From assembly GCA_011049545.1 (NCBI GenBank), contig DRHQ01000052.1, forward strand, positions 1 through 33,393: a DNA stretch of 33,393 nt. Reading direction: 5' to 3'. The DNA comes from Candidatus Aminicenantota bacterium (GTDB taxonomy: Bacteria > Acidobacteriota > Aminicenantia > Aminicenantales > Aminicenantaceae). Made by a program: the position numbers and the translations under genes. The notes beneath the pieces were generated by a model. That model saw nothing but the letters and a program-made list of their open reading frames with translations. It was not told the DNA's origin and did no database searches. Below are positions 1 to 33,393 of this stretch, one piece after another; the stretch's first letter is position 1, and each line of letters begins with the position of its first letter.

Positions 1-2
1 AA

Positions 3-205
3 AATACATCCCACCAGCTGATCATCCATGGAGAAGACATAATCCTTCGCTTCATCACAACTCTTTTCGAGAGAGGATTTAGACCATGACAAAACCGGAA
101 ATATTTGCTTTGCCCGGAACAGGAAGTATTCGCTTTGCCTTGACACGCAACCTGCTCAAATTGACATCGATTTTTTCCTGTGATATAAGCGATAGCAAAA
201 AGTAG
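3..205 (+). other. 3' end of an unidentified gene plus overlapping small ORF
   Basis: An open frame enters from the left edge at base 3 and stops at 87-89. Its last 28 residues (ending LRFITTLFERGFRP) look like an amphipathic protein C-terminus. The stop overlaps an ATG at 86 in an ATGA arrangement. That ATG is preceded by a GAGAGGA Shine-Dalgarno-like stretch and opens a 39-residue ORF ending at 205 (starts MTKPEIFALPGTG). I recognise neither. The overlap and ribosome site suggest translational coupling, but the second product is so short that it may be the remnant of a truncated gene. Bases 206-375, up to the permease start, show nothing I can name. Confidence 0.25.
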
Positions 206-375
206 TTGCTCAAACTAAAAAACTAATGAAACCGCTGCAATCCAAACCTATTTCTGTGGACCTGTTTCCATGTAAGCGCAGACACATGCACAGGCGGGAA
301 AGAAAATTCCTGCCACCATTATCAGTGATTTAGATTTCGTTAGCTTAGATTCTTAAACTGAAAGGAAATATCCTT

Positions 376-1707
376 ATGACCGTAAAGAATGATGAGCCGA
401 ATGGAGTTTTTCATCCAGCCAAACCTCTGTATCGTTTTATTATCTTGATTTTCGTTGCTTCCCTTAGCTTTGGTAGCTATTTCGCTTACGATATTGTTGG
501 GGCAATTGCACCCACATTAATAGAAGAATTGGGCGCGACTCGTGGAACGTTGGGTACCTTTTACACTATGTATCATGTTGCTGCAATTTTCTTTGTGCTG
601 ATCGGAGGTTTTCTTATCGATCGCGTGGGAACCCGCAAGGCAAGTTTATTGTTTTCTTTGTTGGTTTTGGTCGGGGCGGGTTTGGTATGGAGTGCCAAGA
701 GTATTCCAATGTTTTTTGTCGGGCGCTTCATCTTTGGTGCCGGTTCCGAACCTCTGATCATTGCTCAAAGTGCTATCCTTGCCCGCTGGTTCAAAAACAA
801 AGAGCTGGCGTTCTCTTTTGGTATCACTCTTACGGTGAGTCGCCTGGGGACCTTATTTGCCTTCAATACCGGAGAATTGATTACCAGCCATTTTGGTAGT
901 TTTCGATATGCCCTGTTTGTCGCCGTAATTGCCTGTGCCATATCCATTGTTGGCAATATCTTTTACATTATAATGGATCGCCGTGGAGAATTCGCTCTTA
1001 AATTAAAAGATGAGAAAGTCGAAGAGAAGATTGTTTTAAAAGATATTAAAGAATTTAAGCCGACGTTCTGGTACGTCACTATGCTTTGTGTAACTTTCTA
1101 TTCAGCAATTTTCCCTTTTACAGCCCTATCAACCGATTTTTTTGCGGATAAATGGAATATTGCCCGCGTATCTGACGTGAGCGGCGGATTTCTCAATCAA
1201 ATTTTCAGCAACTTTCTGCATCTTTTCAGCACTGCTGGAGGTGTTACTTCGATCATTATCTTTGCTTCAATGATTCTTGCTCCTTTCGCCGGCCGATTAG
1301 TCGATAAGGTTGGAAAGCGTGCCACCATGATGATTGTCGGTTCGTTGATTATGATTCCCAGCCACTTGATTATGGGTGTCACCAAAATCTATCCTGCCTA
1401 CCCGATGATCATACTCGGAGCTGCGTTCGTGCTGGTTCCAGCTGCGATGTGGCCTTCAATTCCTCTGATTGTACGCAAAGAGCGGGTAGGAACTGCCTTT
1501 GGACTTATGACTGCTATCCAAAACATCGGACTCGCGCTTTTCCCGCTGCTAAATGGTATGCTGCGCGACATCACTCAAACCTACACCAGCAGTATGATCA
1601 TGTTCTCCAGTTTGGGATTTTTCGGGCTAATTTTCGCTATATTACTTAAAAGAGCAGATGCCCGAGAAGGCGGCGGACTGGAAAGGGCAAGAGCGCGTGT
1701 GGCTTAA
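376..1707 (+). CDS. MFS transporter, MFSD1-like
   Basis: A 443-residue inner-membrane permease of the major facilitator superfamily, with about 12 hydrophobic segments in two halves. The loop after TM2 carries the family motif (GGFLIDRVGTRKAS), and it is echoed in the second half (GRLVDKVGKRATMM). The central stretch with FWYVTMLCVTFYSAIFPF and DFFADKW resembles the MFSD1 branch, whose animal members have been linked to dipeptide export; applying that substrate here is inference. The start is supported by AAAGGAAAT about 7 bases upstream. It is a single gene with no partner in the same unit, so the substrate is unknown. A peptide or organic-acid substrate would suit the neighbouring hydrolases. 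Confidence 0.85.
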   Translation: MTVKNDEPNGVFHPAKPLYRFIILIFVASLSFGSYFAYDIVGAIAPTLIEELGATRGTLGTFYTMYHVAAIFFVLIGGFLIDRVGTRKASLLFSLLVLVGAGLVWSAKSIPMFFVGRFIFGAGSEPLIIAQSAILARWFKNKELAFSFGITLTVSRLGTLFAFNTGELITSHFGSFRYALFVAVIACAISIVGNIFYIIMDRRGEFALKLKDEKVEEKIVLKDIKEFKPTFWYVTMLCVTFYSAIFPFTALSTDFFADKWNIARVSDVSGGFLNQIFSNFLHLFSTAGGVTSIIIFASMILAPFAGRLVDKVGKRATMMIVGSLIMIPSHLIMGVTKIYPAYPMIILGAAFVLVPAAMWPSIPLIVRKERVGTAFGLMTAIQNIGLALFPLLNGMLRDITQTYTSSMIMFSSLGFFGLIFAILLKRADAREGGGLERARARVA

Positions 1708-1776
1708 AGCAGCAGCTATAAATTCTTTCACTATCTTGATCAAAACATTTTCAGGCAGTGTTGCTCACAATAGATC

Positions 1777-2139
1777 ATGAAAATCTGCCCCTACTGCAGC
1801 CAGAAAATACCAACTCAAGAGACTAAATGCCCCTCTTGTGGCGCAGTCTACTGGGAACCAGAACAGAATAAATCAAAAGAGACAGTTGAAATAAAAGAAA
1901 GCGAAGAAGGGCGAGGCTGTCTTTCTCTTTTTCTCGTGCCTCTTTTCCTCTCGATCGGAGTGGCCGCCTTCTTGATCACAGCGGGATTTGCCATTAATCT
2001 AATGGTCCATTTTGAAAGCAACCAGGTTAAGATTATCTGGATTGGTTCCTCTCTCCTTGTGGGTTTTGCCCTATATTTTTTACTATCAAAAATCAGAAAG
2101 CAAAAGAAGAAGCAGAGGACAGAGATGAGCAAAAGATAA
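1777..2139 (+). CDS. zinc-ribbon membrane protein, function unknown
   Basis: A 120-residue protein. The N-terminus has a zinc-ribbon knuckle pair, CPYC at residues 4-7 and CPSC at 18-21, the usual four-cysteine Zn(II) site. An acidic linker follows, then two hydrophobic segments at about residues 46-75 and 83-101, and a very basic tail (KIRKQKKKQR). This predicts a small inner-membrane protein with a cytoplasmic zinc knuckle. Such proteins are common and mostly uncharacterised. No strong ribosome-binding site precedes the ATG, although the CPYC start fits the usual N-terminal position of this fold. It lies 69 bases after the permease and may be co-transcribed with it. Confidence 0.7.
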   Translation: MKICPYCSQKIPTQETKCPSCGAVYWEPEQNKSKETVEIKESEEGRGCLSLFLVPLFLSIGVAAFLITAGFAINLMVHFESNQVKIIWIGSSLLVGFALYFLLSKIRKQKKKQRTEMSKR

Positions 2140-2145
2140 AGGTAA

Positions 2146-2179
2146 GTAATAGACAGATGTGAGTAATGGACAGAGGTAA
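2146..2179 (+). repeat. two-copy imperfect tandem repeat
   Basis: Two adjacent 17-base units (starting gtaatagacagat at 2146 and gtaatggacagag at 2163) differ at a few positions. They lie in the gap between the zinc-ribbon gene and the amidase gene. No function is evident. Confidence 0.4.
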
Positions 2180-2293
2180 ATAGAGGGCTGGGGGAAAGCA
2201 AGGAACTATCTGTTCAAAATGGACCTGATTTGACCTCGTTGCAAAAAATCTGTTCTAATAGAAAAAATTCATTGAAGGAAGGAGAAAAAATCC

Positions 2294-3994
2294 ATGGAAA
2301 CTTCAAGAAAAAAGAAAGGGTCTTCCGCAGTCTTGGCTTTTATCGTCATAGCCTCTGTTTTTCTTCTTATTATAGGCGGAGCCTTTGTTCTGTACCATAT
2401 CAAAGGAAAGAGAATAACAACGAAAGATATCGCCGCAAGTGAAAAGGTGATCGGGCTCGAATTCACCTCCAAAGAAAGAAAAATGATGCTGGATAACGTA
2501 AGGAGAAACCTTTCGAGATTCAAAGAGTTGAGAAGAGTTTCCCTTCAAAACAGTGTTCCTCCAGCTCTGCTTTTTAATCCTGTTACACCTGGAATGGATT
2601 TGTTAAAAGACCGGAAGCCTGTAAAAATGCCTGAGGCTTCGGGTATTCAAGTGCCTTCTAATTTCGAAGATTTAGCCTTTTATCCCGTAACAGAACTCGC
2701 ACAGCTGATAAAATCGAGGAAAATAACTTCAACCGAGCTTACCCAACTTTACATCGAACGGCTTAAAAAATATGGTCCCCGCTTGGAATGTGTCATCACT
2801 TTGACAGAAGAATTGGCTTTAGCTCAAGCAAAGCGGGCTGACAAAGAAATAGCTTCGGGCCACTACAGAGGACCTCTTCACGGCATCCCTTGGGGGGCAA
2901 AGGACCTTCTTTCTACAAAGGGAATCAAGACGACCTGGGGGGCCATGCCTTACAAAGACCGAATCATAGATATAGATGCCACTGTGGTTAAACGACTCGA
3001 GGAAGCAGGAGCAGTGCTTTTGGCCAAGCTTACGATGGGAGCCTTAGCCTGGGGGGACGTCTGGTTTGACGGAAAAACAAAAAATCCCTGGAATCCAGAG
3101 CAAGGTTCAAGCGGCTCTTCTGCTGGTTCGGCCGCTGCAACGGCTTCTGGCCTGGTAGGATTTTCCATCGGCACTGAAACTTGGGGTTCTATTGTTTCCC
3201 CTTCTGCAAGATGCGGTGTAACCGGACTGCGCCCCACTTTCGGCCGCGTGAGCCGCTATGGGGCCATGGCTTTAAGCTGGAGCATGGACAAAATCGGTCC
3301 CATCTGCCGCTCTGTTGAAGATTGTTCTCTGGTCTTCAATGCTATATACGGCCCGGATGGAAAAGACTTTACCGTTGTCAATCTCCCCTTTAACTGGGAT
3401 CCGTCGCTTGATCTCAAGGATATTCGCATCGGCTACCTAAAAAAGGCCTTTGCCAGAAAATACAGAAACAAGAAAAACGACGAAGCTTCACTTGAAGCTC
3501 TCCGTTCCCTTGGAGTAGAACTTGTGCCTATTGATCTTCCAGAACTTCCGGTTAACGCGCTCTCTTTTATCCTGAATGCAGAGGCTGCAGCAGCCTTCGA
3601 TGAACTCACCCGAAGCAACAGGGATGACTTGCTGGTTAGACAGGTAAAACAAGCCTGGCCGAACACCTTCCGGCAGGCAAGGCTCATCCCCGCTGTGGAA
3701 TATATTCAGGCTAACCGCGTCAGGACTCTCCTCATAGAGGAGATGGCCCAGAAGATGAAAGGAATAGATGTATATATCGCTCCCTCTTTCGGAGGGAACA
3801 ATCTCCTTTTAACAAACCTCACCGGACATCCTGCAGTCGTTGTTCCCAACGGATTTGATGAAAAGGGAAGCCCGACGAGCATCTCTTTTATCGGGAATCT
3901 CTTTGAAGAAGCTAAAACTCTACGGATAGCCAAGGCCTTCCAAGATGTAACAGACTTTCACAGTAAACACCCTGACCTGAAAAAGAATTTCTAA
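2294..3994 (+). CDS. amidase signature family hydrolase, membrane anchored
   Basis: A 566-residue amidase-signature enzyme that hydrolyses a C-N amide bond. Lys203 (in GIPWGAKDLLSTKG), Ser275 (in GSSGSSAGSAAA) and Ser299 (in GTETWGSIVSPS) match the Ser-cisSer-Lys triad. The two serines are 24 residues apart, exactly as in FAAH and GatA. Residues 11-35 form one hydrophobic segment after a basic N-terminus, so the enzyme is probably tethered with its catalytic domain outside the inner membrane. The linker at about 40-110 is not typical of GatA. No gatB or gatC lies nearby, so I do not call it tRNA amidotransferase. The start has a good AAGGAGA site. The substrate is unknown; peptide amides or acylated amino acids are possible. 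Confidence 0.9.
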   Translation: METSRKKKGSSAVLAFIVIASVFLLIIGGAFVLYHIKGKRITTKDIAASEKVIGLEFTSKERKMMLDNVRRNLSRFKELRRVSLQNSVPPALLFNPVTPGMDLLKDRKPVKMPEASGIQVPSNFEDLAFYPVTELAQLIKSRKITSTELTQLYIERLKKYGPRLECVITLTEELALAQAKRADKEIASGHYRGPLHGIPWGAKDLLSTKGIKTTWGAMPYKDRIIDIDATVVKRLEEAGAVLLAKLTMGALAWGDVWFDGKTKNPWNPEQGSSGSSAGSAAATASGLVGFSIGTETWGSIVSPSARCGVTGLRPTFGRVSRYGAMALSWSMDKIGPICRSVEDCSLVFNAIYGPDGKDFTVVNLPFNWDPSLDLKDIRIGYLKKAFARKYRNKKNDEASLEALRSLGVELVPIDLPELPVNALSFILNAEAAAAFDELTRSNRDDLLVRQVKQAWPNTFRQARLIPAVEYIQANRVRTLLIEEMAQKMKGIDVYIAPSFGGNNLLLTNLTGHPAVVVPNGFDEKGSPTSISFIGNLFEEAKTLRIAKAFQDVTDFHSKHPDLKKNF

Positions 3995-4012
3995 ATGGTT
4001 TGAATTTTAGTG

Positions 4013-4030
4013 CTGAATAATATTATTCAG
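4013..4030. terminator. 18-bp perfect palindrome between convergent genes
   Basis: CTGAATAATATTATTCAG is a perfect palindrome just after the amidase stop, and it overlaps the last codons of the convergent lipoprotein gene. It is A+T-rich and has no long T-run on either side. A bidirectional terminator is possible but not certain. Confidence 0.3.
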
Positions 4031-4827
4031 AAAAGACCGTTAAAGAGAACATCGGCATGAAAAAGCTCTCGAGTACGTCGCCTAACTTTCCATTCTACTG
4101 TATCTTTTACGGTGAAATAAAACCAGAGTTTATCAAAAAATTTTAACTTTTTTATGTAGTACTGAGAAAAATCCGTGAAGTTATCGACAATGATTTTGCC
4201 AACTTCATCGTCTTTTGCGTCGAGAACAATAATCCTGAAGATTTCTTTCTCTTCCTCCCCTTCTGTTACTGTTTCTATCTCCAACTTGCCATATATCTTT
4301 ACCCTTTCTATTCCTTCCCACCCCTCGTTTTTATTGAAGGCGAGGTTTTTTAAGACCTGAAATTCCTCTCTCGCTTCCAGGTCTAAATAATCATCTATTA
4401 CGAATTCTTCGGTTCTTGTAAAAACGTTCCTCCATTTTCTCTCTGACTCTTTAACCTCAATATTATTCGCTATTAAAATGGAAGGCTTTTCAGGGGAAAA
4501 TGATCCTCTGCCTTTTACCTCTTTGCCGACAAGTGTACTAACATCACCTGACTCCAGCGAGCCTTGAACTATAATGTCAAATCCACTGGCTTCGGGAATA
4601 AAAAGATATTTTCCGATAGCGACATGGACAACACCTTCAAATAGAATAATGCCTTCTTTAGCCACCAAGCCCTCTTCCCCTAGAGCCATCTCTTCTCCTG
4701 CTTTTTTCTTGCAGGAAATGCTTCCTCCAATCACTAATAAAAGAGCTAATAAGCTAAAACCGAGAGTCAGAACGATCTTCTCATGCTTATTTTTTTCTTC
4801 AGTTGAAACCGATACCCTAATAGCCAT
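4027..4827 (-). CDS. putative lipoprotein of unknown function
   Basis: A 266-residue protein. A charged N-terminus is followed by a hydrophobic stretch (about residues 19-37) ending in SISCKKK, a relaxed lipobox with Cys39 as the likely lipidated residue. The mature part is rich in beta-forming segments. Two stretches look like OB-fold or tOB-type strands: a GVVHVAIGKYLFI segment with VKGRGSF, and IYGKLEIETV later. I recognise no family, and no catalytic motif is visible. The start is supported by GGAGGT 8 bases upstream. It stands alone, converging on the amidase gene. Confidence 0.6.
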   Translation of the reverse strand: MAIRVSVSTEEKNKHEKIVLTLGFSLLALLLVIGGSISCKKKAGEEMALGEEGLVAKEGIILFEGVVHVAIGKYLFIPEASGFDIIVQGSLESGDVSTLVGKEVKGRGSFSPEKPSILIANNIEVKESERKWRNVFTRTEEFVIDDYLDLEAREEFQVLKNLAFNKNEGWEGIERVKIYGKLEIETVTEGEEEKEIFRIIVLDAKDDEVGKIIVDNFTDFSQYYIKKLKFFDKLWFYFTVKDTVEWKVRRRTRELFHADVLFNGLF

Positions 4828-5292
4828 AACTCATACCTCCAAATCTTTAATCACTCAATTAAATGATAATTAACCGGGGGCGAAAAATCTCCTCTTTACT
4901 AAATAAAAAACATCCTTTCTCCGGATTTAAATTATGGTATTTTATACCACTGAAAAAAATAAAAGTAAAGAAGAAAATTCAAGGTGCAGAGGATTTTAGA
5001 TAAAGGGGACAGGCCCCATTTTGTAAGAAAGGGGACATTCTCAGGCAGAAAATGGAGCCTGGCCCCATTTATTCCTAGAGGGTTGATTCATCAAATCCCC
5101 CTTTCGACATGATAGACGAAGAGCCGCACAAAGGATTAAGAGATTAAAAAATTGAGAGTTAAATTATACCCTGAAATCGAGGTTTTAAGCAGTGAAAAGA
5201 CACTCCTTCCTCGACCGGGGACTCCCCCCTTCTTCTTATGATGAACTACTACAGCTTCTTTAGGAACTTTAAATTAAATCAGGAGAAAACTA
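4828..5292. other. gene-free stretch with a palindromic repeat
   Basis: There is no convincing ORF in these 465 bases. They hold the upstream region of the lipoprotein gene, including a small GGTAT/ATACC inverted repeat near 4937-4950, and the inverted repeat listed at 5005-5066. I see nothing else I can name. Confidence 0.5.
5005..5066. repeat. imperfect inverted repeat, GGGG...CCCC type
   Basis: The left arm 5005-5024 (ggggacaggccccattttgt) and the right arm 5047-5066 are reverse complements at about 17 of 20 positions, around a 22-base loop. Similar GGGG-starting motifs recur at 11723, 12419 and 19317, so this looks like a dispersed REP-like family and not a single-gene terminator. Confidence 0.6.
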
Positions 5293-5490
5293 TTATTTCT
5301 TTTTCAGGATGGGCATGCCTGTTCTTTCAGTTTCGATAACTTTGAATTTCTCAGGAACCTCATCTAACGACCCGTCCCTTACATCACGTGCAAAAAAGTA
5401 GATTCTCTGAATACGACCTCCTTTCAAGTTGACATCCTTAAAATGCAGATAATACTTTACCCCTTTTGAGTTGGTGAATTCAAAAGCCAT
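5293..5490 (-). CDS. small conserved-looking hypothetical protein
   Basis: A 65-residue protein with no signal peptide or membrane segment. It begins MAFEFTNSKGVKYYLHFKDV and continues with RIQRIYFFARDV and VPEKFKVIETERTG. The pattern of alternating hydrophobic residues and a KGVKYYLH/IYFF core suggests a compact beta-sheet protein. I have the impression of seeing close homologues annotated only as hypothetical. A strong GGAGGT site supports the start. It begins 30 bases after the FadL-like gene stop, on the same strand, and is probably read through from it. Function unknown. Confidence 0.65.
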   Translation of the reverse strand: MAFEFTNSKGVKYYLHFKDVNLKGGRIQRIYFFARDVRDGSLDEVPEKFKVIETERTGMPILKKK

Positions 5491-5520
5491 TTACTTTACC
5501 TCCAAATTTAATTTTATTGA

Positions 5521-6801
5521 TTAAAAAACAAAACCAATGCTCATTCCGATGAGATGGGCAGTTGTTGAATATGTACCCAGCCCTAAGTTCGTTCCAGTGA
5601 CGGGATGAAGTACAACATCCCTATTCTCGCTTTCCCTGTCGATGAAGGGCTCATATTGATAGGCAACATCAACGACAAAGTTACCGCTTTTGTAACCAAA
5701 CCCTCCTGTAAGAGCCCATCGATTTGCGTCTGCAAGGAGGGGGTCCATAGCTTCTACTGGCTGAGGTGTTTTATCATACAGAAACCCAGCTCTTAAAGCA
5801 AACTTTTCATTCACTGTGTATTGAAAGCCACCTCGAAGGACATAAGAATCCTTCCAGTTTTGCTCGAATGTTTCAGTATCATCTGGAACAGGATCAGGAT
5901 AATCAATTTCAAGAGCAAGTTCTTCAAAGCTGCTCCACAGGACATAATGAAGATCAGCGGTAAAAATTAAGCTCTCGGTCAAATTAAAAGCCACTCCAAA
6001 TCCGAGTATATGAGGCATACTCATAGTAGTGGTAACATCCGCCTCAGTAGGAACAGCTGCCAGGAAAGGAGCGGGGATATTTGAATTATCGAGCGCCAGG
6101 TCTCCTTCAAGGTTAAGGTCGAATCCTCCACGCCAGTTGAAACCCAAGGAAAAATTCTCTCCCCTATAAAGAGCTCCGGCATTCAAGCCGATTGCATCAC
6201 CTGTCCCCTTTACGACAATAGGCGCTTCATAAATACTTCCACCATACGCTGTAAGGTTGATTAGGTTAACACGGTTTAACTCTAAAATCCCATAGACATA
6301 GGTAACGCCAACAGACACAGAAAAATTTTCGTCGAGCTTGACGGCAACAACAGGATTAAAGAAAAACGTTTTCATCTCAGCTTCGGTAGAAATAAACCTT
6401 AGTGCATAATCTTCAGGCCATTTGGTCCCCAGACCGTAGGGATTAAAAAAGCCAAAGCCAACCGCAACTCTATCATTCATCTTATGGGAAATGTAAAAAT
6501 TTGAAGGGTAGAACCATTGACTTACCGCTTCTACAGTTGTGGCCAGGTTTGTTAGTTCCAAAGAGGAGTTGGATGTGATCAAGGTTGTTCCAAAAGAAAT
6601 CTGGGTTCCTTCCAAAAAGGCTATGCCAGCGGGATTGTGGAAAATGGCTGACGGATTGTTGGCAAGAGCTACAAATGCACCACCCATAGCCATCGCTGCA
6701 GCACCATGCTCATAGATAAGAAAACCTGCGCCATTAGATAAAGAACTAAGAGCAAAAAACACTAAAGAAAATATAACTATGGCGGTGATGTACCTTCTCA
6801 C
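5521..6801 (-). CDS. OmpP1/FadL/TodX-family outer-membrane protein
   Basis: A 426-residue outer-membrane beta-barrel of the FadL/TodX family, which move hydrophobic molecules such as fatty acids or aromatics across the outer membrane. A Sec signal (about residues 1-24) precedes GAGFLIYEHGAAAMAMGGAF and NNPSAIFHNPAGIAFL, the hatch region typical of this family, where the N-terminus plugs the barrel. The rest has alternating beta strands, and the last residue is Phe (GMSIGFVF), as expected for barrel assembly. The actual substrate is not shown by the sequence. A TTTTGGAGG site is followed by GTGAGAAGG-type codons. The promoter candidate lies at 6890-6918. Confidence 0.88.
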   Translation of the reverse strand: MRRYITAIVIFSLVFFALSSLSNGAGFLIYEHGAAAMAMGGAFVALANNPSAIFHNPAGIAFLEGTQISFGTTLITSNSSLELTNLATTVEAVSQWFYPSNFYISHKMNDRVAVGFGFFNPYGLGTKWPEDYALRFISTEAEMKTFFFNPVVAVKLDENFSVSVGVTYVYGILELNRVNLINLTAYGGSIYEAPIVVKGTGDAIGLNAGALYRGENFSLGFNWRGGFDLNLEGDLALDNSNIPAPFLAAVPTEADVTTTMSMPHILGFGVAFNLTESLIFTADLHYVLWSSFEELALEIDYPDPVPDDTETFEQNWKDSYVLRGGFQYTVNEKFALRAGFLYDKTPQPVEAMDPLLADANRWALTGGFGYKSGNFVVDVAYQYEPFIDRESENRDVVLHPVTGTNLGLGTYSTTAHLIGMSIGFVF

Positions 6802-6889
6802 CTAAACCTCCAAAAGGATATATTAAAAACTCCATCTAAGTAGTGCTTAAATATGAGTAACTCTCTCCAACTCCGTAGCCTTGTTCAAG

Positions 6890-6918
6890 TATTTATAAAA
6901 AACAGGCTACAATGTCAA
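6890..6918 (-). promoter_or_regulatory. promoter for the FadL-like gene
   Basis: On the minus strand there is TTGACA (6918-6913), then 17 bases to TAAATA (6895-6890) within TATAAATA. This is a near-consensus sigma-70-type promoter about 90 bases upstream of the FadL-like start. An inverted repeat (GTAGCCTTGTT at 6875-6885 and AACAGGCTAC at 6901-6910, one-base bulge) straddles the -10 element and could be an operator. Confidence 0.55.
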
Positions 6919-6958
6919 GGTAAAATTTGAAAAAAAATTAAAATTTTAAACTTTTTTC

Positions 6959-6986
6959 TTTACATATATATTTTTTATTGTATAAT
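6959..6986 (+). promoter_or_regulatory. plus-strand promoter in divergent gap
   Basis: TTTACA (6959-6964), 16 bases, TATAAT (6981-6986). Predicted transcription starts near 6992 and runs toward the structured segment at 7003-7073 and then msrC. The elements are close to consensus, but the A+T-rich setting raises the chance of coincidence. Confidence 0.5.
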
Positions 6987-6991
6987 AATAC

Positions 6992-7135
6992 TGGTTCTTT
7001 TTTGCGGGCTGGAGAGAACTCCCACCTTTTTGGTTCCCATCATCAACCCCCCTTTTGCTGACATCAGCCCGCACTTTTCCTATAAAGACCATAAGGTTGA
7101 TAAAAAGGGGAAATTAAAACTATTCTCTTTTGCAG
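6992..7135 (+). ncRNA. candidate structured leader or small RNA
   Basis: Downstream of a good promoter, the 9-base arms TGCGGGCTG (7003-7011) and CAGCCCGCA (7065-7073) pair perfectly around a loop. The loop itself contains a small GGAG-AGAA-CTCC hairpin (7011-7022). Outside it, GGTTGAT near 7097 can pair with ATCAACC near 7042, giving an alternative fold. I could not match it to 6S, SRP, tmRNA or a riboswitch class by eye. Its 3' end is a guess. It may be the msrC leader or an independent RNA. Confidence 0.25.
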
Positions 7136-7214
7136 TAAAATCTAAGGAGAAAAATGTAGGATCTAGCGCTAAATCAGGATATAACTCGATACATCGACAA
7201 AAAGGGAATGCTCC

Positions 7215-7334
7215 TTGACTCGCTATTCAAGCGGTGCTACATTTGCTAAAGTTGCAGCAGCAATGCCTTTCAGTGCTGAAGCACTTATAGAAATGACTTC
7301 AGGTATTTCAGCAGAGGACCAGCATGACCGATAA
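7215..7334 (+). CDS. possible short TTG-start ORF before msrC
   Basis: A frame from TTG 7215 encodes 39 residues (ATFAKVAAAMPFSAEALIEM in the middle) and stops at 7332-7334, overlapping the msrC start. Its Ala-rich amphipathic composition looks coding-like, and an AAAGGGA stretch precedes it. There is no recognisable domain. It could be a leader peptide, a coupled small protein or the tail of a decayed gene. Confidence 0.2.
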   Translation: MTRYSSGATFAKVAAAMPFSAEALIEMTSGISAEDQHDR

Positions 7335-7782
7335 AGAAAATCTAGAAAAAAGATATAAAAGAATCTATGATCAGCTCCGGGAACTTGTTCTCAAAACTGA
7401 AAACAAGATTGCGCGCATGGCTACAATCGCTGCTATCCTGCATCATAAGATGGCTCAGTTTTTCTGGACGGGCTTTTACATTCTCATTGATGGAGAATTG
7501 ATTATTGGTCCTTACCAGGGCCCTTTAGCTTGCCAAATCCTGGAGAAAGAGAAAGGAGTTTGCTGGGCAGGGGTAACATCGAAAAAAACAATTATTGTGC
7601 CTGATGTCCATAAATTTCCAGGCCATGCGGCCTGCGACAGTCGCTCAAATTCGGAAATAGTCGTTCCTCTTATAGATAAAGAAAACCAAGTTTGGGGTGT
7701 GCTCGATGTAGACAGCAGAAAATTCGACGCTTTTTCAGAATCAGATAAGGATTGGCTTGAAAAAATAGTTAAGCTGATATAA
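7324..7782 (+). CDS. msrC: free methionine-(R)-sulfoxide reductase
   Basis: A 152-residue single-GAF-domain enzyme that reduces free L-methionine-(R)-sulfoxide to methionine using thioredoxin, a cytoplasmic repair reaction. Three cysteines identify it: Cys70 (GPLAC), Cys80 (GVCW) and Cys104 (HAACDSRSNSEI). Their spacing of 10 and 24 residues equals that of E. coli YebR (Cys84, 94, 118), where the last is catalytic and the others resolve the disulfide. NSEIVVPL and GVLDVDS are also family hallmarks. The length is normal. The start has AGAGGA at the right distance. It ends 14 bases before the convergent M20 peptidase gene, with no room for a separate terminator. Confidence 0.93.
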   Translation: MTDKENLEKRYKRIYDQLRELVLKTENKIARMATIAAILHHKMAQFFWTGFYILIDGELIIGPYQGPLACQILEKEKGVCWAGVTSKKTIIVPDVHKFPGHAACDSRSNSEIVVPLIDKENQVWGVLDVDSRKFDAFSESDKDWLEKIVKLI

Positions 7783-7796
7783 TGACCGGAATTTTT

Positions 7797-9041
7797 CTAT
7801 TTAAGGCAATAAATCAAAAGTAAGATTTGCTTCATGGCCAGAAAGAGCCCGTCTATTTCTGCCTCTTCGCTCAGAGCATGCTTGTACCGGCCGTAAGTTC
7901 TCCCTAAATTCACAGAGAGGATGCCTTTTTCTATTCCCACGTTGGCTTCTGTGGAACCCAGAGGATCCACTTCTATTTCTTTAACCTCGAGAAATTTAAG
8001 AATATCAAAAACCGTCCTCACCAAAAAAGAATCCTTGGCTCCAGGAATCTGATAAGCTTTTGATCGTTCATTGAGGTTCATTTCCAGTTCAACTCCCACT
8101 TCAGCGGCAACATCCTGGCAAATCTTTCGAATTTTTGTTTGGGCTTTCTCAAGCTCCTCCTGGTTGGTCGAACGAAGGTCTACAGTAAAGTAAGATTCCT
8201 CAGAAACAGCATTCCTGACTTTTCCTCCTCCAATCATACCAACATTAATAATAGTCCATTTTTCAGGAGGTTTTGAAGGAAGCTGAACCCCACTAATCCG
8301 CTCTATGGCCTTGGCCACGGCCAAATTCGGGTTGGGTACACTCCGGCTCTGCATGGTATGAGCCCCGGGACCTCGGAAAGTAATCCTTCCTCCCCCGAAT
8401 CCTAAGGCTCCATAATGAACTTTTCCCAAGTCTCCATCAAGGGCAATGACTAAATCAAACTTCTCTTCCGCAGAATCCAGAAAAGCCTCTATTCCGACAA
8501 ACCCGATTTCCTCTCCCACACTTCCTATAAAATAATAGGTGTTGTCAGGTTTGAATCCAACCTGTTTTAATGCCCGAATTGACCAGAGAAGATTTGCTAA
8601 ACTAGCTGTATCATCTCCTATGCCAGGAGCCTTAAGAAGATTGCCTTCTCTTTTGACTTTAATCTCCCAGACTCCCTGGAAGACTGTGTCTAGGTGGGCT
8701 GACATGATGATCTTCTTTCCCTTGCCAGTTCCTTTCCAGATCCCGATAACATTGCCAGAAGTATCGATAACGACCTCCTCCAGGCCAGTAGCTTCAAACT
8801 GTTTTTTTAGGTACTCTGCTCTTTTTTCTTCATGTCCGGAAGGCGCAGGAATTTCTGTGAGATAAATCCATTCTTCAATGATTTTTTCTCGATTCTTCTC
8901 GATAAAAGAAAACATCTTCTGAACCAAAGGGGAATTGACCATCTCGGGTCTGAAAAGGGACTCCTCGCCCTGAGGACTGGCTGAAGAAAGAGTTGAGAAA
9001 ATGATCAAAGCAAGCAAGCCAAGCTTAAAATATTTTTTCAT
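7797..9041 (-). CDS. exported M20-family metallopeptidase
   Basis: An M20 di-zinc peptidase of about 414 residues, PepT/carboxypeptidase-like. It probably releases amino acids or small peptides in the periplasm. In the 414-residue numbering the metal-site motifs appear in order: SAHLDT (His116, Asp118), GIGDD (Asp143-144), the catalytic GEE pair (Glu177-178), ALDGD, and a late KHALSEE histidine. The dimerisation insert sits in the middle. A Sec signal is clear (KKYFKLGLLALIIFSTLSSA). I chose ATG 9041 because it gives a normal signal peptide and has AGGAG 10 bases upstream. An in-frame ATG at 9059 would add six residues. Physiological substrates are unknown. Confidence 0.88.
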   Translation of the reverse strand: MKKYFKLGLLALIIFSTLSSASPQGEESLFRPEMVNSPLVQKMFSFIEKNREKIIEEWIYLTEIPAPSGHEEKRAEYLKKQFEATGLEEVVIDTSGNVIGIWKGTGKGKKIIMSAHLDTVFQGVWEIKVKREGNLLKAPGIGDDTASLANLLWSIRALKQVGFKPDNTYYFIGSVGEEIGFVGIEAFLDSAEEKFDLVIALDGDLGKVHYGALGFGGGRITFRGPGAHTMQSRSVPNPNLAVAKAIERISGVQLPSKPPEKWTIINVGMIGGGKVRNAVSEESYFTVDLRSTNQEELEKAQTKIRKICQDVAAEVGVELEMNLNERSKAYQIPGAKDSFLVRTVFDILKFLEVKEIEVDPLGSTEANVGIEKGILSVNLGRTYGRYKHALSEEAEIDGLFLAMKQILLLIYCLK

Positions 9042-9192
9042 CCTATTCTTACTCCTCATTAATATATAACCTTATATTAAAACTGCCGACGCTCTCATAA
9101 CGCGTCAAAAGGAACGGGAAAGTCTCATCTCAATCTTTAGTCCAGCATGCGCTGAGTCACCGAAATTTAAGTCAGGAAGTTTCAAAAATTAT

Positions 9193-9229
9193 GAGATTGC
9201 CACGCTCCCTTCGGTCGCCTGCAATGACA
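9193..9229. repeat. REP-like dispersed repeat
   Basis: A 37-base motif beginning gagattgccacgctcccttc and ending gcaatgaca, with a CGCTCCCTTCGGTCGC-type partial palindrome. Related copies occur at 28568-28676. Motifs of this kind are frequent intergenic repeats in many bacterial genomes. The rest of the 9042-9286 gap holds nothing I recognise. Confidence 0.6.
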
Positions 9230-9286
9230 ATATCAATCACATTATTTTAGACAAAGCCTAATATCTATCTTTATCCAAAGCAAAGT

Positions 9287-10759
9287 TTATTCGCTGAAGT
9301 GTTTAATGACGCGAACAACAGTCTGCGCACAGATTTTGCAGAAGGGCTTCTTTCCTTTGGTAAACATCAGGCAGTCCAGCATAGGTCGATAGAGGCCCTT
9401 GGCTGAATAGCCAGCACCCTCAAAAACGCCAACCTTATCTCTAAACCTGCTTTTTGAAAAATAATCGTCCACCTTTTTGGCATGGTCTCTGGAGAGTCGA
9501 TCAGATTCTTGTTCAACCTTCTCTACTTCAGCTTGAGGAGCTTTTTCCCTTTTCATCCTTGCAATCTTTTCGTTTATTTCACCGCGTATCTTCTGGTAAG
9601 CCATGTCCATCTTGTCAAAACCTTCCTTCTCCCAGGGAGTTGGAATTTCGATATTGGGAGTCAGCGAATCTTTCCATTTAATGTTCTTGGGATCAAGCAA
9701 AGCGGTGATATTAGGTTCTACAGGCTCCACTCCTCTTGGATAAAACTCATTATAAGCAACAGAGGATGTGTAATATCCATCCGCGAGGCCGGCAAAGGAA
9801 TGGCCAAACTCGTGGAGGAAGAGATACTCATACCACTGATTGTCAACCGTAAAAGTGCAGTACAGATTGTAGATTCCTCCGCCTCCATAGCGCTTATGAT
9901 TGATCATGATAAAGAGGAAGTCGTAGGGAACATGGGCCGCTATATCGCGAAGGGATTTATTGTCTTCTGTCAGGAGATAACGTTCTGAGCCCAGAGAATT
10001 AAAGGTTGCATTGAGGACAGTGTTTTTAAAGATTCCAGGCCGGGGTTCATCACAACCGCTTTCCTCTGAAGGCTTGAACACGCCGTAGATATTGAACCTG
10101 TCTTTGTAAGTTCTGTAAGGTTCGTGGTTGAAAAAAACCTCGGTGAACCGCTTTAAATCTGCCTCAACCTTTTCTTCTTCCTCAGAGGTGTACCCCTCGG
10201 CGATGAAAGCTATGTCTATTTTCTCATGGGGACTCCCGTTTTTCCGAATTTCAAAGATCTTGACTTTTTTGTCTAAGTTTTCCTTTATGATACTTACTGA
10301 AGAAGGGTCGATCTCCTGGCTGAAAAGAGGCAGAAAAATATTCTCTCGATTCCTCACTTCCAGAGTAAACCTGATGTTTTTCTTAGGGTAAGGAATGAGA
10401 ATTGTCTCATGATAAGCTCTTTTTATACCCTTTAGAGCCTGGTTAGTTGTCTTGTACTCGCCGAAATAGCTATCAAATCCTTTGGAGAAAATAAGCTGTC
10501 CTGATGAAGAATCGTAAATTTTAGCGTAGTAGCGGCCGTTGTCGATGTTATCGATAAGGTTACGCTGGCTCCCTGCCCAGGTACCCTGCTCGTAAACCTG
10601 ATCGACTGTAATCCATTCTTCTTTGGCATCTCCGATGTGAAAATAATCAAGGCGCATGGTTTTATCGACAAAATAATCATCAAAGTTTAAAGATGTTTGA
10701 GCAAACTGGGCTCCTGGGATAAAGAGAATAACAATAGTATATACAATGGCACGTCTCAT
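9287..10759 (-). CDS. M64 family peptidase (IgA peptidase M64 type)
   Basis: A 490-residue secreted zinc metallopeptidase. Residues 1-20 form a Sec signal. Residues 22-150 resemble the M64 N-terminal beta domain. The catalytic domain begins at IDIAFIAEGYT (about 181) and carries HEFGHSFAGLAD, with His316, Glu317, His320 and a downstream Asp327. The founding member cleaves IgA, but most homologues are environmental and have unknown targets, so the name should not be taken as substrate. The residue after Asp327 is Gly, where I recall family members usually having Glu (GLADEY). The region 395-440 is a charged, probably helical insertion. Its start overlaps the ureohydrolase stop by 4 bases (ATGA), so the two are translationally coupled. 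Confidence 0.9.
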   Translation of the reverse strand: MRRAIVYTIVILFIPGAQFAQTSLNFDDYFVDKTMRLDYFHIGDAKEEWITVDQVYEQGTWAGSQRNLIDNIDNGRYYAKIYDSSSGQLIFSKGFDSYFGEYKTTNQALKGIKRAYHETILIPYPKKNIRFTLEVRNRENIFLPLFSQEIDPSSVSIIKENLDKKVKIFEIRKNGSPHEKIDIAFIAEGYTSEEEEKVEADLKRFTEVFFNHEPYRTYKDRFNIYGVFKPSEESGCDEPRPGIFKNTVLNATFNSLGSERYLLTEDNKSLRDIAAHVPYDFLFIMINHKRYGGGGIYNLYCTFTVDNQWYEYLFLHEFGHSFAGLADGYYTSSVAYNEFYPRGVEPVEPNITALLDPKNIKWKDSLTPNIEIPTPWEKEGFDKMDMAYQKIRGEINEKIARMKREKAPQAEVEKVEQESDRLSRDHAKKVDDYFSKSRFRDKVGVFEGAGYSAKGLYRPMLDCLMFTKGKKPFCKICAQTVVRVIKHFSE

Positions 10760-11619
10760 GATTCCCCCTCGGACCTTGGTCTATTTAAAATAGCAATCCC
10801 GCCCACCACTTCTTTAATGATCTTCACTGCAGCGGCAGCCGTGATTCCTGATACGTCTCGATCAGGATAAACCTCCACTACATCCAGCCCCACAATTCGA
10901 GCATCTAAAGCATGAAGGATGTCTAACGCCTGGCGGGTAGAAAGGCCACCTGCCTCATGGTGGGCAACCCCCGGGGCAAAAGCAGGGTCAAGGGCATCCA
11001 TATCAAAAGATATATACAAGGGATTTGAAAACTTCAAAGAAAGCGGCCCTTTTATATCTTTCATCTCAATCATCCGAACTCCATGTTCTGATGCCTTTGC
11101 TCTCTGCTGACCGTTAGCAGCTCTTATTCCTACTTGAACGAGGTTTTGAGCCAGGCCCTCTTCCATTATTCTGGCAAATGGGCAGGCATTGGAATAACGA
11201 TCTCCGTACATCTCTTCGTACAAATCCGGATGCGCATCGAAATGGAGGATATCCAAGGGTTTAAATTTTCTGGCGAAGGCTTTCACAACAGGGTAACTGA
11301 TAGAATGGTCTCCCCCTATCACAACAGGCACTGCCTTCTTTTCTAATATCTTAAGGATAGTTTCTTCGACACGGGAAAACACATCGAGAAAATCTCCTGA
11401 AACATCCACATCCCCCAAGTCCCTTAAAATTACCTCCTCTTCCAAATTCGCACCGAATTCAGTCCAGGGATTGATGGCTTTCCCGGTGGATGCGGCTCGA
11501 ATAGCTTGAGGTCCTTTCGAAGTTCCCCTTAAGTAACAGGACTTTTCATCAAAGGGAATTCCGATAATGGCAATATTATACTCTTCGCTCTGCTTTACTG
11601 CCCCTCCAAAATCAGTCAT
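10756..11619 (-). CDS. ureohydrolase family protein (agmatinase-like)
   Basis: A 287-residue cytoplasmic binuclear-manganese hydrolase of the arginase/agmatinase family, which removes urea from guanidino compounds. All metal-site motifs are present: GGDHS (His105), HFDAHPDLY (Asp128, His130, Asp132) and SFDMDALDPAFAPG (Asp206, Asp208). SFDMDALDPAFAPG together with a short N-terminus favours an agmatinase-like over an arginase activity, but guanidinobutyrase or formimidoylglutamase cannot be excluded. The start has AGGAG 7 bases upstream. It overlaps the M64 gene by 4 bases. A link between peptide breakdown and arginine or agmatine use is a reasonable inference. Confidence 0.9.
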   Translation of the reverse strand: MTDFGGAVKQSEEYNIAIIGIPFDEKSCYLRGTSKGPQAIRAASTGKAINPWTEFGANLEEEVILRDLGDVDVSGDFLDVFSRVEETILKILEKKAVPVVIGGDHSISYPVVKAFARKFKPLDILHFDAHPDLYEEMYGDRYSNACPFARIMEEGLAQNLVQVGIRAANGQQRAKASEHGVRMIEMKDIKGPLSLKFSNPLYISFDMDALDPAFAPGVAHHEAGGLSTRQALDILHALDARIVGLDVVEVYPDRDVSGITAAAAVKIIKEVVGGIAILNRPRSEGES

Positions 11620-11722
11620 TCCTATTCTCCTAGATGAGACTTATTAAAAATTCATCTCCACAATAATGAAGAAGGTAAAAAAGATTATACAGAAAAATAC
11701 ATGAATTTGAAATTGGAGAAAT

Positions 11723-11735
11723 GGGGTCTGATCCC
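11723..11735. repeat. short GGGGTCTGATCCC palindrome
   Basis: ggggtctgatccc is followed by caactttgc. It resembles the arms of the long inverted repeat at 12419-12579 (ggggtcagacttgc) and is probably a solo or decayed copy of the same family. It lies upstream of the flavin-reductase-like gene. Confidence 0.45.
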
Positions 11736-11751
11736 AACTTTGCTTTTCGAC

Positions 11752-11780
11752 TTTGCATTTGCTTAAAAAATAATTATAAT
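11752..11780 (+). promoter_or_regulatory. promoter for the flavin-reductase-like gene
   Basis: TTTGCA (11752-11757), 17 bases, then a perfect TATAAT (11775-11780). This predicts a leader of about 70 bases before the ATG at 11857. Confidence 0.45.
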
Positions 11781-11856
11781 TCGAGGAAGATAAAAAGGCT
11801 CACTGCCTGGTTCAAAACTTGAGCCTTCATTATGCGTGTAATCCTGGGAGGTGGCT

Positions 11857-12417
11857 ATGAAAAAAATAACAACTCAAATCGAAAATTTTCAGTATTTTTA
11901 TCCTTATACCGTGGCCCTTGTGGGTGCTCAATCAGAGAATCAAACCAATTATATGGCTTGTGCCTGGCATACCGCCCTCTCCTTTGATCCACCTCTCTTC
12001 GGCGTTCTTGTCGCCAAAAAGAGACTTACCCATCAAGTTATTTCTGAGGCAAGAGAATTCACCGTGAACTTTATCAGCTCAGAACGGGTGAAACTTTCTG
12101 CCCAGATGGGAAGAAAATCAGGTCATGACATGGACAAGATCAAAGAGTTTCAGGTCAAACTTTCCCCCTCAAAAATTATCCAAACTCCTATTATCGACGA
12201 AGCTTATGTCTCTTTCGAATGTAAAGTGGCAGATGTCAGAGCCTACGGAGACCACGATCTTTTCGTTGGTGAAATCTTAGCAATCCATGAAGATGAGAAA
12301 AGCTTCAATCCAGAAGGAGTTCTCAATACAGAAAAAATTCATCCTCTTCTTTATCTTGGAAGCGACTTTTACATTACTATCAATCCTGATACTATCAAGC
12401 ATGTTCTGCCCGATTAA
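11857..12417 (+). CDS. flavin reductase-like FMN-binding protein
   Basis: A 186-residue protein of the flavin reductase/NADH:FMN oxidoreductase split-barrel family. It has TVALVGAQSENQTNYMACAWHTALSFDPPLFGV, where the N/T-rich turn and the S-DPPL stretch form the FMN phosphate and isoalloxazine contacts in this fold. ARE-FTVNFIS and the terminal HPLLYLGSDFY are also typical. Members reduce flavin for partner enzymes or act alone, and no partner is adjacent. I chose ATG 11857 over GTG 11851 because GGGAGG ends at 11851 and would overlap the GTG. It is followed immediately by the long inverted repeat at 12419. Confidence 0.85.
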   Translation: MKKITTQIENFQYFYPYTVALVGAQSENQTNYMACAWHTALSFDPPLFGVLVAKKRLTHQVISEAREFTVNFISSERVKLSAQMGRKSGHDMDKIKEFQVKLSPSKIIQTPIIDEAYVSFECKVADVRAYGDHDLFVGEILAIHEDEKSFNPEGVLNTEKIHPLLYLGSDFYITINPDTIKHVLPD

Positions 12418-12418
12418 T

Positions 12419-12579
12419 GGGGTCAGACTTGCAAAACTTGCGTTATTTGTGGGATAAAATAAAATTATATAAACTAAGACCTTCAAGTAAGAAACAGATG
12501 AAAGCTCAACTTTTAAAGGCCTGACCTCCTAGGGAAAACAGGCGGCAATAAAAAACGCAAGTTTTGCAAGTCTGACCCC
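12419..12579. repeat. long inverted-repeat element (26-bp perfect arms)
   Basis: The arm 12419-12444 (begins ggggtcagacttgcaaaac) and the arm 12554-12579 are exact reverse complements over 26 bases, and pairing continues a few bases inward past one mismatch. The 109-base centre has no ORF. The element fills the gap between the flavin-reductase-like gene and the ABC ATPase gene, starting 2 bases after the stop codon. The structure fits a REP- or MITE-like mobile hairpin. It could also terminate transcription. Confidence 0.8.
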
Positions 12580-12622
12580 GATTGAAATAAAAGGTAATTT
12601 CCGTATAATAGGGAAGAAATTC

Positions 12623-13540
12623 ATGGCCACAGTACTCAAGATAGAGAACCTTCACAAATCCTTCACGCTGGGTTTTCTTCTCAAAAAAAAGGAAATCCTC
12701 AGAGGTATTTCTCTATCTGTAGAGCAGGGTGAGGTTTTCGGCTATCTCGGCCCGAACGGAGCAGGAAAAACCACGACCATCAAGTGCATCCTCGGCCTTA
12801 TTTTTCCCGAGAAGGGAAACATAGAAATTTTCGGCCACCCCTACCTCTCTCCTAAAGCCAAGGAGAAAACCGGGTTTCTCCCCGAAAACCCTTATTTTTA
12901 CGATCATCTTACAGCCTCAGAGTTTCTCGATTATTACAGCCAGTTATTCCTGATGAAAAAAGAAGCAAAAGAAAAAAAGATAAAAAGTCTTCTTCGCCTT
13001 GTTGATTTGGAGAAATCCGCAGACCTTCAGCTTCGAAAATTTTCCCGGGGGATGCTGCAAAGAATAGGCATGGCTCAGGCTCTTCTCAACGACCCATCTC
13101 TCGTCTTCTTAGATGAACCTCTTGGAGGCCTTGATCCTCTGGGGAGAAAAGAGATAAGAGACATCATCACTCGCCTCAAAGATGAAGGGAAGACCGTTTT
13201 CCTTTCCTCTCATATCCTGCAGGACATTGAGATGATATGCACCCGGGTAGCAATAATCGTCAACGGAGAGATTATCAGCCAAGGAGCTCTTCATGATCTG
13301 ATTTCAGAAAAAATCCTGTTTACAGAAGTCATTCTCTCTGGCGTAAACGATAAAGAGCTTAAAGAGCTTGGTGAATGTATTTCTGGCCATGGGGAAAGGA
13401 CTCTGCTTAAAGTTTTCAAGGAAGAAAATGTTGAGAAAGTCCTCCAGCTTGCCCACTCCAGCAAGGGAAAAGTCCACTCTCTTATTCCCAGGACTGAAAC
13501 CCTTGAAGACCTGTTTGTCGGGATCGTGAAACAGAGATGA
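12623..13540 (+). CDS. ABC-2 type transporter, ATP-binding subunit
   Basis: A 305-residue ABC ATPase that powers an ABC-2 exporter. Visible motifs are Walker A GPNGAGKT (43-50), a Q-loop-position PENPYFYDHL as is usual in this subfamily, signature FSRGMLQR (140-147), Walker B LVFLDEP (160-166) with the D-loop, and the switch His197 (LSSHIL). Residues from about 235 form the C-terminal extension common in DrrA/CcmA-like ATPases. It overlaps the permease gene by 4 bases (ATGA), which fixes the pairing. A GGGAAG site precedes the ATG. TATAAT at 12604-12609 could be a -10 element, but it lies too close to the ATG to be certain. Substrate unknown. Confidence 0.93.
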   Translation: MATVLKIENLHKSFTLGFLLKKKEILRGISLSVEQGEVFGYLGPNGAGKTTTIKCILGLIFPEKGNIEIFGHPYLSPKAKEKTGFLPENPYFYDHLTASEFLDYYSQLFLMKKEAKEKKIKSLLRLVDLEKSADLQLRKFSRGMLQRIGMAQALLNDPSLVFLDEPLGGLDPLGRKEIRDIITRLKDEGKTVFLSSHILQDIEMICTRVAIIVNGEIISQGALHDLISEKILFTEVILSGVNDKELKELGECISGHGERTLLKVFKEENVEKVLQLAHSSKGKVHSLIPRTETLEDLFVGIVKQR

Positions 13541-14301
13541 AAATAAAAGCGATTGCTTTCAACACATTCAAGGAAGCCATAAGAGACAGAATTCTCTATC
13601 TCCTCCTCTTTTTTGCTGCGGTCTGCATTATTTTCTCCCGGTTACTGGCTCTCCTTACTGTAGGAGATAAGATCAAAATCATCAAGGATGTTGGCCTCTC
13701 TTCTCTCTCCCTCTTCGGTGCACTTATGGCGATTCTGATGGGGACAGGGCTTGTTTTTAAAGAAATAGACAAGAAAACAATTTACACTATCATCTCCAAG
13801 CCCATCCACCGTTATCAATTTCTCTTGGGAAAGTTTTTCGGGCTCGTTTTAACCCTTTTTATTATGCTTCTTCTCATGAGCTTTATTTTCCTGGTTTTAG
13901 TCTTTTTCCACACCTTCAAAATTGAATGGGGAATGTTGATTGCCATCCTCTTCATCTTCTTCGAACTGTGCCTCATAACGTCTGTCGCCCTTCTTTTCTC
14001 CTGCTTCTCCACGCCAATACTAAGCTCCATCTTTTCCCTCGCTTTTTACTTGATCGGCCACACAGCCTGGGGAATAGAAACTCTCATCAAAAAGATTCCA
14101 CCAGGAGTGGGAAAAACGCTGGCTCAATTCCTTTACCACTTTCTCCCTGATCTTGAAAATTTCAATTTTAAAACAGAAATCGTGCAGCACCTGGATATTC
14201 CTTCCGATGTATATCTGTATTCGATCCTATATGGAATTTTTTACACTCTTTTTGTCCTGATAATAGCAGTCCTAATCTTCAGGAAACGAGACTTTATTTG
14301 A
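13537..14301 (+). CDS. ABC-2 type transporter, permease subunit
   Basis: A 254-residue integral membrane protein with about six hydrophobic helices. Between the first two lies KEIDKKTIYTIISKPIHRYQFLLGKFFG, the characteristic coupling-helix segment of ABC-2 permeases. It pairs with the ATPase upstream (4-base overlap), and the downstream TPR gene begins within 6 bases of its stop. Placement in one unit with the prepilin peptidase gene raises the possibility of a role in surface or pilus biogenesis, but ABC-2 exporters of this type also serve lipids, drugs or polysaccharide, and nothing in the sequence decides. Confidence 0.88.
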   Translation: MKIKAIAFNTFKEAIRDRILYLLLFFAAVCIIFSRLLALLTVGDKIKIIKDVGLSSLSLFGALMAILMGTGLVFKEIDKKTIYTIISKPIHRYQFLLGKFFGLVLTLFIMLLLMSFIFLVLVFFHTFKIEWGMLIAILFIFFELCLITSVALLFSCFSTPILSSIFSLAFYLIGHTAWGIETLIKKIPPGVGKTLAQFLYHFLPDLENFNFKTEIVQHLDIPSDVYLYSILYGIFYTLFVLIIAVLIFRKRDFI

Positions 14302-14306
14302 GGGCT

Positions 14307-15170
14307 ATGAAAATATTTAAGAGCGAAAAAGATTTCAGCGCCATATTTCTTGTTGTCCTGCTTATCTTATCCTGCAGCATCTTCATGAGCCTGAAAGTTA
14401 AAACCGATAATATTTCACGCAAGAAAATCCCCGGCTCTTCTATCATCTATATTCCCTCAGGGCAATATCTCAAGCTTGCTACTTTTGGCAACTCCTCTCT
14501 CCTGGCAGATATGATTTACGTCTGGGCTATCCAGTATTACAGCGACTACACTATCCCGGACATGTACGAATATTTAGACCATATTTTTTCAATCATCAAT
14601 GAGCTTGATCCCAGCTACCTGGATCCCTACGATACCGGAGCTGTGATTGCTGCTTATGAGGCTCAAGATTTGGATCTAGCTCTTAAAATCCTGGATAGAG
14701 GTCTGGAGAAAAACCCGGAGGAGTGGCTTTTTCCCTACATGGCTGCCCATTATGCCCAGATGATAAAAAAGGATCATAAGCTGGCTCAAGAGTACTACAA
14801 GAAGGCGATGAATATTGAGGAAGTTCCGCCTATTGTGGAACGGCTTTATGCTAATGCAATCTTCAAGTCCATGGATTATAAAAGGGCCTTGCAGGCCTGG
14901 ATTGAAATCTACAAGACAGCAGAGGATGAGAGAACTAAAAAAATTGCTTCCAACCACATCTATAATATTACGACTACAATAGATATCCAAAAGATAAATG
15001 GAGCTATCGCAAAATTCAAAGAAAGTTACGGCCGTAATCCCATGGAACTGTCCCAGCTTGTAAAAGCGGGATTCCTTGATTCTCTGCCAAAGGATTTAGA
15101 TGGAAAGAAATACATTTATGATTCCCGGACAGGAGAAGTGAAGACCCCAACAATCCCATGGAAACGATAA
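14307..15170 (+). CDS. TPR protein with pilin-like C-terminal tail
   Basis: A protein of about 287 residues with one N-terminal membrane segment (FSAIFLVVLLILSCSIFMSL), so the bulk lies in the periplasm. TPR-like helix pairs run from about residue 105 to 215 (GAVIAAYEAQDLDLALKILD, HYAQMIKKDHKLAQEYYKKA, IFKSMDYKRALQAWIEIY). The tail has LSQLVKAGFLDSLPKDLDGKKYIYD, a pattern resembling the C-terminal segment of pseudopilins and their relatives. A scaffold in pilus or envelope assembly is inferred from this tail and from the overlapping pilD start. ATG 14307 is preferred to an in-frame TTG at 14298. Confidence 0.75.
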   Translation: MKIFKSEKDFSAIFLVVLLILSCSIFMSLKVKTDNISRKKIPGSSIIYIPSGQYLKLATFGNSSLLADMIYVWAIQYYSDYTIPDMYEYLDHIFSIINELDPSYLDPYDTGAVIAAYEAQDLDLALKILDRGLEKNPEEWLFPYMAAHYAQMIKKDHKLAQEYYKKAMNIEEVPPIVERLYANAIFKSMDYKRALQAWIEIYKTAEDERTKKIASNHIYNITTTIDIQKINGAIAKFKESYGRNPMELSQLVKAGFLDSLPKDLDGKKYIYDSRTGEVKTPTIPWKR

Positions 15171-15934
15171 TCATTATAACCTGCTTCGGCCTTGTCTGGG
15201 GAAGCTTCCTCAACGTGGTGATCTACCGTCTTCCCCTCAGAATGAGCATTTCCAAACCCTCATCTTCCTGTCCCCATTGTGAAGAGAAAATAAAATTCTA
15301 TGACAATATTCCTGTTCTTTCCTTTTTGCTCCTTCGAGGGAAGTGCCGCCACTGCAAAGGGAAAATTTCTTTCAGGTACCCTCTGGTAGAGCTATTAACC
15401 GCCGCCAGTTTTCTTCTCCTCTACTCCCAGTACTCGTTGAGCTTCTTTTTCTTTGCCTCCTGTCTTTTTGCTTGCGCCTTGATCGCCTTAGGCTTTATCG
15501 ATTATTACCACCAGATTCTTCCTGACGAGATAACTCTCCCCAGCTTGTTACTGGCCCTCATCTACTCACTTTTCCGCACAGACCTAAACCTGAGGCAAGC
15601 GCTTATCGGAGCTGTGGCTGGAGCTGGATTCTTACTTTTCATCTATGCCGCCTATTATCTATTGCGAAAGCAGGAAGGGCTTGGCCTGGGAGACGTGACC
15701 ATGATGCTTTTAATCGGGGCTTATTTGGGCTGGCGGCAGGCTTTTTTCACCCTTATCCTGGCTTCTTTTGTCGGAGCTTTGGTTGGAATCTTTTTTATTC
15801 TCTACAAAAAGAAAGATTTTCAGTATTCTCTTCCCTTTGGGACCTTCCTTGCCCCGGCTGCATTTGCCGCACTTCTCTGGGGAGAAAGAATAATAAATGC
15901 TTATTTGAGCCTTTACAAGAATCTGAATCCTTAA
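15158..15934 (+). CDS. pilD: prepilin peptidase (leader peptidase / N-methyltransferase)
   Basis: A 258-residue inner-membrane aspartyl protease that cleaves class III signal peptides of pilins and methylates the new N-terminus. The N-terminal methylase-type domain begins WGSFLNVVIYRLP and has two CxxC pairs, CPHC (38-41) and CRHC (63-66), binding zinc. The protease half has FIDYYHQILPDEITLP (Asp115) and the GxGD-type motif GLGLGDV (Asp179). About eight membrane helices are visible and the length is normal. It overlaps the end of the TPR gene by 13 bases and lies last in the ABC-TPR-pilD unit, converging on the minor-pilin genes it would serve. Only 47 bases separate it from them, and I see no clear terminator there. 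Confidence 0.95.
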   Translation: METIIIITCFGLVWGSFLNVVIYRLPLRMSISKPSSSCPHCEEKIKFYDNIPVLSFLLLRGKCRHCKGKISFRYPLVELLTAASFLLLYSQYSLSFFFFASCLFACALIALGFIDYYHQILPDEITLPSLLLALIYSLFRTDLNLRQALIGAVAGAGFLLFIYAAYYLLRKQEGLGLGDVTMMLLIGAYLGWRQAFFTLILASFVGALVGIFFILYKKKDFQYSLPFGTFLAPAAFAALLWGERIINAYLSLYKNLNP

Positions 15935-15981
15935 ATATCTTCGGTTAAATCCCCCCAGGAATGATTGTTCTCTAGATAATG

Positions 15982-17304
15982 TTAGTTGGAAACTTTTATT
16001 TGCCAAGATTTGACTTCGTACAAAGCTCCCATTGAAGGTAGAATTTCAAGAGCTTCTAAAGCCTTATCATAGTGCAGTACTGTGTGTTTATCAAAAAGAA
16101 TATCTTTAGCTATAATTGCGCCAAAAAAACCGTCTCCTTGATCCAATTCCACAAAAGCATTAGGCGCATAAATTGCACCATAAAACTCAGAACCTTGGTC
16201 AATATAAATATCTCCTGTAAAGCCTGGAGTCCCAAAAAGCACAAACTTGGTGGGGTCTTGGGATAGATTGTTTATAGAAGATGTCAGGTCCATCTCAAAA
16301 CTTCCACTTCCCATAATTATTTGAAGCCTTGCGCCGACAGCTATATCAAGCCTTGAATTCTGGTCCATGTAGAAATCGCCTGTTATATAGAGGATAACAT
16401 CATCTTCAATTGTCACCACGGAGTTCGCTTCCATTGTAAAAGAGCCATATTGGCCGCTCAGGAAAATCGAATCCGTGCCGCTCATTGAATAATCGCCCAT
16501 CGATGTAAGGGTGCTAGGAGGAGTAATCTGAGGCAAATCTACTTCATAATCCAATGCCCGTTTTTCACCATCAATATTTGCTCCGGGATCGGTTATTATC
16601 ACCGATTCTGGATCGCTACCATGACCAGATAGTGCATCGCCGGCTAAATCAGCACTATTGTCCATATAAATAGCACTGAAATCGCCCGAGTTAGTTCCGA
16701 TATCTCCGTCCGAACCCACATTGCCAGCATTATCATAGTCTCCATTCCTGGTATCATAACTATCAATCGCTACACCCTGATCGATCATTATTCCATCTTC
16801 CGCAAAAGCTGCAAACTTAAAAGGAGGGTATCCACCTAACTTTGATCTTACTGTCCTGATTACTTCTTGATCCCCGACATAAGAAACTGTACCTCTTGAT
16901 TCCACTATAGGATGATCTGCATCGGGATCTACAATCCTTATCCCTACATCCCCTATCACATTCCCTCCAGCAGCCTGGAAAGAAGAAATGCCCATCGTCC
17001 GCAAGGTATCATCACCTGTCCAGCTTGAGATATTTCCATAATTCAATTCCCAGATTGCTCTTTCCACCCCAGCTTCAGCCAGAGAGAGGGCTACGGAGGA
17101 CTTGTAAGACTTAGTAGTGAGCCTGTTCTCAAATGAGAGTTGGTATAAAAAAGGAACAGCAAGAAGAAGCAAGACCATCATGATAAACATACCCACAACT
17201 AGGACAAAGCCTTTTTCCTCATTCTTGCTTTTATCAATCCCTCTTTTAAGATTCCAGTTTATAACACTTTTTCTTTTAGCATCACTGCATCTTGTCTTAT
17301 CCAT
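15982..17304 (-). CDS. PilX-like minor pilin with long beta-rich tail (pilX'')
   Basis: A 440-residue protein. A basic N-terminus ends in NEEKGFVLVVGMFIMMV, a class III pilin signal (cleavage after Gly32) with Val where most pilins have Glu at +5, as in PilX/GspK-type tip subunits. SLAEAGVERAIWELNYG then matches the paralogue at 18402-18920. Residues from about 270 repeat short beta units with Gly/Asp turns (YITGDFYMDQNSRLDI, GDIYIDQGSEFYGAIYAP, LHYDKAL), suggesting a beta-helix passenger. I recall similar tails under a domain of unknown function (DUF7305-type). I chose ATG 17304 over GTG 17313 because AGGTG overlaps that GTG. It is last in its unit, 23 bases after pilW'. Confidence 0.82.
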   Translation of the reverse strand: MDKTRCSDAKRKSVINWNLKRGIDKSKNEEKGFVLVVGMFIMMVLLLLAVPFLYQLSFENRLTTKSYKSSVALSLAEAGVERAIWELNYGNISSWTGDDTLRTMGISSFQAAGGNVIGDVGIRIVDPDADHPIVESRGTVSYVGDQEVIRTVRSKLGGYPPFKFAAFAEDGIMIDQGVAIDSYDTRNGDYDNAGNVGSDGDIGTNSGDFSAIYMDNSADLAGDALSGHGSDPESVIITDPGANIDGEKRALDYEVDLPQITPPSTLTSMGDYSMSGTDSIFLSGQYGSFTMEANSVVTIEDDVILYITGDFYMDQNSRLDIAVGARLQIIMGSGSFEMDLTSSINNLSQDPTKFVLFGTPGFTGDIYIDQGSEFYGAIYAPNAFVELDQGDGFFGAIIAKDILFDKHTVLHYDKALEALEILPSMGALYEVKSWQIKVSN

Positions 17305-17327
17305 TTTGCTCACCTTTTTTATTTTGG

Positions 17328-17951
17328 TTAATCAGATTTATTCCTCAGCTTCACTCCAGTTTTAAAGGTCTCCTGGAAGGTGCGACCCAACTGACTCTGG
17401 GTCGTAACCAGCGTAATATCCACGCTGGATACTTGATCGAAACTTGATACAGCAGAAAGATCCACACCTCCAGAGCTTAACTGAAAAGAACTAACTCTTG
17501 TGGCTATAGTTCTGCTGCTGTCTGCTCTGTTGCTAACCCCATCATTTGCGTCAATAATTCTCTCCAACCTGTTAGGATATTCAGAATTTAAACGATAGAC
17601 GATATAGTCAAACTGACTGTCAATATCGATTATAAGGCCATTCGAATCAATAGAGGAAACTTGAAGAATAAGACAGTCTGTAGAAGTTGTATAGACATCC
17701 CAGTTCGGCATAACCTGGATCGCTTCTTGCACATCTCGGGAGACATAATTAAGCACCTGCCTGTTATCCCGAAGTACATCGGACTTGGCGGTTCCGTGCA
17801 AAAAATACCGCTGTCCGGCAACATAGAGAGAAAGCATGGCCAGGATCATAAAAGAGACGATAGTAACGGTTACTAATACCTCAACAAGGGTAATACCCTT
17901 TGGCTGGTATTTTTTTGGCTTGAATCTTCTAGATTTCTTTGAAGTCATCAT
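17328..17951 (-). CDS. PilW-like minor pilin (pilW')
   Basis: A 207-residue prepilin-like protein. The class III signal KPKKYQPKG|ITLVEVLVTVTI is followed by the hydrophobic helix and a Glu at +5. Pattern NRQVLNYVSRDVQEAI after the helix is typical of PilW/GspJ-type proteins (compare MYFLSRDIKSIG in the gene at 24134). Size is near that of GspJ. The start region ATGATGA overlaps the pilV' stop, giving translational coupling. A second ATG three bases downstream is equally possible. It is expected to act in the tip complex with pilX', pilV' and pilX''. Confidence 0.85.
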   Translation of the reverse strand: MMTSKKSRRFKPKKYQPKGITLVEVLVTVTIVSFMILAMLSLYVAGQRYFLHGTAKSDVLRDNRQVLNYVSRDVQEAIQVMPNWDVYTTSTDCLILQVSSIDSNGLIIDIDSQFDYIVYRLNSEYPNRLERIIDANDGVSNRADSSRTIATRVSSFQLSSGGVDLSAVSSFDQVSSVDITLVTTQSQLGRTFQETFKTGVKLRNKSD

Positions 17952-18382
17952 TTTCTATTAATTCCCTTCCTGGTTATATAAGTGACAACTTCTTTCCGCA
18001 TCTGTTTTCCGCGGTAGGACCAGAGAACACTGACTGTTAATTTTTTGATGTCATCCCCTAAAGAATCTTCGATATTTACGGCTCCGCTGCTACTTTCCAG
18101 CAAAGAGAGACTTTCATTCGTAAAAGAACTGTCCAGAGTCAAGATATCATTAAAAGGCATATTTCGAATAAGTTCTAATTCTTTTTGAATGGACTGAGTA
18201 GCAATGACTGTTCGTCTCATTCTGGAAAGGACGTTAAAGCCATGGAGAAAGCAGCTAAGGAGAGCAATCAAAGCCACGCCGAAAATCACCATGGTGACTA
18301 AAACCTCGATATAAGTAAGTCCCTCTTCTCTTTTTTTTCTTTTGATGGCCGTTTCTTTTCTCTTATTTGTTGGTTTCTGCAT
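17948..18382 (-). CDS. PilV/GspI-like minor pilin (pilV')
   Basis: A 144-residue prepilin-like protein. A very basic leader ends in KKREEG|LTYIEVLVTMVIFGVALIAL, with Glu at +5. The post-helix region (TQSIQKELELIRNMPFNDI) is the usual PilV/GspI pattern. It starts 19 bases after pilX' and overlaps pilW' by 4 bases. It is about 20 residues shorter than the paralogous pilV at 25362-25856. Confidence 0.85.
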   Translation of the reverse strand: MQKPTNKRKETAIKRKKREEGLTYIEVLVTMVIFGVALIALLSCFLHGFNVLSRMRRTVIATQSIQKELELIRNMPFNDILTLDSSFTNESLSLLESSSGAVNIEDSLGDDIKKLTVSVLWSYRGKQMRKEVVTYITRKGINRK

Positions 18383-18401
18383 ATTATTCTCTCTCCTTCA
18401 C

Positions 18402-18920
18402 CTAGATAGTGCTTCCCTGTACACTAGATGCTGGCATTTGCTTTTGGGGAAAGGAGTATACCCAGTTATATCCACTCCTTTCCAATTCCACTCTGGTAGT
18501 CCTCTCCAAATACACTCTGGCAGCCTTGCCCTCTGCGAGAGGGCTGGTAAAGGTCACCCGACCGGTAGATTTCACCTGAGGATTCTCTCCATCAGGATCT
18601 TCGACTCTTATCTCGATATCCCCGATCACATCGCTGGCAGGAGCTTGATGAGAAGAAATAATCATTGTCCTCGATGCACTATCCCCTTTCCAGTTTGAAA
18701 TATCTCCATAATTCAGCTCCCAGATCACTCTCTCAACCCCAGCTTCAGCCAGAGAGAGGGCTGCAGAGTAATTGGCAGATTTATCAGTGACCTTGTTCTC
18801 AGGAGATGACTGGAATAGCTGCGGAACAGCAAAAACGAGCAAGAATGCCAAGAGGGTCATTCCAATAATTAGGATGGAACCATCCTTCCGACCCCTTGTT
18901 ATTTTTATTATTACTTGCAT
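18402..18920 (-). CDS. short PilX-like minor pilin (pilX')
   Basis: A 172-residue protein, first in the second minor-pilin set. RGRKDG|SILIIGMTLLAFLLVF is a pilin-type leader and helix lacking Glu at +5. SLAEAGVERVIWELNYGDISNWKGD and VIGDIEIRVEDPD match the N-terminal 190 residues of pilX'' closely, whereas the beta-rich tail is absent. It is therefore either a short paralogue or the truncated donor/recipient of a duplication. An AGGAGG site supports the start. Its upstream region contains the C9/C6 tract at 19026-19043. Confidence 0.8.
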   Translation of the reverse strand: MQVIIKITRGRKDGSILIIGMTLLAFLLVFAVPQLFQSSPENKVTDKSANYSAALSLAEAGVERVIWELNYGDISNWKGDSASRTMIISSHQAPASDVIGDIEIRVEDPDGENPQVKSTGRVTFTSPLAEGKAARVYLERTTRVELERSGYNWVYSFPQKQMPASSVQGSTI

Positions 18921-19025
18921 TTCCTTAGCCTCCTAATATCCTTTTTTTTGTATCTATTCTATTAGTCGGTTAAGAAGGCTAAAAATGCACCATCGTAAGG
19001 GGCGATTTTTAAGATGGTCTTTATA

Positions 19026-19043
19026 CCCCCCCCCATACCCCCC
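19026..19043 (-). promoter_or_regulatory. C9-ATA-C6 homopolymer tracts upstream of pilX'
   Basis: Nine C residues (19026-19034), ATA, then six C residues (19038-19043) on the plus strand, so G6 and G9 on the strand that encodes the minor pilins, about 105 bases before the pilX' start. Such tracts are prone to slippage and can form G-quadruplexes. A regulatory role is inference. Confidence 0.35.
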
Positions 19044-19370
19044 ACGACTAATCGGCTTAATGACCGGGTGAAGAGGTTCTTAGGAGAAAGGAATGAAGAT
19101 GAAGAAAGGGAAAGACAAAAAAGCTACACTTTTCATACCCCCTTTTTTTATTATAATGAAAATGGGGACCATAGAGATCTTATGTAGCAGTGAATAATGA
19201 TTAAGGTGGGAGTAGAAATGGTGAATGGGGACTAACCACTTTATTGGGACTGACTAACTCAATTATAGGGATTTAACTCATTAAATCCACATCAGTTTAT
19301 TTATAAAAGGCAAAAAATGGGGCCAGGCTCCGTTTTTTACATTTTTTTCAGTCATTTATATAGGATGAAA

Positions 19371-19814
19371 GGTGGGCTTGATGAATCAAGCCCCTACATG
19401 AGAAAAACCCGTACATAAGAAAAATTAAAACCATTCAGTTCATTTATATATTCAAAAAGGTGGGCTTGATGAATCAAGCCCCTACATAAGATATCAGGCC
19501 CCTACACCAGATAAACCAGCCCCTACAGAATATGGATCATGGAGAATTGGGGAATGTTCCTTTTAATGTATGGACTTTATTGGGGCTGCCAGACCCAATT
19601 GCAGGGGTTTAATTCATAAAAACCAGCAATTGATATAGACGATTAAAAAGGTGGGCTTGATGAATCAAGCCCCTACAAATGCAAGGGATTCGATTTAGCA
19701 AAGAAATGGAGGTAAAAACTGGGATTGGCCACTTTATAGGGAATTAATTCATTAAATCCGCATTAGTTTATTTATAGAGTTTAAAAGGTGGGCTTGATGA
19801 ATCAAGCCCCTACA
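19371..19814. repeat. four copies of a 28-base palindromic repeat
   Basis: Copies at 19371-19398, 19459-19486, 19650-19677 and 19787-19814 are identical (ggtgggcttgatgaatcaag, then ccccta and ca). Each contains GGGCTTGAT-GA-ATCAAGCCC, a 9-bp stem. Partial copies (cccctaca) sit near 19495-19530. Gaps between copies are 60, 163 and 109 bases and share an attaaatcc/agtttatttata module, so larger units were duplicated and then decayed. The unit resembles GTAGGGGC-type palindromes scattered through many bacterial genomes. It is not a CRISPR. Confidence 0.85.
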
Positions 19815-19896
19815 AATGTAGGGATCTTATTTTAGTAAAGAAATGAGGATGAAATTTGGGGGCTGTCCTCTTAATCGCAGTCCCCGATTTTATCTT

Positions 19897-22800
19897 TTAT
19901 CTAATGACCCTGAAGATTTCCCTCCAGGATCTAATCTTGAGTAAAGCACCGATCGCCTGCTCCAGTTTCTGGATAGTCGAGTCATATTCCTGAATATAGA
20001 CCTCTCTCTTTCTTGTGCCATCCGCAGCTCTCTCTCCTTCGCCAAACGTTACTGCTGCTCTTGTTTTTATGGCAAGCGCTATGCTTTCCTGGGGCCCAGA
20101 AGCAGTAACAAAGGCAGTTCCGCCTATCATACTTCCGGCTACTGTTTGGACGAATCTTGCATAAAGCTTCCCTACCCCGACTATGCTCTCGCAAGGATCG
20201 ACACTCTCTATACTTCCTGTCAAAGTACTAAAGTAAACGATATAATCAGCCACCTTGGGATCAGCCCACACTCTATCTCCACTAATGAAATCTCCCACAT
20301 CTTTTTCTGCTGGCAGGTTGAGAATGCTATCGTTACCGAGATACCACTCTACCTCAGGAGTAGGTGCATCCTTAAGAGCAATAAAAGAGTAGTCAGCATC
20401 ACTCGGAGCTCTATCGTCTCCACCTGTCCCGAAAAAGAGCCGGGGAATTGTTCCTCCTGTAACATAATTCATCCAAACTGCTGGTTTGCTTATAATCGGA
20501 TAATTGTTTGAATCTTCATAGATTACCACTGCTTCCCAGGAAGTGGGGTCTTGATATTCTATACTAACATCAACTTTCCACACTCTTCCGTCCAAATCTG
20601 CGACATAAACGCGATCTGCATGCCCATCCTGGTCAATATCTATTATCGAAGGAGACCCGGGAATGGTGTTAGGAATATTCCAGCCTAACCCAGCGGTGGT
20701 GTCCTCTTCCCCTGCATAGAAGCCCCAAAAATATTCTCCTGTCTCTGCATCTACAGCATAAAAAACATTGCCAACTGTATCACTCGGAACATTGTCATAG
20801 CCCGATCCCATAAAGGCAAGCCAGGCATCCTCTCCGTTCTTTCGGATTTTACCCACTACGGGAATAGACCAGGTCTCTCCTAAAAAATCATGAGTGAATT
20901 CCCAGAGCGGCTGGGGATTATCAGGATCAGTAATATCCAGCGCAAAATAATAGTTAGTTCCCCCTGCCAGGGCACTTCCGTTTCCAGATCCCTGACCAGA
21001 GATGAGAATCGTTGTCCACTCTTGGCTGGCATCTCCATTAGCATCTATATAAACATCGGCAACCATCGGACTCCCGTCCACATAAATATCTCTTGAAAAA
21101 TACCTCTCCCCCGTAGCAGCGTCGACTGCCCACATGTTTTTCAACTTGGGAAGAAGGTTATAAGGGATAAAGCCCCACAATTCTTCTCCTGTAAGAATAT
21201 CAAAACAATGAATCATTCCGTCATTCGCGCCTACATAAACTACTTTGCGTCTGTCAACCCATGTATTCAAAAAATCCTGGTATCCATCTCCCATTATAGC
21301 AGCCGTTCCATCTGGCGGACCGACGACTACGGGATTGGAGTGGTTGCTGTCTCCCAATTTCCAATCGCGTCCCTCTCCCCTTACATAATCTATCAGCCCT
21401 TCATTATCGTTGTTTACATCCTGTAGAATCGGACCCAAGGTACCAACACTAGAAGCAGTGAAGTCGAGTCTGCTTAAAACAGAATCCACAGGAGTAGCCG
21501 TGTATACTGTCCTACTGGCTGCAGAGCGGGCATCCAGAAGCTCCCCAACATCCCAGACTACCTCAACTCCAGAGGGAACAATCTCCCTTCCTGAAGACTC
21601 GGATAAATCAGGACGACTGACTGTCCTGAGAACAGAATAAGATGTAGATTCAGGAGTCATCCCGGATAGATCATAAGCTCTAAGGTGTCCTTCCCAGGAA
21701 GGAAAATAAAAAGTGCTGGCGAGAAGATACTTTTTTTCCTGACCGCCGTCATCAACATTCGTCACAACAACAGAGGTACGAGAGTATTCTCGTTTGTCAA
21801 CATGGATATACTCCATTTGTATCTCATCAATTAAAGGAGTATCAAAGGATGCGCCTGAAAATCCTTCTATCACATCCTCGGGTGCAGACAGGATGGCTTT
21901 CCACTTGAGCTTGGAGCCAAAGTGATTAAATGTATGAATTGGAAGATTGGTATAATTCTTTATATCATTAGCCTCAAAACTTTGAAAAAGCTCCCAATTT
22001 CTTCCATCATTATTAGATACATAAAACTCGACTTTAAGGCCATCTCTCGATTTCCCCCGGGTCCTCATCTTAAGATTTGAGATCTCCACCTTGGTTATCG
22101 CATAGAGCTCGGGGTCAAGTTCGGGTGAAAGATCAGTCGACCAGGCTTCTCCATAGGTAGTATAAACATTAGCTAATTCGTTTATAATCAGATAATAATC
22201 CCCAGAATCGTTGGCATCGGCAAAAATGAGATCAATATCTCCATCCTGGTCAAAATCAACGGATACGCCCATATCCACATCATGAGGAAAAGGTGTAATG
22301 GGCAGACAATCATTAAAGCATACCCATTCTAAATTTAACGGAAGACCTCCGCCTTCTTGAAGGCCCTTGTTTTCGAACATCCACATCCTGGCATCATTCC
22401 CAGCCCGCCATCTGTCATTGGCACACATTATATCGAGCCACCCATCTTGATTAAAATCTTCAATATTGGTTGTATCGGTACCTGTGCAGTCTGGATTGGG
22501 AATTGGAATTTCATGACGAGTAAAGTATCCTGTGCCATCATTCTCATAAAAAGCTAAATAGGGATAATCCTCAACTGAACCGGCCACGATATCTATATCT
22601 CCGTCTTTGTCAAGATCACCGGCATCGATTGAAGAGCCTTGCATCCCTATCGTAAAACCTGGTGATAGGTCATAATTTAGCTCGGATATGTCCCAATTAT
22701 TAATGTGAAAATTGGCTGCTCCGGGATTTCTCACCAGAAATATTTGATCCTGACTGATAACCAATACATCTATATCTCCGTCTTGGTCTATATCCACGGA

Positions 22801-23481
22801 GGTCAAGTGGTCTGCTGCCCATCGACAATAGATCCCGTCGCTCATGAATCTGTTTGTAAAATCCAAGTTTGGAGATTGATTGTGAGGATTAAAATCTGGG
22901 TCAGTTGCCGTTCCGACATTGATATATATGGCAGCCACAAATTGATCGTAAACTGCGTCATCATCATCATTCTTATAGAAGAAAAAATCGAGTAATCCGT
23001 CATTGTTGTAATCTGCCACAGTTATAGAAGCCGGTCCAACCGCCAGACCTGTCTCATAGACCTCAGTAGGATCTATCTCAAAAATAAGACCATCATCATC
23101 TATTCCATCCATATCAAGATCTTCAAATTTATTTCTCATCAGAATCAGTCTATCATCGTTGCCGATATCCAGACCAATCAAATCAGGATAGCCATCGCCA
23201 TCAAAATCACCCGCATCACAGACATAAATTTCTGATCCCATACCGGTAGGTGATGTAATCTCCAAGTTACCCCCCAACCAGTTCAACGATATCGGTCCAG
23301 AAGGCCAGTAGGCGACTGAAGTGTTGTCTATGTCTTTATAATCTTCGGTGTTGAAGTTTTCGGTAAAAATTCCCCCCAGATACTCTACGCATTCTTCTTG
23401 AGCCCAAAATTTTATAACAAAAAAGCAGATCAGTATGAATAGCGGCAAAAATAGCACCGTGGTTTTCTTTTTTTTAATCAT
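19897..23481 (-). CDS. pilY1: PilY1-like pilus tip protein with FG-GAP/VCBS-like N-terminal half
   Basis: A 1194-residue secreted protein with a Sec signal (about 1-27). Residues 85-430 carry seven DxDxDG-type calcium motifs, beginning at 92, 121, 157, 230, 289, 342 and 409 (such as DFDGDGYPDL, DIDQDGDIDV), in the spacing of FG-GAP/VCBS integrin-like blades. Residues 745-1090 are the PilY1/PilC C-terminal propeller: VVYVGANDGMIHCFD, GEELWGFIPYNLLPKL, VDGSPMVADVY and the calcium loop DIDQDGHADRVYVADLDGR (948-966). Classical PilY1 has a von Willebrand A domain at the N-terminus; none is seen. PilY1 sits at the pilus tip for adhesion, surface sensing and control of retraction. It lies 30 bases after pilX and ends its unit. 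Confidence 0.9.
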   Translation of the reverse strand: MIKKKKTTVLFLPLFILICFFVIKFWAQEECVEYLGGIFTENFNTEDYKDIDNTSVAYWPSGPISLNWLGGNLEITSPTGMGSEIYVCDAGDFDGDGYPDLIGLDIGNDDRLILMRNKFEDLDMDGIDDDGLIFEIDPTEVYETGLAVGPASITVADYNNDGLLDFFFYKNDDDDAVYDQFVAAIYINVGTATDPDFNPHNQSPNLDFTNRFMSDGIYCRWAADHLTSVDIDQDGDIDVLVISQDQIFLVRNPGAANFHINNWDISELNYDLSPGFTIGMQGSSIDAGDLDKDGDIDIVAGSVEDYPYLAFYENDGTGYFTRHEIPIPNPDCTGTDTTNIEDFNQDGWLDIMCANDRWRAGNDARMWMFENKGLQEGGGLPLNLEWVCFNDCLPITPFPHDVDMGVSVDFDQDGDIDLIFADANDSGDYYLIINELANVYTTYGEAWSTDLSPELDPELYAITKVEISNLKMRTRGKSRDGLKVEFYVSNNDGRNWELFQSFEANDIKNYTNLPIHTFNHFGSKLKWKAILSAPEDVIEGFSGASFDTPLIDEIQMEYIHVDKREYSRTSVVVTNVDDGGQEKKYLLASTFYFPSWEGHLRAYDLSGMTPESTSYSVLRTVSRPDLSESSGREIVPSGVEVVWDVGELLDARSAASRTVYTATPVDSVLSRLDFTASSVGTLGPILQDVNNDNEGLIDYVRGEGRDWKLGDSNHSNPVVVGPPDGTAAIMGDGYQDFLNTWVDRRKVVYVGANDGMIHCFDILTGEELWGFIPYNLLPKLKNMWAVDAATGERYFSRDIYVDGSPMVADVYIDANGDASQEWTTILISGQGSGNGSALAGGTNYYFALDITDPDNPQPLWEFTHDFLGETWSIPVVGKIRKNGEDAWLAFMGSGYDNVPSDTVGNVFYAVDAETGEYFWGFYAGEEDTTAGLGWNIPNTIPGSPSIIDIDQDGHADRVYVADLDGRVWKVDVSIEYQDPTSWEAVVIYEDSNNYPIISKPAVWMNYVTGGTIPRLFFGTGGDDRAPSDADYSFIALKDAPTPEVEWYLGNDSILNLPAEKDVGDFISGDRVWADPKVADYIVYFSTLTGSIESVDPCESIVGVGKLYARFVQTVAGSMIGGTAFVTASGPQESIALAIKTRAAVTFGEGERAADGTRKREVYIQEYDSTIQKLEQAIGALLKIRSWREIFRVIR

Positions 23482-23511
23482 TTTTTCACCCCGCTTCTTA
23501 TTTTTGTTTAA

Positions 23512-24123
23512 TTATGTTCCTGCCCGTTCAAGGACCAATTCTATTTCTAACCTTGTGGTCGTAATAGTGTTTCCTATCTCGACAGTCCCGATGCAGACCA
23601 AAATAGCATCGGAAGAGTCAGGAATTCCCCCTCCAGCCTCATCATCAATCAAAAACACAGTGTACCTGTAACGATTGTCCGGGCTGCCCTCTGTTTGAAC
23701 AAAGGTCTGTCGACAAAAAATAACATTTTCTAAATCAGAAGTTCCATCCCAGTCAGAATCAATCAGGTTCAGAAGTTCTATATCGCTCAATCTTCTAAAA
23801 TAATTATCCGATTGAGGATCATCAATCCCTGAAGGCTCAATGACATAATGACCGTCAAAATGAGCCCAATCGCCGATTGAAAAATACTCTTCAATTTCCG
23901 TCCAGGCAACATCAAACCCTGCTTCAGCAGCATTATAGGCCTGCTGTTGGGTCCGAATGTTTCCGGCAACCTTGGGACCGGTGGCTGTCACCTGGAGAAG
24001 CACAATCCCGACAACTTGCAGAAAAGCCAGCACAATGACGACAATAATCAAGGCCATTCCTTTCTCATGCTTCGAAGCCGGCAATGTCCCGTTTATTCTC
24101 GGAAAGCTCGTTTTTTCCCTCAT
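23512..24123 (-). CDS. pilX: PilX-family minor pilin
   Basis: A 203-residue protein with HEKG|MALIIVVIVLAFLQVVGIVLLQ, a class III pilin leader and helix without Glu at +5, as is usual in PilX/GspK. GNIRTQQQAYNAAEAGFDVAWTEI is the classic PilX N-terminal signature. The C-terminal part contains acidic loops. It lies 10 bases after pilW and 30 before pilY1, the order found in other type IV pilus minor-pilin operons, where PilX helps to connect PilY1 to the pilus tip. It is more typical than the two PilX-like proteins of the second set. Confidence 0.88.
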   Translation of the reverse strand: MREKTSFPRINGTLPASKHEKGMALIIVVIVLAFLQVVGIVLLQVTATGPKVAGNIRTQQQAYNAAEAGFDVAWTEIEEYFSIGDWAHFDGHYVIEPSGIDDPQSDNYFRRLSDIELLNLIDSDWDGTSDLENVIFCRQTFVQTEGSPDNRYRYTVFLIDDEAGGGIPDSSDAILVCIGTVEIGNTITTTRLEIELVLERAGT

Positions 24124-24133
24124 TTTATCCTCT

Positions 24134-25324
24134 TTAATTTGTACCGCTGTTATATAGGCTTAAGGACATGTTTCTGATTTGGGCAGTCGACTCAAGCAAA
24201 AATCTTCTATGCTTATCCATTTCGTCTCCTGCAGGAGAATCAGCAATAGCAGGTTTTCCGTAGATATACCTCATAGCATCTGAAGGAGTTCCTGAAAAAC
24301 CAATATAAGGATTTGCTGTTTTTCCAAGAATTAAGAATCTCACAGAACGAATCCCAGCCGAAACTTCATCATCATTCCAATTGAAGCTTTTATCACCCCC
24401 ATCACCCCAGTTCAGGAAATCATTCACATCAATTATAGTATCACTGTTATTGTCATCAAGCTGCTGGTCTGCATCCATGTCACCATGATATTGGAATTGG
24501 AGATCCTCGATGTTTAGAGCAAGAGCCAAATGTTCATAACTATCACTTATTGGATTCCATTGGGAAACATACATAACTCCTGGTTCCCCTAAATATCCGT
24601 CTACTCCCACGTGGCCACCCGGATAGCTGCCATCGACATCAAGCCAGTATGTTTTAAGCTCGATAAAGGTGACAGTGCCTCCAATATAGTCATCTGGATC
24701 TCCACCTGGATTCAGGTTCAGATCTTTCGGCACTTTCCCGTTGACTCTATCAAATACGATCTGGTTCGTAACGAAATTTACTGATGTGATTTTACCCACT
24801 TCTCCCTTTTGAACATTTAACTCAGGGTTAGGGAAAACAATAATCAATCTGTTTATATATCCCAGCGTGTCAGCGGGATAGGAAGTTGCGGTATAAGGAT
24901 ACATGTCAAATTGATTTGGTTCAAACGTAACAGTGTTCGAACCAGGATCAAAGCTTTGAATGATGAGTCTTAAGGGGTCTGAGTTTCCAAGAAAAGTTAG
25001 CCTGTCAGGATAAACCGGGGGCCCGCCCGAACTATCATTGTTATCTCCCTCCAGGAACGCGTGAGAAAATTGCAAAGGCAAGCCAGCTCCTATGGATTTT
25101 ATATCTCTGGAGAGAAAGTACATGGCAGCCCGTACATTATGCTGAATGTCTGCAAATTGCTGCTGGTCGACAGATACTTTGTTGCTCTTCGTGTATAGAG
25201 ATAACGTTGCTACAATGATACCCAGCATGATTGAACTGCCGATTAAAACCTCTATTACAGTAAACCCGCGCCTAGAAGAAGCATATAAAGATGAAAACCT
25301 TCGATTTGATATTTTGGCCTTCAT
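24134..25324 (-). CDS. pilW: PilW-family minor pilin
   Basis: A protein of about 396 residues with SSRRG|FTVIEVLIGSSIMLGIIVAT, Glu at +5, then VRAAMYFLSRDIKSIGAGLP, the PilW pattern. The remaining ~300 residues are larger than GspJ and include a calcium-like DMDADQQLDDNNSD loop and aromatic beta segments. Start choice: ATG 25324 has GAGAGG six bases upstream, whereas the in-frame ATG at 25351 lacks a site. Together with fimT, pilV, pilX and pilY1 it forms the first tip-complex operon. Confidence 0.88.
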   Translation of the reverse strand: MKAKISNRRFSSLYASSRRGFTVIEVLIGSSIMLGIIVATLSLYTKSNKVSVDQQQFADIQHNVRAAMYFLSRDIKSIGAGLPLQFSHAFLEGDNNDSSGGPPVYPDRLTFLGNSDPLRLIIQSFDPGSNTVTFEPNQFDMYPYTATSYPADTLGYINRLIIVFPNPELNVQKGEVGKITSVNFVTNQIVFDRVNGKVPKDLNLNPGGDPDDYIGGTVTFIELKTYWLDVDGSYPGGHVGVDGYLGEPGVMYVSQWNPISDSYEHLALALNIEDLQFQYHGDMDADQQLDDNNSDTIIDVNDFLNWGDGGDKSFNWNDDEVSAGIRSVRFLILGKTANPYIGFSGTPSDAMRYIYGKPAIADSPAGDEMDKHRRFLLESTAQIRNMSLSLYNSGTN

Positions 25325-25361
25325 TTTTTCCTCTCTTTTAAGCTTATTCATAGCTATCCGC

Positions 25362-25856
25362 TCACCTGCTTATAACCGTGTTTACGTCAGCCCGGACTTT
25401 ATATTCGGCAGGACTGGCGATAATGTTATCCAGCTCCACTTGTGCCTGGAGTCCTGTAAAGACCAGAACTCTCACGTTCCAATAAAATCCTGACGCCACG
25501 AGCTGAGTTATTCTTCTGTAATCAACTATTCCATCACTGTTGATATCCATCAGTTCATTAATCGGGCTTAAGGATAAGTTGGACAACTCATCGGCTGTTA
25601 GGTTCCTCAGAAAGTCAATCTGTTGCTGAGCTAAAAAAGTTGCATTTGTCATCGAGTCTGAGCGATTATTATTCATCACGCTCAAACAGAAAAGTTGGGC
25701 CAATCCTAATAAGGCAACACCCACTAGGGCTATCCCCACCACAACTTCTATCATAGAAAAACCTTTGCTTTTAGTATCATTTCTGGAATTATTATCTAAC
25801 GAACCCTCTTCGGGAACCTGTGATTTTTTATCAATAATCTCTCTCTTTGTAATCAT
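25362..25856 (-). CDS. pilV: PilV-family minor pilin
   Basis: A 164-residue protein with a long 32-residue leader ending TKSKG|FSMIEVVVGIALVGVALLGL, Glu at +5. ATFLAQQQIDFLRNL after the helix is the PilV/GspI pattern. It starts 2 bases after the fimT stop and has a GGTGG ribosome site overlapping the fimT end. A helper subunit of the pilus-tip complex. Confidence 0.87.
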   Translation of the reverse strand: MITKREIIDKKSQVPEEGSLDNNSRNDTKSKGFSMIEVVVGIALVGVALLGLAQLFCLSVMNNNRSDSMTNATFLAQQQIDFLRNLTADELSNLSLSPINELMDINSDGIVDYRRITQLVASGFYWNVRVLVFTGLQAQVELDNIIASPAEYKVRADVNTVISR

Positions 25857-25858
25857 TT

Positions 25859-26422
25859 TTATCCACCTTCAGCTACTATGTATTGAATTGAGCCCCCGGC
25901 TATAACCTTAATAATTCTCTGGTCAGGTTTGCCATAACCTGCTAATTTAAGACTCTGGAGAGTGATGCTTCTTTGTGTGGAGCTGTAGTTTGCGACAAGA
26001 CCCAACGGTGAGAATTCGACAGTATCATTCGGAAAATCTACATTCACTTGAAATTCAAGTGGGATTGATTTTCTTAGAAATCCACGCATTATATTCCATT
26101 CGTTCGGATTATCTTCTTTTTCAATGTAATAAACCCAGCCTGCACCCACAGCCTCAAACCTCACCCTATGGTTTAATTTTGTTTTAACAGCCTGAAATTT
26201 TGCCCTCTGTAAATTCATCATGACTTGTCTTGCTGAACCCTCTATCTTTCTTGACTCCAAAGTGTTAATGATGTTCGGGTAGAATATAAAAGCCATGAGG
26301 CCTATTATCGCTACAGAAATCATAATCTCAACCAAAGTAAAGCCTTTCCGGGCCGATGCAGATTTATCCCTGGTTCTTGCTCTTTCATGTTTGTGCTGAG
26401 AAATTCTTAATATATTTTTCAT
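25859..26422 (-). CDS. fimT: GspH/FimT-family minor pilin
   Basis: A 187-residue protein with SARKG|FTLVEIMISVAIIGLMAFIF (Gly27, Glu32 at +5), then NTLESRKIEGSARQVMMNLQRAKFQAVKT, the GspH/FimT signature. The C-terminal half has the expected beta strands (VEFSPLG, RIIKVIAGGSIQY). It is the first recognised pilin gene of the first minor-pilin unit. No counterpart exists in the second set. Confidence 0.88.
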   Translation of the reverse strand: MKNILRISQHKHERARTRDKSASARKGFTLVEIMISVAIIGLMAFIFYPNIINTLESRKIEGSARQVMMNLQRAKFQAVKTKLNHRVRFEAVGAGWVYYIEKEDNPNEWNIMRGFLRKSIPLEFQVNVDFPNDTVEFSPLGLVANYSSTQRSITLQSLKLAGYGKPDQRIIKVIAGGSIQYIVAEGG

Positions 26423-26430
26423 TCTCTGCC

Positions 26431-26595
26431 TTACTTAGGAATAAATGGGTGCTCCAGGGGCGATAACAAATTTCCTCTGCAATCAGGAATATCTTCCTCG
26501 CTCCATGTATTTTCTTTTTGAAATTTTATTAAGCTTGGTCCTGTCCCTGTTATTTTAATTTTATACCTTTTCTTAAATAGTTGCAAGATGTCCAT
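26431..26595 (-). CDS. possible 54-residue protein before fimT
   Basis: From ATG 26595 the product starts MDILQLFKKRYKIKITGTG and ends LEHPFIPK. A TTG at 26616 would extend it by seven residues. It stops 8 bases before the fimT start, so it would be the first gene of the operon. There is no clear ribosome site and no domain I know. It might be a small accessory protein or a leader ORF, or chance. Confidence 0.25.
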   Translation of the reverse strand: MDILQLFKKRYKIKITGTGPSLIKFQKENTWSEEDIPDCRGNLLSPLEHPFIPK

Positions 26596-26616
26596 CGTTT
26601 CGTAAAAACCAAGCAA

Positions 26617-26915
26617 GCAGCAAAACCAGGGCTAATTGAACCCAAGCCTCCATCCAATAATAGAAAAAATGTGCACTTAGCACTTTTATCCGTAATAACT
26701 ATATAGTATTAATACATTTAATGTCCCGTATTCTCAATGCCCTTTCAAGATGAGATTTAGGGTGATATTTATCTGAACACCCTTAACCTTGTTATACGAG
26801 CTTTCTCACCTTAAGAGGCTAATAGTTTTTTTTACTAAATATATAAAATTAATAAATAAGAAAGATAAACAGAGAGAGGGATGTCTTTAAGCTGAGAGAG
26901 GAAATTTACTGTTTT
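26617..26915. other. non-coding stretch, upstream region of the minor-pilin operon
   Basis: About 300 A+T-rich bases between tilS and the fimT unit. They contain the promoter candidate at 26709-26737. There is also a GTGCACTTAGCAC stem-loop near 26671-26683. No gene is visible. Confidence 0.5.
26709..26737 (-). promoter_or_regulatory. candidate promoter of the fimT-pilY1 unit
   Basis: On the minus strand TTGAGA (26737-26732), 17 bases, TATTAA (26714-26709). It would give a leader of nearly 280 bases before fimT, covering the small ORF. Composition here is A+T-rich, so chance matches are likely. Confidence 0.3.
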
Positions 26916-28298
26916 TTACAGCTTTTTTATCGAAAAAATATCGCTTGTCCCCTTCTCGACTTTAAACTTTTCTGATACGGGAAGCCCGGGAATCCAGATG
27001 ATCTTGTCTCCAGAAAGAAAAACCGGCCGCCTATCTCTCTCGGATAAAGGAATACCTTTAGCTCTCATTATTTCTTTGAGCTTCTTTTGACCAGGGGCTC
27101 CTAAAGGCTGATACCGGTCTCCTTCACTGCGGTTTCGAACCAGAAGGGGAAATTTCAATTTCCCCAGATCAAGGAAAGCACTGGTTCGATCATCGAAATC
27201 AAAAGAGAGAGATTTCCCTCTTTTCATCTTTTTTCCTTCAAACTTCAATTTAAGCTCTTTTATTTCAAGAGACCCTTTCCCTTCCCACCTGTATTCATAT
27301 CTTATCTTTGGAGTAACCTTGCTTTTCAGAAATATCTGACCTTGCTCTCTTCGCAAAACATGGTCTTTTCTTAACGGGAATTCTTTCCCTTCCTTCATGC
27401 CTAAAACAGATTCGACATCTCCGAAAGAAATTTCTCTCAGGTTTCCCCGTAACTCAGAAATAAAATTCCGGACAACCCGCCTGGCTATTGCCCGGGGAAG
27501 AGAGGAAAGAGGTTTCACCTCAAGAGAAATCCGATCGTTCTTTTTCGATATCGCTTTTTTCGTCGTCTCCTGAGCTATTTTATCCAAAAGACTGTCTTCT
27601 TCACGGATGATGGAGGCTATCCTGCCCAGGCTGGATACTATTTCGGGCTCAAAATTCTCTTGAATATAGGGAATAAGATCAAGCCTTATCTTGTTTCGCA
27701 GAAAGCGCCGGTCAAGATTGCTCTCGTCGATCCGGAATTCTATCCCTTTCCCTTTAAGATAGGCCTCGATATCCTTGCGCTCTATCTGAATGAGAGGCCT
27801 GATAATCGTACCTTCCACCAGGGGAAAAATGCCGGCTAGCCCTCGAAGCCCGCTTCCCCTCATGAGGCGCATAAGAAAAGTTTCTGCCTGATCCGTCTTC
27901 GTATGACCTGTGGCAATTTTAGCTCCCCCGATCTTAAGAGCAGTTTTTTTTAAGAAATCATACCTGAGCTCTCTTCCTGCTTCCTCGATATTCAGCTTCT
28001 TTGCCCGCGCATAGAAGCGAACATCTTTGCTGCCAACAATAATCGGAAGGGAGCATTTCCGGGCCATGCGCCTGACAAATTGTTCATCCTCATCTGCGGT
28101 ATGGCGAAGCTTGTGGTTAAAGTGACCCAGGAAAAGCTCAAAAGACCATTCCTCTCGAAGCTCAAGGAGCAGGTTGAATAAACCTGTGGAATCCACTCCT
28201 CCTGAATAGGCGATAAGGATCCTGTCTTTTTTCTCGAGGAGTTTGTACTCCAGGATGGCTTTTTTAATTCTGTCTAAGATCATTTGACTCTGCTTCAT
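26916..28298 (-). CDS. tilS: tRNA(Ile)-lysidine synthase
   Basis: A 460-residue cytoplasmic enzyme that converts C34 of the CAU anticodon of tRNA(Ile2) to lysidine, so that it reads AUA and accepts isoleucine. The N-terminal PP-loop SGGVDS (32-37) binds ATP. GHFNHKLRHTADEDEQFV, IATGHTKTDQAETFLMRLMRGSGLRGL and IIRPLI are strongly conserved in the family. C-terminal residues (GDRYQPLGAPGQKKLKEIMRAKGIPLSERDRRPVF) are the TilS C-terminal domain that grips the acceptor stem. Full length for the longer form. The ribosome site for ATG 28298 is weak; an ATG at 28283 is an alternative. It lies next to a CAT-anticodon tRNA gene. Confidence 0.95.
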   Translation of the reverse strand: MKQSQMILDRIKKAILEYKLLEKKDRILIAYSGGVDSTGLFNLLLELREEWSFELFLGHFNHKLRHTADEDEQFVRRMARKCSLPIIVGSKDVRFYARAKKLNIEEAGRELRYDFLKKTALKIGGAKIATGHTKTDQAETFLMRLMRGSGLRGLAGIFPLVEGTIIRPLIQIERKDIEAYLKGKGIEFRIDESNLDRRFLRNKIRLDLIPYIQENFEPEIVSSLGRIASIIREEDSLLDKIAQETTKKAISKKNDRISLEVKPLSSLPRAIARRVVRNFISELRGNLREISFGDVESVLGMKEGKEFPLRKDHVLRREQGQIFLKSKVTPKIRYEYRWEGKGSLEIKELKLKFEGKKMKRGKSLSFDFDDRTSAFLDLGKLKFPLLVRNRSEGDRYQPLGAPGQKKLKEIMRAKGIPLSERDRRPVFLSGDKIIWIPGLPVSEKFKVEKGTSDIFSIKKL

Positions 28299-28431
28299 GG
28301 TTTTTACTCAGGCCTGAAGTCTTTTGGAGACCTGACTAAGATTCATTAACGCATTCCAGTATAAAGGATCTAATCCTGCGTGCACCCCTGGAAAATCAGC
28401 TATCTGTCTTCTTTTCCCAAGAAATGCAAAG

Positions 28432-28505
28432 TGGCGGTGGAGGGACTCGAACCCCCGACACTGCGGATATGAGCCGCATGCTCTAACCGCCTGAGCTACA
28501 CCGCC
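28432..28505 (-). tRNA. tRNA with CAT anticodon, probably elongator Met
   Basis: The 74-base cloverleaf reads: acceptor GGCGGTG/CACCGCC, D-arm GCTC...GAGC, anticodon stem TGCGG/CCGCA with loop CTCATAT (anticodon CAT), T-arm GGGGG TTCGAGT CCCTC. The discriminator is A and no CCA is encoded. The first pair is G-C, so it is not an initiator. Elongator tRNA-Met is the best guess from the loop and T-arm. tRNA-Ile2 (CAT, the TilS substrate) is the alternative. Confidence 0.93.
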
Positions 28506-28515
28506 GGTGGCTAAA

Positions 28516-28544
28516 ATTTTAGCCAAATCCCCAGTGTAAGTCAA
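28516..28544 (-). promoter_or_regulatory. promoter of the tRNA gene
   Basis: On the minus strand TTGACT (28544-28539), exactly 17 bases, TAAAAT (28521-28516). Transcription would begin a few bases before the tRNA. A 16-bp perfect palindrome TTTAAGTTAACTTAAA (28545-28560) abuts the -35 element. Confidence 0.65.
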
Positions 28545-28567
28545 TTTAAGTTAACTTAAAAAAAGTT

Positions 28568-28676
28568 GAGATTGCCGCGTCACTACGCTCCTCGTAATGA
28601 CAATTTATTGTTTTAGATTGTCGCGCTTCGCTCGCAACGGCGGATTGGCACGCTCCCTTCGGTCGCTCGCAATGAC
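28568..28676. repeat. three tandem REP-like repeats
   Basis: Copies at 28568-28602 (gagattgccgcgtcactacg...), 28615-28637 (agattgtcgcgcttcgctcg...) and 28643-28676 (gattggcacgctcccttcgg...). They share the frame GATTG-C...CGC-AATGAC and the TTCGG/TCGC partial palindrome with the copy at 9193. The 28561-28787 gap holds no gene beyond these. Confidence 0.65.
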
Positions 28677-28787
28677 CTATAATCATGTAAATTGCGAACG
28701 TATTTGCAGGCGAGCCAAATATCGAGAGCTTATTTTTCAGATAGCCAAAAAATGGAAAAGCTTTATTGGAGAGGGATATGCGGACTC

Positions 28788-30932
28788 CTACCTGACAACA
28801 ACGCGGCTTTGGCCTGTCTCAAACATCAGGGTTTGGCCTGTAGGCTTGTTCGCCGTGACACTCGTGACCTGGACTGTGCTCTCACCCTTACTCACAGCTT
28901 GAAAGATAAGCGTGGCGATACTTCCTGTTCCTTTAATCCCTTTGCCAATATCAGTACTTGAAAATCCTATAGTGCAGACTCCGGAGGAATTATCGATATT
29001 CTTCAAAAAGGGCACATCTTTTCCGAGACGGTTAAGGAATTCCCTTTTAACGACTTCTTTCAATTTCAATGACGCTGGATCGAAGCTTATGTTCAAAGAC
29101 ATGCTGCTGACATCCTCTTGAATTCTGGCATTGACACTAACCCGAAATTCTCGATTCTGGGGAACTTCAAAATTAGCCGGCGTCAGAAAAACCCGGTTTT
29201 GTTCCCTTCTTCTCGCCATATCCTCTACCTCTGTCCTTTGCCTCGCTCTTCGCTCAGCAAGCGCCTCCTCAGGCGGGCCACGCCTTGCACTTGCCGCAGG
29301 AGAAATTCCGCCAAGGTCAACCCAGAGAGGTTTCAGATCTTCCTCGCTTACAGGAACTTTGCGAATAATATAGGGAGTAATGGTCAGGATGACATCCGTT
29401 TGCTGGATTACCTGGTCAGTGCTGGAAAAAAGTCTTCCCAGGATAGGGATGTTCTTAAGCCCGGCTATGCCGCTTATGGTTTTTCTCTCTTCATCCTTTA
29501 ACAAACCAGCCAGCAGGTTTGTCTCCCCATCCTTAAGCCTGATTATATTCTTCACTTCCCTTGTGGCAATAATGGGAATATCGGCATAGCCGGCTCCGCC
29601 GAGGGATTTTATTTTTATATCTAATTCCAAGGTGACTTCATTCTCAAAATGAATCGTGGGCGTAATCTTGACATCGATTCCGACATCCTCGTACTGAAAG
29701 GAAGTCAGAGGCTGCTGAGCGAATCCTCCTGCTGCGATAGGAGTAAATGTTGTTCGCGGAATAGGGATTTTATCTCCTACCACGTACTTTATTTCTTCCC
29801 CGTCAATACCCCGAAGTCTGGGTTGGGAGATTATCTTGGTGTCTGAATCTGCTTCCAAAAACTGCACAACAGCGCCAGGAAGAGCGACTTGAAAATGTTC
29901 AGATTTGGAAAAATTTATGCTCTTCAGTTTAAACCAGCCTTGCTCATCCGCCCCAGACCCTTCAGGGCCAGTATATCTGAAGCCTATTAGACCCTGTTCT
30001 AGCTCTAGACCCAACTGTCTCAGTCTCACGCGAGAAACTTCCATTATTTCCAAATCGATTATGACTTCTCCCTTTGGCTTATCCCAAATCTTGATGATTT
30101 TTCCCGCCAACTCTATAACAGCAGGAGTATCCCTTAAGGTGACAGTGTTTATATTTTTATCAACAATGATATTCGGTGCTTTATATTGAGTGCGAAGCAT
30201 CTGCGTGAGAGAAACGCGAATATCCTCAGCCCTGATATTGGAGAGATAGAAGGTTTTGATTGCATTCAGCTCATACTGAATTCTTTTTTGGGGCAGGTCA
30301 GGAGCAATAATAATTGTTCTCTCATCTATAATCCTGTAAAAATTCTTGGAGGCCAAACAAAGCGAATTGAGAGCCTGTTCAAAAATCATATCAACAAGGT
30401 CAATGGAAAAAGTAATATCCCTAAATTGTTCATCAAAGAGAACATTTACTCGAGCATGTTTTCCCAAAGCTTGAAAAATTGAGCGGAGATTGGCATCGAT
30501 AAATTTCAAGTGAATCTCTTCTTTATCAACCTTAAGCTTAATCGGGGGTTCAATCCTAATCTCCTTGGGTTCCTCTTCTTTAACTTCTTCCTCGATAAGG
30601 CTTTTCGCCTCTCCAGCTATCATTCTGTTTAAAGGGTCATAGTAAAGAGCTTTTTCATACTCAACGAGAGATTCCTTCTTTCTCCCCTGAAAGGCAAGCT
30701 TCCGAGCTTTTGTAAGATGAGCGGTGCTGGCAGCAAGTTTAGCCCGGAAAAGTGCAAGACGATAGACAGAATTATCAGGACTCTCCAGCGCTGCCCTTTG
30801 GTAATAGCTGACGGCCTCATCCCAATTTTTGCCGAGTGCTGCCTCAGTGCCTAACTTATAGCTTCGACTTAATCCCGCACAACCCCAAAAGGTTAGAGCA
30901 ATTATTGTCAAAAGTACTATTTTTCTCATCAT
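28788..30932 (-). CDS. pilQ: type IV pilus secretin with TPR N-terminus and cohesin-like C-terminus
   Basis: A 714-residue outer-membrane lipoprotein secretin, the gated pore for the pilus. Residue 18 is the lipobox cysteine (LTFWGC). TPR-like helices occupy about 24-115. A secretin N-domain (LKFIDANLRSIFQALGKHARVNVLFD) begins near 142 and an N1-like domain follows to 285. The secretin core is 288-525: VALPGAVVQFLEADSDTKIIS, VGDKIPI and the diagnostic RLKDGETNLLAGLLKDEERK...GIAGLKNIPILGRLF. Residues 580-714 (VFLTPANFEVPQNREFRVSV, then MSLNISFDPASLKL) read as a cohesin-like beta domain. AAGGAG precedes the start, which overlaps the pilP stop in ATGA form. Confidence 0.9.
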   Translation of the reverse strand: MMRKIVLLTIIALTFWGCAGLSRSYKLGTEAALGKNWDEAVSYYQRAALESPDNSVYRLALFRAKLAASTAHLTKARKLAFQGRKKESLVEYEKALYYDPLNRMIAGEAKSLIEEEVKEEEPKEIRIEPPIKLKVDKEEIHLKFIDANLRSIFQALGKHARVNVLFDEQFRDITFSIDLVDMIFEQALNSLCLASKNFYRIIDERTIIIAPDLPQKRIQYELNAIKTFYLSNIRAEDIRVSLTQMLRTQYKAPNIIVDKNINTVTLRDTPAVIELAGKIIKIWDKPKGEVIIDLEIMEVSRVRLRQLGLELEQGLIGFRYTGPEGSGADEQGWFKLKSINFSKSEHFQVALPGAVVQFLEADSDTKIISQPRLRGIDGEEIKYVVGDKIPIPRTTFTPIAAGGFAQQPLTSFQYEDVGIDVKITPTIHFENEVTLELDIKIKSLGGAGYADIPIIATREVKNIIRLKDGETNLLAGLLKDEERKTISGIAGLKNIPILGRLFSSTDQVIQQTDVILTITPYIIRKVPVSEEDLKPLWVDLGGISPAASARRGPPEEALAERRARQRTEVEDMARRREQNRVFLTPANFEVPQNREFRVSVNARIQEDVSSMSLNISFDPASLKLKEVVKREFLNRLGKDVPFLKNIDNSSGVCTIGFSSTDIGKGIKGTGSIATLIFQAVSKGESTVQVTSVTANKPTGQTLMFETGQSRVVVR

Positions 30933-31429
30933 CTCTCTCCTTCTAAATAATATCTCCTTTTCTGGGAATCCGAACCGATGATTTCTATCTCTTCAGGCGT
31001 AATCTTTCCAATTTTCACCCCTTCGCTTATAACTTCTCCTTTCTCCACAGCCAGGGCGTCTCCTTCAAAAACAATAAGGGCAACCATCTTATCATCGGAA
31101 ATGACGTATCCGATGTATCTTACGTTTAAAGGTAGAGAAGAAGAGGCCTCATACTTACCAGGGAGGGTTGGATTCTGCTGCTGGTTCTGCCGCAATTTAA
31201 CTGGATTCCTTTCAATTTTCCTGCTTACTGACCTTCTAAGAGTAAAAATGTTCCTTACCGGATTTCCGAGCTCTATTTTCTCTCTCACTAACAGGTCTTT
31301 CCTGATAAGACTTTTTTCTCCACCTTTTTCAAGCGCTTTCTTCTGGAGTTTTTCCTCTCCAGCCCAAATACTTAGACCTATGCTCAGGAAAAGGATGAAA
31401 AAAGCTGAGGTAATCTCTTTAGCTTTCAT
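30929..31429 (-). CDS. pilP: PilP-like alignment lipoprotein/pilotin-type protein
   Basis: A 166-residue protein with a Sec-type N-terminus (FFILFLSIGLSIWAGEE) but no lipobox cysteine, unlike classical PilP lipoproteins. A proline- and basic-rich linker is followed by a C-terminal homology-region-type beta sandwich (NVRYIGYVISDDKMVALIVF, GDALAVEKGEVISEGVKIGKI), the part of PilP/GspC that contacts the secretin. It overlaps pilO by 11 bases and pilQ by 4. Its role in linking PilN/PilO to PilQ is inferred from the operon order. Confidence 0.8.
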   Translation of the reverse strand: MKAKEITSAFFILFLSIGLSIWAGEEKLQKKALEKGGEKSLIRKDLLVREKIELGNPVRNIFTLRRSVSRKIERNPVKLRQNQQQNPTLPGKYEASSSLPLNVRYIGYVISDDKMVALIVFEGDALAVEKGEVISEGVKIGKITPEEIEIIGSDSQKRRYYLEGER

Positions 31430-31985
31430 AATAGCCTGCTAAGACAACTTTTAACTCGAGCACATTTCCTCTAGCATCAATGTTCAAAAAGTCAATTTTT
31501 TCTATTAACAAGAATTTTGGAAACTCTTCTACAGAATGAATAAATCTTTTCAAGGACAAATAAGATCCCTTTATGTCAAAGGTTACGCTAATTTTTCTTA
31601 TCGTTTCTCCTTTAAATTCAACATAACCGTACCTTTTTCTAGAAGAAACATTAATTCGCGCTTTGTTCAAGAGCTGCTCGAGGTCAAGCCTTAGCCGCTC
31701 GAAACCTTCTTTATCATCATCATAAAAATATTTCTTTTTCAGCTCATCCATATCCCCCCGAGCATCTTGCCATCTGATCCATTCTCCTTCCTTCTCTACC
31801 TTTGTCTTATTGAGCTGCTCGTAATCTTCCTGTTTTACTGAATACGAAGAAAAAGCTTTAAAATAACTCCTCCTCTGGGAGAGAGAAACCAACAGGAGGA
31901 AGAGTACAACTCCTGCGATCATAACACAGAGGACGACGAGTATTTTTTTCTCTTTGTCGTTCACTAAATCAAATGTCTTTTTCAT
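31419..31985 (-). CDS. pilO: PilO-like pilus alignment protein
   Basis: A 188-residue bitopic membrane protein. A short cytoplasmic start is followed by a single helix (VLCVMIAGVVLFLLLVSL), a coiled-coil stretch (about 45-110) and a ferredoxin-like C-terminal fold containing IRKISVTFDIKGSYLSLKRFIHSVEEFPKFLLIEKID. This is the standard PilO/GspM layout. It overlaps pilN by 17 bases and pilP by 11. PilO and PilN heterodimerise in the periplasm. Confidence 0.88.
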   Translation of the reverse strand: MKKTFDLVNDKEKKILVVLCVMIAGVVLFLLLVSLSQRRSYFKAFSSYSVKQEDYEQLNKTKVEKEGEWIRWQDARGDMDELKKKYFYDDDKEGFERLRLDLEQLLNKARINVSSRKRYGYVEFKGETIRKISVTFDIKGSYLSLKRFIHSVEEFPKFLLIEKIDFLNIDARGNVLELKVVLAGYYES

Positions 31986-32535
31986 AGTTTAACGAAATCT
32001 CCGAGAGGAATAATCCCCTTTCGTTTTCTTCTTCGCTTATTATTCTTATTTGATTAAATTTCAAAGCTTTTAAATTATTGTAAAGCTCCAAAAGATCATT
32101 CACACTCGAATAAACAACTTTGAAGCTCAACTGCACCTTTGAATCCTTGGCGAGCGTGGGTGCCATGGAGACAATATAACTCGAATCGGGAAGAGAATTT
32201 TCTAAATCAGAGAGAAACTCTATCCAGGAAAAACTTTTCCCTAAAATAATGCTGTTGATCAAATCAACTTTTCCTTTGTATTTTATGATTGCATCTTCGA
32301 TTTTGGCAGAAAAATCCTCCTCATCTCGCTGGACATCTTTTATCAGTTTATCTGTCCTTTTGACGGAAGCTCTTGTTTCCTGAGCTTTGGCTTTGTATTC
32401 AACAAAGATTTTGCCGGCAAAAAAAGAAATAAGAAGAAGAGCAACCACGAGCGAGGATAGAATTAAATAAAAAAACCTCCTGTTACGCAGAGGATGACTC
32501 GCTAAATTCAAGCTTAATCGTGAACGTTCTATCAT
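31969..32535 (-). CDS. pilN: PilN-like pilus alignment protein
   Basis: A 188-residue bitopic protein. The short N-terminus SLNLASHPLRNRRFFY matches the conserved PilN motif (Leu-Asn-Leu then basic residues) that binds PilM. A helix at about 24-45 is followed by a coiled coil and a periplasmic ferredoxin-like domain (LSFKVVYSSVNDLLELYNNLKAL). Overlaps of 4 bases with pilM and 17 with pilO indicate one tightly coupled transcript. Confidence 0.9.
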   Translation of the reverse strand: MIERSRLSLNLASHPLRNRRFFYLILSSLVVALLLISFFAGKIFVEYKAKAQETRASVKRTDKLIKDVQRDEEDFSAKIEDAIIKYKGKVDLINSIILGKSFSWIEFLSDLENSLPDSSYIVSMAPTLAKDSKVQLSFKVVYSSVNDLLELYNNLKALKFNQIRIISEEENERGLFLSEISLNYEKDI

Positions 32536-33393
32536 AGAATTTGTCCTACAAGAGGAGATAATATCATCTTTTCTCTTAATCCAAGCTTTGAGGTCAGGCC
32601 TGCCTCTATTCCCTTTGCAGGCAAAGATAATTTTTCTTTCAGCTGTGAAAACATCTCTTCCTCTGGTTCCAAAAGACCCAGACGAAGTCTGAAGGAATTG
32701 ACTTTTTTCTTTTCCTTATCTTCGACAAAATTCACAGTATTCTCCACTTCTTTAACAATATTTTCTACTTTTTGAAGTCCTGATAAATTTGTAAGGGAGC
32801 CGGGGATAAACTGCTTCAGGCGGTACACAGCAACTTCAGAATTTAGGCCTGCTATAAGGCTGAGAGAGTCTTCTTCGATATTTATGAGGAGTAAATCTCT
32901 CTCTTCTTCCTTGTTAAGCAGATAATACAGGCTCAAAGTAGGGACTCCAATCGCTCTGACTTTTAAATGAAGCTTACTAAAGAGATCTTCGTACTCTTGA
33001 ATAATCGAGGCCCTGGCAACTGCAACAAATATTTTCGCAGAGCTGTTTGAACTTAACCTATCAAATGAAAACCTGGCATCATCGGGAAGTAAAGGTATCT
33101 GTTTTTTTACTCGGAAGCGAATAATCCGCTCCCTCTGCTCCCGGGAAGAGGGGAGAGAATCAAAGGAAAAGACAAAAGCTTTTAGAGATAATTCGGGGAT
33201 AAGACAGGCTATTTTATTGTCTGAAAGATGAAGCTTTTCAAGACCTTTCTTTATTTTTTTCTCCAACAAGGCCGGATTTTTTATATTTTTATTGCTGAAA
33301 GAGGGCTGAATCACCCCTTTCTCAAGAGGGAGAATAAAATGATTTTTGATTTTTCCTTCTTTAGAAGAAACATGAATTCCGCTCAGATAACTG
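32532..33393 (-). CDS. pilM: PilM-like actin-fold pilus protein, 5' end cut by the window
   Basis: The frame is open to the right edge. The part before GTG 33314 (SYLSGIHVSSKEGKIKNHF and on) is coding: it resembles the strand following the PilM actin-type GLDIGS motif. So the GTG is not the true start and roughly 20 N-terminal residues are outside. Visible are CLIPELSLKAFVFSFDSLP, RIIRFRVKKQIPLLPDD (the conserved IP region), and a later nucleotide-fold segment LLLINIEEDSLSLIAG. PilM is a cytoplasmic ATP-binding protein that holds the PilN N-terminus. The total appears somewhat short for the family. It overlaps pilN by 4 bases. Confidence 0.88.
   Translation of the reverse strand, partial: SYLSGIHVSSKEGKIKNHFILPLEKGVIQPSFSNKNIKNPALLEKKIKKGLEKLHLSDNKIACLIPELSLKAFVFSFDSLPSSREQRERIIRFRVKKQIPLLPDDARFSFDRLSSNSSAKIFVAVARASIIQEYEDLFSKLHLKVRAIGVPTLSLYYLLNKEEERDLLLINIEEDSLSLIAGLNSEVAVYRLKQFIPGSLTNLSGLQKVENIVKEVENTVNFVEDKEKKKVNSFRLRLGLLEPEEEMFSQLKEKLSLPAKGIEAGLTSKLGLREKMILSPLVGQIL

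Follow-up and report, generated by a model that had tools for sequence, protein, structure and literature searches.

The window analysed here, a stretch of 33,393 nucleotides from an Aminicenantes genome, carries on its reverse strand a pilY1 gene together with a set of minor-pilin genes (Table 1). The pilY1 reading frame, for which we obtained the same coordinates as an earlier sequence-only reading of this DNA, starts with an ATG just behind a purine-rich stretch, and the gap to the preceding PilX-like gene is 30 bases. The C-terminal half of its product matches Pfam T4P_PilY1 (PF05567) with 59.6 bits against a cut-off of 28.1 (3.5e-16), residues 707-973 match the crystal structure of P. aeruginosa PilY1 (PDB 3hx6; 5e-24), and DIDQDGHAD at residue 948 pairs with DNNSDGVAD of 3hx6 in the alignment, which bears out the PilY1/PilC propeller motifs and the calcium loop already noticed in this half. 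Genes resembling FimU, PilV, PilW and PilX are located directly upstream, and FimU-PilV-PilW-PilX-PilY1 is the standard order of PilY1 operons. PilW and PilX accompany pilY1 at all 17 loci compared, which represent several families, and FimU and PilV do so at most of them. The genome also encodes two PilT-type ATPases above the curated cut-off; together with the minor-pilin operon, this points to a retractile type IVa pilus, with its tip as the natural setting. Judged by its core, its calcium loop and its operon, the product is a PilY1 protein.

Table 1. Features of the pilY1 locus (positions in the window; residue numbers of the PilY1 protein in brackets)
Feature	Position	Strand	Basis and remarks
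pilY1 ORF	19897..23481	-	1194 aa; from N- to C-terminus an FG-GAP propeller, a beta-sandwich and the PilY1 core
N-terminal hydrophobic segment / putative signal peptide (1-28)	23398..23481	-	hydrophobic helix 5-26 in AlphaFold2 model, low pLDDT
FG-GAP calcium propeller (about 72-449)	22135..23268	-	Pfam FG-GAP_3; AlphaFold2 (six four-strand units predicted, each with a motif); profile matches in the PDB; Foldseek matches
Calcium motif blade 1, DFDGDGYPD (92-100)	23182..23208	-	motif scan; conserved in 38 orthologues
Extra DxDxDG motif DLDMDGIDD (121-129)	23095..23121	-	poorly conserved; strand 3-4 loop
Calcium motif blade 2, DYNNDGLLD (157-165)	22987..23013	-	motif scan and orthologue alignment
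Calcium motif blade 3, DIDQDGDID (230-238)	22768..22794	-	motif scan and orthologue alignment
Calcium motif blade 4, DLDKDGDID (289-297)	22591..22617	-	motif scan and orthologue alignment
Calcium motif blade 5, DFNQDGWLD (342-350)	22432..22458	-	motif scan and orthologue alignment
Calcium motif blade 6, DFDQDGDID (409-417)	22231..22257	-	motif scan and orthologue alignment
DANDSG, strand 2-3 loop of blade 6 (422-427)	22201..22218	-	candidate functional site; putative function
Beta-sandwich, no family match (about 456-566)	21784..22116	-	AlphaFold2 strands
PilY1 propeller (710-981)	20539..21354	-	Pfam T4P_PilY1 match
Canonical PilY1 calcium loop DIDQDGHAD (948-956)	20614..20640	-	aligned to 3hx6
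PilX-like minor pilin	23512..24123	-	Pfam PilX_N; adjoins pilY1 in 17/17 loci
PilW-like minor pilin	24134..25351	-	weak Pfam PilW; present in 17/17 loci
PilV-like minor pilin	25362..25856	-	N_methyl; conserved neighbour
FimU/GspH-like minor pilin	25859..26422	-	N_methyl and weak GspH; conserved neighbour

Across the lineage, PilV, PilW and often PilX show conserved DxDxDG-like loops (23512-25856, reverse strand; e.g. DINSDGIVD in PilV); the entire tip complex, minor pilins included, may bind calcium. The reverse strand of the window also encodes a PilQ/GspD-like secretin (28788-30932) with TPRs at the N-terminus and a cohesin domain (Pfam, 2.3e-10) at the C-terminus, and behind pilY1 a second set of pilin-like genes (15982-18920), which is found at the equivalent place in close relatives only and whose last member encodes a DUF7305 / ice-binding-like adhesive-domain protein.

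The N-terminal half of the protein

The N-terminal half matches Pfam FG-GAP_3 with 68.9 bits against a curated cut-off of 26.9 (5.6e-19), and its profile finds murine CRTAC1 (3.5e-14), the Psathyrella velutina lectin PVL (1e-7), integrin alpha-4 (1e-6) and also integrin alpha-V in the PDB. AlphaFold2 models of the whole protein (built from 38 sequences; pLDDT 85.3, pTM 0.75) and of residues 29-455 (pLDDT 84.0, pTM 0.82) both show an all-beta propeller, in which the blade motifs lie in strand 1-2 turns within confident regions and not in disordered linkers. A Foldseek search with the predicted propeller ranked CRTAC1 first, followed by aldos-2-ulose dehydratase and integrin alpha-V, with PVL among the matches, the superpositions being loose (TMq at most 0.49, rmsd at least 6 Å). 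Of the 50 top-ranking matches, the six-bladed PfCyRPA gave the highest TMt, again for loose superpositions (0.59, compared with at most 0.49 for CRTAC1, PVL and the integrins). FG-GAP repeats with DxDxDGxxD calcium loops are the feature shared with CRTAC1, the integrin alpha-V and alpha-4 chains and PVL, with significant matches of both profile and fold.

The motif Dx[DN]xDGxxD occurs at residues 92, 121, 157, 230, 289, 342 and 409, and once more at 948 in the PilY1 propeller. When residues 30-560 were shuffled 5000 times at the same composition, Dx[DN]xDG was found on average 0.19 times and at most three times, compared with the seven copies observed. The sequence-only reading had described seven repeats spaced 50-70 residues apart; the number holds, but successive spacings are 29, 36, 73, 59, 53 and 67 residues. 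The unevenness is due to the motif at 121, an additional one that AlphaFold2 places in the strand 3-4 loop of the first unit; without it the spacings are 65, 73, 59, 53 and 67. The key aspartates of the six other motifs are invariant or nearly so among the 38 orthologues; the motif at 121 is poorly conserved, being present in some of them and missing in others.

In the models six four-strand units follow each other, each with one DxDxDG motif between strands 1 and 2. This is also the site of the calcium loop in the calcium blades of integrins, the resemblance suggested before. Since only two strands (33-41 and 72-75) precede the six units, six calcium blades are favoured over seven, and the poor conservation of the loop with the motif at 121 leaves a seventh less well supported. 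By the strand order of the model, the propeller thus probably has six calcium-bearing blades, and the seven blades previously deduced from the seven motifs are not supported. In this the protein would differ from the integrin alpha and PVL propellers, which are seven-bladed (PMC3123361), as it does in being fused to a pilus-tip protein.

No vWA profile matched the protein or any of its 38 orthologues in Pfam, and DUF4114 was likewise missing from the Pfam matches of the orthologues. The motif scan recovered no MIDAS-type DxSxS in the N-terminal half, as had been noted; the sole copy in the protein is at residue 625, beyond that half. Only short helices are predicted for residues 29-640, and the model therefore contains no Rossmann fold. 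Profiles, motif scan and model together rule out a vWA domain concealed in the N-terminus. Structure prediction and HMM searches, with an all-beta propeller, matches to FG-GAP_3 and T4P_PilY1 and none to vWA, and the agreement of all 38 orthologues thus support the central claim of the sequence-only reading, i.e. that the N-terminal half of this PilY1 is an FG-GAP calcium propeller located where a vWA domain would be.

A part of the protein which that reading did not mention is the predicted beta-sandwich of about 110 residues (about 456-566), which joins the FG-GAP propeller to the PilY1 core, is conserved in the lineage and has no match in Pfam or the PDB. Within the propeller, the calcium loops are the most conserved class of loops and most others are variable. 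The DANDSG loop of blade 6 reaches a conservation of 3.54, compared with means of 3.27 for the calcium loops and 2.38 for the other strand 2-3 loops. Because it connects strands 2 and 3, it should be located on the face opposite the calcium loops, and we consider it a candidate binding site.

Distribution and origin of the FG-GAP head

Full-length orthologues occur throughout the order, with a match in 48 of the 60 relatives searched. A survey of PilY1 homologues in Acidobacteriota and one further phylum detected FG-GAP_3 in all 38 aligned orthologues of the lineage (Pfam), compared with none of 38 PilY1 proteins taken from elsewhere in Acidobacteriota, from further families of the same class and from records of another phylum. 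The lineage's own propeller profile did not match any of these 38 either. These outside proteins contain DxSGS in 30 of 38 cases and the TDG of vWA in nearly all, and complement factor B and PilB, a pilus protein with a vWA module, are matched by the N-terminal part of their profile. About 40 further PilY1 proteins from the phylum of the WOR-3 records do not show such a propeller, with the exception of one in assembly L173, whose 3.1-kb contig is 90% identical to Aminicenantes L007 and probably represents binning contamination. Matches in plasmid records were restricted to the C-terminal half of PilY1.

A single branch (SH-aLRT 99) separates the FG-GAP proteins from the others in a quick, unrooted tree of the PilY1 core that includes some long outside rows, and a single change therefore suffices to explain their distribution. 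Since the remainder of the phylum and other phyla have vWA heads, we infer that vWA was lost and FG-GAP gained. Borrowing of the propeller from a different FG-GAP protein encoded by this genome was considered and rejected, as no second FG-GAP_3 match was found there at E<=0.001.

Other arrangements were seen as well. One Aminicenantes assembly encodes three consecutive pilY1 genes that fall outside the FG-GAP clade (L040:1-9856), and the one with a complete N-terminus that was checked has DNSGS. PilY1 proteins of 1126, 1813 and 1628 aa (L110:2657-6034, L164:748-6186 and L171:961-5844, respectively) show neither FG-GAP nor the vWA motifs sought, and additional head types may thus exist.

A putative calcium-dependent pilus tip

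P. aeruginosa PilY1 and M. xanthus PilY1.3 (vWFA + PF05567) share with the Aminicenantes protein the C-terminal propeller with its calcium loop, the minor-pilin operon and an N-terminal domain of adhesin type. In contrast to their vWA domain with MIDAS, the Aminicenantes protein has an FG-GAP calcium propeller and a beta-sandwich. A precedent for a non-vWA head is provided by M. xanthus PilY1.1 and PilY1.2 (DUF4114 + PF05567), although their head, which has been proposed to bind exopolysaccharide (PMC13190605), is DUF4114, whereas Aminicenantes PilY1 has FG-GAP and lacks DUF4114. A 2026 survey of PilY1 identified vWFA and DUF4114 as the sole conserved N-terminal domains, at the level of sequence or structure (PMC13190605), and the one paper we found to mention both PilY1 and FG-GAP handles them as separate cases of calcium blades (PMC3123361). 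We found no description of an FG-GAP-headed PilY1 in the open-licence literature, where PilY1 with VCBS led to unrelated work only; the architecture may be present in domain databases as an unremarked entry. As far as sequence comparison goes, the FG-GAP head is a new, lineage-wide tip design on a protein whose kind, PilY1, is itself already known.

Published work attributes priming of the pilus to the minor pilins together with PilY1; it locates the variable N-terminal domain of PilY1 at the extreme tip and regards it as the likely source of specificity (PMC7541494, PMC13190605). By analogy with this placement, we think it likely that the protein caps a retractile type IVa pilus in Aminicenantes and that the FG-GAP calcium propeller, mounted on the beta-sandwich, is its binding end. 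The conserved C-terminal PilY1 propeller would bind the minor-pilin stack and prime pilus assembly, and export and assembly would bring the FG-GAP propeller to the very end of the pilus. Calcium bound between strands 1 and 2 of every blade would make it a rigid platform able to resist pulling force, and a polymer or a surface ligand might be bound by loops of the other face, DANDSG of blade 6 among them, in the way known from the FG-GAP propellers of integrin alpha chains and PVL-type lectins. More tentatively, and as a conceivable rather than a probable extension, PilY1 might be a general adaptor for interchangeable heads; in Aminicenantes, a lectin- or integrin-like propeller with multiple calcium sites would have replaced the vWA mechanosensor on one occasion and provided a calcium-dependent, force-resistant tip adhesin of new design for a specific environmental polymer.

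The explanation that competes best with a binding head, albeit an unlikely one, is that the FG-GAP propeller binds no ligand and serves as a calcium-stiffened spacer or plug (e.g. in the secretin vestibule of the primed machine), with the beta-sandwich or the minor pilins being responsible for adhesion; the N-terminal domain of M. xanthus PilY1.3 has indeed been proposed to account for the plug density in the vestibule region of PilQ (PMC7541494). The predominance of the calcium loops among the conserved loops would also fit such a role. However, the strand 2-3 loop of blade 6 is conserved as much as the calcium loops, and the nearest solved relatives, the propellers of PVL and integrin alpha, bind ligands. 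Very improbable, in our opinion, is a function outside the pilus tip, with the PilY1 propeller reused by a calcium-binding protein that is secreted or surface-located and might, for instance, belong to a type II secretion pseudopilus: the nearby secretin and pilus-like genes are divergent and strong PilM matches are found only on other contigs, but the FimU-PilV-PilW-PilX-PilY1 order is kept in 17 loci of several families and PilT is present. Finally, although the genomes are mostly metagenome-assembled, an artificial fusion of an FG-GAP gene with pilY1 by chimeric misassembly can be dismissed, as the same full-length frame recurs at 34-83% identity in many separate genomes, some of them single-contig, that represent several families, and the genome holds no other FG-GAP_3 match.

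What a type IV pilus holds is believed to depend on the N-terminal head of PilY1, and that of P. aeruginosa PilY1 has a part in surface-contact sensing. The lineage studied here has kept the pilus machinery without vWA, which raises the question whether vWA and its MIDAS are essential for surface sensing or just one of several swappable heads. The FG-GAP head is a defined domain that lends itself to expression and to tests for calcium and ligands.
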